From Gammaproteobacteria bacterium (lineage in GTDB: Bacteria > Pseudomonadota > Gammaproteobacteria > Burkholderiales > Burkholderiaceae_C), in the NCBI GenBank assembly GCA_018820395.1, contig JAHJOG010000269.1:1-57512 (forward strand): a stretch of 57,512 bases of DNA. Reading direction: 5' to 3'. Numbering within the stretch: the first letter of the stretch is position 1; each line of letters begins with the position of its first letter. The position numbers and the translations under genes are program-made. Positions 1 through 57,512 of the stretch are shown here, one piece after another. The notes under the pieces are model-generated. The model saw only the letters and a program-made list of their open reading frames with translations. It did no database searches and was not told the origin of the DNA.

Positions 1-1298
1 AGCGTGTCGAAGAGGCGCCGAGCGGGCACCCGCAGGCCGCCGAAGTCGAGGCAGCCCTCGAACTTGGCGAACAGCTCGCCCGGCGCCAGCGGAACTTCGG
101 GGCCGCCGCGCACGTAGTCGACCGCCCGGGTGCGCACGCGCCCGTCGGCGATGTCGAGCCGCACGGTGTCCTGCGGCGCCTCGCCCGGGCGGGTCTTGTC
201 TTCGCGCGCGTCGATCGCCACGTCGACGCGTTCCATCATGGCGCGCACGTCGGCACGGCCAACGAAGTCGTCGCGCAACTCCGCGAGCGAGCATCGGCCC
301 GCGACCAGCGCCGACGCCATGGCGAAGGGCATGCTGAACTTGGCCTCGGCGGCGGTGCGCGGCGCGGCGTAGCGCAAGGTCGACCGGTTGCGCGCGCTGA
401 TCGACACGGTGACGCCGCGGATCGCGCCAGGGTCCACGGCTTCTTCGCGCAGCAGTTCGAGCACGCCGTCGAGCGCGCGGTGCGTGGCGAAGCAGGTCGG
501 GGATTTCTTGATGTTGACGCCGCCCACGGGCAGCTTCCACTCGACGCCCGCCGCCACCGGCGTGTCGAGATCCACGCGGCCACTTGGAGAGATACCGGCC
601 ATCAATCCCTTGGCATGTTCCAGCGCGTCTTCGGCGCCGGTGAAGCCCTGCTCGGCCAGCCGCACCGCCATCAGCCCGGCATGCGACGCACGGCCGGCGT
701 GGTAGGGCTTGGTCATGGTGCCGAAGTTGGCGATCAGGCCGGCGGCCTGCGACGCCGCGATGGCCAGCGCGTGCGCCGTCTGCTCCGCCGAAAGCCCATG
801 CAGCGAGGCACTCGCCGCGGCCACCGCCAGCGGCCCGAAGACCCCCGTGGGATGCCAGCTGCCGTTGTGATAGTGGTCGCGCTCGCGCCGCACCAGTTCG
901 GCCCAGGTCTCGTAGCCCGCGGCATAGGCGGTCGCCATGCGCTCGCCGCTCGCGCCCAGGCTTTCTGCATCCGCCAGCACGGCCGGCACGACGACCACGC
1001 TGATGTGGCCTCGCTGCGCAGCGTCGTCGTAGTCGAGCGCGTGCGCGGCCGTGGCGTTCACCCATGCGGCCTCGGGCGCACGAGCGCTGCCCCGGTCGAC
1101 CAGCAGCCGGCATTCGCCCGGTGCCGGCTGCAAGGCCTTCAGCAGCATGCGCGCTTCGGGCGATTCGCGTCCCGCCACCAGCGTGGCGAAGCAATCGGTG
1201 AAGCCCATGCGGATGAAGGGCAGCGCGGCCTCGGGCACGTGCTCGAAGCGCAGGCCGGCGACGAAGGCGGCGAGATCGCGGGTGAGAGCGACGGTCAT
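1..1298 (-). CDS. MmgE/PrpD family protein (partial, runs off left edge)
   Basis: The minus-strand frame is open from an ATG at 1298 to the window edge, giving about 432 residues without a stop. MmgE/PrpD proteins include 2-methylcitrate dehydratase and cis-aconitate decarboxylase-like lyases. Family hallmarks visible are HALDYDD near residue 85 followed by a GHIS-like turn, and a WHPTGVFGP segment near residue 135; a KFEGC segment lies near the C-terminal part. It is the last visible gene of the leftward operon, and its ATG overlaps the stop of the SDR gene by 4 bp. A paralogue lies at 4419-5813. The substrate cannot be named from sequence. Confidence 0.88.
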   Translation of the reverse strand, partial: MTVALTRDLAAFVAGLRFEHVPEAALPFIRMGFTDCFATLVAGRESPEARMLLKALQPAPGECRLLVDRGSARAPEAAWVNATAAHALDYDDAAQRGHISVVVVPAVLADAESLGASGERMATAYAAGYETWAELVRRERDHYHNGSWHPTGVFGPLAVAAASASLHGLSAEQTAHALAIAASQAAGLIANFGTMTKPYHAGRASHAGLMAVRLAEQGFTGAEDALEHAKGLMAGISPSGRVDLDTPVAAGVEWKLPVGGVNIKKSPTCFATHRALDGVLELLREEAVDPGAIRGVTVSISARNRSTLRYAAPRTAAEAKFSMPFAMASALVAGRCSLAELRDDFVGRADVRAMMERVDVAIDAREDKTRPGEAPQDTVRLDIADGRVRTRAVDYVRGGPEVPLAPGELFAKFEGCLDFGGLRVPARRLFDT

Positions 1299-2131
1299 GG
1301 TGCGGCCGGCCGCTCCCAGGGCACGCCGCCCGAATAGGTCATGTAGCTCACGCTGGCCGCCCAGCCCGAATCGACCGGCAGCATGATGCCGGTGATGGTG
1401 CGTGCGCGCGCCGAGCACAGGAACTCGACCGCGTCGGCCACGTCGTCCGGAGTCGGCAGCACGTCGAGCGCATGAACGCCCATCATCTTGGGCAGATCGC
1501 GCTGTCCGGCATCGATGCGCGCCTGCAGCTGCGGTGTCATCACGTAGGTCGGCGCCACGCCGTTCACGCGCACGCCGTGGCGGCCGAGCTCGGCGGCGAG
1601 CAGTTGCGTCAGGCGGGCCAGCGCCACCTTGCCCGGGTTGTAGGCCGGCAACGGCAACGGCAGCAGGCTGTTGATGGAGCCGACCGTGACGATCGCACCG
1701 CCGCCACCCGAATCGATCATCTGCCGGCCGAAGCTGCGGCACACGTGCAGCGTGCCGTGGTAGTTGACGCGCCACATGCGGTCATGGGCGGCCAGGTCCA
1801 TGTCCATGATCGACTCGGTGTTGGGGATGAGCGCGGCCGAGGTCACCAGCACGCCGGCCGGGCCGAGTTCCTGCGCGACGCGCGCAGCCACCGCGTCCAC
1901 GCCTTCCGCGTCGGAGACGTCGCAGTCGTAGAAGCGCACCGCGGATCCGCCGGTGCCGTCCAGCGCCGACGCCAGCGCCAGTCCCTCTTCGCGCGCGACG
2001 TCGAGGATCGCCACCGCCCTGCCCTCGGCCGCGAATCGGCGCGCGGACGCTTCGCCGATGCCGCGCGCGCCCCCGGTGATGACCGCCGTGCCTCGCGGGG
2101 CTTTCGCTTTGTCGACCGTCTCTGCGTTCAT
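1295..2131 (-). CDS. SDR family NAD(P)-dependent oxidoreductase
   Basis: Classical short-chain dehydrogenase of 278 residues. The N-terminal TGGARGIG nucleotide motif, the catalytic serine (GSINS) and the YNPGK form of YxxxK are all present. The usual NNAG structural motif is replaced by TSAA. The ATG at 2131 follows the SMP-30 stop by 5 bp. An upstream extension of the same open frame to 2851 is antisense-frame read-through of the SMP-30 gene, not a fusion. The protein probably oxidises or reduces an alcohol/ketone intermediate in the pathway encoded by this operon; the substrate is unknown. Confidence 0.9.
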   Translation of the reverse strand: MNAETVDKAKAPRGTAVITGGARGIGEASARRFAAEGRAVAILDVAREEGLALASALDGTGGSAVRFYDCDVSDAEGVDAVAARVAQELGPAGVLVTSAALIPNTESIMDMDLAAHDRMWRVNYHGTLHVCRSFGRQMIDSGGGGAIVTVGSINSLLPLPLPAYNPGKVALARLTQLLAAELGRHGVRVNGVAPTYVMTPQLQARIDAGQRDLPKMMGVHALDVLPTPDDVADAVEFLCSARARTITGIMLPVDSGWAASVSYMTYSGGVPWERPAAP

Positions 2132-2136
2132 GCCGC

Positions 2137-3078
2137 CTACCCCGCGCAATTGAGCGCCAGGCCGGCGCGCGGCCAGGGCATGGTGGCGAGCTGGCCGTTG
2201 CCGCTGAACGTCATGTAGGCCGTCTTGAGATCGGGCCCGCCGAAGCAGATGTTGGTGACGTGGGTGTCGGGCACCTCGATGCGCTCCACCACCTCGCCGC
2301 TCGGCGCGATGACGGTGATGTGGCCGGTGGTGAGCGTCGCCACGCAGATGTTGCCGCCCGCCTCGACTGCCATGCTGTCGAAGCCCTGGTAGCCAGGCAG
2401 GCCGCACACCAGCCGCCCGCCGTGCGGCGGAGGCGTCGCGCCCTTGGCGATCCTGCCGGGCGACACCACGTCGAAGGCCCAGAGGCGCGAGGAATCGGTT
2501 TCGGCGACGTACACGGTGCGCTGGTCGGGCGACAGCGCCACGCCGTTGGGCTGCTGCATCGGGTAGGCCAACTCGCGGATCTCCGAGCCATCGGCCTTCG
2601 CGTAGTAGAGGCCGCCGTTCACGCGTTCCCTGGCCTTCTTCTTGCCCATGTCGGAGAAGTAGAAGCCGCCGTCGCGGTCGAACACGAGGTCGTTCGGTGC
2701 CGAGAGCCGGATGCCGTTGCAGCTGTCGTACAGCACGCGCACCTCGCCGCTCGCGAGGTCGATGCGCTGGATCGAGCCGCCGGTGTAGTCGGCCGCCGGG
2801 CCGCTCGACAGGATCTGCCCCGGCACGTACGAGGCGCCGCCGTTGTTGCACACGTAGAGCGCGCCGTCGGGCCCGATCGCCGCCCCGTTGGGGCCGCCGC
2901 CGCAGTCCGCCACCAGCGACACCGTGCCATCGGGTGCGATGCGCTTCACGGTGCCGCCGCGGATCTCGACCACGATCACCGAGCCGTCCTGCATCGCCAC
3001 CGGCCCTTCGGGAAACTGCAGGCCTTCGGCAATGACGCGGATGGGCGCGCGCGCGCCCGAAGCGGTCGGCTCAGGCAT
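2137..3078 (-). CDS. SMP-30/gluconolactonase-family lactonase
   Basis: Cytoplasmic six-bladed beta-propeller protein of 313 residues of the SMP-30/gluconolactonase/LRE family, metal-dependent hydrolases of sugar or other lactones. Seen in the sequence are the early FPEGP motif (the Glu is the usual metal ligand), the SAPNDLVFD segment and repeated propeller strands ending in DG or PD turns. The start at 3078 overlaps the preceding dehydrogenase stop by 8 bp, so the two are translationally coupled. Together with the PcaC-like and SDR neighbours it suggests ring-opening through a lactone intermediate, which is inference. Confidence 0.88.
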   Translation of the reverse strand: MPEPTASGARAPIRVIAEGLQFPEGPVAMQDGSVIVVEIRGGTVKRIAPDGTVSLVADCGGGPNGAAIGPDGALYVCNNGGASYVPGQILSSGPAADYTGGSIQRIDLASGEVRVLYDSCNGIRLSAPNDLVFDRDGGFYFSDMGKKKARERVNGGLYYAKADGSEIRELAYPMQQPNGVALSPDQRTVYVAETDSSRLWAFDVVSPGRIAKGATPPPHGGRLVCGLPGYQGFDSMAVEAGGNICVATLTTGHITVIAPSGEVVERIEVPDTHVTNICFGGPDLKTAYMTFSGNGQLATMPWPRAGLALNCAG

Positions 3079-3982
3079 TCGAGCGCGGCGCCTGGCCGCC
3101 TTCGGTCCATTGCTCGATCGAGCGCACCAGCTCGGTCATGTCGCGCTGCATGCCATCTTGCCGGCCCGCGAAATTCCAGAGCTGGCGCACGGTGTTGCCG
3201 ACCCACATCGGCACGCCGAGCGCTTCGCATTCCTCCACGGCCAGGCCGATGTCCTTGCACACGCTCGAGATCGGAAAACCGAAGTCGAAGCTGCGCGGCA
3301 TCACCTGCTTCATGAACTTGTCCTGCGACGCACCGCTGCGGCCGCTGCCGGCGTTGATGGCCGCCATCATCACCTCGGGGTCGAGCCCGCCCTTCACGCC
3401 GGCCACGAAGGCTTCGGACGTGATCGCGAAGGCCGTGGACGACAGCATGTTGTTGAGCAGCTTGAGCAGCTGTGCCTGGCCCGCCTGCGGCCCGACCAGA
3501 AACACCTTGCCGAACGACTCCAGCAGTTCGCGCACCTGGCTCACCGCCTCGGGGCGGCCGGCCGCCATGATCGCCAGCGTGCCCTTCTGCGCCCCGGCGG
3601 CGCCGCCGCTCACCGGCGCGTCCACCAGGTCGATGCCTTTTTCGAGCAAGGCCGCGGCTGCATGCCGCGTCGCGCGCGAACCCACGGTCGACAGGTCGAC
3701 CATGATCTTCACGGCCTTGCCCTCGTGCACGCCGCCCGCGCCTTCGGCGACCTCGGTGAAGATCGCCGGGCTCGGCAGGCTGGTGAAGACGATGGTCGCG
3801 CGATCGACCACGTCGGCGATGCTGGTGGCGGCGGTGGCGCCGTCGGCCACCATCGCCTTCACCGCCGCCTCGCTCTTGTCATAGGCCAGCACCGTGTGGC
3901 CCTTGGCCAGCAGGTGCTGCGCGATCGGGCGGCCCATCACGCCCACGCCGATGAACCCGAGGGTCAGCTTGTTGTCGCTCAT
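3071..3982 (-). CDS. NAD(P)-dependent dehydrogenase, 3-hydroxyisobutyrate dehydrogenase family
   Basis: Beta-hydroxyacid dehydrogenase of 303 residues. It shows the N-terminal GFIGVGVMG dinucleotide-binding loop, the substrate-binding DAPVSGGAAGAQ motif near residue 120 and the KLLNN segment that carries the catalytic lysine. The family includes 3-hydroxyisobutyrate, tartronate-semialdehyde and 6-phosphogluconate dehydrogenases, so the exact hydroxyacid is open. It lies between the PcaC-like and SMP-30 genes in the leftward operon, with an 8-bp overlap to the latter. Confidence 0.9.
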   Translation of the reverse strand: MSDNKLTLGFIGVGVMGRPIAQHLLAKGHTVLAYDKSEAAVKAMVADGATAATSIADVVDRATIVFTSLPSPAIFTEVAEGAGGVHEGKAVKIMVDLSTVGSRATRHAAAALLEKGIDLVDAPVSGGAAGAQKGTLAIMAAGRPEAVSQVRELLESFGKVFLVGPQAGQAQLLKLLNNMLSSTAFAITSEAFVAGVKGGLDPEVMMAAINAGSGRSGASQDKFMKQVMPRSFDFGFPISSVCKDIGLAVEECEALGVPMWVGNTVRQLWNFAGRQDGMQRDMTELVRSIEQWTEGGQAPRSNA

Positions 3983-4000
3983 GGTGTCGAATCCTTGTGC

Positions 4001-4378
4001 TCAGACATTCATTTCCTTGAAGACCTGCCGCGCGATCTTGAAAGACCCGAGGCCGGCCGGCATGCCGCAATACACCGCCACCTGCAGGAAGGCTTCGCAG
4101 ATCTCGTCCTTGGTGAGGCCGTTGTTGATCGCGCCGCGCACGTGGATGGCCAACTCTTCGGGCCGGTTGAGCGCGGCGATCATGCCGAGGTTGAGCAGGC
4201 TGCGGCTCTTGCGGTCGAGGCCGGGGCGCGACCACACGTCGCCCCAGCAGTACTGCGTGACCAGCTCTTGCATCGGCTGGCTGAATGCGTCGGCCGCCTT
4301 GAGCGATGCATCGACGTAGCTGTCGCCGACGACCTCGCGGCGGATCTTGAGGCCCTTGTCGAACAGTTCCTGATTCAT
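4001..4378 (-). CDS. Carboxymuconolactone decarboxylase (PcaC-like) family protein
   Basis: Small alpha-helical protein of 125 residues that resembles 4-carboxymuconolactone decarboxylase along its whole length, including KGLKIRREV near the start, WSRPGLDRKSRSLLNLGM in the middle and HVRGAINNGLT. PcaC decarboxylates a lactone in the beta-ketoadipate pathway; homologues in other clusters act on related lactones. Two ATGs exist (4384 and 4378). The GGAG ribosome site is seven bases from the second and almost touches the first, so 4378 is chosen. Its place beside a lactonase-like gene supports a lactone-processing role. Confidence 0.88.
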   Translation of the reverse strand: MNQELFDKGLKIRREVVGDSYVDASLKAADAFSQPMQELVTQYCWGDVWSRPGLDRKSRSLLNLGMIAALNRPEELAIHVRGAINNGLTKDEICEAFLQVAVYCGMPAGLGSFKIARQVFKEMNV

Positions 4379-4418
4379 GTGCATTTCTCCTTCGAAGTTT
4401 GAAAAGTTGCGGCCCGGG

Positions 4419-5813
4419 TCACTGTCGGGTCCGAGCCGCGGCCAGAGGCATGAGAGAGCCGGCATCGTCGCGCATCTCCAGCGACCACAGCGCCTCGGCG
4501 AGCGCCGCCGTCGCGCAGCCGCTGCCACCCCATTCGGCAAGCGTCTGCAGTTTGCGCGTCAGATCGTCGTCCGCCAGCGGCACCGCCAGGCTGCCGAGCG
4601 CCGCCGCGACGTGGTGCGAGGCAGTGCGCCCGTCTCGCAGAAACAGCGTGACCGTGGCCGACTCGACGCCGTAGCGGGCATCGTCGACGAACACCACCCG
4701 GTCGGCAAAAGCGCGCCAGGCCGGCTCGGCCACGCACGCGTCGCTGAATTCGTCGAGCCCGGCGCGCCCGCGCGCGAGGCACACCGCCACCGCGTGCTGT
4801 GCGCTCACCTGGGCCTCGCGGCCCGAATGCGGCACGCGGCGGTCGGTGCGTTCGCGCAAGAGCGGATGGCCCTTGAGTTCCACCCGCTCGATGTCGTCGA
4901 GCGCAATCGGGTGCGCGCGGTGCAGCGCAAGGCAGGCCTCGATGACCGGGTTCAGCACCACGCCGCAGGGGTACGGCTTGTAGGTGTTGTTCATGAGTTC
5001 CCAGCGCTCGCCGAGCCCTTCGGTGAGCGACGCCAGGTCGGGCGATTCGCCCGTCACGCGAAGAAAGCCGCGCGGCCCCTCGACCGGGTGCACCGGCCCC
5101 TCGAAGCCTTCGGCGGCGAGCAGCGCCGACAGCAGGCCGTTGGACGCCGCGTTGCCCACGCCGATGCTCTTGGCCATGCTGCCGAGGTTCTCGACCAGCC
5201 CGCCGGACTGGGCTGCCGCGTTGCCCAGCGCCCAGCGCGTGCGCGTCGCGTCGAGCCCCAACACGCGCGCGCAGGCCACGGCCGCGCCGAAGACGCCGCA
5301 GGTGGAGGTGATGTGCCAGCCGCGCCGGTAGTGCCCGGGCGAAATGGCATTGCCCAGGCGGCACTCGATCTCCACGCCCAACACGAAGGCCAGCAGCAGA
5401 TCTTGTCCGGAGATGCGCGTCGTCTGAGCCCATGCCAGCAGCGCAGGCGCGACCGGCGCCGTGGGATGGATGATGGTCGGCAGGTGCGTGTCGTCGAAGT
5501 CGAACACGTTGCCGCTCATGGCGTTCTGCGACGCGGCATGGAGCGCGTCGGTGGTCTCGGCGCGGCCGATGAGGTTGCAGCCGGTGCCGGCACTGAAGCG
5601 GGTGAACACGGCATGCGCCGCTTCCAGTGCCGGATCGCGGCAGCCGGCCAGCGCGGTCGCGAAGAAATTCACCAGCGCGCGCTTCGACTCGTGGCGCACC
5701 ACCGGCGGCAGATCGTCCCACCGCGCGTCGACCACGAAGCGGGCCAGCGCGTCGCTGATGCGCGCGCCCTCGGGCGTGGCGCCGTCCGTCCCGGCCTTCA
5801 CGTCGCCAGCCAT
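4419..5813 (-). CDS. MmgE/PrpD family protein
   Basis: Complete member of 464 residues, paralogous to the partial gene at the left edge. Recognisable blocks are NVFDFDDTHLPTIIHPTAP near residue 90, WHITSTCGVFGAA near residue 160, and LMNNTYKPYPCGV near residue 265, all typical of the 2-methylcitrate dehydratase fold. Its ATG at 5813 overlaps the end of the upstream SDR by 16 bp, so it is translationally coupled. Two MmgE/PrpD proteins in one operon suggest two dehydration or isomerisation steps, or two related substrates. Confidence 0.9.
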   Translation of the reverse strand: MAGDVKAGTDGATPEGARISDALARFVVDARWDDLPPVVRHESKRALVNFFATALAGCRDPALEAAHAVFTRFSAGTGCNLIGRAETTDALHAASQNAMSGNVFDFDDTHLPTIIHPTAPVAPALLAWAQTTRISGQDLLLAFVLGVEIECRLGNAISPGHYRRGWHITSTCGVFGAAVACARVLGLDATRTRWALGNAAAQSGGLVENLGSMAKSIGVGNAASNGLLSALLAAEGFEGPVHPVEGPRGFLRVTGESPDLASLTEGLGERWELMNNTYKPYPCGVVLNPVIEACLALHRAHPIALDDIERVELKGHPLLRERTDRRVPHSGREAQVSAQHAVAVCLARGRAGLDEFSDACVAEPAWRAFADRVVFVDDARYGVESATVTLFLRDGRTASHHVAAALGSLAVPLADDDLTRKLQTLAEWGGSGCATAALAEALWSLEMRDDAGSLMPLAAARTRQ

Positions 5814-6577
5814 CCGCCTTCGACCGGCATCACCGCGCCGGTGATGTCGTCGCCCGCCGGGCCGCACAGAAACACCAGCATCTGCGCCACGTGCACCGGA
5901 TCGACGAAACGCCCGGTCGGCTGCTTGCCTTCGAGGAAGCGCGCGGTCGCCTCTTCGCGTTCGAGGCCGGTGGACACCATCAACGCGCTGATGCGGCCGT
6001 GGTTGGTGGGCGTCAGCACCGCGCCGGGGCACAGCGCGTTGCAGGTGATACCCTGGTTGAGCGTTTCGACCGCCACGGCGCGCGTCATGCCGATCAGCGC
6101 CGTCTTGGTGGTCACGTAGTCGATGCGGTTCGCCACGGCGCGCGCGCCGTACACCGAGGTCATGTTGAAGATCCGCCCCCAGCCGCGCTCGCGCATGCCC
6201 GGCAGGCACAGCCGAATGTGATGGAAGGCCGCGCTCAGGTTGACCGCCAGCGCGCGGTCCCAGTGCTCTACCGGAAACTGCTCGACCGGCGCGAAGTGCC
6301 GCGTCACGGCGTTGTTGACCAGGATGTCGATGCCGCCATGCCGCTCGAGGACCGAGGTGACGAGCCGTTCGCTGGAGCCGGGTTCCGACAGATCGGCTTC
6401 TACGTAGCTGGCGACCACGCCGTAGGCACGCTCCAGTTCGGCCTGATGCGGAGCCACGCTCGCGGTCGGCTCGATGCCGTGCAACACCACGTTGCAACCG
6501 GCCTTGGCCAGTTCTTCGGCGACCGCAAAGCCGATTCCGCCGGCCGAGCCCGTGATCAGTGCTGTCTTGCCCTTCAT
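5798..6577 (-). CDS. SDR family oxidoreductase, 3-hydroxybutyrate-dehydrogenase-like
   Basis: First gene of the leftward operon, 259 residues. TGSAGGIG, VNNA, a catalytic serine (MTSVYG) and YVTTK are present, followed by a C-terminal PVEGGW. The arrangement, including the APVEQFPVEHWD segment, resembles D-3-hydroxybutyrate dehydrogenases, but family members act on many substrates. The ATG at 6577 was chosen because the nucleotide motif then falls at the normal distance; the frame also runs further upstream across the operator, which is not expected to be coding. A LacI-type operator lies 45 bp upstream. Confidence 0.9.
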   Translation of the reverse strand: MKGKTALITGSAGGIGFAVAEELAKAGCNVVLHGIEPTASVAPHQAELERAYGVVASYVEADLSEPGSSERLVTSVLERHGGIDILVNNAVTRHFAPVEQFPVEHWDRALAVNLSAAFHHIRLCLPGMRERGWGRIFNMTSVYGARAVANRIDYVTTKTALIGMTRAVAVETLNQGITCNALCPGAVLTPTNHGRISALMVSTGLEREEATARFLEGKQPTGRFVDPVHVAQMLVFLCGPAGDDITGAVMPVEGGWLAT

Positions 6578-6621
6578 GCGCGCTCGATTCCGTTCAATAA
6601 AGTCATATGCGGTCACCCGTG

Positions 6622-6635
6622 TGATAGCGGTAACA
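6622..6635. promoter_or_regulatory. LacI-type operator, site a
   Basis: TGATAGCGGTAACA is a perfect match to the dyad TGwTAsCGsTAwCA shared by six intergenic sites in the window. It sits 45 bp before the start of the leftward catabolic operon and immediately downstream of the lacI-family gene. A central CG is typical of LacI/GntR-type operators. Confidence 0.7.
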
Positions 6636-6660
6636 TAACGGAAAACACAGAAGCTTGCAA
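6632..6660 (-). promoter_or_regulatory. Candidate promoter of the SDR-PrpD operon
   Basis: On the minus strand, TTGCAA (6660-6655) and TATGTT (6637-6632) are separated by 17 bp. The -10 overlaps operator site a, as expected for repression by steric block. Each hexamer matches the sigma-70 consensus at 4 of 6 positions, so this is a moderate call. Confidence 0.45.
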
Positions 6661-6683
6661 GCCCCTCGCGCGCGCGAGGGGCT
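6660..6683 (-). terminator. Perfect palindrome after the lacI-family gene, probable terminator
   Basis: A 24-base uninterrupted palindrome, AGCCCCTCGCG pairing with CGCGAGGGGCT around a central CG, begins 11 bp beyond the lacI-family stop. It is followed in the direction of transcription by a loosely T-rich stretch (TTCTGTGTTTTC), not a clean T run. It would separate the regulator transcript from the downstream operon. Confidence 0.5.
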
Positions 6684-6694
6684 CGGTTGGGCAA

Positions 6695-7717
6695 TCAGGT
6701 GCTTTCGCGCTGGATGACTTCGAAGCCGAGGTCGAGGCGAACCTGCTCGCCCCGGCCGCGCACGCGGTCGAGCAGCGCTTCGGCGCTGCGCCGCCCGATC
6801 TCCAGGCGCGGCAACCGCAGGCAGGTGAGGCGCGGCACTGTGTGCTGGAGGATGTCCAGGTCGTCGAAGCCGGCGATGGCAACGCGGCCCGGCACCTTCC
6901 AGCCGCGCCGCTGGCTTTCGAAGAGTGCGCCGATCGCCAGCACGTCGCCGGCGAAGAAGATGGCGTCGATGTCGGGCGCGCGGGCGAGCATGTCGACCAT
7001 GGCGTGTGCCCCGGAGGTGAGCCCCGGCCCGACCTCGGCCATGAGCAGCGGGTCGGACTTGCGGCCCAGCGACTTGAGCGCCGCGAGGTAGCCGCGCTGC
7101 CGCTCGCGGGCGCGGCGATTGATCTTGGTGTCCAGGCTCACGAAGGCAATGCGCCGGTAGCCGCGCGCGGCCAGGTGCAGCGTCATGGCCTTGGCGGCTT
7201 CGGCGTTCGAGTAACTCACCGCCATGTCGATGGGGTTGCGCGGGACGTCGCCGGTCTCGATCACCGGCACGCCGGCACGCTCGATCATCTGCAGCGCGCG
7301 CGGCGTGTGGTCGGTGTTGTGCAGGATGAGCCCACACACGCGCTGCGCGAGAAAGGCGCCGATCAGCGCTTCTTCTTCCTGCAGCGAGTAGCCGCTGTCG
7401 GCGAGCAGCAGGTGCATGCCGGCGGTGCGCAGCACGTCGGCCGAGCCCTTGACCGTGTCGGCATAGAGCGAGTTCTGGATGCTGGGGACGATCTGCCCGA
7501 CCACGCTGGAGCGGTTGGACGCGAGATTGGCGGCGATGCTGTTGGGCACGTAGCCGATCTTCTTGACGGCGTCGAGCACTGCCTTGCGCGTTTCTTCGGA
7601 CAGGCGCTGCGGTTCGCGCAGCGCCCGCGACACCGTCATGAGCGAAACGCCGGCCGCATTGGCCACGTCGCGCATGCGCGCGCCCTGCCCTCTTGAACGA
7701 ACCCTGCCTTCAGCCAT
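6695..7717 (-). CDS. LacI/GntR-family transcriptional regulator
   Basis: Repressor-type regulator of 340 residues. An N-terminal helix-turn-helix (MRDVANAAGVSLMTVSRAL, about residues 15-33) and hinge helix (SIAANLASNRS) precede a periplasmic-binding-protein-like effector domain. It resembles the gluconate repressor branch. It is flanked by two of the six matching operators (6622-6635 and 7796-7809), and four more lie before other operons out to 26.9 kb, so it is the likely master regulator of the left half. The effector is unknown. Start 7717 gives the standard N-terminus. Confidence 0.92.
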   Translation of the reverse strand: MAEGRVRSRGQGARMRDVANAAGVSLMTVSRALREPQRLSEETRKAVLDAVKKIGYVPNSIAANLASNRSSVVGQIVPSIQNSLYADTVKGSADVLRTAGMHLLLADSGYSLQEEEALIGAFLAQRVCGLILHNTDHTPRALQMIERAGVPVIETGDVPRNPIDMAVSYSNAEAAKAMTLHLAARGYRRIAFVSLDTKINRRARERQRGYLAALKSLGRKSDPLLMAEVGPGLTSGAHAMVDMLARAPDIDAIFFAGDVLAIGALFESQRRGWKVPGRVAIAGFDDLDILQHTVPRLTCLRLPRLEIGRRSAEALLDRVRGRGEQVRLDLGFEVIQREST

Positions 7718-7781
7718 TGCAACCCTCTACGTCGGAAACGCTTGGCGCGGATGATAAGTGACATCGGAGGCGGCCCCGGAT

Positions 7782-7810
7782 GTGACATCCCTGAGTGGTA
7801 GCGGTATCAT
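7782..7810 (+). promoter_or_regulatory. Promoter of the metallo-hydrolase operon
   Basis: GTGACA (7782-7787) and TATCAT (7805-7810) are spaced by 17 bp, each one mismatch from the sigma-70 consensus. The LacI-type operator at 7796-7809 covers the spacer and the -10, so bound repressor would block the promoter. Confidence 0.6.
7796..7809. promoter_or_regulatory. LacI-type operator, site b
   Basis: TGGTAGCGGTATCA differs from the dyad consensus only at position 3. It lies between the divergent lacI-family gene and the metallo-hydrolase gene, so it could control both and allow autoregulation. Confidence 0.65.
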
Positions 7811-7872
7811 CGCGTCGAATTGCCCGGCCAGGGCCGGGTTGCCCTCCAGCCTCCCTCCTTCGAACGAACTCC

Positions 7873-8673
7873 ATGTCCGCTGCCGTCGAAACCTATCGCG
7901 TCTACGCCATCAAGTACGCCCACCACGAGCGCCTGTCTTCGGCCAACTTCATCGGCGGCGACAGCCACGACGTGCCGATGCCGCTCGACTACTTCGTGTG
8001 GGCGGTGGTCGGCGAGTCGCGCACCTACCTGGTCGACACCGGCTTCGATCAGGAAGGCGCGGCCAAGCGCGGCCGGATCATCACGCGGCCCATCGACCAA
8101 GGCCTGAAGGAACTGGGCATCGACCCCGAGACGGTCGACGACGTGATCGTCACCCACATGCACTACGACCATGCCGGCAACCGCACGATGTTTCCGCGCG
8201 CGCGCTTTCATCTGCAAGACCGCGAGATGGCGTACTGCACCGGCCGCTGCATGTGCCATGCGGCGCTCAACCACCCCTTCGAGGTGGCCGACGTCGCCAG
8301 CATGGTGCACCGCGTGTTCGACGGCCGCGTGCGCTTTCACGACGGCGACTCGCACATCGCGCCCGGGCTCAGCGTGCATCGGGTCGGCGGCCACACCGAC
8401 GGGCTGCAGGTGGTGCGCGTGCACACGCGCCAGGGCTGGCTGGTGCTGGCCTCGGACGCGTCGCACCTCTACGCCAACATGGAGCAGGAGCGCCCCTTCC
8501 CGGCCGTCTACAACATCGGCGACATGCTCGAAGGCTTCCACCGCGTCTACGGCCTGGCCGACGCCCCGCGCCTGGTGGTCCCCGGCCACGACCCCGACGT
8601 GCTGCGCCGCTTCCCGGCCCTGAGCCGTGAGCACGAAGGCTGGATCGTGCAGCTCGACGGCGACATGCGCTGA
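7873..8673 (+). CDS. MBL-fold metallo-hydrolase, N-acyl homoserine lactonase-like
   Basis: Metallo-beta-lactamase-fold hydrolase of 266 residues. The zinc motif THMHYDHAGN (H95, H97, D99, H100), a later GGH, the SDASH aspartate and the VVPGHDP histidine complete the ligand set. The layout matches the AHL-lactonase/AttM branch, which opens gamma-butyrolactone-like rings. In this catabolic setting a lactone or ester intermediate is a likelier substrate than a quorum signal, which is inference. The ATG at 7873 is chosen over upstream starts because it gives the normal family N-terminus and leaves the promoter and operator non-coding. Confidence 0.85.
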   Translation: MSAAVETYRVYAIKYAHHERLSSANFIGGDSHDVPMPLDYFVWAVVGESRTYLVDTGFDQEGAAKRGRIITRPIDQGLKELGIDPETVDDVIVTHMHYDHAGNRTMFPRARFHLQDREMAYCTGRCMCHAALNHPFEVADVASMVHRVFDGRVRFHDGDSHIAPGLSVHRVGGHTDGLQVVRVHTRQGWLVLASDASHLYANMEQERPFPAVYNIGDMLEGFHRVYGLADAPRLVVPGHDPDVLRRFPALSREHEGWIVQLDGDMR

Positions 8674-8690
8674 GCGGCGGGAGACACCCC

Positions 8691-9011
8691 ATGGAATGCG
8701 TGGTGCTCATCCGCCGCTTCATCAAGCCCGAACGCGAGCAGGACTTCGTCGCCTGGGTCAAGGCGCAGCCGCCGCTCGACCGGCCCGGCTTCCAGGGCAA
8801 GACGCTCACCCGCCTGGACGACGCGTCCCAGCTCCCGCCCGGACTCAACACCTTCCACGTCGGAGCCAACCCGGGCGCGGCGACCTACATCATGGTCGAG
8901 CGCTGGGCCTCCATCGAGGCCTTCCGGGCCTACGTGCCGAACGCCGGCACCAGCGACCAGGACGAGTACGAGGCGGCGCCTCGACAGCGGGTGATCTTGT
9001 CGGTGGTCTAG
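8691..9011 (+). CDS. Small dimeric alpha/beta-barrel-like protein (EthD/ABM type)
   Basis: Protein of 106 residues with a GGGAGA ribosome site 17 bp after the metallo-hydrolase stop. The pattern (a beta strand of the form ECVVLIRRF, then helix, then a YIMVERWASIEAFRAY segment) resembles small ferredoxin-like dimeric barrels such as antibiotic-biosynthesis monooxygenases and EthD. The family assignment is by pattern only. It probably works on the same intermediate as its operon partner, as a cofactor-free oxygenase, isomerase or binding protein. Confidence 0.65.
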   Translation: MECVVLIRRFIKPEREQDFVAWVKAQPPLDRPGFQGKTLTRLDDASQLPPGLNTFHVGANPGAATYIMVERWASIEAFRAYVPNAGTSDQDEYEAAPRQRVILSVV

Positions 9012-9063
9012 GGGCCGGGCGCAGGGCTGCGATTTGGCACGTGTCGACGAAAACGCAAAACGG

Positions 9064-9086
9064 CGACACGTCGGCTCGACGTGTCG
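9064..9086 (-). terminator. Strong hairpin after livF, likely terminator
   Basis: CGACACGTCG and CGACGTGTCG form a perfect 10-bp stem with a 3-base loop. Read on the minus strand it is followed by CCGTTTTGCGTTTT, so it can terminate the leftward Liv operon. The same region contains two further CGTGTCG copies (9041-9047 and 9110-9116). Confidence 0.55.
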
Positions 9087-9114
9087 TCCGCAGCGACATA
9101 AGCCGGGAACGTGT

Positions 9115-9132
9115 CGCCAGAATGGCGTTTTT
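9115..9132 (+). terminator. Short intrinsic terminator of the MBL operon
   Basis: CGCC-AGAAT-GGCG is followed directly by five T residues on the plus strand. The stem is only 4 bp, but the T tract is clean and it lies about 100 bp after the last rightward gene, in a convergent gap. Confidence 0.5.
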
Positions 9133-9150
9133 GCATCATGAGCACTCCGC

Positions 9151-9857
9151 TCAGATCCCGAGCAACGCCCGCAGCGACGGCGACTTCGCCTCCAGCTCCC
9201 CCGCCGCGAAGCCATCGATCACGCGCCCGTGCTCCATCACGTAGAAGCGGTCCGACAGCGGCGCCGCGAAATGGAAGTTCTGCTCGACCATGACGATGGT
9301 CATGCCCTGTCGGCGCAGGTGCAGGATCGTTTCGCCGAGCGCCTGCACGATCACCGGCGCGAGCCCTTCCGAAATCTCGTCGAGCAGCAGCAGGCTGGTG
9401 CCGGCGCGCAGGATGCGCGCGATCGCCAGCATCTGCTGCTCCCCGCCCGACAGGCGCGTGCCCTGCGCCGAGCGGCGCGCCTCGAGGTTGGGAAAGAGCT
9501 TGTAGATTTCCGCGAGCGACATGCCCTGGCCGTCGCGCGACACCACGGGCGGCAGCAGCAGGTTCTCCTCGGCCGACAGCGACGCGAAGATGCCGCGCTC
9601 TTCGGGGCAGTAGCCGACGCCCAGGTGCGCGATCTTGCGGCTCGGCAGGCGGATGGTTTCCACCCCGCCGATGCAAATCGAGCCGCGGCGCGTGTCGGTC
9701 AGGCCCATGATGGCCCGCAGCGTGGTGGTGCGGCCCGAGCCGTTGCGGCCCAAGAGCGTGACGACCTCGCCGGGGCGCACGTCGAGATCGACTCCATGCA
9801 GCACGTGCGATTCGCCATACCAGGCGTTGAGCGCCTTGATCTCCAGGGCCGGCGCGC

Positions 9858-9861
<4 letters not shown>
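9151..9861 (-). CDS. livF: Branched-chain-type ABC transporter ATPase LivF
   Basis: ATPase subunit of 236 residues of a high-affinity importer of the branched-chain amino acid (HAAT) type. The ABC signature LSGGEQQ and Walker B LLLLDE are intact. The Walker A motif reads GRNGSGRT, with arginine at residue 44 where a lysine normally binds the phosphates; the codon is CGC. Walker B is followed by I where P is usual. It is the last gene of the five-gene operon, and its start overlaps the livG stop by 4 bp. It may also serve the second importer, which has no LivF. Confidence 0.92.
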
Positions 9862-10620
<759 letters not shown>

Positions 10621-10628
<8 letters not shown>

Positions 10629-11616
10629 CGTCCACCACCTTGCGGCCTGCGCGCTGCGGTCGCAGCACGTGGGCCAGTTCGCCGATGACGCCCTTGCGAA
10701 AGGTGAGCACGCAGGCCATGAAGATGAGCCCGGTGACCAGCGGCACCGACACGCCGATCGCACGGAACCAGTCGATGCCGGTCGTGGTCGCCAGGAAATC
10801 GCCGATGTCGCCGAGCTTGTTCTCCAGCCCGACGATGACCGCCGCGCCGATGACCGGGCCGATGAAGGTGCCCATGCCGCCGATAAGCGTCATGAGGATC
10901 ACCAGCCCCGACATGCCCCAGTGCACGTCGGTGAGCGTGGCCGAGCCGAGCACCACGGCCTTGGTCGCGCCGGCCAGCCCCGCGAGCGCGGCCGACAGGA
11001 CGAAGGCGAGCACCTTGTACTTCGACACGTCGTAGCCCAGCGAGATGGCCCGCGCCTCGTTGGCCTTGATGGCCTGCAGCACCTGCCCGAAAGGCGAATG
11101 CACGGTGCGCACGATGAGCGCGAAGCCCGCCAGGCAGATCGCCACCACCACGTAGTACATGATCAGGTCGTCGCCGAGATCGATCACCCCGAAGAGCCGC
11201 CCGCGCGGAATGGCCTGCAGCCCGTCTTCGCCGCCCGTGAACGGCGCCTGCAGATAGAAGAAGTACAGCATCTGCGCGAGCGCCAGCGTGATCATCGAGA
11301 AATACACGCCCTGCCGCCGGATGGCGAGGCTGCCCACCGCGAAGCCGATCAGCGCCGACGCGGCCGTGCCGGCAAGGATGCCGAGCTCGGTCGGGAACCC
11401 GAGCGAGGCCAGCGCGTAGCCGCAGATGTACGACGCGCCGCCGAAGAAGGTGGCATGCCCGAAGGACACCAGCCCCGCGAAGCCGATCAGCAGGTTGAAC
11501 GCGCACGCGAAGAGCGCATAGCACAGCACCTTCATCACCAGCACCGGATAGAGCACGGCCGGTGCGGCGAGCAGGATCAGGAGGGCCAGCACGTAGCCCC
11601 AGTTCTTCAGTTTCAT
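10621..11616 (-). CDS. livM: Branched-chain-type ABC transporter permease LivM
   Basis: Inner-membrane permease of 331 residues with multiple hydrophobic helices. The family segment GFAGLVSFGHATFFGGASY near residue 48 and the VYFSMITLALAQM segment are present. The ATG at 11616 gives the usual short N-terminus before the first helix, and the 5-bp gap to livH is typical of this operon. The open frame continues upstream across livH in another frame, which is not coding. Confidence 0.92.
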
Positions 11617-11621
11617 GGGGC

Positions 11622-12506
11622 CTACTTTTCCCTGCCGAAGAGTCCGGCGGGCCGCAGCAGCAGCACGACGGCCATCACGATGAAGACGACGGTGGCCGAC
11701 AGTTGCGGGTAGAAGATGCCCACCACGCCCTCGATCACGCCCAGGCCCAGTCCGGTCAGGATGGCCCCGAGGATCGAGCTGAGCCCGCCGATCACGACCA
11801 CCGCGAACACCGCCACGATGAGGTTGCTGCCCATCAGCGGCGACACCTGAACCATCGGCGCCGCGAGCACGCCGGCGAAGCCCGCGAGCGCCGCGCCGAA
11901 GCCGTAGGTGAGCGTGACCAGCAGCGGCACGTTGACGCCGAAGGCCTCGACCAGCCGCGGGTTCTCGGTGCCGGCGCGCAAGGTGGCGCCGAGCCGCGTC
12001 CGCTCGATCGCATACCAGGTGCCGAAGCAGGTGACGAGCGACGCCACGACGACCCAGGCGCGGTAGTTGGGCAGCACCATGAAGCCGATGTCGGTCGCGC
12101 CGCCGAGCGCGGCCGGCGAGGAATACGACTTGCCCGAAACACCGTAGAACGAGTGGAACAGGCCTTCGAGCACGTGGGCCAGCCCGATCATCAGCAGCAT
12201 GCCGTAGAGGTGGTCGAGCCGATAGAGGCGCCGCAGCGCGAGCCTTTCGATCACGACACCGAAGACGCCCACCGCCAGCGGCGTCAGCAGAAGCATCCAC
12301 CAGTAGCTGATCCCGGCATAGCTCAGCCCCATCCAGGTGATGAACGCGCCCAGCATGTAGAGCGCGCCATGCGACAGGTTGATGACGTTCAACAAGCCGA
12401 AGATGATCGCCAGGCCCAGCGACAGCAGCGCATAGAAGCACCCGTTGACCAGGCCGAGAAAGAGCTGCGCGGGAACGGCCTGGTAGGGGATTCCGAAGAT
12501 GTCCAT
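11622..12506 (-). CDS. livH: Branched-chain-type ABC transporter permease LivH
   Basis: Inner-membrane permease of 294 residues. The hallmark GLLNVINLSHGALYMLGAF near residue 37 and a C-terminal RPAGLFG are clear. It forms the translocation channel with LivM. It starts 16 bp after the binding-protein gene, in the same operon. Confidence 0.93.
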   Translation of the reverse strand: MDIFGIPYQAVPAQLFLGLVNGCFYALLSLGLAIIFGLLNVINLSHGALYMLGAFITWMGLSYAGISYWWMLLLTPLAVGVFGVVIERLALRRLYRLDHLYGMLLMIGLAHVLEGLFHSFYGVSGKSYSSPAALGGATDIGFMVLPNYRAWVVVASLVTCFGTWYAIERTRLGATLRAGTENPRLVEAFGVNVPLLVTLTYGFGAALAGFAGVLAAPMVQVSPLMGSNLIVAVFAVVVIGGLSSILGAILTGLGLGVIEGVVGIFYPQLSATVVFIVMAVVLLLRPAGLFGREK

Positions 12507-12522
12507 GGGTCGGCGGGCGCGG

Positions 12523-13746
12523 CTACTTCCAGAGGGCGCACTTGGTTTCGGACTTCTTGGTGAAGGCCTCGTCGCCCGGAATGGTCTTGACGGTCTTGTA
12601 ATAGTCCCACGGGCCCTTCGATTCGGCCGGCGTCTTTACCTGCCGCAGGTACATGTCGTAGACCATGCGGCCGTCGGTGCGGATCATTCCGCTCTTGGTG
12701 TACATGTCGCTGATCTTGGTGGACTTGAGCGTCGCCATCACCTTGTCGCCGTCGTCGGTGCCCGCCGCCTTCACCGCCTTGAGATAGGTGGTCACCGCCG
12801 AATAGTCGGCGGCCTGCATCGAGCTGGGCATCTTCTTCATCTTCTCGAAGTAGCGCTTGGCCCAGGCGCGCGAGGCGTCGTCCTGGTCCCAGTACCAGCC
12901 GTCCGTGAGGTACATGCCCTGCGTCAGCTTGAGGCCGAGCGCATGCACTTCGGTGATGTGGGTCAGGATGGCGGCCAGGTTCATGGTCTTGTTGATGCCG
13001 AACTCGTTGGCCACCTTGATCGCGTTGATCAGGTCGTCACCGCTGGTCGCGAGGCCGAGGATCTTGGCCTTCGACGCCTGCGCCTGCAGCAGCAGCGCCG
13101 AGAAGTTCGGCGTCGAGCCCACCGGGTGCTTCACGCTGCCCATCACGCGGCCGCCCTTCGCCTCGACCACGGCGGCGGTTTCCTTTTCGAGCGAGGTGCC
13201 GAAGGCGTAGTCGGCCGTGAGGAAGAACCAGTCCTTGCCGCCCGCATCGACGATCGCACCGCCGGTGCCGCGCGCCACCGACACCGTGTCGTACGCATAG
13301 GCCACCGTGTAGGGCGTGCATTCCTCGTTGGTGAGGCGCGCCGTCGCGGCGGTGACCGCGATCATCGGCTTCTTCTTGTCGGCCGCGAGCTTGGCGAGCG
13401 CCAGCGCGGCGCCCGAGTTGGCGCCGATGACCAGCATGTCCAGCCCGTCGCGGTCGAACCACTCGCGGGCCTTGGCCGACGCCACGTCGACCTTGTTGAG
13501 GTGGTCCGCGTAGAGGAACTCGACCTTCTTGCCGTTGAGCGCGCCGAAGTCCTCCACGGCCATCTTGATGGCTTCCACGCCGCCCTGCCCGTCGTTGTCC
13601 GAATAGACGCCCGAGATGTCGGTGAGAAAGCCCACCTTCACCACATCGCCGGAAAACTGCGCGAAAGCCGGCGTGGCGAAGCCGAGCGAAAGCGCCACGG
13701 CGAGGGCCGTGAACTTCGACTGGATGCGGTTGCGTTGCTGAAACAT
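12523..13746 (-). CDS. ABC transporter substrate-binding protein (LivK/AmiC type)
   Basis: Periplasmic binding protein of 407 residues with a signal peptide ending AFA-Q near residue 30 and a type I periplasmic-binding fold. It starts with KVGFLTDISGVYSD and has NSGAALALA in the ligand cleft region. First gene of the importer operon, with GGAG six bases before the ATG. A LacI-type operator lies 94 bp upstream. Related proteins near aromatic pathways bind aromatic acids, so an aromatic substrate is plausible but unproven. Confidence 0.92.
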   Translation of the reverse strand: MFQQRNRIQSKFTALAVALSLGFATPAFAQFSGDVVKVGFLTDISGVYSDNDGQGGVEAIKMAVEDFGALNGKKVEFLYADHLNKVDVASAKAREWFDRDGLDMLVIGANSGAALALAKLAADKKKPMIAVTAATARLTNEECTPYTVAYAYDTVSVARGTGGAIVDAGGKDWFFLTADYAFGTSLEKETAAVVEAKGGRVMGSVKHPVGSTPNFSALLLQAQASKAKILGLATSGDDLINAIKVANEFGINKTMNLAAILTHITEVHALGLKLTQGMYLTDGWYWDQDDASRAWAKRYFEKMKKMPSSMQAADYSAVTTYLKAVKAAGTDDGDKVMATLKSTKISDMYTKSGMIRTDGRMVYDMYLRQVKTPAESKGPWDYYKTVKTIPGDEAFTKKSETKCALWK

Positions 13747-13839
13747 GGGGGTCTCCTTCGGTTGTCGTGTTGTAGGAAGCGGGAACTCGGGATCGGAAAT
13801 CGGGAGCAGGAACGAGGGCTCAGTACGTCGACATGAATC

Positions 13840-13853
13840 TGATAGCGCTAACT
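13840..13853. promoter_or_regulatory. LacI-type operator, site c
   Basis: TGATAGCGCTAACT matches the dyad at 13 of 14 positions and is identical to site d. It lies 94 bp before the binding-protein ATG, in the 123-bp gap between this operon and the oxygenase operon. No convincing -35 was seen beside it. Confidence 0.65.
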
Positions 13854-13869
13854 CGCCAGGCCGAAAAAT

Positions 13870-14634
13870 TCAGCCGGCGCGGCACAGCCGCCCGCCGTCG
13901 ACCACCAGCATCTGTCCGGTCACGTACGACGACATCGGCGAGCACAGGTAGAGCACCGCCCCGATCACGTCCTCGGGCGTGCCGATGCGTCCCATGGGCA
14001 GTCCGGCGCCCGCGGCGCTGGTCTTGGCGGGCGTATCGAGCGTCGACCGGTTGAAGTCGGTGAGGATGGTGCCGGGCGCCACGCCGTTCACGCGGATGCC
14101 CGACGACGCGAGCTCGACCGCGGCCGACACCGTGAGCTGGCGGATGCCGCCCTTGGTCACGTCGTAGGCGATCTCCGGCACGCGCGAGGCGACGAAGGCG
14201 GAGGTCGACGAAAAGGTCACGATCGAGCCGGCCCGGTTGGGCAGCATGCGCCGGGCCGCTTCCTGCACGCTGAAGAAGGTGCCCTTGAGGTTGACGCGCG
14301 CGAGCGCATCCCAGTCTTCTTCCTCGTGATCGAGAAAAGGCTTCACGCGCAGGATCGCCGCGGCGCAGACCGCGATGTCCGGCGGCGCGGCCAGGCCACG
14401 AAAGAAGGCCCGCAGCGCCGGCACGTCGGCGATGTCGAGCGCATGCGCCTCGGCCTCGCCGCCGGCCTGGCGGATCGCCTCGGCCGAAGCCTGCACGTTG
14501 TCCGCATCGATGTCGGCCAGCACCACCTTCGCGCCGCGCTGCGCCAGGGCCAGCGCCACTGCGCGGCCCATGCCGCGACCGGCGCCGGTCACCACGGCGC
14601 GTCGGCCGTCGAAATTGAGGTCGTCGTGGGTCAT
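13870..14634 (-). CDS. SDR family dehydrogenase, end of the Rieske oxygenase operon
   Basis: Short-chain dehydrogenase of 254 residues with TGAGRGMG, CAAA in place of NNAG, catalytic FSSTS and YDVTK, and a C-terminal VDGG. Sixteen bp after the Rieske ferredoxin gene, it is the last gene of that operon. In ring-dihydroxylating pathways an SDR usually oxidises the cis-dihydrodiol to a catechol, so that is the first hypothesis here. A general alcohol dehydrogenase role is equally compatible with the sequence. Confidence 0.9.
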   Translation of the reverse strand: MTHDDLNFDGRRAVVTGAGRGMGRAVALALAQRGAKVVLADIDADNVQASAEAIRQAGGEAEAHALDIADVPALRAFFRGLAAPPDIAVCAAAILRVKPFLDHEEEDWDALARVNLKGTFFSVQEAARRMLPNRAGSIVTFSSTSAFVASRVPEIAYDVTKGGIRQLTVSAAVELASSGIRVNGVAPGTILTDFNRSTLDTPAKTSAAGAGLPMGRIGTPEDVIGAVLYLCSPMSSYVTGQMLVVDGGRLCRAG

Positions 14635-14650
14635 CGGGTGGGGCGCCGCT

Positions 14651-14962
14651 TCAGACTTCGACGAAGACCTTGCCGTCTTCGACGCGAACCTGGAACACCG
14701 GGATGTCTTCGCGTGCCGGCGGGCTCAGCACCTTGCCGGTCTTGATGTTGAAGCAGGACTGGTGCATGGGGCATTCGATGGTGTCGCCATCGAGGTAGCC
14801 GTCGGACAGCTTCACGTCCTTCTGGTGCGGGCAGAGATTGCCCGTGGCGTGCACGTCGGCGCCGACCTTGTAGAGCGCGACCTCCTGCCCACCCACCGTG
14901 ACCGCGAGGGGCACTCCCTCCCACACGTCGTCGAAGTTGCCAGCGCAATGCCAATCTGCCAT
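14651..14962 (-). CDS. Rieske [2Fe-2S] ferredoxin component
   Basis: Small soluble Rieske ferredoxin of 103 residues. The ligands are C44-P-H46 and C64-P-M-H67, separated by 17 residues. It would carry electrons to the terminal oxygenase encoded directly upstream. The ATG at 14962 is one base from the oxygenase stop (14964), and this start gives the compact length of such ferredoxins. No ferredoxin reductase is encoded in the window, so its electron donor must come from elsewhere. Confidence 0.92.
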   Translation of the reverse strand: MADWHCAGNFDDVWEGVPLAVTVGGQEVALYKVGADVHATGNLCPHQKDVKLSDGYLDGDTIECPMHQSCFNIKTGKVLSPPAREDIPVFQVRVEDGKVFVEV

Positions 14963-14963
14963 G

Positions 14964-16265
14964 TCAGAGACCCATCTTTTCTCGGTAGTAGCCATAGAAG
15001 CCACGGATCAGCGTTTCCGTGAGCATCGTTTCCTGCGGTGCGAGGTCCACTCCCCCCATCGTCACCACCTGCACGGATTCTGGCGCGCTGTCGGCCACGG
15101 GCTGCATGCGCGCGAGCACCTCGCTGTCGTCGATCGCGACGTAGCCCGCGGGGCCCATGAGGTTGGCCTGCTTCAGGCGGCGGCGATTCATGTCCTCGTC
15201 GTCGTCGACGAAGCCGTAGTGCGTCCAGGCCAGCTCGGTCTGCGTGGCCGACTTCGGCAGCAGATGGCGCAGCGCCAGCGAGTTGCCGTGCTGCTGGAAG
15301 AACACCGACGGCAGCACTGAGAAATTGATCATGGCGCTGTCGCCCATCTCGTCGACGGGCTTGACCACTTCCATGTCTTCCAGCGTGAAGTCGCTGTGCA
15401 GGCTCGCGAGCTCACGCGTGACCTCGTTCTGCTGCCCGGCCGTGGCGGCCGAATAGGTCGAAGCCATGATGGCGTGGCGCCCGCCGAGCGTCGGCACGGC
15501 CCTGAAGGCGGTGTCGGTGCGCAGCAGGCCGAAGGTGAGAAAGAAGCTGTGCAGCAGGGTCGCGTGGTACGGGTCGCGGCTGTTCTCGAGGTAGAGCTTC
15601 CAGTTGCAGGGCAGCAGCTGGCGGTTGTAGCCGAGCAGGCGCAGCTTCTTGCCACGGCCGGTGGCGCGCAGCACGAGTTCGCGGATCTCCTCGCCGAGGT
15701 AGTCGTCCAGCGACGGCGCCTCCTGAGAGAAGGTCGCCCACACAAGGCCTCCGAGCGTGGCGACGCGCAGCTTGCGCAGCCCATGCGCGCTCTTGTCGAA
15801 GTCGCGCGGCATGCCGCCCTTGCCCATCGCGCCGCGAAAGAAGGGCAGGCCCAGCAGATTGCCTTCGAGGTCGTAGTTCCAGTGGTGGTACGGGCAGGTG
15901 AAGTCGTTGACCACGCCCTTGTTTTCCCAGCACAGCTGCGAGCCGCGGTGCGCGCAGCGGTTCTCCAGCACATGGATGGCGTCGTCGTCGCCGCGCACCA
16001 TGATCACCGAGCGCGTGCCCACCCAGCTACGCTTGTATGCGCCGCGCTCTTCGATCTCGCATTCGAGGCCGATGAAGTTCCAGCACGGCCCGTCGTGGAA
16101 GACTTCCATCTCGCGCGCGAAGAGCGACGGGTCCGAATAGATCCATGCGGGAATGCGGGTCTCGCGCGGCTCGGGCCAGCGGCGCATGCGCCAGGTCGAG
16201 ACGGTGGCTTCGGCCGGCGCACCGTTCGTGCCGGTCGGCGATTCGAGGGTGGTGTCAGGAGTCAT
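14964..16265 (-). CDS. Aromatic-ring-hydroxylating (Rieske) oxygenase, alpha subunit
   Basis: Catalytic subunit of 433 residues. The Rieske cluster ligands are C104/H106 and C124/H127. The mononuclear iron site is clear in NWKLYLENSRDPYH, giving D231, H234 and H239, with D231 the usual inter-subunit electron bridge. It resembles the benzoate/anthranilate/salicylate group of two-subunit dioxygenases. Two bp separate it from the beta-subunit gene. With the ferredoxin it makes a three-component type system, and the ring substrate is not deducible. Confidence 0.93.
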   Translation of the reverse strand: MTPDTTLESPTGTNGAPAEATVSTWRMRRWPEPRETRIPAWIYSDPSLFAREMEVFHDGPCWNFIGLECEIEERGAYKRSWVGTRSVIMVRGDDDAIHVLENRCAHRGSQLCWENKGVVNDFTCPYHHWNYDLEGNLLGLPFFRGAMGKGGMPRDFDKSAHGLRKLRVATLGGLVWATFSQEAPSLDDYLGEEIRELVLRATGRGKKLRLLGYNRQLLPCNWKLYLENSRDPYHATLLHSFFLTFGLLRTDTAFRAVPTLGGRHAIMASTYSAATAGQQNEVTRELASLHSDFTLEDMEVVKPVDEMGDSAMINFSVLPSVFFQQHGNSLALRHLLPKSATQTELAWTHYGFVDDDEDMNRRRLKQANLMGPAGYVAIDDSEVLARMQPVADSAPESVQVVTMGGVDLAPQETMLTETLIRGFYGYYREKMGL

Positions 16266-16267
16266 GT

Positions 16268-16765
16268 TCAAACCGGGTAGACGAGAGAAGTGCGCACGCG
16301 GTGGTTGTCGAACACGCAGACGCGCTCGACGAGCTTCAGCCGGTCTTCGTGCAGGGTCAGGCGATCGAGGTAGCGGCCGGTCATGAACACGTGCGGCTCG
16401 CGGTCGGACAGGCTTTCGAAGATCGCGAAGTTGGCCTGGGCGCGCACCTGCTCGCCTTCGACCGAATCGACGCGCACGCCGCTCACCATGCGCCGCAGCG
16501 TGCGTGGCTCGAACACGGCGGTCTGCCGGATCGCCGCGATGCGGTCGCGCAGCGACCCCGCGCCGTGGCATTCCATGACGGAAAGCGGCAGGCCTTCCTT
16601 GAAGTTCTCCAGCGACACCACGCGGTAGTGGCACTGCTCGGTGAAGCAGTCCACCCAGCGGGCGAAGTCGAGGTCGTCCAGCGCGCCGGCATAGTCGTCG
16701 TTGAAGTCGCGCACCTTCGCGCGCAGCGCCGTGTCGGCAGTCGACGTGGGTGAGGTCATGGTCAT
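16268..16765 (-). CDS. Aromatic-ring-hydroxylating oxygenase, beta subunit
   Basis: Small subunit of 165 residues with the NTF2-like fold typical of ring-hydroxylating dioxygenase beta chains, showing DDLDFARWVDCFTEQCHYRV near residue 30 and RTSLVYPV at the C-terminus. It has a structural rather than catalytic role in the alpha3-beta3 oxygenase. Starts at 16765 or 16759 are both possible and neither has a strong ribosome site. It is directly followed by the alpha subunit gene. Confidence 0.9.
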   Translation of the reverse strand: MTMTSPTSTADTALRAKVRDFNDDYAGALDDLDFARWVDCFTEQCHYRVVSLENFKEGLPLSVMECHGAGSLRDRIAAIRQTAVFEPRTLRRMVSGVRVDSVEGEQVRAQANFAIFESLSDREPHVFMTGRYLDRLTLHEDRLKLVERVCVFDNHRVRTSLVYPV

Positions 16766-16778
16766 GTTCGAACGGATG

Positions 16779-18431
16779 TCAGCCGCGCAGCGAGCGCATC
16801 TGCGCGGGATAGGAGCTGGGGTCGACCTTCACGTCCACCACCGCCGGGCCGGCGGCGGCCAGGGCCTTGCGGATCGTGTCGGCCAGCTCGCCCTCGCGGG
16901 CCACGTTGAAGCCCTCGCATCCGTAGCCCCGGGCCACGGCGGCGAAGTCGGTCGGCGAATAGTCCATGCCCAGGCGTTCGAGCCCGCGCTGGTTCTGCTT
17001 GACGCCGATCATGGCGATGGCCGAGTCGTTGAAGACGATCACCGTCAGCTTGCAGCCGGCCTGCGCCGCGGTGGCGAGTTCCGACGCGCACATCATCAGC
17101 CCACCATCGCCGGTGAACGCGACGACCGGATGGCTCGGGTCGGCCAGCGCCGCGCCGATCGCGCTCGGCAATGCATAGGCCATGGTCGCGAGGCCACGCG
17201 AAATCAGCGCGTCGAAAGGCTGCTGCGCCTCGAAGAAAGCCATCACCGGAAGCATGTGCGCGCCGGCGTCGACCGCGATGCGGACGCCGTCGGGCAGCAG
17301 GCCGCAGGCGGTGCGCGCCAGCTGCGTGGGCGTGATCGTGCCGTCGCCCTGCCCTTCGCCGCCCACGCCCGCCCGATCGCGCATGTGGGTCTTGAGACTG
17401 GCGAGGTCGTTGTCTTTCCATGCGCTGGCTGCGAGCCCTTCGGCCAACTGCGACGCGGCGTCGGCGAGATCGCCCACCAGCGCCACGGCCGGCGTGAAGT
17501 GGTTGCGCGCAAACGCGTGCGTGGCGAGTTCGATCACGGGCGCCTGGTAGCGCCAGGGCTTGGGCAGCAACTCGATGGGGTCGAGCCCGAAGGTGAGCAC
17601 CAGGTCTGCCGACTTCAGCGTCTCGTCCTCGGCGCCGCCGGCCATGAAGTGGCCCATCATCTGGGGGTCGGTATCGGCGAGCGCCCCCTTGCCCATGTAG
17701 GTCGCGAACACCGGGCAGCCCCATTGCTTCGCGAGGCGGCGCAGGGCCTCGGCAGCCTTCGGCTCGCGCGTCTGCAGGCCGGCGATGATCACCGGGCGGC
17801 GCGACTTCGCCATGGCCACGCGCGCTGCCGACACGGTGTCGGACGCGTGCGGGGGCAGCGCGGCACACGGTGCGGGCTCGGCACGCAGCGACGCGGCGGG
17901 CACCTTGCCGCGCATGCCCTGCCCCGTCACTTCGAGATAGACCGGCCCGTGGGGGCGCGTCATCGCCAAATCGAGCAGCGCACCGATCGCGGGCAGTGCC
18001 TGGGGCGACTCGACGCGCAGCGTGGCCTTGGTGATCGGCTCCATCAGCCGTTGCTGATCGAAGCGCTGGTGGCTGACGAAAGCCTGCTCGTTCTCGTAGC
18101 CGTCGCTGATCACGAGCAGCGCGCAGCGGTCCAGCATGGCGCACGCCACGCCGTTGACGCCGTTGGCCAGGCCCGGGCCCCGCGTGGTGAGCAACACACC
18201 CAGGCTGCCGCTGATCTGCGCTTCGGCAGCGGCCATCATCGCGGCCGAGTTCTCGGTCCGCGCGAGGACGAAGGCGATGCCGGCCTCGTGCGCCGCGGCG
18301 ATGATGTCCAGGCTGCAGTCGCCGCCGGGCACGCCGTAGATCCGCCGCACGCCGCGCGCCGAAAACTGGGCGACGAGTGCCTGGGCGCCGGAAAGACTCG
18401 CGCTCGCGCCAGTCGGACTGTCGATGGTCAT
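16779..18431 (-). CDS. ThDP-dependent enzyme, acetolactate synthase-like family
   Basis: Thiamine diphosphate enzyme of 550 residues with three domains. E60 in the RTENSAAM segment is the expected cofactor-activating glutamate, and GDGGLMMCASEL near the C-terminal third begins the ThDP/Mg site. The family includes acetolactate synthase, benzaldehyde lyase and benzoylformate decarboxylase. It lies in the oxygenase operon, 13 bp before the beta subunit, so it may cleave or form a C-C bond in an aromatic or alpha-keto intermediate. A close paralogue is at 26949-28577. Confidence 0.88.
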   Translation of the reverse strand: MTIDSPTGASASLSGAQALVAQFSARGVRRIYGVPGGDCSLDIIAAAHEAGIAFVLARTENSAAMMAAAEAQISGSLGVLLTTRGPGLANGVNGVACAMLDRCALLVISDGYENEQAFVSHQRFDQQRLMEPITKATLRVESPQALPAIGALLDLAMTRPHGPVYLEVTGQGMRGKVPAASLRAEPAPCAALPPHASDTVSAARVAMAKSRRPVIIAGLQTREPKAAEALRRLAKQWGCPVFATYMGKGALADTDPQMMGHFMAGGAEDETLKSADLVLTFGLDPIELLPKPWRYQAPVIELATHAFARNHFTPAVALVGDLADAASQLAEGLAASAWKDNDLASLKTHMRDRAGVGGEGQGDGTITPTQLARTACGLLPDGVRIAVDAGAHMLPVMAFFEAQQPFDALISRGLATMAYALPSAIGAALADPSHPVVAFTGDGGLMMCASELATAAQAGCKLTVIVFNDSAIAMIGVKQNQRGLERLGMDYSPTDFAAVARGYGCEGFNVAREGELADTIRKALAAAGPAVVDVKVDPSSYPAQMRSLRG

Positions 18432-18489
18432 GAATGAACTCGGATCGGATGAAGAACTTGCAGGAAGCGCGGCTCGCTCGGGGTCTCGC

Positions 18490-19473
18490 TCAGTCGACCT
18501 TCAGCTTGGCCTGGTCGACCACCTTCTTCCAACGCGTGTACTCGGCATTGATGAAAGTGCCGAACTCCTGCGGCGTGCCCGGAATCACGGCCGAACCCTG
18601 GGCGACCAGCTTGCTGTTGACCTCGGGAATCGCGAGCGCGTCGTTGAAGGCCTTGTTGAGCTTGGCAATGCGGTCCGGCGGCGTGCCCGCCGGCGCGACG
18701 ATGCCGAGCCAGCCGCTCACCGCGTAGCCCGGCACGCCGGCCTCGGCCACGGTCGGGACGTCCGGCTCCGACGCCAGCCGCGTGGCGCCGCTCACGGCCA
18801 GCACGCGCACCTTGCCGGCACGCACGTGCGGCAGCGTCAGCAGCGGATCGCTGAAGGCGAAGTCGATGTGGCCGCCCATCAGGTCGGTCAGCGCGGGGGC
18901 GGCGCCCTTGTAGGGCACGTGGACCAGGTCGGTGCCCGTCATCTGGCCGAACACCACCATGGCCATGTGCGGCGAACCGCCCGCGCCCGGCGAGCCGTAG
19001 CGCAGCCGGCCCGGGTTCTCCTTGGCGTAAGCCACCAGTTCCTTCACCGACTTGACCGGCAGCGCCGGGTTGACCACCAGCAGGTTCGAGAACGACACCA
19101 GGCGCGCCACCGGGTCGAAATCCTTCAACGGGTCGAAGCGCACGTTGCTGTACATCGACGGGTTGATCGCCATCACGCCGATCGTGCCCATCATCAACGT
19201 GTAGCCGTCGGCCGGGGAGCGTGCCACCAGCTCGGCGGCGATGTTGCCGTTGGCGCCGGGCTTGGCCTCGACGACGACCGGCTGGCCGAGCGACTGCGAC
19301 AGGCGGTCGGCCATGAGCCGCGCCACGATGTCCGACGCCCCGCCGGCTGCGCTGGCGACGACGATGCGGATCGGCTTGTCGGGAAAGACCTCGGCAGCAT
19401 GCACCGCGAACGTCGCCGCCGCAGTGACCATGGCCGCAGCCGCTCGCTTCAGGGTGACCAGATTGAGTTTCAT
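18490..19473 (-). CDS. Bug/TctC-family tripartite tricarboxylate transporter binding protein
   Basis: Periplasmic binding protein of 327 residues with signal peptide (cleavage near VHAA-E), then the family opening FPDKPIRIVVASAAGG, RPGA-like KPGANG and the HVPYKG segment. Bug proteins bind carboxylates for TctAB-type transporters or for sensing. No tctA or tctB is present. It is the first gene of the oxygenase operon and sits behind operator site d. Related binding proteins recur at 49725, 52633 and 53651. Confidence 0.92.
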   Translation of the reverse strand: MKLNLVTLKRAAAAMVTAAATFAVHAAEVFPDKPIRIVVASAAGGASDIVARLMADRLSQSLGQPVVVEAKPGANGNIAAELVARSPADGYTLMMGTIGVMAINPSMYSNVRFDPLKDFDPVARLVSFSNLLVVNPALPVKSVKELVAYAKENPGRLRYGSPGAGGSPHMAMVVFGQMTGTDLVHVPYKGAAPALTDLMGGHIDFAFSDPLLTLPHVRAGKVRVLAVSGATRLASEPDVPTVAEAGVPGYAVSGWLGIVAPAGTPPDRIAKLNKAFNDALAIPEVNSKLVAQGSAVIPGTPQEFGTFINAEYTRWKKVVDQAKLKVD

Positions 19474-19523
19474 CTCCGTGTGCCTTTCGAAAGGTCGGTT
19501 TTGTAGAGTCGCTTCTTGTTTTT

Positions 19524-19552
19524 ATGATAGCGCTAACTTAAAAAGAAGTCTA
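19524..19552 (-). promoter_or_regulatory. Promoter of the oxygenase operon
   Basis: On the minus strand TAGACT (19552-19547), a 17-bp spacer and TATCAT (19529-19524). The -10 overlaps operator site d, consistent with repression. The -35 matches 4 of 6 consensus bases and the -10 matches 5 of 6. Confidence 0.55.
19525..19538. promoter_or_regulatory. LacI-type operator, site d
   Basis: TGATAGCGCTAACT, identical to site c 5.7 kb away, lies 52 bp before the Bug gene and over its putative -10. Confidence 0.7.
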
Positions 19553-19572
19553 AGCAGCTTGAAGGGCCGTGT

Positions 19573-19713
19573 CAAGGCGGTGCGCTGCGTCGTCGCCGAG
19601 CCCCGCCACTGCGCACCGTGCGTCGCCTTGCGAAGACGGACAAGACGCCCCGAGCGAAAAGATTTTTCTGCTCGAACGAGCGGAGCCGCGCTGCCCGAGC
19701 GGCGGCGGGGCGT
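19573..19713. repeat. Structured intergenic segment with nested inverted repeats
   Basis: The 341-bp gap between the divergent oxygenase and second importer operons holds no convincing gene. It contains CAAGGCG (19573-19579) pairing with CGCCTTG (19624-19630), GTGCGC (19580-19585) pairing with GCGCAC (19611-19616), and ACGCCCCG (19645-19652) pairing with CGGGGCGT (19706-19713). A hairpin CGAGCGAAAA/TTTTC(T)GCTCG lies at 19651-19674. It could be a decayed repeat, an untranslated leader or a small RNA. The flanks carry operator sites d and e. Confidence 0.5.
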
Positions 19714-19780
19714 GTACGGCCGGCTGCGGCGCCCGCATTCCACGGGTTTTCACGGGGCCTCCTGCAAAACACCACTTTTA

Positions 19781-19794
19781 TGATACCGGTAACA
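19781..19794. promoter_or_regulatory. LacI-type operator, site e
   Basis: TGATACCGGTAACA matches the dyad perfectly. TATGAT at 19779-19784, a one-mismatch -10, overlaps its left edge; no matching -35 was found. It lies 21 bp before the rightward operon. Confidence 0.68.
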
Positions 19795-19814
19795 CATCTC
19801 CTGAGGCGTCTGCT

Positions 19815-20183
19815 TTGCACACCGATATCGCTCCTCTGCTCGAGGCGCATCGAGGCCTCTGGCACCGTGCGCGCTTCGTCGCGATGCGCTTCGACGTGGC
19901 GGCCGGCGACGAACGGGTCCGGGTGCATGTCGACGACCAGCAGGTGCGGGTCGAGCCTCTGCCAAGCGGAACTTCCGAACCCTCCGATTTCGTCCTGGCC
20001 GGTTCGGCCGAAGCCTGGGCCGAATACGCTCGCGACCTGCCGCGCCCGGGCTACCAGGACATCCTGGCGATGCTGGAGTCGAACCATGCGAGCTTCGATG
20101 GCGACGGGCTGTGCTTCTTTCGCAACCTGTTCCTCGTGAAGGGCATCGTCGCCACGCTGTTCCGAGGAGACCCGCGGTGGTAG
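19815..20183 (+). CDS. Small protein of unknown function (SCP2-like?)
   Basis: Protein of 122 residues, with a TTG start at 19815 preceded by GAGG eight bases upstream. The same frame has no nearby ATG inside the transcript. It contains DFVLAGSAEAWAEYARDLP followed by PGYQDILAMLES, a pattern reminiscent of SCP2 sterol-carrier domains, but the resemblance is weak. Its stop overlaps the start of the alpha/beta-hydrolase gene, so the two are translationally coupled and may form a hydrolase/binding partner pair. Confidence 0.65.
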   Translation: MHTDIAPLLEAHRGLWHRARFVAMRFDVAAGDERVRVHVDDQQVRVEPLPSGTSEPSDFVLAGSAEAWAEYARDLPRPGYQDILAMLESNHASFDGDGLCFFRNLFLVKGIVATLFRGDPRW

Positions 20184-21061
20184 CGCAGGCCGAGCCGATC
20201 TGCGGGCGCTATTGGCCGCTGGACATCCAGGGCCACGCCCACCGCGTCTATGTCGAGGAGGCCGGCGCGGGCATTCCCCTTCTGTGTCTGCACACGGCCG
20301 GCGCGGACGCACGGCAATACCGCCACCTGCTCAACGACCCCGAGGTGTGCCGACGTTTCCGAGTGATCGCGTTCGATCTCCCGTGGCACGGCAAGTCCTC
20401 GCCGCCCGAAGGCTTTCAGGACGAGCGCTATCTGCTTTCGCCGGAGCTCTACATGGACAGCGTGATGGCCGTGGTCCGCGGGCTCGGGCTCGAGCGCCCG
20501 GTCGTGATGGGCTGCTCGATCGGCGGCCGCGCGGTGCTGCACCTGCTGATCCACCATGCCGAATCCTTCGCTGCCGCCATCGGCCTGCAATCGAGCCGCG
20601 CCATCGTGGGCGTGATGAGCCGCCACCAGCGCGAGGCGCAATACCTCGACCGCGTAGACGTGCATTCCGGCGATGCCGCGGCGGCGCTCGTCAGCGGCAT
20701 CATGGCCCCGCAGAGCCCCTCGGCCGACCGGTGGGAAACGCTCTGGCACTACATGCAGGGCGGCCCCGGCGTGATGCACGGCGACACCTGGTTCTACAAG
20801 GATTCGGGCAACCTCACGCCGGAAGACCTGGGCCGCATCGACACCGCCCGCACGCCGCTCTATCTGCTCACCGGCGAGTACGACTACGGCGCCACGCCCG
20901 CGCATGGCGAAGAGGTGGCGCGCCAGGTCCGCGGCGCGCACTTCCAGGTGATGGAGCACATCGGCCACTTCCCGCCGTCCGAGAACTATCCCGTGCTGCG
21001 CCGGTACCTGCTGCCCATCCTCGACGAACTCGAGCGACGCCTGGCCCGGCCCACGGCCTAG
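20177..21061 (+). CDS. Alpha/beta-fold hydrolase
   Basis: Serine hydrolase of 294 residues. The nucleophile elbow is GCSIGG (S114), the acid probably lies in the GEYDYG segment and the histidine in EHIGHFPP. The GTG at 20177 is chosen because GAGGAG lies seven bases upstream; it overlaps the preceding stop by 7 bp. Sequences of this type in aromatic pathways hydrolyse meta-cleavage products or esters. Its position directly before an importer gene set suggests it acts on the imported compound. Confidence 0.85.
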   Translation: MVAQAEPICGRYWPLDIQGHAHRVYVEEAGAGIPLLCLHTAGADARQYRHLLNDPEVCRRFRVIAFDLPWHGKSSPPEGFQDERYLLSPELYMDSVMAVVRGLGLERPVVMGCSIGGRAVLHLLIHHAESFAAAIGLQSSRAIVGVMSRHQREAQYLDRVDVHSGDAAAALVSGIMAPQSPSADRWETLWHYMQGGPGVMHGDTWFYKDSGNLTPEDLGRIDTARTPLYLLTGEYDYGATPAHGEEVARQVRGAHFQVMEHIGHFPPSENYPVLRRYLLPILDELERRLARPTA

Positions 21062-21110
21062 CGGCGCCCTCCCCGTTCCCTGCCCCCCACACCGACCCAA
21101 GGAGACGACC

Positions 21111-22355
21111 ATGAAGCGATCCCTCATCCCCGCCGTCGCGCTCGGCGCGCTCGCGGCCCTCGCCGGCCAGGGCGCCTCGGCCGAGAAAGTGCGCATCGCG
21201 ATGATCGACCCGGGCTCGGGACCGTTCGCCGCCGTGGCCGCCAACTGGTTCAAGACGCAGCAGCTCGCGGTCGAGATGGTCAACGCCAGCAAGGCGGCCG
21301 GCGAGCACACGCTCGAGGTGGTTCAGTTCGACAACAAGGGCAGCACGCAGGAGTCGCTGATCCTGCTGCGCAACGTCGCCGACCAGGGCTTTCACTACGT
21401 CACGCAGGGCGGGAGTTCGGCGGTGGGCGCGGCGCTGATCGATGCCGTCAACAAGCACAACGAACGCAACCCTGGCAAGGAAATCGTCTATCTCGACACG
21501 CTCAATGCCGACCCCGAGCTCACCAACGCCAAGTGCAGCTTCTGGCACTTTGCCTTCGCGCCCAACACCAACATGAGCACCGAAGCGCTCACCACCGAAC
21601 TGGCGAACAACCCGAAGGTCAAGAAGGTCTACATCATCGGCCAGAACTACCCTTTCGGGCAGGCCGTGAGCCGCGCGACCAAGGAACTCCTCAAGCGCAA
21701 GCGCGCGGACATCGAAGTGGTCGGCGACGACCTGCACCCGCTCGGCCAGGTGAAGGACTTCTCGCCCTACATCGCGAAGATCAACGCCTCCGGCGCCGAC
21801 ACGGTGGTCACGGGCAACTGGGGCCCCGACCTCACGCTCTTGCTGAAGGCGGGCAACGAGGCCGGGCTGCGCGTCAATTTCTACACCTACTTCGCCAACA
21901 CCTTCGGCGTGCCGCTCGCGCTCGACCCGAGCATCGCCGGGCGCCTGAAGAACATCGCGCCCTACAGCCCGAACAACGCGGGCTTCGTCGGCAAGGACTT
22001 CGTCGAAGGCTTCAAGAAGCGCTACAACGAGGACTTCATCCTGCTGGGCAACCAGGCCGCCATCGCCAGCCTGGCCGAAGGCATCCGCCGAGCCAAGTCG
22101 ACCGATCCGGTGAAGGTCGCCTACGCCATGGAAGGCATGAAGCTGCAGGGATTGAGCGGCGAGATGGAACTGCGCAAGTCCGACCACCAGATGCAGGCCC
22201 CGCTCTACGTCACGTCGTGGAGCCGGCTGAACGGCAAGGACGTCAAGTACGACCAGAACGACACCGGCTACGGCTGGCAGGTCGAGCGCCGCATCGATGC
22301 CTACGTCGCCGCCCAGCCGACCTCCTGCGCGATGACGCGCCCGGCGCAACGCTGA
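21111..22355 (+). CDS. ABC transporter substrate-binding protein, branched-chain type
   Basis: Periplasmic binding protein of 414 residues, signal peptide ending near GASA-E, type I binding fold starting KVRIAMIDPGSGPF. A good AAGGAG ribosome site precedes the ATG. It begins the second importer gene set of the window and is only distantly like the binding protein at 12523-13746, so the two systems probably see different ligands. Confidence 0.92.
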   Translation: MKRSLIPAVALGALAALAGQGASAEKVRIAMIDPGSGPFAAVAANWFKTQQLAVEMVNASKAAGEHTLEVVQFDNKGSTQESLILLRNVADQGFHYVTQGGSSAVGAALIDAVNKHNERNPGKEIVYLDTLNADPELTNAKCSFWHFAFAPNTNMSTEALTTELANNPKVKKVYIIGQNYPFGQAVSRATKELLKRKRADIEVVGDDLHPLGQVKDFSPYIAKINASGADTVVTGNWGPDLTLLLKAGNEAGLRVNFYTYFANTFGVPLALDPSIAGRLKNIAPYSPNNAGFVGKDFVEGFKKRYNEDFILLGNQAAIASLAEGIRRAKSTDPVKVAYAMEGMKLQGLSGEMELRKSDHQMQAPLYVTSWSRLNGKDVKYDQNDTGYGWQVERRIDAYVAAQPTSCAMTRPAQR

Positions 22356-22389
22356 AGCCGCGGCACCCGGGCCAGGCGCTGCACGCGAC

Positions 22390-23337
22390 GTGGAATACGC
22401 GGTCATCTCGCTGCTGAACGGCACGGCCTATGGGCTGCTGCTCTTCATGCTCTCGTCGGGGCTCACGCTCACCTTCAGCATGATGGGCGTGCTCAATTTC
22501 GCTCACGCGAGCTTCTACATGTTCGGCGCCTACTTCGCCTATGCGCTGTCGCAGAAGCTCGGCTTCTGGGCGGCGCTCGTGCTGGCGCCGCTCTTCGTGG
22601 GACTGGTGGGCGCGGCGGTCGAACGCTTCGGGCTGAGGTCGCTGCATCGCTACGGGCACATTCCCGAACTGCTGCTGACCTACGGGCTGGCGTACATCAT
22701 GGCCGAGGTCGTGCAGGTGATCTGGGGCCGCTCGCCCGTCCCCTATGCGCTGCCGGCCGAACTGCAGGGCACGCTGTTTCGCGTGTTCAACACCAACTTT
22801 CCGGTGTTCCGCGGCTTCATGATGCTGATCGCACTGGCGATGATGGGCGCCACCTGGCTCGCTCTCACGCGCACGCGCGTCGGGCTGGTCATCCAGGCCT
22901 CGCTCACGCATCCGGAGATGGTGCAGGCGCTCGGGCACGACGTGCCGCGCGTGTTCATGCTGGTGTTCGGCCTCGGCTGCGCGCTGGCGGGTGTCGCCGG
23001 CGTGCTCGGCGGGCTTGTGTTCACGACCGAGCCGGCGATGGCGCAGATGGTGGGCGGCATCATCTTCGTGGTGGTCGTGATCGGCGGGCTGGGGTCGCTC
23101 GGCGGCGCACTGCTGGCGTCGCTGCTGCTCGGCATCCTGCAGTCCTTCGCGATCTCGCTCGATTACTCGACGGCCAGCGTGCTGCGTGCGCTCGGCCTGC
23201 TGAAGCAGCCCGTGGCCGACGCTCAGAGCCTGCTGAACGTCAGCATCGCGCAGCTCGCGCCGGTGCTGCCCTACCTGCTCTTGGTGCTGATCCTGATCTT
23301 CCGGCCCCGCGGCCTCTTCGGCACGCGCGACACATGA
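22390..23337 (+). CDS. livH: Branched-chain-type ABC transporter permease LivH
   Basis: Permease of 315 residues with the typical GVLNFAHASFYMFGAYFAYA near residue 37 and a C-terminal RPRGLFG. The apparent start is a GTG at 22390 with only a weak ribosome site. The end overlaps livM by 4 bp (ATGA). Confidence 0.9.
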   Translation: MEYAVISLLNGTAYGLLLFMLSSGLTLTFSMMGVLNFAHASFYMFGAYFAYALSQKLGFWAALVLAPLFVGLVGAAVERFGLRSLHRYGHIPELLLTYGLAYIMAEVVQVIWGRSPVPYALPAELQGTLFRVFNTNFPVFRGFMMLIALAMMGATWLALTRTRVGLVIQASLTHPEMVQALGHDVPRVFMLVFGLGCALAGVAGVLGGLVFTTEPAMAQMVGGIIFVVVVIGGLGSLGGALLASLLLGILQSFAISLDYSTASVLRALGLLKQPVADAQSLLNVSIAQLAPVLPYLLLVLILIFRPRGLFGTRDT

Positions 23338-24569
23338 GCCCCTCTTTCCGACCCGCGCTGCTTTGGGCGGGCTATGCCCTGCTGCTGATCGTGCTGCCGC
23401 TGGTGTTCGACAGCAGCGCGAGCGTGACGCTCTTGTCGCAGATGGCCTGCGCCGTGGTCTTCTGCCTGGCCTACAACATCCTGCTCGGCCAGGGCGGCAT
23501 GCTGTCCTTCGGCCACGCGGTGTACTACGGCATGGGCGCCTTCGTCACGATGCACGCGATGCAGCTCGCCGCTGCGGGCGCATTGCCCCTGCCGCTGCCG
23601 CTCCTGCCCCTGGCGGGCGGACTTGCAGGACTTCTCGCCGGAGCGATCCTGGGCTACGTCACCACGCGGCGCGCGGGCATCAGCTTTGCCATGATCACCT
23701 TCGGCGTGGCCGAGCTGGTGTTCATTTCCACCGGGATGTTTCCGCACTTCTTCGGCGGCGACACCGGGCTGAGCGGCACCCGCACCTACGGAGGCAAGCT
23801 CTTCGGCCTCAGCTTCGGCCCGCCACTGCAGGTCTACTACCTCATCGTGGCCTGGGTGCTGCTGTGCACGGGCGCCATGTACTGGTTCACGCTCACGCCG
23901 CTCGGGCGGATCGTCAACGCCGTGCGCGACAACCCCGAGCGGCTGACCTTCATCGGCTTCAATGCGCGGCGAGCGCGCTACCTCGCCATCATGGCGTCGG
24001 GGACCTTCACCGGCATCGCGGGGGCGCTGTCGGCCATCAATTTCGAAAGCGCCACCATCGAAAGCCTGGGCTCGGCGCAGTCCGGGACCATCCTGCTCTT
24101 CACCTACATCGGCGGCAGCGCCACCTTTGCCGGCCCGATCCTCGGTGCAGCGGTGGGCACGCTACTCACCGTGCTGGTGTCGACCTTCACCAAGGCCTGG
24201 CCGCTGTACCTGGGCCTCTTCTTCGTGCTGGTGGTCAAGTTCGCGCCGCGCGGCCTGGCCGGGCTGCTCGCCGACGGCTGGCGCGCACTGAGGGACGGGA
24301 CGCTGCGCAGCCATGCGCGGCATGCGCTCCCCGCACTCGCTGCCGCGCTGGTGCTGGCGCTGGCCGGCGTGACGCTGATCGAGCTCACCTACCGCCGCAC
24401 GCTGGGCGACGCCGCTGCGGCATCGCTCCAGTGGCTCGGCATGGAGCTCGACTCGCTCTCTGCGGCACCGTGGCTGGTGGCTCTCGGCGTGGCACTGGTC
24501 GCGTTCCTGGTGCTTCGGCGCGAAGTGGGCGCACTGCGCGGCTTGCCGGCCCCGGGCAGCGGCACATGA
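23334..24569 (+). CDS. livM: Branched-chain-type ABC transporter permease LivM with C-terminal extension
   Basis: Permease of 411 residues. The core (LGQGGMLSFGHAVYYGMGAF near residue 50) ends near residue 325, at the usual RGLAGLL motif. About 85 extra residues follow, with two hydrophobic stretches (LPALAAALVLALAG and APWLVALGVALVAFLVL), suggesting added membrane helices. The gene overlaps livH and livG by 4 bp each. The extension is unusual relative to the 331-residue paralogue at 10621-11616. Confidence 0.9.
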   Translation: MSPSFRPALLWAGYALLLIVLPLVFDSSASVTLLSQMACAVVFCLAYNILLGQGGMLSFGHAVYYGMGAFVTMHAMQLAAAGALPLPLPLLPLAGGLAGLLAGAILGYVTTRRAGISFAMITFGVAELVFISTGMFPHFFGGDTGLSGTRTYGGKLFGLSFGPPLQVYYLIVAWVLLCTGAMYWFTLTPLGRIVNAVRDNPERLTFIGFNARRARYLAIMASGTFTGIAGALSAINFESATIESLGSAQSGTILLFTYIGGSATFAGPILGAAVGTLLTVLVSTFTKAWPLYLGLFFVLVVKFAPRGLAGLLADGWRALRDGTLRSHARHALPALAAALVLALAGVTLIELTYRRTLGDAAAASLQWLGMELDSLSAAPWLVALGVALVAFLVLRREVGALRGLPAPGSGT

Positions 24570-25348
24570 ACGACGGCGCCACGGCTGCGGGAGCGACGCG
24601 CGACCGACCCGCGCTCGAACTGCGCGACCTGCACAAGCGCTTCGGCCGCACCGAGATCATTCGCGGCACGCACATGGCGGTGGAGCACGGCGAGCGCTTC
24701 GCCCTCATCGGCCCGAACGGCGCCGGCAAGTCGACGCTCTTCAACCTGATTTCCGGACGGGTCGCGCCCACGTCCGGCCGGGTGCTGCTGCACGGCCGCG
24801 ACATCACGGGCCTGGATCCGCAGCAGATCAACCACCTCGGCCTGGCCCGCAGCTTCCAGATCACCAACATCTTTCCGCGCCTGAGCGTCTACGAAAACCT
24901 GAGCTGTGCCGTGATGTGGACGCTCGGCCACCGCTACGTGTTCTGGCGCCGGCTGAGCCAGCTCAAGGATGTGCGCGAACGTGCCGAAGCCACGCTCGAA
25001 GCCATCGGCCTGACTGCGCGCCGCGACGTCGAAGCGGGGCTCCTCACCTATGCCGAACAACGCGCGCTGGAGATCGGACTCACGGTGGCCGGGGGCGCCG
25101 ACGTCATCCTGCTGGACGAGCCCACGGCCGGCATGAGCCGCTCCGAATCCGACGCCGCGGTCGAACTGATCCACACGATCAGCGCGGGCCGCACGCTGTT
25201 GATGGTCGAACACGACATGAGCGTCGTCTTCGGCCTGGCCGATCGCATCGGCGTGCTCGTCTATGGCGAACTCATCGCATGCGGCACGCCGGCCGAGATC
25301 CGCGCCAATCCGGCCGTGCAGGAAGCCTACCTGTCGGCGCCGGCGTGA
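24566..25348 (+). CDS. livG: Branched-chain-type ABC transporter ATPase LivG
   Basis: ATPase of 260 residues with intact Walker A (GPNGAGKST), LivG-style signature (LTYAEQRALEIG) and Walker B (VILLDEPTAGMS). Last gene of the rightward operon. No livF follows; the convergent aldehyde dehydrogenase ends 11 bp away. It must work as a homodimer or borrow a LivF such as the one at 9151-9861. Confidence 0.92.
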   Translation: MNDGATAAGATRDRPALELRDLHKRFGRTEIIRGTHMAVEHGERFALIGPNGAGKSTLFNLISGRVAPTSGRVLLHGRDITGLDPQQINHLGLARSFQITNIFPRLSVYENLSCAVMWTLGHRYVFWRRLSQLKDVRERAEATLEAIGLTARRDVEAGLLTYAEQRALEIGLTVAGGADVILLDEPTAGMSRSESDAAVELIHTISAGRTLLMVEHDMSVVFGLADRIGVLVYGELIACGTPAEIRANPAVQEAYLSAPA

Positions 25349-25358
25349 ACCGCGGCGC

Positions 25359-26813
25359 TCAGGACCAGGGCTGCGTGCGCATCGACACCATCCGAGTGAC
25401 GGTGTAGGCGTCGAGACTCTCGGCGCCGCCTTCGCGGCCCATGCCGCTGTCCTTCAGGCCACCGAAAGGCATGTCGGGCGCAGCCGCACCGAAGTGATTG
25501 ATCGACAGCAAGCCGGTCTGCAATTCGTCGGCCAGGCGCTCCGCCGTGGCCAGCGATTGCGTGAACGCGTAACCGGCGAGGCCGACCTGCAGCCGATTGG
25601 CCAGGCCGATGGCCGCGTCGAGATCGGTGAAGGCACTGACCGTGGCCAGCGGGCCGAAGGGCTCGACCGACATCGCCTGCGCGTGCTCGGGCACGTCGGC
25701 CAGCACCGTGGGCTCGAAGAAGAAGCCGCGCTCGCCGATGCGCCGTCCGCCCGCGGCCAGCCGGGCGCCCGAGTCCAGCGCGTCCTGCACCAATCGCTCG
25801 ATGGCTTCCAGCCGCCGGGCGTTCGCGAGCGCGCCCATCCCGGTTCCGGCCACGAGGCCCGGCCCGACGGACAGCTCGCGCGCAAAGCCCGCGAAGGCCT
25901 CGACGAACGTCGCGTAGATGCGCTCGTGCACGATGAAGCGCGTGGGCGACACGCACACCTGGCCGGCCATGCGGAACTTGGCCGTGGCGGCCAGGCGCGC
26001 CACGGCGGTCGGATCGCAGTCGTCGCACACCACCACCGGCGAATGGCCTCCGAGCTCCATCAGCACCGGCTTCATGTGCGCGCCGGCCAGTTGGCTGAGC
26101 TGCTTGCCCACCGCGATCGACCCCGTGAAGGTGACGAGCCGGATGGCGGGCGATTCGATCAACGCACGCGAGATCGCGTCCGGGTGGCCGTACACGCAAT
26201 TCAGCACGCCAGGCGGAAGCCCGGCATCGACCAGCGATTGCGCCAGCCCCTGCATGCCGGCCGGTGTCTCTTCGGCCGCCTTGATGACCACCGAGCAACC
26301 CGCGGCCAGCGCGCCGCTGACCTTGCGCGCTGGCGAGCCGATCGGCGCGTTCCAGGGTGTGAACGCGGCGACCGGTCCGATGGGTTGGCGCAGCACCATC
26401 TGCCGCCAGCCGGGCGCCGAAGGGTTGATCCGGCCATGCAGTCGCAAGGCCTGGTTGGCGTCCCATTCGAGGATGTCGGCCGCTCGCACGACTTCGGCCC
26501 GCGCTTCGGCCAGCGTCTTGCCGAGCTCGAGCGTGATGTGCGTCGCGATGCTTTCCACGCGTTCGCGCAGCAGCGCCGCCGCGCGGATCAGGAGCTTCGA
26601 GCGCTCTGCGGGGGCCGTGCGCCGCCAGACTTCGAAGCCGCGCTGCGCGGCCTGCACACTGCGTTCGATGTCAGCCGGCGTCGCGACCGGCACGCGGCCC
26701 ACGATCGATTCGTCCGCCGGGTTGCGCACGTCGAAGTGCTCGGCCGCCTCGCGCTCCCAGCGGCCATCGATCAGCAGGCCGATCTCGGGGTATTCATGTG
26801 CAGCAGTCACCAT
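25359..26813 (-). CDS. NAD(P)-dependent aldehyde dehydrogenase
   Basis: Aldehyde dehydrogenase superfamily member of 484 residues. The catalytic set is present: N155 in FTPWNAP, K178, E253 in MELGGHSP and C287 in GQVCVSP. The layout matches succinate-semialdehyde/benzaldehyde-type dehydrogenases. It is a single-gene unit with a degenerate LacI-type operator (site f) 59 bp upstream, so it probably oxidises an aldehyde made in the same pathway. Confidence 0.93.
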   Translation of the reverse strand: MVTAAHEYPEIGLLIDGRWEREAAEHFDVRNPADESIVGRVPVATPADIERSVQAAQRGFEVWRRTAPAERSKLLIRAAALLRERVESIATHITLELGKTLAEARAEVVRAADILEWDANQALRLHGRINPSAPGWRQMVLRQPIGPVAAFTPWNAPIGSPARKVSGALAAGCSVVIKAAEETPAGMQGLAQSLVDAGLPPGVLNCVYGHPDAISRALIESPAIRLVTFTGSIAVGKQLSQLAGAHMKPVLMELGGHSPVVVCDDCDPTAVARLAATAKFRMAGQVCVSPTRFIVHERIYATFVEAFAGFARELSVGPGLVAGTGMGALANARRLEAIERLVQDALDSGARLAAGGRRIGERGFFFEPTVLADVPEHAQAMSVEPFGPLATVSAFTDLDAAIGLANRLQVGLAGYAFTQSLATAERLADELQTGLLSINHFGAAAPDMPFGGLKDSGMGREGGAESLDAYTVTRMVSMRTQPWS

Positions 26814-26871
26814 AGGGCTCCAGGGTGGAAGGATCTCGGCCTTCGCCTCGGAGCCGGAGAAGGCCTCTCGA

Positions 26872-26885
26872 TGTTAGCGGTCACG
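26872..26885. promoter_or_regulatory. LacI-type operator, site f (degenerate)
   Basis: TGTTAGCGGTCACG matches the shared dyad at 12 of 14 positions. It lies 59 bp before the aldehyde dehydrogenase, in a 135-bp gap. It is the weakest of the six sites, but the position is right. Confidence 0.45.
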
Positions 26886-26948
26886 CGTATTTCAGGCGAG
26901 ACCGTGGGTCGATGCGCTGCAGGGCCCGCGCCGCCCGGCTCGCGTGCC

Positions 26949-28577
26949 TCACCCGCGCAGCGCACCCAGTTGGGCCGTGTAGGCATGCGGGTTGATGCGC
27001 GCGTCGACCACCGCCGGCCCGTCGTGCGCGAAGGCGCGGCGCATCGCGGGTGCGAGTTCTTCAGGCATCTCCACGCGGATACCCAGGCAACCGAAGCCTT
27101 CGGCCACCTTGGCGAAATCGGCCGGAGAAAAATCCAGCCCGGCGCGCGGAAACCGGCGTTGGCGCTGCTTGACTTCGATGAGCGTGAGGCTCTCGTCGTT
27201 GAAGACGATCACGACCAGCCGGCACCGCTGCTGCACGGCCGTACCCAGTTCGCCCGCGCACATCATCAGCCCCCCGTCGCCGGTGAAGGCAACCACCGGC
27301 CGGCCCGGGTCGGCCAGCGCAGAGCCGATGGCGGCCGGCAGCGCGAAGGCCATGGTGGCGAGCCCGCGCGAGATCAGCGCCTGCCGCGGCTCGGTGGCAT
27401 GCCACGCATGCAGCACCGGCAGCATGTGCGCGCCGGCGTCGAGCGTGATGCGGGCGTTGGCGGGCGCTGCGTGAATGGCCGCATCGACCAGCGCCTGCGG
27501 TGTCAGCGGGCCGTCGCCGGTGGCGGCGCGGGCGCGCGACTTCAGCTCGGCACGTTGCCGGGCGAGCCAGGCGGCATCCCACTGGCCGGGCTGCACGACG
27601 GCCGCGATGGCGTCGGCGGCCGGCGCCAGCGGGCCGACCAGGGAGATCTCGGGCGTGACGATGTTGCGCGCGAAGGCGTGCGTGCTGAGCTCGACGATGG
27701 GCCCCTTGTAGAGCCAAGGGTGCGCGGGAAACTCGATGGCATCGAGGCCGTACAGCAGCACCAGGTCGGCCTCGGCGAACCAGGGCGCGTCGGCCACGCC
27801 GCCGGTGTAGCAACCCACCGCGAGCGGGTCGTCGGCCGACATGGTGCCCAGCGACTTGTAGGTTTCGAGCACGGGACACCGCCACGCAGCGGACAGACGG
27901 CGCAACGCGCTCGAGGCCTCGGAGCGGCAGGCCTGCAGGCCCGCGACGATGAGCGGGCGGCGCGCCGATGCGAGCAGCGTCTGCAGAGCCGGCGCCAGTT
28001 GCGGCGGCTTCGCCGCTGCGGACGGCACGTGCGCCGATGTCACCGCCGCGCTCGCGGGCGGCGCCGGGCGGCGGATCTCGCCCCCGCGCATCTCGATGTA
28101 CACCGGCCCGGGCGGTTCGCTCGCAGCAAGGTCGAGCAGTGCGTCGATGTCGCCAGTGGGATCGTCGGCGCCAAGGCCGCAGCTGCCCTTGGACAGCGGC
28201 GCGATCATCGCGTGCTGGTCGTAGCGCTGGTGCGCCACGTGGTCCAGGCGCGGGTCGTAGCCGTCGGCCAGCACCAGCAGCGGCGCGCGGTCGAGCGCCG
28301 CATAGGCGACGCCGTTCATGCCGTGCGCGAGGCCGGGGCCGCGAGTGACCATCAGCACCCCGGGCGCGCTCGTGAGTTCGGCCGTCACGCTGGCCATGAT
28401 GCCGGCCGCCGATTCGGTGCGCGCCAGCACGAAGTCGATGCCCTCCCGCGCGCAGGCGTCGATCAGGTCCAGGCTGCAGTCACCGCCCGGCACGCCGAAG
28501 ACATGGCGGACGCCGCGCGCTGCCAGGCGCGCTGCGAGCAGGTCGATCACGCGGGGCACATCGTTGGATTCGTTCAT
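26949..28577 (-). CDS. ThDP-dependent enzyme, acetolactate synthase-like family (paralogue)
   Basis: ThDP enzyme of 542 residues, clearly paralogous to the protein at 16779-18431: both share GVPGGDCSLD, FVLARTE, TRGPGLA and FTGDGGLMMCA blocks. The activating glutamate in RTESAAG and the ThDP/Mg motif GDGG are kept. The ATG at 28577 is preferred over an upstream start, because a good promoter (28585-28613) ends just before it. It is a monocistronic unit behind a GAA-N7-TTC site. The substrate is unknown, probably an alpha-keto acid or acyloin. Confidence 0.88.
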   Translation of the reverse strand: MNESNDVPRVIDLLAARLAARGVRHVFGVPGGDCSLDLIDACAREGIDFVLARTESAAGIMASVTAELTSAPGVLMVTRGPGLAHGMNGVAYAALDRAPLLVLADGYDPRLDHVAHQRYDQHAMIAPLSKGSCGLGADDPTGDIDALLDLAASEPPGPVYIEMRGGEIRRPAPPASAAVTSAHVPSAAAKPPQLAPALQTLLASARRPLIVAGLQACRSEASSALRRLSAAWRCPVLETYKSLGTMSADDPLAVGCYTGGVADAPWFAEADLVLLYGLDAIEFPAHPWLYKGPIVELSTHAFARNIVTPEISLVGPLAPAADAIAAVVQPGQWDAAWLARQRAELKSRARAATGDGPLTPQALVDAAIHAAPANARITLDAGAHMLPVLHAWHATEPRQALISRGLATMAFALPAAIGSALADPGRPVVAFTGDGGLMMCAGELGTAVQQRCRLVVIVFNDESLTLIEVKQRQRRFPRAGLDFSPADFAKVAEGFGCLGIRVEMPEELAPAMRRAFAHDGPAVVDARINPHAYTAQLGALRG

Positions 28578-28584
28578 CGAACCC

Positions 28585-28613
28585 AATGTAGAAAGCGCCC
28601 GCGCGGCGGTCAA
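28585..28613 (-). promoter_or_regulatory. Promoter of the second ThDP enzyme, nearly leaderless
   Basis: TTGACC (28613-28608), a 17-bp spacer and TACATT (28590-28585) on the minus strand. Transcription would begin within a few bases of the ATG at 28577, predicting a leaderless or near-leaderless mRNA. No ribosome site is seen before the ATG, which agrees. Confidence 0.6.
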
Positions 28614-28623
28614 ACGCCCGCGG

Positions 28624-28638
28624 CGAAATCAGAATTCG
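28624..28638. promoter_or_regulatory. GAA-N7-TTC palindrome, site 1
   Basis: CGAAATCAGAATTCG has perfect CGAA/TTCG arms around seven bases, 47 bp before the ThDP enzyme start and just upstream of its -35. An activator site is suggested by this position. Confidence 0.5.
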
Positions 28639-28660
28639 CGCCAGCCGCAGTCGCAGCCGC

Positions 28661-30085
28661 TCAGGCCGCCACGCGCACCTTGAAGCGCGGAATGGCGAAG
28701 AAGTTGTAGCCGCCCTTGTTGAAGGGCACGCTGTCGGGCTGCATGCCGCCTTCATTGTCGGTGGCGCGGGTTTCGAGCAGGTAGTCGCCCGGCCCGGGAT
28801 TGAACGGAAACTCGAAACGCACCCAGGTGTAGCGGCTCACCTGCGGATCGATGATGCGCGCGGCTTCCCAGCGCCCGCCGTTGACGCGCACGTGCACGCG
28901 CTTCACGCCCGTGCGCGGGGCCCAGGCGTAGCCGCGCAGCACCTGCGGCCCGGCGCGCAGCACCGGCATTTCGCCGCGAGCGAGCGGATAGTTGGACGGC
29001 ATGTCGGGCTGCTTCTGCAAGGTGAGCGGGATTGCCAGCATCGAGCGCGCCTCTTGCCAGGTCACCGGAATGCCGAGCAGTTGGTCCGGCCGCACGAAGC
29101 GGAATTCATCGCCTTCGGTCGGGCGCGGCGGCGGATAGTCCGGCCCCATCAGCGTGTGATCGTAGGTGTTGAGCCGCACCCACACGTCGTGCGAGCTGAT
29201 CTTGATTTCGGTCAGCCACTTGGTCGACGCGCCGCCGCACCAGCCGGGTACCAGCGCCCGCACCGGCGCACCGTGGTCCGGGCCGAGCGGGGCGCCATTC
29301 ATCTTGAAGGCGAGCCCGATGTCGTCCGGCCGCTCCATCACGTCGGCGTAGGGCATGGGCCTGCCCGTGTCCGACTCGGTGTTGGGCTTCTTGCCGTCGA
29401 CGCCCGACCAGAAGAGCACTGACTTCGCGTTGCGCTTCACGCCCACCAGATCGAGGATGTGACTCATCGGCACGTACTGCCACTCGGCCTGGCCGACGCC
29501 GCCCAGGCCCCAGCCGTTGCCGGTCACGCGCGTCGGGTCGGCCACCATGTCCTGCTGCTCCCAGAAGAGCGTGCGGCCGTTGCCGGTGCACTGCATCACG
29601 CTGATGATGGAACGCGAAGGCATCTTCAGCAGGTCGTCGTAGCCGATCGTGAGCTCCCGCTCGACGGCGTCGCCGTGGATGCGCAGCCGCCAGTGCCGCG
29701 GGTCGACGCGCGAGTCTTCTTCGGCGCGCGGCGTGCGAAAGGCATTGCGCACGTAGAACTGCGACACCGGCGTGATGTAGGTGTCGAAGTTCCACCACGC
29801 GCCGCCCTGGTTGGTCGCATTGAGGTCGGTCATGAGTCCCACGTCCTTCACGAACGAGGGGTGGATGCGGCTCGGCCCGCGCCCGCCGTCGCCGATGGTG
29901 AGCCGGCCCGACCCGGCGCCGGCCGGCACGCCCGCGGGCTGGGCCAAGGCCGGCAGCGACGCACCGGCGATGCCGCTGGCCAGCGCCGTGACGAAAAAGC
30001 GCCGCCGGCCAGCCATGTGCAGCGGGTCCGGTTCGCGGGTCAGTCGGGCGATCGTGCGTTCGAGTTCATCGGGATGCGAAGCCAT
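28661..30085 (-). CDS. Sulfite oxidase-family molybdopterin enzyme (SoxC-like), Tat-exported
   Basis: Mo-cofactor oxidoreductase of 474 residues. A twin-arginine signal (GRRRFFVTALASG, residues 26-38) precedes a hydrophobic stretch ending LPALAQ, so it is exported folded. The molybdenum-binding cysteine is C166 in MQCTGNGR. A C-terminal Mo-co dimerisation domain is present. The fold matches sulfite dehydrogenases such as SoxC. The SoxD-like cytochrome partner and other sox genes are absent, so the acceptor and even the substrate are uncertain. The start at 30085 has a weak ribosome site. Confidence 0.87.
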   Translation of the reverse strand: MASHPDELERTIARLTREPDPLHMAGRRRFFVTALASGIAGASLPALAQPAGVPAGAGSGRLTIGDGGRGPSRIHPSFVKDVGLMTDLNATNQGGAWWNFDTYITPVSQFYVRNAFRTPRAEEDSRVDPRHWRLRIHGDAVERELTIGYDDLLKMPSRSIISVMQCTGNGRTLFWEQQDMVADPTRVTGNGWGLGGVGQAEWQYVPMSHILDLVGVKRNAKSVLFWSGVDGKKPNTESDTGRPMPYADVMERPDDIGLAFKMNGAPLGPDHGAPVRALVPGWCGGASTKWLTEIKISSHDVWVRLNTYDHTLMGPDYPPPRPTEGDEFRFVRPDQLLGIPVTWQEARSMLAIPLTLQKQPDMPSNYPLARGEMPVLRAGPQVLRGYAWAPRTGVKRVHVRVNGGRWEAARIIDPQVSRYTWVRFEFPFNPGPGDYLLETRATDNEGGMQPDSVPFNKGGYNFFAIPRFKVRVAA

Positions 30086-30226
30086 GGGAGTTGCCGTCGA
30101 GGTGTCGAGTTTCGAAGCGACCCATTGGAGCGGCCGCGTGCCACTGCCACAAGGCATGCGCGCGAAAGCACCATTCGACTGGCGTGAACCTGCGCCGCTG
30201 CGCGGCCGCCGTGCCGAAGCCGGCGC

Positions 30227-31189
30227 TCAGGCGCGCTGGAGGCGCCGGCGCAGCGTGGACAAGGCCCCGCCAGACTTGACCGAGCCCGGCAGCGGATGCC
30301 CCACGATGTCTTCCGCCAGGCGCGCAGCGTCGAGCAGCGCCTCGATGTCGATCCCGGTCTCGATGCCGAGCTCTTCACAGAGGAACACCAGGTCTTCGGT
30401 GCAGACATTGCCGGCCGCGCCCTTGTGCTCGGCGAACGGGCAGCCGCCCAGCCCCGCGACCGCGGCATCGAAATGCGCGACGCCCATCTCGAGCCCCGCG
30501 CAGGCGTTGGCGATGCCCATGCCGCGCGTGTCGTGCAGGTGCAGCGCGATCGTCTTGTCGGGCCAGCGCTCGCGCACGTCGCCCACCAGTTGGCGGATGC
30601 TGCGCGGCGTGGCCCAGGCCATGGTGTCGGCCAGGAAGATGGTGCCGATGTCGAGCCCGTGCTCGTCGCCGATGGCGAAGAGCGAGTCGATCATCTCGAT
30701 CACCTTGCTGCGCGGGATGTCGCCCTCGAAGTTGCAGCCGAAGGCCGCCGCCACCGACACGCGCTGCACCGGCACCCGATGCTCCACGTACAGCTGCGCC
30801 ATGCGCCGCACCGCCTCGAGGTTCTGCGCCATCGTGCGCTTCTGGTTGCGCAGCAGAAAGGTTTCCGACGCCGTCAGCATGAGCCCGGCCTGCAATGTCA
30901 GGCGCGGGCTCGCAAGCGCGCGCTGCAGGCCTTTTTCATTCAGCCACATGCCCAGGTAGCGCACGCCCGGCGCCTTGTCGAAGCCGGCGACCACCTCGTC
31001 CGCATCGGCCATGCCGGGCACGTTGGCGCCCGGCACGAAGCTCACGATCTGGATCTCTTCGAGCCCTGTCTTGGAGAGGGTGTCTATCAGCTCGATCTTG
31101 CGCGCGGTCGGGATCGGCCCCTTCTCGAACTGGAACCCTTCGCGCGGCCCTTCTTCCTTGATGAAGACGGCCTTGGGAAGATCGGACAT
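30227..31189 (-). CDS. Hydroxymethylglutaryl-CoA lyase family protein
   Basis: DRE-TIM-barrel aldolase of 320 residues. The signature GLGGCPFAEHKGAAGNVCTEDL carries the catalytic cysteine loop of HMG-CoA lyases, and EGPREGFQFE near the N-terminus and LHLHDTRGMG are metal-site segments. HMG-CoA lyase splits a 3-hydroxy-3-methylacyl-CoA into acetyl-CoA and a keto acid; homologues act on citramalyl-like CoA esters. AAGGAG lies eight bases before the ATG. It is divergent from two hydratase-like genes, which would supply such a substrate. Confidence 0.9.
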   Translation of the reverse strand: MSDLPKAVFIKEEGPREGFQFEKGPIPTARKIELIDTLSKTGLEEIQIVSFVPGANVPGMADADEVVAGFDKAPGVRYLGMWLNEKGLQRALASPRLTLQAGLMLTASETFLLRNQKRTMAQNLEAVRRMAQLYVEHRVPVQRVSVAAAFGCNFEGDIPRSKVIEMIDSLFAIGDEHGLDIGTIFLADTMAWATPRSIRQLVGDVRERWPDKTIALHLHDTRGMGIANACAGLEMGVAHFDAAVAGLGGCPFAEHKGAAGNVCTEDLVFLCEELGIETGIDIEALLDAARLAEDIVGHPLPGSVKSGGALSTLRRRLQRA

Positions 31190-31260
31190 GCAACACTCCT
31201 TGGGCGAGGCGATCGATCCGCCAATCTAACGCTTTGTGCACGGGTCGCGTTCGTCCGGCC

Positions 31261-31275
31261 CGAATTCAGATTTCA
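31261..31275. promoter_or_regulatory. GAA-N7-TTC palindrome, site 2
   Basis: CGAATTCAGATTTCA lies in the 143-bp divergent gap between the HMG-CoA lyase family gene and the hydratase pair. Compared with the reverse complement of site 1 it is identical at 13 of 15 positions. Confidence 0.48.
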
Positions 31276-31332
31276 TCGCTGCGCCTTGTCCCGGCGGGCG
31301 CCGCGCAGTCAGATTGCCACGAGGAGACCTCC

Positions 31333-31896
31333 ATGCCCGCCACCGACCGTGCTTCCCCGGCCGCTCCCCCGAGCTTGCTGACCCCCGAGATCCTCGCCTA
31401 CGTGGGCCTGTCGAACGCGCCCGAGCTGGCCTGCGACCCGGTCGAGCAAGGCGCCGTGCGCCGCTTCGCGCAGGCCATCATGGATGCCGACCCCGACTAC
31501 GGCCCCGCCGCGTCGCACGACGCGCCCTGGGGCGGGCCGATCGCGCCGCCGCTCTTTGCCAACCACGCGATCCGGCGCCCGTTCGGCGCGCCGGACATGG
31601 TGCAGGATCGCGCGGGCGATCCGCATTTCGACGGCAGCGGCGGCCAGCCCGGAGGCCTGCCGCCCATCGAGCCGCTGAAGGATTTCGCGGTGCTCAACGG
31701 CGGCGCCGAGTTCGAGTTGTATCGCTACGCGCGTCACGGAGAACACATCCGGGTCACTCAACGCTACGCCGACATCACCGAAAAGCTCAGCTCGAAAGGG
31801 TCGATGATTCTCGTCACCGTCGAAGCCGAGTTCCGCACGGGCGACGACGAACTCCTGCTGCGCGCGCGCCGCACGCTGATCCGGAGGCCCGCATGA
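31333..31896 (+). CDS. FAS1-like/MaoC-type dehydratase, N-terminal half protein
   Basis: Hot-dog-fold protein of 187 residues resembling the FAS1-like dehydratase domain (NodN/MaoC group), with an APWGGPIAPPLFA segment near residue 70. Such proteins pair with a MaoC subunit to form a two-chain enoyl-CoA hydratase or 3-hydroxyacyl-CoA dehydratase. GAGGAG is six bases before the ATG at 31333. Its stop overlaps the MaoC gene start by 4 bp, as expected for a subunit pair. Confidence 0.82.
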   Translation: MPATDRASPAAPPSLLTPEILAYVGLSNAPELACDPVEQGAVRRFAQAIMDADPDYGPAASHDAPWGGPIAPPLFANHAIRRPFGAPDMVQDRAGDPHFDGSGGQPGGLPPIEPLKDFAVLNGGAEFELYRYARHGEHIRVTQRYADITEKLSSKGSMILVTVEAEFRTGDDELLLRARRTLIRRPA

Positions 31897-32378
31897 GCAG
31901 CGGCTTCGCAACCCCTTTCTTCGACGACGTCGAACCCGGCCTGGCATTGCCCAGCCTCGTGAAAGGCCCGCTGACCCCGGTGCACCTGATGCGCTGGTCC
32001 GCTGCGATGGAGAACTGGCACCGCATCCACTACGACCGCACCTTCGCGCAGGAGCACGACCATCTGCCCGACCTGCTCATCAACGGCTCTTTCAAGCAGC
32101 AGTTCGTGCTGCAGCTGCTGAAGGACTGGGCCGGCCCACACGGGTGGCCGTGGCGCAGCTCGTTCCAATTCCGCGCGATGAACAAGGTGGGCGAAACGCT
32201 CACGGTGTGGGGTCGCGTCACGGGCAAGCGGCGGGCGGCGCGCTACGGGCTGGTCGATGTCGACACCGGCGTGCTCAACGAGCACGGCCTCGAATCCACG
32301 CCGGGCAAGGCGGTGGTGGTGCTGCCCTATCGCGACGGGCCGCCACTGCCCTACCCCTTCGTGCCCGAAGACACCTGA
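31893..32378 (+). CDS. MaoC-family hydratase/dehydratase
   Basis: Hot-dog-fold protein of 161 residues. The hydratase-2 motif is seen in ENWHRIHYDRTFAQE, giving the catalytic Asp/His pair. With its overlapping partner it likely hydrates an enoyl-CoA, perhaps mesaconyl-CoA-like, before cleavage by the lyase family protein encoded divergently. It ends 4 bp from the convergent CoA-transferase gene. Confidence 0.85.
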   Translation: MSSGFATPFFDDVEPGLALPSLVKGPLTPVHLMRWSAAMENWHRIHYDRTFAQEHDHLPDLLINGSFKQQFVLQLLKDWAGPHGWPWRSSFQFRAMNKVGETLTVWGRVTGKRRAARYGLVDVDTGVLNEHGLESTPGKAVVVLPYRDGPPLPYPFVPEDT

Positions 32379-32382
32379 GGCG

Positions 32383-34923
32383 TCACGCGCCGTCGATGCC
32401 GAGCCGGCGCCGGTAGTCGGCATCGACCTCGCTCACCGCGCGCAGCCGGGCCAGGTGTGCGAGCCCCATGGCCTGCGGCGGCAGGTCGCGGTGCGGCGTG
32501 TCGCAGACGACGCGCGCCGCGAGCAGTTGCGCGATGTGCGCCGGCGTGTAGCCCGGCAGCTCGCCGAGCACCGACCGGTTGTCCTCGCCATAAGCCGGTG
32601 CCGGCTTGTGCACGTGCGGCTGGCGCAGCGTCCAGCGGTAGGGCCGCCCCATGATCGGCCGCATGCCGATCGGCGGCGGATGCTCGACTCGTTCATGAAA
32701 GCCTCGCGCCGCCAGATGCTCGTCCAGCAGCAGGTCGCGGTTGTTCTGCACGGGGCCGCAGGCGATGCCGAGTGCTTGCAGCCGGTGCGTGACGCCACGC
32801 GCGTCCTGCCCGCGCATCCACTCGGCCACCGCCGAGTCGACCGCGTCGCGATGCGCCAAGCGCGCCGCAGCCGACGCGAAGGCTGATGCGAGATCGGGCC
32901 GCTCCATCGCACCGGCGAGCGCCAGCCACTGCGAGTCGGTCTCCACCGTCAACGCCACCCAGCGATCGTCGCCTTCGACGCGATAGGCGTTGCTCGGAAC
33001 GAAGCGCGAATGCTCGTTGCCGATGCGTTCGGGCTGCGTGCCGTCCACCTGGTACTGGAGCAGCGCTTCGGGCACCAGCGCCGCGCCCACCTGGTACATG
33101 CTCAAGTCGATCCACTGGCCCTCGCCCGTGGCGCGCAGCGCATGCAGGGCCGCGAAGAGCGCGGTCAGGCCCATCCAGCAGGCGATGAAGTCGGGGTACG
33201 ACTGGCCGACCTTCCACGGCTTGTCGCCGCGATAGCCGCTGAACGCCGAGATGCCCATGGTCGCTTCGAGCGTCGTGCCCTGGCTTGGGAAACCCGACCA
33301 CGGCCCGGTCGCGCCGTAGCCCGTGTTCGACAGCATCACCAGGCCCGGACGTATCTTGCGCAACTCGTCGTAATGCAGCGCCCAGCCGCGCAGCACGCGC
33401 GGCGTGAAGTTCTCCAGCACGATGTCCGCCGTGGCCACCAGGTCGCGGAACACGGCGCGGCCGGCGTCGCAGGACAGGTCGAGCACGACCGAGCGCTTGT
33501 TGCGGTTGAGCACCTGGAAGATGCCCGACCGGTCGATGGCACCCTCGCCCGACTGGTTGTCGAGGTAGGTCGTGAAGACGCCGCGGCGCGTCTGGTCGAG
33601 CCGCACCGGCGATTCGATCTTGATGACCTCCGCGCCCAGGTCGCCCAATAGCGCCGCCATGTAGGGCACGGCCACGACGGTCGACAGGTCGAGCACGCGC
33701 AGCCCCGCGAGCGGCAGGCGCGGCGTCGCGTCGGGCCGCACCGGGCGTGCCGGCCAGGGCTGCTGCAGTTCGAGCAAGACCTCGTCCTGGTGCTCGGCGA
33801 GCAGCGGCGCGCGCCGCCGCACCGACGTCGGATTGCGCGACAGCTGCGCCATGCGCACCGGAAAGCGATGCGCGCCCGTCGCCGGATGCTCCACGATTTC
33901 GGAGAAGCGGCGTGACGCGAGCTGCTCGCAGGCCAGCAACTCGCGCGCGCCTTGCACCATGCCCATCAGCATGCGACGCGCCGAGCCGTCGAGGAAGAGA
34001 TCCTTGGCCGAGCGCTCGCGCGCGCACCGCTCGACCAGCGCACGAAACTCTTCCACGTTCGCCGCACGCTGCGCGCTGTCGACGAAGCGCGGGCTGCGCA
34101 AAGCCTCTTCGCCGAACACGTCCGCATAGCCTTCGAGCGGCGCGGGCCCGCCGGACTGGATCGAAACAAACCCGTCGCGCGTGGCGATCGGCCCGCCGGC
34201 GAACGGGTCCTGCACCGGCAACCGGCGGCTTTGCACGGCGCCCATGAACGAGTAGTAGGTCTCGCACATCACCAGCTCGGACACCATGCATTCGTGGATC
34301 GACAGATCGACATGCTCGCCCACCCCGTCGGCCTTCGCCGCATGCAACGCGGCGAGCGACGCGTAGGCCACGTTCAGCCCGGCGCCGAAGCCGACCTGGT
34401 CGAGCCCGTGCTTGAGCGGTGCGCGGTCGGCGCTGCCACTGATCTGCATGATCCCGGCCATCGCCTGATGCACCACGTCGCTGCCGCGAAACGCCGCGTG
34501 GGGGCCGGCCTGGCCGAAATCGGTCACCGACGTCACGACCACCTGCGGGTTCCATTGCATGAACGCGTCCGCACCCAGGCCCCAGCCTGCGAGCGTGCCC
34601 GCCGCGAAGCTCTCGATCACCACATCGCTGCGCTCCACCAGCGCGCGCAAAGCCGCATGCGAGCAGTGGTCCGACAGGTCGAGCACGATGCCGCGCTTGT
34701 TCCAGTGCAGGTACTGAAACAGCAGGCTGCCCTCGCCCTCGATGGTCGACGCCGCGATCGGCGGCAGCGCACGGCCGCTGTCGCCCCCCGGTGGTTCGAC
34801 CTTGATCACCTCGGCGCCGAAGTCGCCCAGAAGCCGCGCACCGAATGGGCCGGCGATGCCGGTGGAAAGATCCAGCACCCGCACGCCCGCCAGCGCGCCC
34901 GCGGGCGGCAACGCATCGCTCAT
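32383..34923 (-). CDS. Tandem CaiB/BaiF (class III) CoA-transferase fusion
   Basis: Single chain of 846 residues with two complete class III CoA-transferase modules, about residues 10-390 and 400-815; each begins with LAGVRVLDLS or LAGLRVLDLS and has GDFGAEVIKVE or GDLGAEVIKIE. The usual catalytic aspartate is present in module 1 (D149 in GSDVVHQA), while the matching position in module 2 is glutamate (E553 in GTTLEATMG). Class III enzymes normally work as interlocked dimers, so the fusion may mimic a heterodimer. The ATG at 34923 excludes an unsupported 31-residue upstream extension. Confidence 0.88.
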   Translation of the reverse strand: MSDALPPAGALAGVRVLDLSTGIAGPFGARLLGDFGAEVIKVEPPGGDSGRALPPIAASTIEGEGSLLFQYLHWNKRGIVLDLSDHCSHAALRALVERSDVVIESFAAGTLAGWGLGADAFMQWNPQVVVTSVTDFGQAGPHAAFRGSDVVHQAMAGIMQISGSADRAPLKHGLDQVGFGAGLNVAYASLAALHAAKADGVGEHVDLSIHECMVSELVMCETYYSFMGAVQSRRLPVQDPFAGGPIATRDGFVSIQSGGPAPLEGYADVFGEEALRSPRFVDSAQRAANVEEFRALVERCARERSAKDLFLDGSARRMLMGMVQGARELLACEQLASRRFSEIVEHPATGAHRFPVRMAQLSRNPTSVRRRAPLLAEHQDEVLLELQQPWPARPVRPDATPRLPLAGLRVLDLSTVVAVPYMAALLGDLGAEVIKIESPVRLDQTRRGVFTTYLDNQSGEGAIDRSGIFQVLNRNKRSVVLDLSCDAGRAVFRDLVATADIVLENFTPRVLRGWALHYDELRKIRPGLVMLSNTGYGATGPWSGFPSQGTTLEATMGISAFSGYRGDKPWKVGQSYPDFIACWMGLTALFAALHALRATGEGQWIDLSMYQVGAALVPEALLQYQVDGTQPERIGNEHSRFVPSNAYRVEGDDRWVALTVETDSQWLALAGAMERPDLASAFASAAARLAHRDAVDSAVAEWMRGQDARGVTHRLQALGIACGPVQNNRDLLLDEHLAARGFHERVEHPPPIGMRPIMGRPYRWTLRQPHVHKPAPAYGEDNRSVLGELPGYTPAHIAQLLAARVVCDTPHRDLPPQAMGLAHLARLRAVSEVDADYRRRLGIDGA

Positions 34924-35022
34924 CGACAGCGCGCCACCCGCGCGACAGGCCGCGGGCGGACCTTGCTTTGGATCATGCGGCGACTGTGCGCGGCGGGGTC
35001 CGGGTTCGCAATGCAAAGAAAG

Positions 35023-35037
35023 CGAAGGCTGTTTTCA
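35023..35037. promoter_or_regulatory. GAA-N7-TTC palindrome, site 3
   Basis: CGAAGGCTGTTTTCA, 100 bp before the CoA-transferase fusion. Immediately next to it lies a looser TTCGC/GCGAA pair (35005-35026). It shares 12 of 15 bases with site 4. Confidence 0.4.
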
Positions 35038-35076
35038 CGCGGCGGCAGGCTCATCCTGGAGCGACGATTTTCCCGC

Positions 35077-36145
<1,069 letters not shown>

Positions 36146-36191
36146 TGCGGCCGCGGTTGGCGTGGGCGCTTCTGGCGGGCACAGTGCCCGG

Positions 36192-36980
36192 ATGGACATT
36201 GCCGTTGTGATCAGCGGCGTCGCCGATCCGAAGTGGCCGCTCCCGGCGGACACCTCGATCGCGTCGCTGCAAACCCATCTTTCGAAGCACGCCGCGCTCA
36301 GCCCTTTCGACGAGGCGGCGCTCGAGCTTTCGCTGGCGCTGCGCGATGCGCACGCCGACATCCGTGTCGTCGCGCTGGTCGCGGGCGACGAAGCGCTCGC
36401 TCGCCGCGTGGCCGGCTGGCGCCCCGACACGCTGTGCCGCATCGACCTCGACGCGGTGCCGCGCTGGGACGGCATCGCTGTCTCGGCGGCGCTCGCGCTG
36501 GCGCTCGCGCAGCAGGCGCCAGACGCAACGCTCGTGATCGTCGGGCGTGAGTTCGGCGATTTCGACGACGGCACGGTGCCCGCCGCGCTGGCCGGCCAGA
36601 CGGGCCGCATCGCGCTTCCGCTCGTCCTCGGCGTGCGGCGCACCGACGCTGGCAACGGCGGTGCCACCTTCGACGTGCTGCGTCAAGGCAATGGCGGCCT
36701 CGAACGCGTGGCGCTCGCCGGCCCGGCACTGCTCGCAGCCACCAACGACCCCGGCAACCGGCTGCGCCATCCGCTGATGAAGAACGTCATGCTGGCCAAG
36801 AAGGCCGCGATCGACGTGTGGTCCGCGCCGGCACCGGCGGCATCGGATCGGGTGCAGCTCGAATCCATCCACACCGCGACCGAGCCGGTGCGAACGACGG
36901 CATGCCAATGGCTCGAAGGCTCGCCCGCGCAGCAGGCTCATGCACTGGCCGACTGGCTGGTAGCGGAGGCCCAGGCATGA
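36192..36980 (+). CDS. etfB: Electron transfer flavoprotein beta subunit-like
   Basis: ETF beta-type protein of 262 residues, with the AMP-binding adenine-nucleotide hydrolase-like fold; the SPFDEAALELSLALR segment and LVIVGREFGDFDDGTVPAALA near the middle match EtfB. It pairs with the overlapping alpha-like subunit. The ATG at 36192 is the first giving a normal EtfB N-terminus (MDIAVVISG). ETFs accept electrons from flavin dehydrogenases, but none of the acyl-CoA or amine dehydrogenase type is adjacent. Confidence 0.85.
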   Translation: MDIAVVISGVADPKWPLPADTSIASLQTHLSKHAALSPFDEAALELSLALRDAHADIRVVALVAGDEALARRVAGWRPDTLCRIDLDAVPRWDGIAVSAALALALAQQAPDATLVIVGREFGDFDDGTVPAALAGQTGRIALPLVLGVRRTDAGNGGATFDVLRQGNGGLERVALAGPALLAATNDPGNRLRHPLMKNVMLAKKAAIDVWSAPAPAASDRVQLESIHTATEPVRTTACQWLEGSPAQQAHALADWLVAEAQA

Positions 36981-37864
36981 GCGCATGGTGCATCACCGTG
37001 GTGCTGCACCCCTGGCAGAGCGACCGCGAAGAGGGAGAGCGCCTGGTCGCGGAAACCGCCGGCCTGCTGCCGGGCTCGCCACTTCAGGTGCTGAAGTTCG
37101 TCGGCGAGATGCATCCGACTGCGCTGGCCGATCGCCTGGTCGAAGGGCTCGGCGAGTGGGACGGCCGGCAGCTGGTCCTGCTCCCGACGGGCACGGAAAG
37201 CGAACTCATCGCCGCGCGCGTGGCCGACCGGTGCGGCGGCGCGAGCTTCGGGCGATGCACCGCGCTCGCGATCGATGCCGAAGCCGTCACCGGCCGGCGC
37301 GCCGCCTTCGGTGGCCGGCTCGAACTCGCGCTCTGCAGCACCGCGCGCATCACCTGCGCCACGCTGCGCCCCGGACCGGCCGCGCAGGTTCCCACGGTGG
37401 AAACGACCGAGATCGCCATGCAGGCGCCCTTGCCGTGGCGGGCCGATCCGGTGCCGGCCGACGACCAGCGGCCGCGTGTCGAGGGCGCGGCCATGGTGAT
37501 CGCCGGCGGCCGCGGCATCGGTGGGCCGGAAGGCTTCGAATGGCTGTCGCGCATCGCATCGGCCTTGGGCACCGGGGTGGGCGTCGGCGGGAGCCTGCCG
37601 GCGGTGGACGCGGGCTGGGTGCCGGTGGCGCATCAGGTGGGCCAGTCGGGCAAGTTCGTGGCGCCCCGCGTCTACGTGGCCGTGGCGATCTCGGGGACGC
37701 CGCAGCACATGGCCGGCGTCGCGCCGACCACGCGCATCGTGGCGCTCAACAACGACCGCGACGCACCGATCTTCTCGCGGTGCGACGTCGCGGTGCAGGG
37801 CGACTGGCAGGACATCCTGCCCCTGCTCGCCCGCGAACTCGAAGCGCGTCGCGCGTCCGCGTGA
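36977..37864 (+). CDS. etfA: Electron transfer flavoprotein alpha subunit-like
   Basis: ETF alpha-type protein of 295 residues with the C-terminal FAD domain (GRGIGGPEGFEWL, VDAGW, HQVGQSGKFVAP, QHMAG, LNNDRDAPIF). The FAD-contacting arginine of GASR in ordinary EtfA is leucine here (GGSL, L207). It overlaps etfB by 4 bp. The substitution may raise or lower the flavin potential and suggests a specialised ETF with a dedicated partner. Confidence 0.87.
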   Translation: MSAWCITVVLHPWQSDREEGERLVAETAGLLPGSPLQVLKFVGEMHPTALADRLVEGLGEWDGRQLVLLPTGTESELIAARVADRCGGASFGRCTALAIDAEAVTGRRAAFGGRLELALCSTARITCATLRPGPAAQVPTVETTEIAMQAPLPWRADPVPADDQRPRVEGAAMVIAGGRGIGGPEGFEWLSRIASALGTGVGVGGSLPAVDAGWVPVAHQVGQSGKFVAPRVYVAVAISGTPQHMAGVAPTTRIVALNNDRDAPIFSRCDVAVQGDWQDILPLLARELEARRASA

Positions 37865-37946
37865 GCGCTAACCTGGTCGAATCGGAGGGCTCTACAATGC
37901 CCCTCCGCACATCCAGCAGGAGCTAGAAATCGATCGACTTTGGGGC

Positions 37947-38867
37947 ATGGAGGTCTTCGTTCGCGTCGCCGAGTGCGGCAGCTTCTCGCGTGCCGCCGAG
38001 TCGCTCGACCTCGCCAACGCCACCGTCACCACCTGCGTGCGCAATCTCGAGCGGCATCTCGACGTCACGCTCATCAACCGCGACACGCGACGCCTCCGGC
38101 TCACCGAAGAAGGCCAGATGTTCCTGCTGCGCGCACGCGACCTGCTCGAATCGGTCGCGCGCACCGAAGAAGAAATCCGCAGCCAGGTTGGCCAGCTTCG
38201 CGGGCGGCTCCACATCGAGACGCCGATCTCGCTCGGCCACGCGCTGCTGTGCCCGGCTCTGCCCGATTTCGCCAAGCGCTACCCCGAAATCTCCACCGCG
38301 GTCACGCTCAGCAACCAGCCGCACCACGTGATCGAGCGCGGCATCGACGTTGCGATCCGCATGGACCAGGTGGAAGACGCCGACCTGATCGCGCGTCCGA
38401 TCTACGAGGGCAGCTACATCGTGTGCTGTGCGCCCGACCTGGTGGGCACCCTGCCCGCGCACCCGGACGAACTCGACCGGCGGCGCTGCATCGGCATCCT
38501 GCCGGAAGAGCGGCGCTTCGTGAATCCGTGGCTGCTCCGCAAGGGCGAAGAGCGCGTCGAGATCCGCCCCGACGGCCCCTTGCACTTCAACAGCAGCGAC
38601 GCCCTGCTGATGGCCGCGCAACGCGGCGCCGGCGTGACCTGCGTGCTCGATGTGTTCGTCAACAGCCAGCTCGCCGACGGCACGCTGGTGCAGGTCTATC
38701 CCGAATGGGAAACGGCGGTGAAGACCTTCTATGTGGTCATGGCGCAGTCGCGTGTCGGCTCGGCCAAGGTCAAGGCCTTCACCGACTTCCTGTTCGACGT
38801 GTTCGCCACGCAGCGCCGGCCCAGCGGGCACAGCGTGGTCGGCGTGCGGCCGATCGGCAAGCGCTGA
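37947..38867 (+). CDS. LysR-family transcriptional regulator
   Basis: LysR-type regulator of at least 306 residues, with N-terminal winged helix (FSRAAESLDLANATVTTCVRN) and a LysR substrate-binding domain. The annotated ATG at 37947 lacks the first residues typical of the family. AGGAG at 37918-37922 is six bases from an in-frame ATC (37929-37931), which would give IDRLWGMEVF, the normal LysR opening. TACAAT at 37893-37898 could be the -10. It may control the neighbouring ETF or flavoprotein genes; its ligand is unknown. Confidence 0.9.
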   Translation: MEVFVRVAECGSFSRAAESLDLANATVTTCVRNLERHLDVTLINRDTRRLRLTEEGQMFLLRARDLLESVARTEEEIRSQVGQLRGRLHIETPISLGHALLCPALPDFAKRYPEISTAVTLSNQPHHVIERGIDVAIRMDQVEDADLIARPIYEGSYIVCCAPDLVGTLPAHPDELDRRRCIGILPEERRFVNPWLLRKGEERVEIRPDGPLHFNSSDALLMAAQRGAGVTCVLDVFVNSQLADGTLVQVYPEWETAVKTFYVVMAQSRVGSAKVKAFTDFLFDVFATQRRPSGHSVVGVRPIGKR

Positions 38868-38933
38868 CGGGCGGCTGAGCGCAGGCCTTTTGCGGCGGCG
38901 CGCCAGAGCCCGCGTCCTCGGTGCTTCAGGGCT

Positions 38934-40331
38934 TCAATGCGCGAGGGCGGCGGCGCCTTCGGCATGCATCGCACTCCGCGCCGCCAGCCGCCCGAACACC
39001 ACCGCCTTGCCCAAGGCCGACCCGGTCATGTAGGCGCCGCCATGAAAACCACCCACCACCTCGCCGGCCGCATGCAGGCCCGCGATCGGTTCGCCGAAGA
39101 CGTCGATGACCTTCATCTGCGCGTCGATGCGCAGACCGCAATAGGTGCCGAACACCGCCGCGGTCGACGGGTAGGCATAGAAGGGCCCGGTCTCGATGCG
39201 CCGCAGCTCTCCCTGGCGATGCACCAGCGTCTCGCGGCCGAACTCGGGGTCGTGGCCCTCGTCGACGAAGCGGTTGTAGCGCGCCACCGTGTCGCGCAGC
39301 GTTTCCGCGGGCAGCTCGATCTGCCGCGCCAGCGCATCGAGCGTGTCTGCCTTCACGATCAAGCCTTCTTCCATGCGCCGCCCGAAGTCGAGGATGCGCA
39401 CGCGGTCGTCGCCGCTCTGAAAGATCGGCTCGTCGAAGATCTGGTAGCTCGTGTGGTAGGGCTGGCGCATCACGGCGTCGCCGAGCAGCTTGTACGAGAT
39501 CGACTCGTCCACGAAGCGATGCCCGTCCTGGTTCACCGCGATCGCGCCCTTGTAGACGGCCAGGCAGCTGTGATTGTTCAGCTCGTCCGTCGGGTGCTTG
39601 CCGAAGGTGCCCTTGATGTAGGCCATGTCGCGCATGTCGGCGCCGAGCTTCCAGGCCATGCGCAGGCCGTCGCCCACGTTGCCTTCACCGCCGACGAACA
39701 CGGCTTCGGCGTACTGCGGCGCGAAGCGGTGCACCAGCTCGGCATTGCGGCAGAAGCCGCCACTCGCCAGCAGCACGCCGCGTGCCGATTCGAAGCGGCA
39801 GGGGCCTTCGGGCCCTTCGGCGATCACGCCGGTGACCGGGGCGGTTTCGCTCTCTCGCACCAGGCGCTGCGCGCCGGTCGACATGTGCACCGTCACTCGC
39901 CCGGTGGCCCGGCACTTCGCGGCCAACAGCCGCACCATGTCGGCCGGGTCGACCGTGTGCACACGCGGCACCGACTGGCCCGACGAGGCTTCCAGCGACG
40001 GGCTGAACTGCAGGCCGAGCCCGCGCAGCCACTGGTAGGTGTCGAGCTGGTGGCTCACGTACGCATCGATGAGTGCCGGGTCGGCGTCGTTCTGGCCCAC
40101 TTCGATCAGGTCGCGACGCAACAGATCGTCCGAATCCTCGATGCCCTCCGCCTGCTGCAGGTCGGTGCCGGCGAAGGCCAGGCAACCGCCGCTCATCGCT
40201 GACGAGCCGCCGATGTCCGCCGTCTTTTCGAGCAGCGTGACGTCGATGCCCGCCGTCGCGGCTTCGAGCGCCGCGGCGAATCCCGCGGCACCGCCGCCGA
40301 TCACCAGCAGGCCGCATTGCTCCACCTTCAT
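38934..40331 (-). CDS. FAD-dependent oxidoreductase, fumarate reductase flavoprotein-like
   Basis: Flavoprotein of 465 residues with N-terminal GGGAAGFAAALEA dinucleotide motif, GGSSAMSGG, and a C-terminal GEVVGGFHGGAYMTG flavin loop. It resembles soluble fumarate reductases and 3-ketosteroid dehydrogenases, lacks a haem domain, and has no export signal. Its start overlaps the upstream racemase-like gene by 4 bp. It probably introduces or reduces a double bond in a dicarboxylate- or ketone-like pathway intermediate. Confidence 0.88.
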   Translation of the reverse strand: MKVEQCGLLVIGGGAAGFAAALEAATAGIDVTLLEKTADIGGSSAMSGGCLAFAGTDLQQAEGIEDSDDLLRRDLIEVGQNDADPALIDAYVSHQLDTYQWLRGLGLQFSPSLEASSGQSVPRVHTVDPADMVRLLAAKCRATGRVTVHMSTGAQRLVRESETAPVTGVIAEGPEGPCRFESARGVLLASGGFCRNAELVHRFAPQYAEAVFVGGEGNVGDGLRMAWKLGADMRDMAYIKGTFGKHPTDELNNHSCLAVYKGAIAVNQDGHRFVDESISYKLLGDAVMRQPYHTSYQIFDEPIFQSGDDRVRILDFGRRMEEGLIVKADTLDALARQIELPAETLRDTVARYNRFVDEGHDPEFGRETLVHRQGELRRIETGPFYAYPSTAAVFGTYCGLRIDAQMKVIDVFGEPIAGLHAAGEVVGGFHGGAYMTGSALGKAVVFGRLAARSAMHAEGAAALAH

Positions 40332-41134
40332 GCGGCGCTCCCGCGGCCGTAGAAGGCCATCAGTTCATCGACGCGTTCGCGCGCGGGCGGCTCGTTCCAG
40401 TAGCCGCGCTGGCAGCGCTCGACGCCACTCTGCCGCTTCAGGTCGACCAGCATTTCGGCATGCTTGACCCAGCACGAGAGCGAGTCGAGCACGGGCACGC
40501 CGTCGACGCTCGAGATCTTCTGGCTCGCCAGCAGCACGCACAGCGGCGCCTCGCCGGGGATGAGGACCTCGGCACCTTCGGCGATGCGCTTGCGCGCGGC
40601 CTCGCGAAAGCGGTCGATCAGCGGCCCGGGTGAGCTGAAGCCTTCGAGCACGTCGTTGAAGCGAAAGCCGACGTCGGTCACGCCTGCGAAACGGCCGCCC
40701 AGCCCGTACTTCACCGCGTTGTCGGCGATCAGGTCGGTGAGCTCGCTGATGAACACCATCACCGCGAAGCGCGCGCCGAGCAGACACGACGACAGCATGG
40801 CCGATTCGCCGTAGCCGACCACCGGAATGCGCAGCAGGCTGCGGATCTCGCGCAGCGCAGGGTCCGGCAGGGAGCTGATCGCATAGGCGTCGAAGCCTTC
40901 GCGTTCGGCGGCAAGGCCGGCCTCGATGAACTGCGTGGCGTGCAGGTGCTGCAGCGCCGCGTGGCGGATGTCGTTGCCCGGGTAGTTGCTGCGGTAGGTG
41001 CCGGGGCGCATGCCATGCATCACCACCTCGGTGTCGGGCCGCGCGACATGCTTGAAATGCGCACGCAGCGCGTCGTCGTAGGCACCCAGGTCCGACAGGA
41101 CCGTGAAGCTCTGGTGCCAGATTCGAATCGTCAT
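40328..41134 (-). CDS. Asp/Glu/hydantoin racemase-fold protein with altered cysteines
   Basis: Aspartate/glutamate racemase superfamily member of 268 residues. The usual first catalytic cysteine position (x-C-F-S-D-P) is S88 in ISSLPDP, and the second (LGC) is E195 in LIPGEAP. Two-base racemisation by cysteines therefore cannot operate. The ATG at 41134 has AAGG five bases upstream. A paralogue at 54772-55620 shares the IPG(D/E) change. Family relatives include maleate isomerase and arylmalonate decarboxylase, so an isomerase or decarboxylase role is possible. Confidence 0.85.
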   Translation of the reverse strand: MTIRIWHQSFTVLSDLGAYDDALRAHFKHVARPDTEVVMHGMRPGTYRSNYPGNDIRHAALQHLHATQFIEAGLAAEREGFDAYAISSLPDPALREIRSLLRIPVVGYGESAMLSSCLLGARFAVMVFISELTDLIADNAVKYGLGGRFAGVTDVGFRFNDVLEGFSSPGPLIDRFREAARKRIAEGAEVLIPGEAPLCVLLASQKISSVDGVPVLDSLSCWVKHAEMLVDLKRQSGVERCQRGYWNEPPARERVDELMAFYGRGSAA

Positions 41135-41154
41135 CGCCTTGCCTTCCGGTGCCG

Positions 41155-41736
41155 TCAGGCGGTGAAGTCGACGATGTCGCTGGTGGCCGTCTTGCAGAAG
41201 CGGCCCAGGCTGCCCATGGAGTTGGCATGCTCCTCGACCGAATGCGCGCAGCAGCAGTCTTCGAGCACGATCATCTCGAAATCGCGGTCGTGGCCGTCGC
41301 GCACGGTCGCCTGCACGACGGCTTGCGTCGAGACTCCCGAGCAGTAGATGCGCTCGATGCCGAGTGCGCTCAGCTGCGCGACCAGCGTCGTCGAATAGAA
41401 CGGGCTCACGCGGTGCTTGGTCACCTGCACGTCGCCCGGGCGCTGCTCGAGCGCCTCGTGGATCCCGGTGCCCCACTGGCCCAGCTTGAAGAGGCCGGCC
41501 TTGGGCGCGCCCGAGAAGACGGGCGAGTTCTTGGGGCATTCCACGTAGCCTTCGGAAAATCCGACGCGCACGAAGCCGACCGCCACGCCGGCGGAGCGCG
41601 CCTTCTTCAACGCGGCCGCGGTGTTTTCCACCACGCGCCGCGCGCGCACCTGCTCGCCGAGCGGCGATTTTCCGTTGGGCCCGTCCGCATGGACCAGGTC
41701 GTTCTGCATGTCGAGGATGAGGTAGATCGATTTCAT
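41155..41736 (-). CDS. Isochorismatase-fold hydrolase lacking the catalytic cysteine
   Basis: Cysteine-hydrolase superfamily protein of 193 residues. D9 (LILDMQND) and K107 (VTKHR) of the triad are present, but the position of the nucleophilic cysteine is V140 in GVSTQAVVQAT. A cluster of three cysteines occurs later in LEDCCCAHS. True isochorismatases also lack the cysteine, so vinyl-ether or other non-amidase chemistry is possible. The start at 41736 is preferred; a GTG at 41745 is an alternative. Confidence 0.85.
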   Translation of the reverse strand: MKSIYLILDMQNDLVHADGPNGKSPLGEQVRARRVVENTAAALKKARSAGVAVGFVRVGFSEGYVECPKNSPVFSGAPKAGLFKLGQWGTGIHEALEQRPGDVQVTKHRVSPFYSTTLVAQLSALGIERIYCSGVSTQAVVQATVRDGHDRDFEMIVLEDCCCAHSVEEHANSMGSLGRFCKTATSDIVDFTA

Positions 41737-41809
41737 CGATGTCACTTTCGTTCCGGATAAAGGGTGAGGGTTCGGGCGGCGAGACGTCCGCTGCAGGGCC
41801 GCGGGCGGC

Positions 41810-42595
41810 TCAGTCGCACAGCATGCCCCCGTTGATGTCCATGATCTCGCCCGTGATGAAAGAGGCCTCGCGCGACGCGAGGAAAAGCACCGCGTTGGCG
41901 ATGTCGGCGGCCGCGCCCATGCGCCCGGCCGGAATCAGCGCCTTGAGCTGCGCCGGAAAACTCGTGGTCATGGGCGTGGCGATCGGCCCCGGCGCCACCG
42001 CGTTCACGGTGATGCCGTGCGCCGCCAGTTCCTTCGCCAGAAAGCCGGTCATTGCATGCACCCCGGCCTTGGAAACGCCATAGGCCACGTTGCCGGCGCG
42101 CTGCTGCTCGGCCGGATCGATCCACGGCCGCGCGTTGCCCGCGTTCTTGCCGACCACCGAGCCGATGTTCACGATGCGGCCGAAGCCGGCGCGCTTCATG
42201 CCTGCCATGACGGCCTGGCACGCGAGAAAACTGCCCTTCAGGTTGATGTCGATCACGCGGTCCCATTCGGCCTCGGCCAGTTCCTCTGCGCTGCCGAACG
42301 ACACCACGCCCGCCACGTTGACCAGCAGGTCCACCGGGCCGAGCACCTCCTCGATGCGCGAGACGAGCGACGCGATCGAGCCGCGGTCGGTGACGTCGAG
42401 CTTCATCGTGGCGCTGGCGAGGGACGGGGCGTCGGCTTCCGACGCGGTGGCTGCGCCGCCGCTGTCGGCGCACACGGCGGTGGCGCCGCGCGCACGCAGC
42501 GCGTCGATGACGGCGCTGCCGATCACGCCGCTGCCGCCCGTGACCAGCGCGATGCGTCCCGCGAAGCCCTCGCCCGAGATGTCCGCTGCGCTCAT
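41810..42595 (-). CDS. SDR family oxidoreductase
   Basis: Short-chain dehydrogenase of 261 residues with TGGSGVIG, VNVAG, catalytic NIGSVVG and YGVSK, and a C-terminal INGG. It overlaps the stop of the upstream flavoprotein by 4 bp, so both belong to the leftward six-gene operon from 45173. An insertion-like segment (ARPWIDPAEQQRAGN) before the catalytic tyrosine is longer than in most SDRs and may shape the substrate site. Confidence 0.9.
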   Translation of the reverse strand: MSAADISGEGFAGRIALVTGGSGVIGSAVIDALRARGATAVCADSGGAATASEADAPSLASATMKLDVTDRGSIASLVSRIEEVLGPVDLLVNVAGVVSFGSAEELAEAEWDRVIDINLKGSFLACQAVMAGMKRAGFGRIVNIGSVVGKNAGNARPWIDPAEQQRAGNVAYGVSKAGVHAMTGFLAKELAAHGITVNAVAPGPIATPMTTSFPAQLKALIPAGRMGAAADIANAVLFLASREASFITGEIMDINGGMLCD

Positions 42596-44049
42596 GCAGC
42601 AGCACCCTGCGGTGTCGATGCCGCGGCGAACTGCCCGGCGATCCGGCCGAACACCAGCCCCTTGAGCACCGAGGTCGCGCCGGTGTAGTTGCGGTAGTAG
42701 ATGCCGGCCGTTTCGCCCGCCGCATACAGGCCCGCGATCGGTTCGCCGTCGCCGTCGAGCACGCGGGCCGAGGCATCGACCTTGAGCCCGCCGAAGGTGA
42801 ACACGTTCGACGAGATGATCGGGTAGGCGTGATAAGGCCCTTCGGTCAGCGGCGTCGCCCAGTTGGACTTGGGCGGCTCGAGCCCCCGCGTGGCGAGCCC
42901 GTCGAGTTCGAGCGGCTTCCACGGGCCTTCGACGCAGGCTGCGTTGTAGTCGGCCACCGTGGCTTCGAGCGCCGCGGCCGGCACGCCGATGCGCTCAGCG
43001 AGTTGCGCCAGGCTGTCGCCCGCCACCGGCGGCTTGTCGGTGCGGATGCCCAGACGATAGTTGGGAATGCGCGTGTGCCGCGCATCGAGAACCACCCAAG
43101 CCGTGCCTTCGCGCTGCTCGTAGATGCGGCGCGTCACGCGCTCGTAGTACGCATCCACGGTGCCTGGTGCTTCGTCGGCGAAGCGCTTGCCTTCGAGGTT
43201 GACCAGAATGCCGTACGGAAAGATGAAGATCGACGGCTCCGCGACACCCGAGCGCGGGTCGACCGGCTCGGCGTGGTAGCTGCCGAAATCGCCGCAGCCG
43301 GCAGCGCCGGCCAGGAGCCCCATCGCGATGCCCTCGCCGCGGTTGTAGTAGCCGCCCTTGCACACCGGCCGCAAGTACACCGAGCGCGGCCCGACGTAGC
43401 GCGTCATCATCTCGGCGCTGCCTTCGAAGCCGCCGCAGGCGAGCACCACCTGCCCGCCCAGCACGCGCGAACCACCGCCGCGTACGCGCACCTTGAGCCC
43501 GGTCACGCTCCCGCTTTCGTCCTGCCGCAGGCCTTGCGCCGTGGTTTCGTAGAAGAAGCTCACCTTCAGGCTTTCGGCCCGCGCGGCGAGCGCCTCGACC
43601 AGTGCAGCGCCGCCGCCCACCGGCAACAGCCGCGGCTGCGACTTGGTCAGGAACTGCGTCGGCAGGAAGTCGAAACGCACCCCCATGCCCTGCAGCCACG
43701 CGATGGTCTCGCCGGCACCGGCCGACAGGCGCTCGATCACGGACGGATCGGCCAGGCTCAATGCCTTGGCCAGCGCCCCGCGCTGCGAATGCGCCGTCTC
43801 TTCGACCAGCTCGGGGTCGATCGCGCCAGAGCCGTTCTCGGCCAGGTGCGTCTCGAAATCGTCGGTGACTTCGGTGAGGCTCTTCATCCGCAGGTAGGCC
43901 TCGGTGTAGCGGCTCTGGCCGCCCCGCTCCTCGCGCGTGGCCCGCTCGATCACGACGACGCGCAAGCCCGCCTCGGCAGCCGCCACGGCGGCCGAGAGGC
44001 CCGCGACGCCGCAGCCCGCCACCACCAGATCGAATTGCATGTCCGCCAT
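42592..44049 (-). CDS. FAD-dependent tricarballylate dehydrogenase-like protein
   Basis: Flavoprotein of 485 residues. The N-terminal motif GCGVAGLSAA and the ERGGQSRYTEAYLRM segment near residue 42 are the pattern seen in TcuA tricarballylate dehydrogenases; the C-terminal GLYAAGETAG flavin loop is present. TcuA oxidises tricarballylate to cis-aconitate. The ATG at 44049 has GAGGAA about five bases upstream. It lies 14 bp after the transglutaminase-like gene in one operon. Confidence 0.88.
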   Translation of the reverse strand: MADMQFDLVVAGCGVAGLSAAVAAAEAGLRVVVIERATREERGGQSRYTEAYLRMKSLTEVTDDFETHLAENGSGAIDPELVEETAHSQRGALAKALSLADPSVIERLSAGAGETIAWLQGMGVRFDFLPTQFLTKSQPRLLPVGGGAALVEALAARAESLKVSFFYETTAQGLRQDESGSVTGLKVRVRGGGSRVLGGQVVLACGGFEGSAEMMTRYVGPRSVYLRPVCKGGYYNRGEGIAMGLLAGAAGCGDFGSYHAEPVDPRSGVAEPSIFIFPYGILVNLEGKRFADEAPGTVDAYYERVTRRIYEQREGTAWVVLDARHTRIPNYRLGIRTDKPPVAGDSLAQLAERIGVPAAALEATVADYNAACVEGPWKPLELDGLATRGLEPPKSNWATPLTEGPYHAYPIISSNVFTFGGLKVDASARVLDGDGEPIAGLYAAGETAGIYYRNYTGATSVLKGLVFGRIAGQFAAASTPQGAAA

Positions 44050-44063
44050 GGTCTTCCTCGTGT

Positions 44064-45173
44064 TCAAGCGACTTCGCGCGCCGAGATGCGGTAGCCGAAG
44101 GTGTCGGGCGCGTAGGAATCCAGCCGCCCGCGCGAGGTCTCGGCCACCGGGTACATGAGGAAACCCATCGGTCGGCCGCTGGAGCCCGGCAACACGACGT
44201 CGTGCGCGTCGTTGTAGGCCATCCAGTTGCCTTCGCAGCAGCCGAAGAGCTTGTCGTAGACCGGCTTCACGACGGGATGGTCGACGTTGCGGATCCACTG
44301 CGCCGTTTCCTGCCGCATGACCTTGGTGACATCGGCCGGGTCCATGGCCACCCAGCCCTGGCCCCTGACGAAGGCCTCGGCGCGGCAATGCTGCGCGGCG
44401 GCCAGCTTCTCGGAATTGCCGCCGAGCTCCTTGTAGCCGAAGGCCGACGGTGCGATGCGCACGCCGTACAGATCGCGCGCCGGAATGCCGACCGAGCGGC
44501 ACATGCCGACGAAGAGCGCGTTGATGTCCGCGCACTTGCCCGACGGGTGGCTCATCTTCAGCATCGCATTGACGTCGCCTTCGCCGCAGCCGCGCACCGA
44601 CGGCTCTCGGTGGACGTTGGTGGCGACCCAGTCGTAGATGGCGCGCAGGCGCGGCACGTCGCCTTGCACGCCCTCGGTGGCCTGCAAGGCCGCGGCACGC
44701 ACCAGCCCGTCGGTGGGGATCAGCGGCGTGGGTTGCGTCCAGGCCGCGGCGAGGGAGGCGTCCGGACGGGCGGCGCCGCGCGCCTGCCAATCGACGGCGC
44801 GGTCGCGCGTGCGGACCCGGCTCGTCACTTCGAGCAGCGCCGTCGCCGTGCCGGGCTGAAAGCGTGCGTGCACCATCTTCACGCCCTGCGATGCATCGTG
44901 GGCCAGCGCGGCTTCACCGTTGCTGCCGAAGCTCGTCGAGAGCGATTGCTGCCAGTCGCTCTCGATCGAAGGCACGGGCACCCACACCTGCGCGCCGCCC
45001 TCGGGCAGAGCCATCTCGACGCGTGTCGTGACGTCAAAGGTGCGCCACGACGTGGCCCCCGGCTCGAAGCGCCGCGCATCGGCGGCGAACACGACCTTTT
45101 GCATGGAGAAGGGCAAGGCGGCGGCGGCAGCGGCGGCGGTGGCCTGGCGAAGAATGTGGCGGCGAGAGTGCAC
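44064..45173 (-). CDS. Exported transglutaminase-like protein
   Basis: Transglutaminase/protease-fold protein of 369 residues. The catalytic triad is visible as C214 (SGKCAD), H262 (AQHCRAEAF) and D278 (DPAD). The N-terminal SRRHILRQ followed by an alanine-rich hydrophobic stretch is a twin-arginine-like signal. The GTG at 45173 is chosen because AGGAG lies six bases upstream. Bacterial proteins of this type are often amidases or cysteine proteases rather than cross-linkers. It heads the operon of flavoprotein, SDR and racemase-fold genes. Confidence 0.85.
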   Translation of the reverse strand: MHSRRHILRQATAAAAAAALPFSMQKVVFAADARRFEPGATSWRTFDVTTRVEMALPEGGAQVWVPVPSIESDWQQSLSTSFGSNGEAALAHDASQGVKMVHARFQPGTATALLEVTSRVRTRDRAVDWQARGAARPDASLAAAWTQPTPLIPTDGLVRAAALQATEGVQGDVPRLRAIYDWVATNVHREPSVRGCGEGDVNAMLKMSHPSGKCADINALFVGMCRSVGIPARDLYGVRIAPSAFGYKELGGNSEKLAAAQHCRAEAFVRGQGWVAMDPADVTKVMRQETAQWIRNVDHPVVKPVYDKLFGCCEGNWMAYNDAHDVVLPGSSGRPMGFLMYPVAETSRGRLDSYAPDTFGYRISAREVA

Positions 45174-45247
45174 AGTGGGCTCCTGTCGATGTGTTTGACT
45201 CGGCGGCAATGATGGCCCGGTCGCCCGCGAATCGAGAGCGCAAAAAC

Positions 45248-45262
45248 CGAAAAGTGGTTTCG
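45248..45262. promoter_or_regulatory. GAA-N7-TTC palindrome, site 5
   Basis: CGAAAAGTGGTTTCG has perfect CGAA/TTCG arms (CGAAA/TTTCG with five bases between). It lies between the divergent transglutaminase-like operon (75 bp) and the SDR pair (66 bp). Confidence 0.52.
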
Positions 45263-45327
45263 TCGAATCGCGCTGTCGGCCGCCCCTGTCCGCTCCTACA
45301 GTCGGGGCGTTTCACCAAGGAGATGAC

Positions 45328-46107
45328 ATGCGCATGGCCGACAGGTTCGGGATCGTCACGGCAGGAGCTTCCGGCATGGGCCGGGCGGGCGCACTGCGTT
45401 TCGCAGCAGAGGGCGCGGCCGTGGCCGTGGTCGACCTGGACGAAGCCAAGGCCAACGAAGTCGCAGAGACCATCCGCGCGAACGGCGGCAACGCCTTTGC
45501 TCTGGGCGGCAACCTGATGGACGAATCCTTTGCGCGCGGCCTGGTGCACGAAACGGCCAAGCGCTTCGGCAAGCTCGACTTCCTGTGGGCGCACGCGGGC
45601 CATGCGTCGGTGTCGCGCGTGGAGGGGCTCGACCTGCGCGAATTCGACATCGCGATGAACCTCAACGTGCGTGCCGCGCTGGCGAGCGCGATCGAGGCGA
45701 TCCCGCTGATGCGCGAAGCCGGCGGCGGCAGCATGCTCTTCACGTCGTCGACGTCCGGCGTGGTCGGCTCGCCCTTCAGCCCGCTGTATTCGGTGGCGAA
45801 GTGGGGCGTGATCGGCCTCGCGCGTTCGCTCGCCAAGCGCTACGGGCCGGAAAACATCCGCGTGAACGTGGTCTGCCCCGGCACCACCGACACGCCGATG
45901 CTCGACACGCTGGTATCGCGACCCGACGAGGACGACACCAAGGGCAAGGACCTGAACGAACTCAAGCGCATCCGCTCGTCCGGCAACCCGACCGGCCGCG
46001 CCGCGCGGCCCGAGGAAGTCGCCAACGCGGCGCTGTTCCTGCTCTCGCACGAGGCGTCGTACGTCAACGGCGCCTCGCTGATGGTCGACGGCGGCAAGAC
46101 CGCCTGA
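45328..46107 (+). CDS. SDR family oxidoreductase
   Basis: Short-chain dehydrogenase of 259 residues. TAGASGMG at the N-terminus, HAG in place of NNAG, catalytic TSSTSG and YSVAK, and C-terminal VDGG. AAGGAG is five bases before the ATG. It is followed after 8 bp by another SDR, forming a pair that diverges from the transglutaminase-like operon. Two consecutive SDRs suggest sequential oxidation or a heteromer. Confidence 0.9.
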   Translation: MRMADRFGIVTAGASGMGRAGALRFAAEGAAVAVVDLDEAKANEVAETIRANGGNAFALGGNLMDESFARGLVHETAKRFGKLDFLWAHAGHASVSRVEGLDLREFDIAMNLNVRAALASAIEAIPLMREAGGGSMLFTSSTSGVVGSPFSPLYSVAKWGVIGLARSLAKRYGPENIRVNVVCPGTTDTPMLDTLVSRPDEDDTKGKDLNELKRIRSSGNPTGRAARPEEVANAALFLLSHEASYVNGASLMVDGGKTA

Positions 46108-46115
46108 GCACCGCC

Positions 46116-46898
46116 ATGCGCCTCGAGAACTACCACGCCGTCGTGACCGGCGGCGCACGCGGCCTGGGCGCGGCCGCGGCGAAGCGCTTCGTGGCCGAAG
46201 GCGCGCGCGTGGTGGTGGCGGACATCGACGGCGAAGCGGCCGCGGCCTGCGCCAGAGAGATCGACTCCACCGGCACGCTGGCCAGGGGGCTGGCCTGCGA
46301 CATCGCGAGCGCGGACGAATGCGCGGCACTGGCCGCAGAGGCCGAAGAGTTCTTCGGTGCGCCCATCGACATCTTTCTCGCGCACGCCGGCATGGGCTTC
46401 GCGGGCCCGCTCGCCGACGCCGACCCAGAGCGCATTCGGCGGGTGATCGAAGTCAACGTGCTCGGCACCCTCTATTCCGCCCAGGCGGCGTTGCGCAGCC
46501 TGGTGCGCAGCCCGCGCGCGAGCCTGATCTTCACCAGCTCGCTGCAGGGCGTCACGGCCCGTGCCGAGCGAAGCGTGTACACGGCGTCGAAGCACGCGAT
46601 CGTCGGGCTCACCAAGGCGCTCGCCCTCGAATACGGGCCGCGCGGCGTGCGCGTGAACGCCATCGCGCCGGCATCCACCGACACGCCCTTTCTTCGCACG
46701 CAGCTGGAAGTGGCCGGCGCCACCGACGTGGAGCAGGCGGTGCGCAACGTGGCCGCGTCGATGCCGCTCGGCTGGCTGCCGACGCCGGAAGACTTCGCGG
46801 ACGCCGCCGTCTTCCTCGCGTCGACCGAGGCCCGCTCCATCACCGGCCACAACCTGTTGCTCGACAGCGGCGCATCGGCCGGGATCTTCAAGCGCTGA
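46116..46898 (+). CDS. SDR family oxidoreductase
   Basis: Short-chain dehydrogenase of 260 residues with TGGARGLG, AHAG, FTSSLQG and YTASK. It shares the HAG variant with its upstream partner, supporting a recent common function. It is convergent with the CoA-transferase operon; the 54-bp gap holds a stem-loop CTGCC/GGCAG (46930-46942) without a T run. Confidence 0.9.
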   Translation: MRLENYHAVVTGGARGLGAAAAKRFVAEGARVVVADIDGEAAAACAREIDSTGTLARGLACDIASADECAALAAEAEEFFGAPIDIFLAHAGMGFAGPLADADPERIRRVIEVNVLGTLYSAQAALRSLVRSPRASLIFTSSLQGVTARAERSVYTASKHAIVGLTKALALEYGPRGVRVNAIAPASTDTPFLRTQLEVAGATDVEQAVRNVAASMPLGWLPTPEDFADAAVFLASTEARSITGHNLLLDSGASAGIFKR

Positions 46899-46952
46899 CA
46901 CGCCGGGCCGAACGCGTGCGCGATCGCGACTGCCGCCGGCAGCGCATGCGGA

Positions 46953-48101
46953 TCAACGCTGGATCACCACGCCCGATGCGCACAGCGCGTCCACGCGATC
47001 GGACGCAACGCCCCAGTCGAGCAGCGCGCTGCGCGAACTGGCGCCGGCCGACTCGGGCGGCGTCGGCATGGCGCTGGGCGTGCGGCTGAAGCGCGGCGCG
47101 GGGCGCGGCTGCACGATGCCGTCGGGCGCGACGAAGCTTTCGCGCGCGAGGTGGTGCGGATGCGAGGGCGCCTCCGCCATCGTCAACACCGGCGCGACGC
47201 AGGCGTCGGTGCCTTCGAAGAGGCGCGCCCAGTGGTCGCGATCGTGGCGCGCGAAGACCTCGGCCAGCACGGCGCGCGCGTCGCCGTGCGCGAGCGCATC
47301 GAGCGGCGGCGTGCGGTCGGCCAGGCCCAGCCGTTCGAGCAGGATGGCGCGAAACTTCGATTCGATCGGCGCCACGGACACGAAGCCACCGTCGGCGCAG
47401 CGGTAGGTGTCCCAGTAGTAGGCGCCGCCATCGAGCACGTTGGTGCCGCGCTCCACCTGCTGCACGCCGCAGGCGAGCGAGCCATAGAAGAGCGTCATGA
47501 GCGAGGCCGCGCCGTCGACGATCGCAGCATCGACCACCTGACCTTGGCCCGTGCGGCGCGCATGCAGGACCGCGCTGACCGTGCCCAGTGCCGCATAGAG
47601 CGCGCCACCGGCGAAGTCACCGAGAAGATTGAGCGGCAGCGCGGGCGGCTCGCCTCGGCGGCCCAGCGCTGCTGCGGCGCCGCTGAGCGCGAGGTAGTTG
47701 ATGTCGTGCCCCGCCGAGTGCGCGAGCGGGCCTTGCTGGCCCCAGCCGGTGATGCGCGTGTAGACCAGCGCCGGGTTGCGCGCCAGACAAGGGTCCGGCC
47801 CCAGACCCAGACGCTCGGTGGTGCCCGGCCGAAAGGGATCGAAGATCGCCTCGGCCGACTCGGCCAGCGACAGCACGAGCTCCACTCCCTCGGCCTGCTT
47901 CAGGTCGATCACCACCGAAGGCCGGCTGCGGTTCAGCAGCATGTAGCGGTCGGGCCGATGCACGCCCAGCCCGCTGGGTGTCGGGCGCTCGATGCGCAAT
48001 ACCGATGCACCGAGGTCGGCCAGCAGCATGGCCGCCATCGGCGACGGTCCGACGCCGCCGAGTTCGAGCAGCCGGAGCCCGGCGAGCGGACCCGCGTTCA
48101 C
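46953..48101 (-). CDS. CaiB/BaiF family protein, alpha-methylacyl-CoA racemase-like
   Basis: Class III CoA-transferase-fold protein of 382 residues that looks like alpha-methylacyl-CoA racemase: the catalytic pair H132 (SAGHDINYLALSG) and D162 (LLGDFAGG) is in place. The GTG at 48101 overlaps the stop of the CoA-transferase gene (GTGA), and a leftward-extended frame above it is an antisense-phase artefact of that gene. It ends the UGSC operon. It would epimerise the alpha carbon of a branched acyl-CoA made by the CoA-transferase. Confidence 0.9.
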   Translation of the reverse strand: MNAGPLAGLRLLELGGVGPSPMAAMLLADLGASVLRIERPTPSGLGVHRPDRYMLLNRSRPSVVIDLKQAEGVELVLSLAESAEAIFDPFRPGTTERLGLGPDPCLARNPALVYTRITGWGQQGPLAHSAGHDINYLALSGAAAALGRRGEPPALPLNLLGDFAGGALYAALGTVSAVLHARRTGQGQVVDAAIVDGAASLMTLFYGSLACGVQQVERGTNVLDGGAYYWDTYRCADGGFVSVAPIESKFRAILLERLGLADRTPPLDALAHGDARAVLAEVFARHDRDHWARLFEGTDACVAPVLTMAEAPSHPHHLARESFVAPDGIVQPRPAPRFSRTPSAMPTPPESAGASSRSALLDWGVASDRVDALCASGVVIQR

Positions 48102-49720
48102 GAACCCGTCCGCTCCCGGCGCGCGCGCGGTGTGGATTGCAGCAGCAGCCCCACCGGCCCGCGCCCATACATCGCAGCGGGCATGACCGCGGGTTCGGGT
48201 ACCGTGCGCAGCTCGAAGTCCAGGCACGGTGCGATGTCGCGCGCCACGTCGATGCCGGGAGCGATTTCGATCAGCGTCAGGCCTTCGGCGCGCACTTCGA
48301 ACACGCAGCGCTCGGTCACCACCAACACGCGCTGCCCGCGCGCTGCGGCCCGTGCGCCGCACAGGTCGACGTGCGCGGTCGCGCGCGGAAACTTGCGGTG
48401 CCGGCCTTCGCGCACGATCTGCACGCCGCCGTCCAGCCGGGCTTCCAGGCCGCCGCTGGTGAGCGTGCCGCAGATCAGCACCAGCGGCGTGCGATGCGCG
48501 ATGTCGACGAAGCCGCCCGGCCCGCGCAGCGAGCCGGTGTAGGCGCCGCCGACATTCACATTGCCCGCGGCGTCCACCTGCGCGAAGCCGAGGATGGTCG
48601 CGTCCAGGCCGCCGCCCTGATAGAAGTCGAAGAGGTCGGTCGGGTCGATGATCGAGCTCGGGTTGTAGTGCGCGCCGAAGGCGCCCTTCATGCACGGAAT
48701 GCCGCCGATCGCGCCGTGCTCGACGCTGAAGCGCAGCGCGTCGAGAAAGCCCTCTTCGCGGGCGAGCGCCGGCAGTTGCGTGCCCATGCCGTAGCCGAGG
48801 TTGACGAGGTCGCCGCGGTGCAGCTCCATGGCCGCGCGGCGCAGGATCAGCTTGGGCAGCCCCATCTCCATCGCCGGCAGGGGCACGTGGGGGCGCCGCA
48901 GCTCGCCGGTGAAGGCGGGCTCGTGCGCGTCCAGCGACTGTCGCGCACCGGGGTCGACCACCACGGCGTCGACCACCATGCCCGGCACCTGCACCCGGCG
49001 CGGATGCAGGCTGCCGGCGGCCGTGAGTGCCTTGACCACCGCGATCACCCGGCCGCCTGAATTGCGCGCCGCCATCGCCATCTGCAGCGCACCGCCGTTC
49101 ACTGGCTCGTCGTCCAGGCTGATGTTGCCGTCCGTGTCGGCGATGCTGCCGCGGATGAGCGCGACGTCGATCGGGATCGACGGCATGAAGATGCAGTCGA
49201 TTCCGTCGACGCAGACCCGCTTGGCGACACGCCCCGAGCGCGCGACCACACCGCCTGCCGACGACCCCGCCGGGCCGGACTGTTGCGCGTGGCCGTCCGG
49301 CTCGAAGTAGGTGCCCATGCCAACCTCGGTCAACAGCCCCGGCGAGCGCGCCGTGCACTCGCGCAGCCACTTGAAGAGCACGCCCATCGGCACCACGCTG
49401 GCGTCGATGCTGCCGTCCATCACGAGCTGGGTGAAGCGTGGCGACGCCTGCGCGCTGAAGGTCGACGTGATCAGGTGCGACACCATGCCCGCATGCGCGA
49501 AATGCTCGAAGCCGTGCGGCGAATCGGCGTCGATCCAGCCCGTGCGGTTGGGGCAGATCAGCGTCAGCGCGCGCGGGTGGCCCTGCTGCTCGAAGCGCTG
49601 GCCGAGCGCACGCAGGACGATTTCCGGGGTGACCATCGACACCACGCCGCCGACGATCACCGTGGCGCCGTCGCCGACCATTTCCGCGGCGGCGGCGGCG
49701 TCGATCACGCGCACCGCCAT
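48098..49720 (-). CDS. Type I acyl-CoA:carboxylate CoA-transferase (YdiF/SCOT-like)
   Basis: Fused alpha-beta CoA-transferase of 540 residues. The active-site glutamate is E334 in FSVEHGAIGG, and the GFAQVDAAGNVNV segment is typical of the C-terminal half. Enzymes of this type move CoA between acyl-CoA and short carboxylates. It starts 4 bp after the Bug gene and overlaps the racemase-like gene, so import, activation and epimerisation may be coordinated. Confidence 0.9.
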   Translation of the reverse strand: MAVRVIDAAAAAEMVGDGATVIVGGVVSMVTPEIVLRALGQRFEQQGHPRALTLICPNRTGWIDADSPHGFEHFAHAGMVSHLITSTFSAQASPRFTQLVMDGSIDASVVPMGVLFKWLRECTARSPGLLTEVGMGTYFEPDGHAQQSGPAGSSAGGVVARSGRVAKRVCVDGIDCIFMPSIPIDVALIRGSIADTDGNISLDDEPVNGGALQMAMAARNSGGRVIAVVKALTAAGSLHPRRVQVPGMVVDAVVVDPGARQSLDAHEPAFTGELRRPHVPLPAMEMGLPKLILRRAAMELHRGDLVNLGYGMGTQLPALAREEGFLDALRFSVEHGAIGGIPCMKGAFGAHYNPSSIIDPTDLFDFYQGGGLDATILGFAQVDAAGNVNVGGAYTGSLRGPGGFVDIAHRTPLVLICGTLTSGGLEARLDGGVQIVREGRHRKFPRATAHVDLCGARAAARGQRVLVVTERCVFEVRAEGLTLIEIAPGIDVARDIAPCLDFELRTVPEPAVMPAAMYGRGPVGLLLQSTPRARRERTGS

Positions 49721-49724
49721 CGGG

Positions 49725-50741
49725 TCACTCCACCTTGATGTTGGCGCTCTGGATCAGCTGGCGCCAACGATCGGTTTCGCTGCGGATGTACTTCGCGAAG
49801 TAGTCCGGGCCCAGCGGCGGGATGTACGAGCCCATGTCGGCGACGGTCTTCTGGATCTCGGGCATCTTCATCACCGCCGTGAACTCGGTCACCAGCCGCT
49901 TCACGATCGGCTCCGGCGTGCCCTTGGGCACCAGCACGCCGACCCAGCCCGTCACCTCGAATCCCGGCACGCCCTGCTCGGCCACGGTCGGCACGTCGGG
50001 CAGGAGCGGCGAGCGTTCCGGCGACGTGATGGCGAGCGCGCGCAGCTTGCCGCCGTTGACCATCGGGATCGCGCTCGACACCGGGTCGATCACCATCGGC
50101 ACCACGCCCGCGATCGCATCCACCAGCCCCGGCGGGCCGCCGCGGTAGGGAATGTGCGTGAGCTTGATGTTGCCGCGCTTTGCCAGCATCTCGCCCGTCA
50201 GGTGCAGCGAAGTGCCCACGCCGTTGCCCGCGAACGAAACGTTGTGGGTCTTGCCGTAGACGAGCAGGTCCTTCAGCGTCTTCACCTGGAAGTCGTTGTT
50301 GACCATGATCACGTTGCCATAGGCCATCAGCAGGCTGATGGGGATCAGGTCGCGCTCCGGGTCGTAGGGCAGGTTCTTGGTGAGCGTGGGGCTCACCGCC
50401 ATCGGACCGATGTTGCCCAGCAGCAGCGTGTAGCCATCGGGCGCCGACTTGGCGACGAAGTCGCTGCCGAGGTTGCCGCCCGCGCCTGCCTTGTTCTCGA
50501 TCACGATGGGCTGGCCCAGCCGTTCTCCGAGCTTCTGCCCGACGATGCGCGTGAGCGTGTCCGACGTGCCGCCGGCCGCGTAGGGAATGATCCACTTGAT
50601 CGGCCGCTCCGGCCACTTCTGCGCCGTGGCCTGGGCCGGGGTCTGCGATGGGGCCTGTGCCTGCGCCAGGCCCTGTGCCGAGCACAGGAGCATGGCCAGG
50701 GTTGCGAGCGTTGCCGCTTTCTTCATGCTGTCGACTCTCAT
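49725..50741 (-). CDS. Bug/TctC-family substrate-binding protein
   Basis: Periplasmic protein of 338 residues with a signal peptide ending near LAQAQA and a family core (WPERPIKWIIPYAAGGTSD, NKAGAGGN, HIPYRGG). AGGAG lies six bases before the ATG at 50741, which decides against the downstream start at 50726. It stands between the UGSC selenoprotein gene (34 bp) and the CoA-transferase, making it the probable sensor or carrier of the substrate of that operon. Confidence 0.92.
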   Translation of the reverse strand: MRVDSMKKAATLATLAMLLCSAQGLAQAQAPSQTPAQATAQKWPERPIKWIIPYAAGGTSDTLTRIVGQKLGERLGQPIVIENKAGAGGNLGSDFVAKSAPDGYTLLLGNIGPMAVSPTLTKNLPYDPERDLIPISLLMAYGNVIMVNNDFQVKTLKDLLVYGKTHNVSFAGNGVGTSLHLTGEMLAKRGNIKLTHIPYRGGPPGLVDAIAGVVPMVIDPVSSAIPMVNGGKLRALAITSPERSPLLPDVPTVAEQGVPGFEVTGWVGVLVPKGTPEPIVKRLVTEFTAVMKMPEIQKTVADMGSYIPPLGPDYFAKYIRSETDRWRQLIQSANIKVE

Positions 50742-50775
50742 GAATGTCTCCTGGTTGTCGTTCTACGTGAATGAA

Positions 50776-52491
50776 TCAGCTTTTCGGCAGGCTGGCCCAG
50801 TCGGCCGGCAACTTGATCTCCTTCGTGGTGACTCGCGTGTAGCCCGAGTCGAGCGTCTTGATGCGGTTGCGGCCGGGGTCGCCCGCGACCAGGATCTCGA
50901 TGAACTCCGGCCCGGGCATGACGCGCACCGGGTCGTCCGGCCCGACCGCGAATTCGGGCGGCAGCGTGCCGAGCTCGATCTTTTCCTCGATCGTGTGCAC
51001 CTCGGCCATCGTGTACTTCAGCTCGAAATCCAGGTACTTGCGCGGCACCGTGGTGTTCTCGCAGATGTACTTGCGGATGTCGTCCTTCGAGTAGCCCGCC
51101 TCGGCCAGCACCTTGGCCACCGGCGGCGCGAGCACGAAGACGATGTCGTTCACGAAGCTGCCCGGCCCGCGCTCCGAAAAGAGCGCGAAGGCGGGTTTGC
51201 GCAACGCATCGCGGCAGAGCTGCTTGAGCGCGCATTCGGCGCCGCTCTGGTCTTCGCGGTCGTACGGCGACGGCTGGAAGCCCCAGTTCATCGTCGTGCT
51301 CACCGACACCGTGCTGGCATTGCGATCGAAGCCCTTCTCGACGTGGTAGGGCTCCCACGGGTTGAGGTCCTCGTTCTCGGCGAAGGCGAAATTGATCGGG
51401 TAGCCGAAGGTCCCCATCTGGTTCTTCGCCGGCCGGTAGCCACCGATGTTGCGGATGATCAGCCCCAGCGCGCGCCCGAAGGACGGGTTGGCGCCGCGCG
51501 AGATCAGCCCCGCACCGGTGTTGAAGCCCAGCTCCTTGACGATCGGCCCGTTCAGGAACACGTAGGGCGTGATGCCCCAGGTGGTGCCGATGTTGTCGAG
51601 GTTGTACTTGTCCTCCTGCAGCGCCTCGGCCATGGCGATCAGGATCGGCATGGTTTGCGGCTTGCAGCCGGCCATCACGCCGTTGGCGGCGATGTTCCAC
51701 ACCGTGGCGCGCAGGTTCATCTGCGGCAGCACCGCGATCACCTCGTCGTGCGAACGGTCGGTGTAGCGCAGGAACTCCTGCACGCGCTCCAGCGTGGGCG
51801 GGATCACCGGCAGGCCGTCGCTCCAGTCCATCTCGTGGAAGTGCGCATTGACCTCGTCGAAGTTGCCCTCGAAGACGATCTTCTTCGAATCCCAGTCACC
51901 GGCCTTGCCGAGCGTGCGCGGCTTGATCGGCTTGGTCAGTGCGGAAACGATGCGCTCGAACAGGACGTCGGTGATCTTCTCGCGGATGGTCTTCGAATCG
52001 TCGACGCCGACCGCGCCCGGGTACTCGACCACGGGCGTGTCGGGCACGCCCGCCGCCTTCGCAGCGAGCTGGCCGACCATGTTGAATCCCGGCATCGACA
52101 CCACCGCCGACGGGATGCCGAGAATCTTTTCTGCTTCTGCTGCCGGCCGCACCGCGGCCGGTGTGCAGGTGCCTCAGCCCCCGTTGCCGGTGATGACGGC
52201 GTCGGCACCCTTCGCCTTGAGCGTGGCGATGATGTCGTTGAGCACCTCGCGCTGGTACGACGGCGTGCCCTTGAGCGACGCGAACGGAATGTCGGTGTAG
52301 GGGACGATCTTCACATCGGGAAAGCGCTTCTTGAGCAGCTCCCGATAGATGGGAAACATGATGTCGCCCTTGAAGTCCTCGTTCCAGACTTCGGCGACGA
52401 CCTTGCCGTTGAGCGTGTCCAGGCGCTTGGCCAGGTTCTTCTGCTCGACGGCCTCGGCGCCGATCGGGCTGATGACGGAATACTTGTCCAT
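50776..52491 (-). CDS. UGSC-family selenoprotein with in-frame UGA (Sec106)
   Basis: One gene of 571 residues including selenocysteine. The frame opens at ATG 52491, reads 105 codons to TGNGG, meets TGA (52176-52174), then continues without another stop for 465 codons to 50776. The motif across the UGA is U-G-T-C (Sec106, Cys109) followed by TPAAV, the pattern of the UGSC (seleno)protein family known from selenoproteome surveys. A perfect hairpin follows the UGA, and selB is 4 kb away. The N-terminal part resembles Sec subunits of glycine/proline-type reductases in outline; the C-terminal 400 residues (WSDGLPVIPPT and beyond) are of unknown function. It heads an operon with Bug, CoA-transferase and racemase-like genes. 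Treating it as two broken genes is unlikely. Confidence 0.88.
52143..52176 (-). promoter_or_regulatory. Bacterial SECIS hairpin after the selenocysteine UGA
   Basis: In the mRNA, UGA (52176-52174) is followed by 20 bases and then a GGU loop (52153-52151). The loop caps a perfect 8-bp stem, CCGGCCGC (52161-52154) with GCGGCCGG (52150-52143). UGC and GCA can add a lower helix across a small internal loop. Known bacterial SECIS elements have a short stem, a small loop with an early G, and roughly this UGA-to-loop distance. Confidence 0.8.
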
Positions 52492-52569
52492 GAAAAATCT
52501 ACCTCGTGGTGGTGGTGGTGTGCGGGGTCGATGGTAGGAGCGGGCTTGCGGTGCGTACAGGCACGCCGT

Positions 52570-52584
52570 GGAAAACAGCATTCG
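52570..52584. promoter_or_regulatory. GAA-N7-TTC palindrome, site 6
   Basis: GGAAAACAGCATTCG lies 79 bp before the UGSC gene in a 141-bp gap. A TACCAT (52536-52531 on the minus strand) downstream of it could serve as the -10. The seven-base core matches the AxCAG pattern of site 1. Confidence 0.42.
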
Positions 52585-52632
52585 CTTTTTTCATCGCGTC
52601 GCCTCGCACCTTGGTCGCCATCGTTGTTCGAT

Positions 52633-53619
52633 CTACTTCGCGCGCTGCGGCTCCAGGCCGGCCTTCTTGGCCACGCCGCTCCATTTGTCGAGCTGCGAGC
52701 GCAGGTAGGTGGTCGCCTCCTCGGGCGAGCTCACGGTGGGCGTGGTCTTGGCCGGGCCTTCGAGCCGGGCCACGGTCTCAGGCTTGGCCAGCGCCTGGCG
52801 GAAGGCCGCATTGAGCTTGTCGATCACGTCCTTGGGCGTTCCGGTCGGCACCAGCACCTCGTACCACACCGAATCGCTCAGGCTCGGAAAGCCCGACTCG
52901 ACCATGGTCGGCGCGTCCGGCAGAGCCGGGTCGCGGTCCTTGCCGGTCACGGCCAGCACCTTGACCTTGCCGGCCTTGATCTGCGGCGCCACGGCGGGCA
53001 TGGCGATCAAGCCCATCTGCACTTCGCCGGTCATGATCGCGGTGAGCGCTTCGGGCGTGCCCTTGAAGGGCACGTGCACGATGTCCAGCGAGCCCTCGTT
53101 CTTCAGCAGCTCGCCGGTCAGGTGGCCGATGCTGCCAACGCCGGCCGACGCGTAGTTGAGCTTGCCCGGCTGCGCCTTGGCCATCGCCGCGAGCTCGGCC
53201 ATCGACTTGACCGGCAGCGCCGTCGGCACCACGAAGGCCATGCGCTGCAGGCCCATCAGCGTGACGGCCTCGAAGTCCTTGCGCGGATCGAAGCCGAGTT
53301 CCATCAGGCTCGGCAGCACCGAGAAGCTCAGGCTCGCGAGGAAGAGCGTGTAGCCATCGGGCTTGGCGCGCGCCACGTACTGCGCGCCGATCGCACCGCC
53401 CGCGCCCGGCCGGTTGTCGACCACCACCGGCTGCCCGAGCGCTTCGGACAGCCCGGGCCACACGGCGCGCGCCGTGAGGTCGCTGCCGCTGCCGGCCGGA
53501 AACGGCGACACGAGCGTCACGGGCCGGCTCGGAAAGTTCTGCGCGAGCGATCCGGACGCGAGTCCGAAGCCCAGGGTGGCGGCCGTGGCGACCACGGCGA
53601 GAAAGCGTTGGCGATGCAT
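52633..53619 (-). CDS. Bug/TctC-family substrate-binding protein
   Basis: Periplasmic protein of 328 residues with signal peptide ending SLAQ-N and family motifs FPSRPVTLVSPFPAGSGSD, NRPGAGGAIG and HVPFKGTP. GAGG is seven bases before the ATG at 53619. It follows a second Bug gene by 31 bp and precedes the UGSC gene by 141 bp, so it may be part of the same or an adjacent transcript. Confidence 0.92.
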   Translation of the reverse strand: MHRQRFLAVVATAATLGFGLASGSLAQNFPSRPVTLVSPFPAGSGSDLTARAVWPGLSEALGQPVVVDNRPGAGGAIGAQYVARAKPDGYTLFLASLSFSVLPSLMELGFDPRKDFEAVTLMGLQRMAFVVPTALPVKSMAELAAMAKAQPGKLNYASAGVGSIGHLTGELLKNEGSLDIVHVPFKGTPEALTAIMTGEVQMGLIAMPAVAPQIKAGKVKVLAVTGKDRDPALPDAPTMVESGFPSLSDSVWYEVLVPTGTPKDVIDKLNAAFRQALAKPETVARLEGPAKTTPTVSSPEEATTYLRSQLDKWSGVAKKAGLEPQRAK

Positions 53620-53650
53620 GGGGTTTCCTCTGTGCGACGGCGGCTGCGAA

Positions 53651-54664
53651 TCAGTTCGCAGCGCTGATGTTCTTTTCCTTGACCAGTGCTCCCCAGCGCT
53701 TGAATTCTTCCGCAACGAAGCGGCGGAACGCATCGGGAGAAGCCATGACCGACGGCACCATCGCCGCCTTGAGCAGCTGCGCCTTCACGTCCTCGCGCGC
53801 CACCACCTTCACCAGCGCGGCGTTGAGCTGGTCGACCACCGCATCGGGCGTCTTGGCCGGGGCGAACACGCCCATCCAGTTGGTGACCTCGAAGCCGGGC
53901 AACTGCTCCTGCGCCGTCGGCACGTCCGGCAGCATTTCGAAGCGCTTCTGGCTCGTCACGGCGAGCGCCTTCAGCGTGCCCTGCTGGATCGACGGGAAGA
54001 GCGGCGGCAGGTCCATCACGATGCCGTCGACATGGCCGGCGATGGTGTCGGCCATCGCCGGAGCCGCGCCCTTGTAGGGCACGTGGACGATGCGGCCGCG
54101 CGAGGCCTGGATCAGCAGCTCGATCGTCAGATGCGGCAGGCCGCCGTTGCCTGACGAGGCGAGCGTGACGTCCTGCGTGCGCGTGAGCGCGAGCAGCTCG
54201 GCCAGGGTCTTGACCTTGAGCCGCGAGCCGATGGCGATGGCCTCGGGCGTGAGACCCACCGTGTTGATCGGCCGGAAATCGGTGAGCGTGTCGAACGGAA
54301 TCTTGGGCAGCGTGTGCGGCGTGATCACCACCGGGCTGGCGCTGGCGGCAAGCAGCGTGTAGCCGTCGGGCGCCGACTTGGCCACGTGGTCGGCGCCCAT
54401 GGCGCCGCTCGCGCCGGGCCGGTTCTCCACGACCACCGACGTGCCGAGCGCCTCGCCCAACGGGCCCGCGATGATGCGCGCCACGATGTCGTTGGACCCG
54501 CCGGGCGTGTAGCCGACGACGAGCCGGATCGGCCGCGTCGGAAAGTCCGCGGCGTGGCTGGCCTGCGGCAAGCCGACCAGGGCCGTGACCAGGGCCACGC
54601 CGAGGAAGAGCGCGGGGACGATGCGGCGGCGCGCACCGCTCTGGCGTGTGGGGAGTGTGAACAT
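53651..54664 (-). CDS. Bug/TctC-family substrate-binding protein
   Basis: Periplasmic protein of 337 residues, signal peptide ending ASHAA-D, family core FPTRPIRLVVGYTPGGSND, NRPGASGAMG and HVPYKGAA. Starts at 54664 and 54694 are both possible; neither has a clear ribosome site. It is divergent from a racemase-fold gene, and the gap between them carries a GAA-N7-TTC-like site placed symmetrically between the two starts. Confidence 0.9.
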   Translation of the reverse strand: MFTLPTRQSGARRRIVPALFLGVALVTALVGLPQASHAADFPTRPIRLVVGYTPGGSNDIVARIIAGPLGEALGTSVVVENRPGASGAMGADHVAKSAPDGYTLLAASASPVVITPHTLPKIPFDTLTDFRPINTVGLTPEAIAIGSRLKVKTLAELLALTRTQDVTLASSGNGGLPHLTIELLIQASRGRIVHVPYKGAAPAMADTIAGHVDGIVMDLPPLFPSIQQGTLKALAVTSQKRFEMLPDVPTAQEQLPGFEVTNWMGVFAPAKTPDAVVDQLNAALVKVVAREDVKAQLLKAAMVPSVMASPDAFRRFVAEEFKRWGALVKEKNISAAN

Positions 54665-54710
54665 GGGGCGCAGTGTAGGAACGGGTCGACGCATGCACCA
54701 CCGCGGGTCG

Positions 54711-54725
54711 CAAACGGTCTTTTCG
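54711..54725. promoter_or_regulatory. GAA-N7-TTC-like palindrome, site 7
   Basis: CAAACGGTCTTTTCG lacks one arm base of the motif. It lies exactly 47 bp from both divergent starts (54664 and 54772). It abuts a second palindrome, TTCGC-AATAA-GCGAA (54722-54736), which is itself typical of IclR-type operators. TAGCAT at 54759-54764 may be the -10 for the rightward gene. Confidence 0.4.
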
Positions 54726-54771
54726 CAATAAGCGAACGACGCCCGCAGACCGCGCGCCTAGCATCGGCGCG

Positions 54772-55620
54772 ATGCGAATCTGGCACCAGAGCTTCACCGA
54801 TCTCAGCGCCTTTCCGCTCTATCGCGACACGCTCGCGGCCCATGCGGCCCGGGTGATGCAGGGGCGCGTGCAGGTCAGCGTGCACGGGCTGCGCCCGGGC
54901 ACCTATCCGCCGGGCGTCGCGCCGATGCAGGTGAACAGCGTGGCCGCGATGCGCACGATCGGCGAGCAGCAGGTGCTGGAGGCGGCGCTGGCGGCCGAGC
55001 GCTCGGGCCACGATGCGATGGCGATCGGCTGCTTCTTCGACCCCGCCCTGCATGCCGCGCGGTCGCTGGTCGACATTCCGGTGTTGAGCCTCACCGAGTC
55101 GTGCATGCTCACGGCCTGCTCGCTGGGGCGGCGCTTCGCCATGATTTCGGTCACGCCGTTCCAGAAGATGCTGACCGAGGATCTGGCCGCGGCCTGTGGC
55201 CTGCAGTCGCGCCTGGCGGGCGTGGTCGCCATGACGCCCGCGGTGAACCTCTTCGACCTCGAGCGGCCCGAAGCCGCCGATGCGCTGAAGGCGAGCTTCG
55301 CCTCGGCCTGCGACGCGGCGATCGCGCTCGGCGCCGAAGTGATCATTCCGGGCGACGGCGTGCTCAACGAGTTTCTCGTGCGCCATGGCGTGCTTCACGC
55401 CTCGGGCGCCGTGGTGCTCGACGCGCTCGGTGTGCTGTTTCACCACGCCGAGTTCATCGCCCGCGGCCGCGCCGCCGGCGTGCTCGACGTGAGCCGCGCC
55501 CTGCTCTATCGCCAGCCCGGCGCCGACATGCTGGCGCACGCGCGCGCCGCACACGGCCGCTTCGACTGCACGGAAACCGACTTCTCGGGCCCGAACAGAG
55601 GGCCAGCCGATCAGGCCTGA
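54772..55620 (+). CDS. Asp/Glu/hydantoin racemase-fold protein
   Basis: Racemase-superfamily protein of 282 residues, paralogous to the protein at 40328-41134 (shared IWHQSFT start and RPGTY). The first catalytic position is cysteine (C87 in GCFFDPAL), but the second is D195 in IIPGDGV. With one cysteine it fits decarboxylase or isomerase chemistry better than racemisation. Its stop lies in a 10-bp overlap with the convergent thioredoxin-reductase-like gene. Confidence 0.87.
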   Translation: MRIWHQSFTDLSAFPLYRDTLAAHAARVMQGRVQVSVHGLRPGTYPPGVAPMQVNSVAAMRTIGEQQVLEAALAAERSGHDAMAIGCFFDPALHAARSLVDIPVLSLTESCMLTACSLGRRFAMISVTPFQKMLTEDLAAACGLQSRLAGVVAMTPAVNLFDLERPEAADALKASFASACDAAIALGAEVIIPGDGVLNEFLVRHGVLHASGAVVLDALGVLFHHAEFIARGRAAGVLDVSRALLYRQPGADMLAHARAAHGRFDCTETDFSGPNRGPADQA

Positions 55621-56564
55621 GCTGGCGCCGGGGCGGTTGGCGACGATCCCGGCGCTGTCGGCATCGACGCGGACTGCGACAGCCTGGCGATGACCGAGCG
55701 TGCCGCGGCCTGGCCGTCGGCCACCGCGTCGGCCAGCATGCCGCCGCAACCGGCGCGCACCGCCCCGGCGGCGAACACGCCGGGCACGGCAGTCTGGCGG
55801 TCCGGTCCGGCGACCACCGCACCGCGCGCGTCGCGCTCGACCTCGGCCGGCAGGAAGGCGCTCGCCGGCTCCAGGCCGACGAAGGCGAAGAAACCGCTGC
55901 AGGCGATCGTCTGGCCGTTCACGCGCACGCCCTCCACGCCGTCGCTGCCCAGCACCGCCTCCACCGCGCTGTCGAACTGCACCCGGATGTTCGGCGCCGC
56001 GGCCACCGCTTCGACCCAGCGCGGGCCGGCATCGAAGGCGCTGCCGCGATGCACCAGGTGCACCGTCTGGCAGAACTTCGACAGCACCACGGCCGACTGC
56101 AGCGCCGAATCGCCGCCGCCCGCCACCACCACGTCCTGCCCCTGGAACATCGGCCCGTCGCAGTCGGCGCAGTGCGACACGCCCTTGTGTTCGAGCTCGG
56201 CCTCGCCGGGCACGCCGAGCTTTCGAAGCGACGCGCCCGAGGCCACGATGACGGCGCGCGCGCGGTGGCGGCCCGCGTCGCTCACCACCACCCACGCGTC
56301 GCCGTCGCGTTCGATGTGCGAGGCCACCCCTTCGAGGTTCTCGCCGCCGAGGTCGGCGACTTCCGAGACCCAGGTCGACGAGAGTTCGGCTCCGCTGCCC
56401 TGGATCTCGCCGTCGAGCTCGTTCACGTTGAGCACCAGGCCGCCGAACATCTGCGCCTCCAGCCAGGCGGTGGACAGGCCGGCGCGCAAGGCTTCGAGCG
56501 CGGCGTTGAGGCCGGCCGCGCCGGCGCCGATGACGACGAGGTCGTGGGAAGTGGTGTCGCTCAT
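55611..56564 (-). CDS. Thioredoxin reductase-like flavoprotein linked to selB
   Basis: FAD/NAD(P)H-binding disulfide reductase of 317 residues. GAGAAGLNAALEA, the redox pair CADC (C132, C135), the second dinucleotide motif GGGDSALQSA and C-terminal GVFAAGA are visible. It is shorter on key conserved loops than the canonical TrxB at 35077. The ATG at 56564 overlaps the selB stop by 4 bp, so it is translated from the selB transcript. It may supply electrons to a selenoprotein, which is inference. Confidence 0.9.
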   Translation of the reverse strand: MSDTTSHDLVVIGAGAAGLNAALEALRAGLSTAWLEAQMFGGLVLNVNELDGEIQGSGAELSSTWVSEVADLGGENLEGVASHIERDGDAWVVVSDAGRHRARAVIVASGASLRKLGVPGEAELEHKGVSHCADCDGPMFQGQDVVVAGGGDSALQSAVVLSKFCQTVHLVHRGSAFDAGPRWVEAVAAAPNIRVQFDSAVEAVLGSDGVEGVRVNGQTIACSGFFAFVGLEPASAFLPAEVERDARGAVVAGPDRQTAVPGVFAAGAVRAGCGGMLADAVADGQAAARSVIARLSQSASMPTAPGSSPTAPAPAQA

Positions 56565-57512
56565 GTGGATGTTTCTCCTTGAAGGGATGGACGGTTGGCG
56601 GGGTGGGTGCGCAGCACGCGAACGTCGCCCACGCGCTGCGTGGCGCCCTGCCGGTCGAGCGCTTCGAGGACCTGCACGGCGAGCGCGCGGCCGATGCCCG
56701 CTCCGTCGCGAAACTGCGCGGCCGTGAAGCGGCCGCCGGGCACGGCGTCGGCCACGCCGCGCGCGGCGCGGACGAATTCGTCCATCGTCTCGCGCCGGTA
56801 GAAGCGGTCGTCGCCGACGCGCGCGGCGGCGCCGGTCTGAGTCTTGCGAAACAGCATGTCGCGCAGCACCGATTCCTTGGCGTGCAGCAGTTCGGCGAGG
56901 CGCGGCACGGTGAGGCCCGCGAAACCGGCGCGCGTCAGTGCCGGCCCGGCCAGTTCCCACAGGCGCAGGTGCTCGGCGTTCTCGGGCACCGCGACCGGCC
57001 GCTTGCGCGCGAGCAGCGCCTCGGCAGCTTCGGGCGCCAGCACCCGGGCCTGCGCGCCGGTGCCCACGCAGACGCGCTGCGACTGCTTCAGCACGTGCGC
57101 GAAGGCATCGGCATCGAGGTTCAGGTTGCGTGCGAAGGCGGCCGCATCCACTCCCTTGGGCGTGCACGCGACCAGTTCGCGCAGGGCGTCGGCGGCCGAG
57201 GGCAAGGCCAGGGCCTGCAACTGCCGCTGGCGCAGGGCATGGGGGATGCGCGGCTGCACCGGCGATGCGTCCAGCACGTGCCCGCCGCCCACGGTGCGCT
57301 GCGCGGACTGGTCGCGCAGGATGAAGCGGTCGCCGTGCAGCGCCGACACGGGCTGATCCACCACCAGCCGCGCGAGTGCCTCGGTGCCGGCCGCGATGGC
57401 TTCGCCGCGGCGCAGCGAGACGCGCGCGGTCACGTCGCGCGTGCCCAGGTGCAGATGCACCGGCGTCCAGTGGCGCAGCGCATGCGCCTCGCTCGCGAGT
57501 ACCCGCAGCACG
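56561..57512 (-). CDS. selB: Selenocysteine-specific translation elongation factor SelB (C-terminal part)
   Basis: Partial gene; the N-terminal GTPase domains lie beyond the right edge. The visible 317 residues start in the SelB-specific domain (VHLHLGTRDVTARVSL) and contain the RDQSAQRTVGGGHVLD motif conserved in SelB. They end in winged-helix repeats that in characterised SelB proteins bind the SECIS hairpin. Its presence shows that the organism can read UGA as selenocysteine. selA and selC are not in the window. The stop overlaps the thioredoxin-reductase-like start. Confidence 0.93.
   Translation of the reverse strand, partial: VLRVLASEAHALRHWTPVHLHLGTRDVTARVSLRRGEAIAAGTEALARLVVDQPVSALHGDRFILRDQSAQRTVGGGHVLDASPVQPRIPHALRQRQLQALALPSAADALRELVACTPKGVDAAAFARNLNLDADAFAHVLKQSQRVCVGTGAQARVLAPEAAEALLARKRPVAVPENAEHLRLWELAGPALTRAGFAGLTVPRLAELLHAKESVLRDMLFRKTQTGAAARVGDDRFYRRETMDEFVRAARGVADAVPGGRFTAAQFRDGAGIGRALAVQVLEALDRQGATQRVGDVRVLRTHPANRPSLQGETST

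Follow-up and report, generated by a model that had tools for sequence, protein, structure and literature searches.

A UGSC-family gene with a probable selenocysteine codon joins a PrdB-related domain to a conserved C-terminal partner domain in a Burkholderiales bacterium

A single in-frame TGA divides an otherwise open reading frame in a contig from a gammaproteobacterium of the order Burkholderiales (JAHJOG010000269.1 of assembly GCA_018820395.1; the whole stretch of 57,512 nucleotides that we analyzed is called the window). Is this TGA translated as selenocysteine (Sec), and what kind of enzyme would then be made? An initial annotation, drawn from the letters of the window, had joined two open frames across the TGA into a selenoprotein of the UGSC type with a U-x-x-C motif and 465 open codons downstream. 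Translation bore this out: 105 codons, the TGA, 465 codons, and a stop form one minus-strand frame of 571 codons, in which the TGA is the sole interruption. By eye, a GAGG lies about 10 bases upstream of the ATG. The motif at the TGA is U-G-T-C, a variant of UGSC, and Pfam family PF24696 matched residues 6 to 186, nearly over its whole model and across the TGA, with 80.9 bits (cut-off, 25), compared to 25.2 bits for the downstream open reading frame alone. The two pieces thus make one domain. The features of the locus are collected in Table 1.

Table 1. Features of the UGSC locus (positions in the window)
Feature	Position	Strand	Basis
UGSC selenoprotein gene, predicted; 571 residues, Sec at residue 106	50776..52491	-	Translation and Pfam
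In-frame TGA, probably read as selenocysteine 106	52174..52176	-	Translation; homologue alignment
Cys109, putative partner of Sec106 in the UxxC motif	52165..52167	-	Cys in 37/37 fused proteins
UGSC domain, residues 6-186, remotely homologous to PrdB-type selenoproteins by profile comparison	51934..52476	-	PF24696, 1.6e-22; hhalign
C-terminal partner domain, about residues 196-571; conserved DGLP, MAGC(K/R)P, GP, R, N, E	50779..51906	-	Alignments
Cys276 of the MAGC motif	51664..51666	-	34/37 fused proteins; all 30 rows of the invariant-position alignment
SECIS-like hairpin, 8-bp stem, GGU apical loop, loop start 20 nt after UGA	52143..52161	-	Fold and comparative
selB, C-terminal part (316 codons), cut by the window end	56561..57511	-	Pfam; contig overlap
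Thioredoxin-reductase-like flavoprotein, CADC motif, directly after selB; candidate electron donor	55611..56564	-	Pfam/NCBIfam
Second TctC/Bug-type solute-binding protein	53651..54664	-	
TctC/Bug-type solute-binding protein, just upstream	52633..53619	-	
Third TctC/Bug-type solute-binding protein, directly downstream	49725..50741	-	
CoA-transferase, same direction, downstream	48098..49720	-	Pfam/NCBIfam

The protein has the Sec/Cys motif seen in other members of the UGSC family (PF24696; NCBIfam NF041046) but differs from them in its UGTC motif and in being fused to a C-terminal domain. It reached 44.7 bits against NF041046, below the equivalog cut-off of 125, which two stand-alone homologues pass (137.4 and 130.2 bits). 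Neither the family nor the fusion is new. UGSC selenoproteins and a UGSC/Unknown_1 fusion were printed in the 2008 Global Ocean Sampling survey, the accessible text of which describes UGSC joined to a conserved domain of unknown function (PMC2398784); this is probably the architecture seen here, the domains being likened by description, although the thioredoxin-like fold suggested there does not fit our model. In the accessible parts of later overviews, UGSC appears in a table with 26 and 33 as the figures in its row (2016 survey; PMC5029168), is listed as a family (2022 review; PMC9312934), and is named among largely uncharacterized selenoproteins (2026 review). Our literature search, with most subscription journals outside its scope, returned no functional study of UGSC. 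The window gene is a further member of this known family.

We aligned homologues at the Sec position. The fused set contained 38 proteins, mostly from genomes of the same order, and since two of them (L029 and L085) are identical, it comprised 37 distinct sequences, the window's included; the loci were hand-chosen from a search with the C-terminal domain and are not a random sample. Short loci among L001 to L005, L013, and L015 to L043 were set aside as duplicates, apart from L023, L025, L029, L032, L033, L035, L036, and L040 to L043. A TGA stands at the motif codon in 36 of these 37, the remaining one (L077) carrying CSTC. Separate UGSC domains in the loci, among which we counted three cases where the domains do not come in N-then-C order (L055, L068, and L070), have the TGA at the motif in 15 of 15 cases. 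Furthermore, 149 of the 150 UGSC matches listed from 300 genomes of the same order hold exactly one in-frame TGA (hand count, anywhere in the match). Plasmid records (12 examined out of 24 with domain matches) and two further genomes added motifs with TGA (Acidovorax sp. T1, Paracoccus versutus, and G434) and with Cys (Natrinema, Haloterrigena, Halorientalis, Halalkalicoccus, Embleya, Variovorax boronicumulans, Variovorax sp. SRS16, Neorhizobium, and G438). Haloarchaea are not known to decode Sec. Wherever a protein with a UxxC/CxxC motif lacks the TGA, the position is Cys (10/10) and never Trp. Close homologues and most of the distant ones thus agree with the proposed Sec; another residue, named beforehand as grounds for rejecting it, was found only in a distant branch with M-G-T-S at the motif, namely, the plasmid copies of Vibrio europaeus and Sporomusa termitida plus G235 (by eye). 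This branch keeps both domains and lacks the redox pair. Its members (L097, L098, and L073:7100-7980) include V. europaeus and S. termitida copies that lie near aconitase X and DUF126 genes.

The machinery for Sec insertion is split over two contigs of the genome. The initial annotation had placed selB in the window, which holds its C-terminal 316 codons; the N-terminal part lies on another contig, C12, together with tRNA-Sec and selA. ARAGORN found no tRNA in the window itself. C12 breaks off within selB, and over the final 55 bases this contig coincides, apart from one mismatch, with the end of the window (the start of the window's reverse strand). Because selB is divided by this overlap, selA, selB, the reductase-like gene, and the UGSC gene probably form one region, and in Variovorax sp. 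WDL1 (L044) all four are found on one contig. Among the 300 genomes, selA exceeded its cut-off in 32 of the 34 with UGSC over cut-off compared to 55 of the 266 others, with a Fisher p of 1.8e-17 that is too small since the genomes are related. The two UGSC genomes without selA over cut-off are G103, in which selB was found, and G144, which is 84% complete. As for formate dehydrogenase alpha as a Sec user in the window's genome, none of its 18 matches passed the cut-off and none had an internal stop. C12 also carries a second UGSC fusion (L014:2298-3899) with one in-frame TGA, 37% identical to the window's; it is found beyond tRNA-Sec, in a divergent arrangement next to tRNA-Sec and selA.

A hairpin had been proposed at the right distance from the TGA, and it is indeed present. 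Taken alone it stands out only slightly (z, -1.32; an equally good fold in 22 of 200 shuffles; stability rank of 0.07 among the windows of its own gene). Since this single-sequence fold is unconvincing, we turned to the comparative set, which carries the support. By a criterion of our own, set after general SECIS rules (loop start 14 to 37 nt after the UGA, loop of 3 to 14 nt, G in its first two bases), SECIS-like geometry was found at 44 of 47 TGA sites, taken from an earlier version of the homologue set, compared to 3088 of 6968 windows elsewhere in the same genes, and at 29 of the 47 sites the hairpin ranks within the most stable tenth of its own gene's windows. In the group of the window (14 distinct rows), 97.3% of stem cells pair and one pair is changed on both sides; this count is not above shuffles (472/500 reach it), while the covariation score is (0/500). 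In the stand-alone UGSC group, three pairs are changed on both sides, which 9 of 500 shuffles reach; related rows can exceed all these shuffles without any structure. In the window's group, the two bases that covary are the first positions of an Ala/Ser codon and of an Arg codon: nine rows with T use AGG for Arg, and six rows with G use CGG. AGG makes up only 160 of 4665 Arg codons (simple gene caller, 14 of these 15 loci), and its retention where it restores pairing is good evidence of selection on the RNA. Rfam returned nothing at gathering scores in the 57,512-nt window. With the spanning domain, the TGA/Cys pattern, and the Sec machinery, the TGA is almost certainly decoded as Sec.

What does the UGSC domain resemble? 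The predicted model of the full protein (pLDDT, 94.4; pTM, 0.93) has alternating strands and helices in its N-terminal part, with Sec106 between a strand (98 to 104) and a helix (109 to 124). Foldseek matched it weakly to MccF, hydantoin racemase, and CheY (best E, 8.7e-4), and no thioredoxin fold appeared among the best 50 of the 1465 matches. In this model the domain looks Rossmann-like rather than thioredoxin-like as suggested earlier. A profile search of PDB sequences gave nine rows, with a best E of 0.27. We compared a UGSC profile (14 rows) with one of PrdB-like proteins from genomes of the same order (10 of at least 24 matches used; none of the 10 reaches the PrdB cut-off, and 7 carry TGA at the motif); in this one comparison, hhalign gave a probability of 94.1 and an E of 1.3e-7 and aligned UxxC with UxxC. 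Single sequences also gave weak matches between the UGSC protein and PrdB/GrdB. These alignments place the UGSC domain among the remote homologues of PrdB-type selenoproteins. In the accessible text of PMC9908766, such a Sec protein works in glycine and D-proline reductases together with another subunit that bears a pyruvoyl group. The window protein shares the homologous Sec domain but differs from GrdB/PrdB in scoring far below the PrdB cut-off (TIGR04483, 19.7 bits versus 300) and in a C-terminal partner whose match to PF09338 (GrdE/PrdA) is not significant. PrdB-like proteins had no match in the window's genome; several genomes of the same order do encode such proteins with TGA in frame at the motif (L105 to L108 and L110 to L112), scoring far below the D-proline reductase cut-off.

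The C-terminal part, for which the first reading could name no function, indeed matched nothing in Pfam or NCBIfam. Among its stand-alone relatives, 10 tested against Pfam gave one chance-level row (DUF7333; E, 0.15), and none of 8 matched NCBIfam. An alignment of 30 rows shows invariant D, P, P, MAGC, P, GP, R, N, and E. Cys276 may not be catalytic, because it is replaced in some relatives (Thr in L077, Ala in Neorhizobium), and its motif is altered in V. boronicumulans. Modeled alone (pLDDT, 87.2), the domain had no Foldseek match to solved structures at E ≤ 0.001, which is no proof of a new fold; the best, very weak match was fumarate hydratase (E, 0.05). We also considered PF09338, the GrdE/PrdA partner family, as its identity, which was not supported (4 of 60 members matched, best E 0.04, not significant); a search of 249 Pseudomonadota genomes with PF09338 gave no match, and the control was likewise silent.

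The two domains occur together. The C-terminal domain is matched in every one of the 34 genomes whose UGSC score exceeds the cut-off (at most 11 UGSC and 4 C-terminal-domain candidates were scored per genome), and the reverse nearly holds: of 36 genomes with the C-terminal domain, the exceptions are G235, which has it in the MGTS form and no UGSC over cut-off, and G153, whose N-terminal match is marginal. The parts are also found as separate neighboring genes in L066 to L070 and on haloarchaeal plasmids. The latter (L094, L093, L102, and L103) carry adjoining genes for a split UGSC (CGSC) and the C-terminal domain, followed directly in L094 by an NAD(P)/FAD oxidoreductase. In Pseudomonadota as a whole the C-terminal domain is rare, being found in 3 of 249 genomes drawn, the window's own included, and phages gave no match to it. 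At least 11 UGSC matches per genome were found in 8 of the 300 genomes.

We examined the neighborhood in 51 units, from the same hand-chosen loci. A thioredoxin-reductase-like gene lies at most three genes away in 11 of them (10 loci), 6 times beside selB and 5 times elsewhere; the other 40, the window's included, have none within three genes, the window's being the fourth gene from the UGSC gene. The protein encoded there is 78% identical to that of Variovorax sp. WDL1 and 32% identical to the window's ordinary-looking trxB (the window has two thioredoxin-reductase-type genes, at 35077-36024 and directly after selB). Among reductase-like neighbors on plasmids, that of L099 resembles ordinary trxB (71%) more than the selB-linked type (32%), and those of L094 and L095 are roughly as far from the one as from the other. 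Genes for CoA-transferase, acyl-CoA dehydrogenase, PrpD-like, and SDR proteins recur around the units, several of these labels being given from the appearance of the sequence. A TctC gene is directly adjacent on the same strand in 20 of 51 units; for the other genes of these loci the figure is 68 of 350 (binomial p, 0.0009; the loci are related). A special link between UGSC and TctC/Bug is modest, TctC/Bug genes being very numerous in relatives: there are 85 matches in this 5.28-Mb genome and at least 97 in each relative checked. First-look candidates numbered 707, 693, and 995 in G263, G131, and G293, of which 97 each were scored. Between the reductase-like and UGSC genes, on the opposite strand, lies an Asp/Glu-racemase-like gene (54772-55620) with a paralogue in the same cluster at 40328-41134; the Pfam run covered the former.

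Taken as a whole, these data are best explained by a two-component, substrate-specific Sec reductase, to which we give a probability of roughly 0.6. SelB and tRNA-Sec would insert Sec at the UGA of codon 106, with guidance from the hairpin that closely follows it, and the product would be a two-domain enzyme. In its Rossmann-like UGSC domain, related to the Sec domain of PrdB/GrdB, Sec106 and Cys109 would form a UxxC pair where a helix begins, and the C-terminal domain would bind and activate a specific small organic substrate. Sec106 would attack or reduce this substrate, Cys109 would resolve the intermediate, and the thioredoxin-reductase-like NAD(P)H flavoprotein would return the pair to its reduced form. 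We infer a substrate-specific reductase because of the relation to PrdB and the many paralogues. A redox use of Sec106 is very probable, whereas reduction of a substrate in the manner of GrdB/PrdB is a prospect that we put slightly short of even. Still more tentatively, UGSC and its C-terminal partner might join glycine and D-proline reductases as a third class of selenium-dependent reductases of specific substrates, with a partner of new fold, an NAD(P)H flavoprotein, many substrate-specific copies in Burkholderiales, Cys in haloarchaea, and other chemistry in the MGTS branch.

To the known family, this analysis adds the co-occurrence of the two domains, the unmatched C-terminal domain, the PrdB relation with a Rossmann-like model, the reductase-like neighbors, and the MGTS branch; in the accessible text of the literature searched, we found no prior mention of the co-occurrence, of the relation to PrdB, or of the correction of the fold. 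If the proposal of a two-part enzyme with an amino-acid-reductase Sec domain and a thioredoxin-reductase-like electron source is true, an open question becomes a testable assay, for which the natural Cys and MGTS versions are ready-made comparisons.

Sec could also be inserted into a general thiol-disulfide or peroxide-scavenging enzyme, with the C-terminal domain as a mere docking part. The UxxC motif and the thioredoxin-reductase-like neighbors would suit such an enzyme, and the accessible text of the 2008 survey calls a thioredoxin-like fold likely and suggests redox activity (PMC2398784). We consider this unlikely, given the best 50 Foldseek matches without a thioredoxin fold and a C-terminal domain that has many near-invariant polar residues and is present in all 34 UGSC genomes; the high copy numbers also fit substrate specialization better than housekeeping.

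The resemblance of the model to hydantoin racemase (2eq5; E, 3.7e-3) raises the question of whether the main activity of the protein is that of a lyase, isomerase, or racemase acting on small acids, in which Sec or Cys would act in acid-base or nucleophilic rather than redox chemistry. The weak fumarate hydratase match of the C-terminal model points the same way, as does the MGTS branch, which has no redox pair and two members near aconitase X genes. The likeness to the Asp/Glu/hydantoin racemase fold is weak and structural, whereas in sequence it is not significant (1 of 60 members; E, 0.075). All 37 fused proteins, in which residue 106 is U or C, retain Cys109, and reductase-like genes are among the neighbors, so that we regard this reading as quite improbable.

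On the bare sequence, a pseudogene, or two genes separated by a true stop, would do as well. Decayed or misread copies do occur in relatives. L077 (reverse strand, G103:C1:67042-68232) may be a damaged or misread copy, its only in-frame TGA replacing a conserved Trp of the C-terminal domain, and two UGSC fusions with an extra in-frame TAA or TAG besides the TGA (G263:C26:14618-16300 and G293:C307:2568-3761) are possibly decayed copies or assembly errors. We compared dN and dS on both sides of the TGA. Against Variovorax sp. WDL1, the nearest relative, they were 0.026/0.399 before and 0.050/0.391 after it (ratios of about 0.07 and 0.13), and against L045 0.136/0.630 and 0.156/0.707. In both of these nearest relatives dN is well below dS, the downstream frame has not been lost, and the two comparisons show purifying selection before and after the TGA. 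The values for L046 (0.291/0.784 and 0.327/1.074), L047 (0.539/0.690 and 0.403/0.727), and the paralogue L014 (0.735/0.627 and 0.721/0.867) speak neither for nor against it, presumably because codon bias and saturation hold dS down. With the domain spanning the TGA, the same-codon TGA in 36 of 37 fused proteins, the conserved hairpin, and tRNA-Sec, selA, and selB in the genome, a pseudogene or a pair of genes is very improbable, and the preference for Sec voiced in the initial annotation stands.

A genome-wide reading of TGA as another amino acid such as Trp, in favor of which we found nothing in this genome, has a negligible probability: tRNA-Sec, selA, and selB are present, the position without TGA is always Cys in the UxxC/CxxC proteins, and the UGSC gene itself ends with a TGA.
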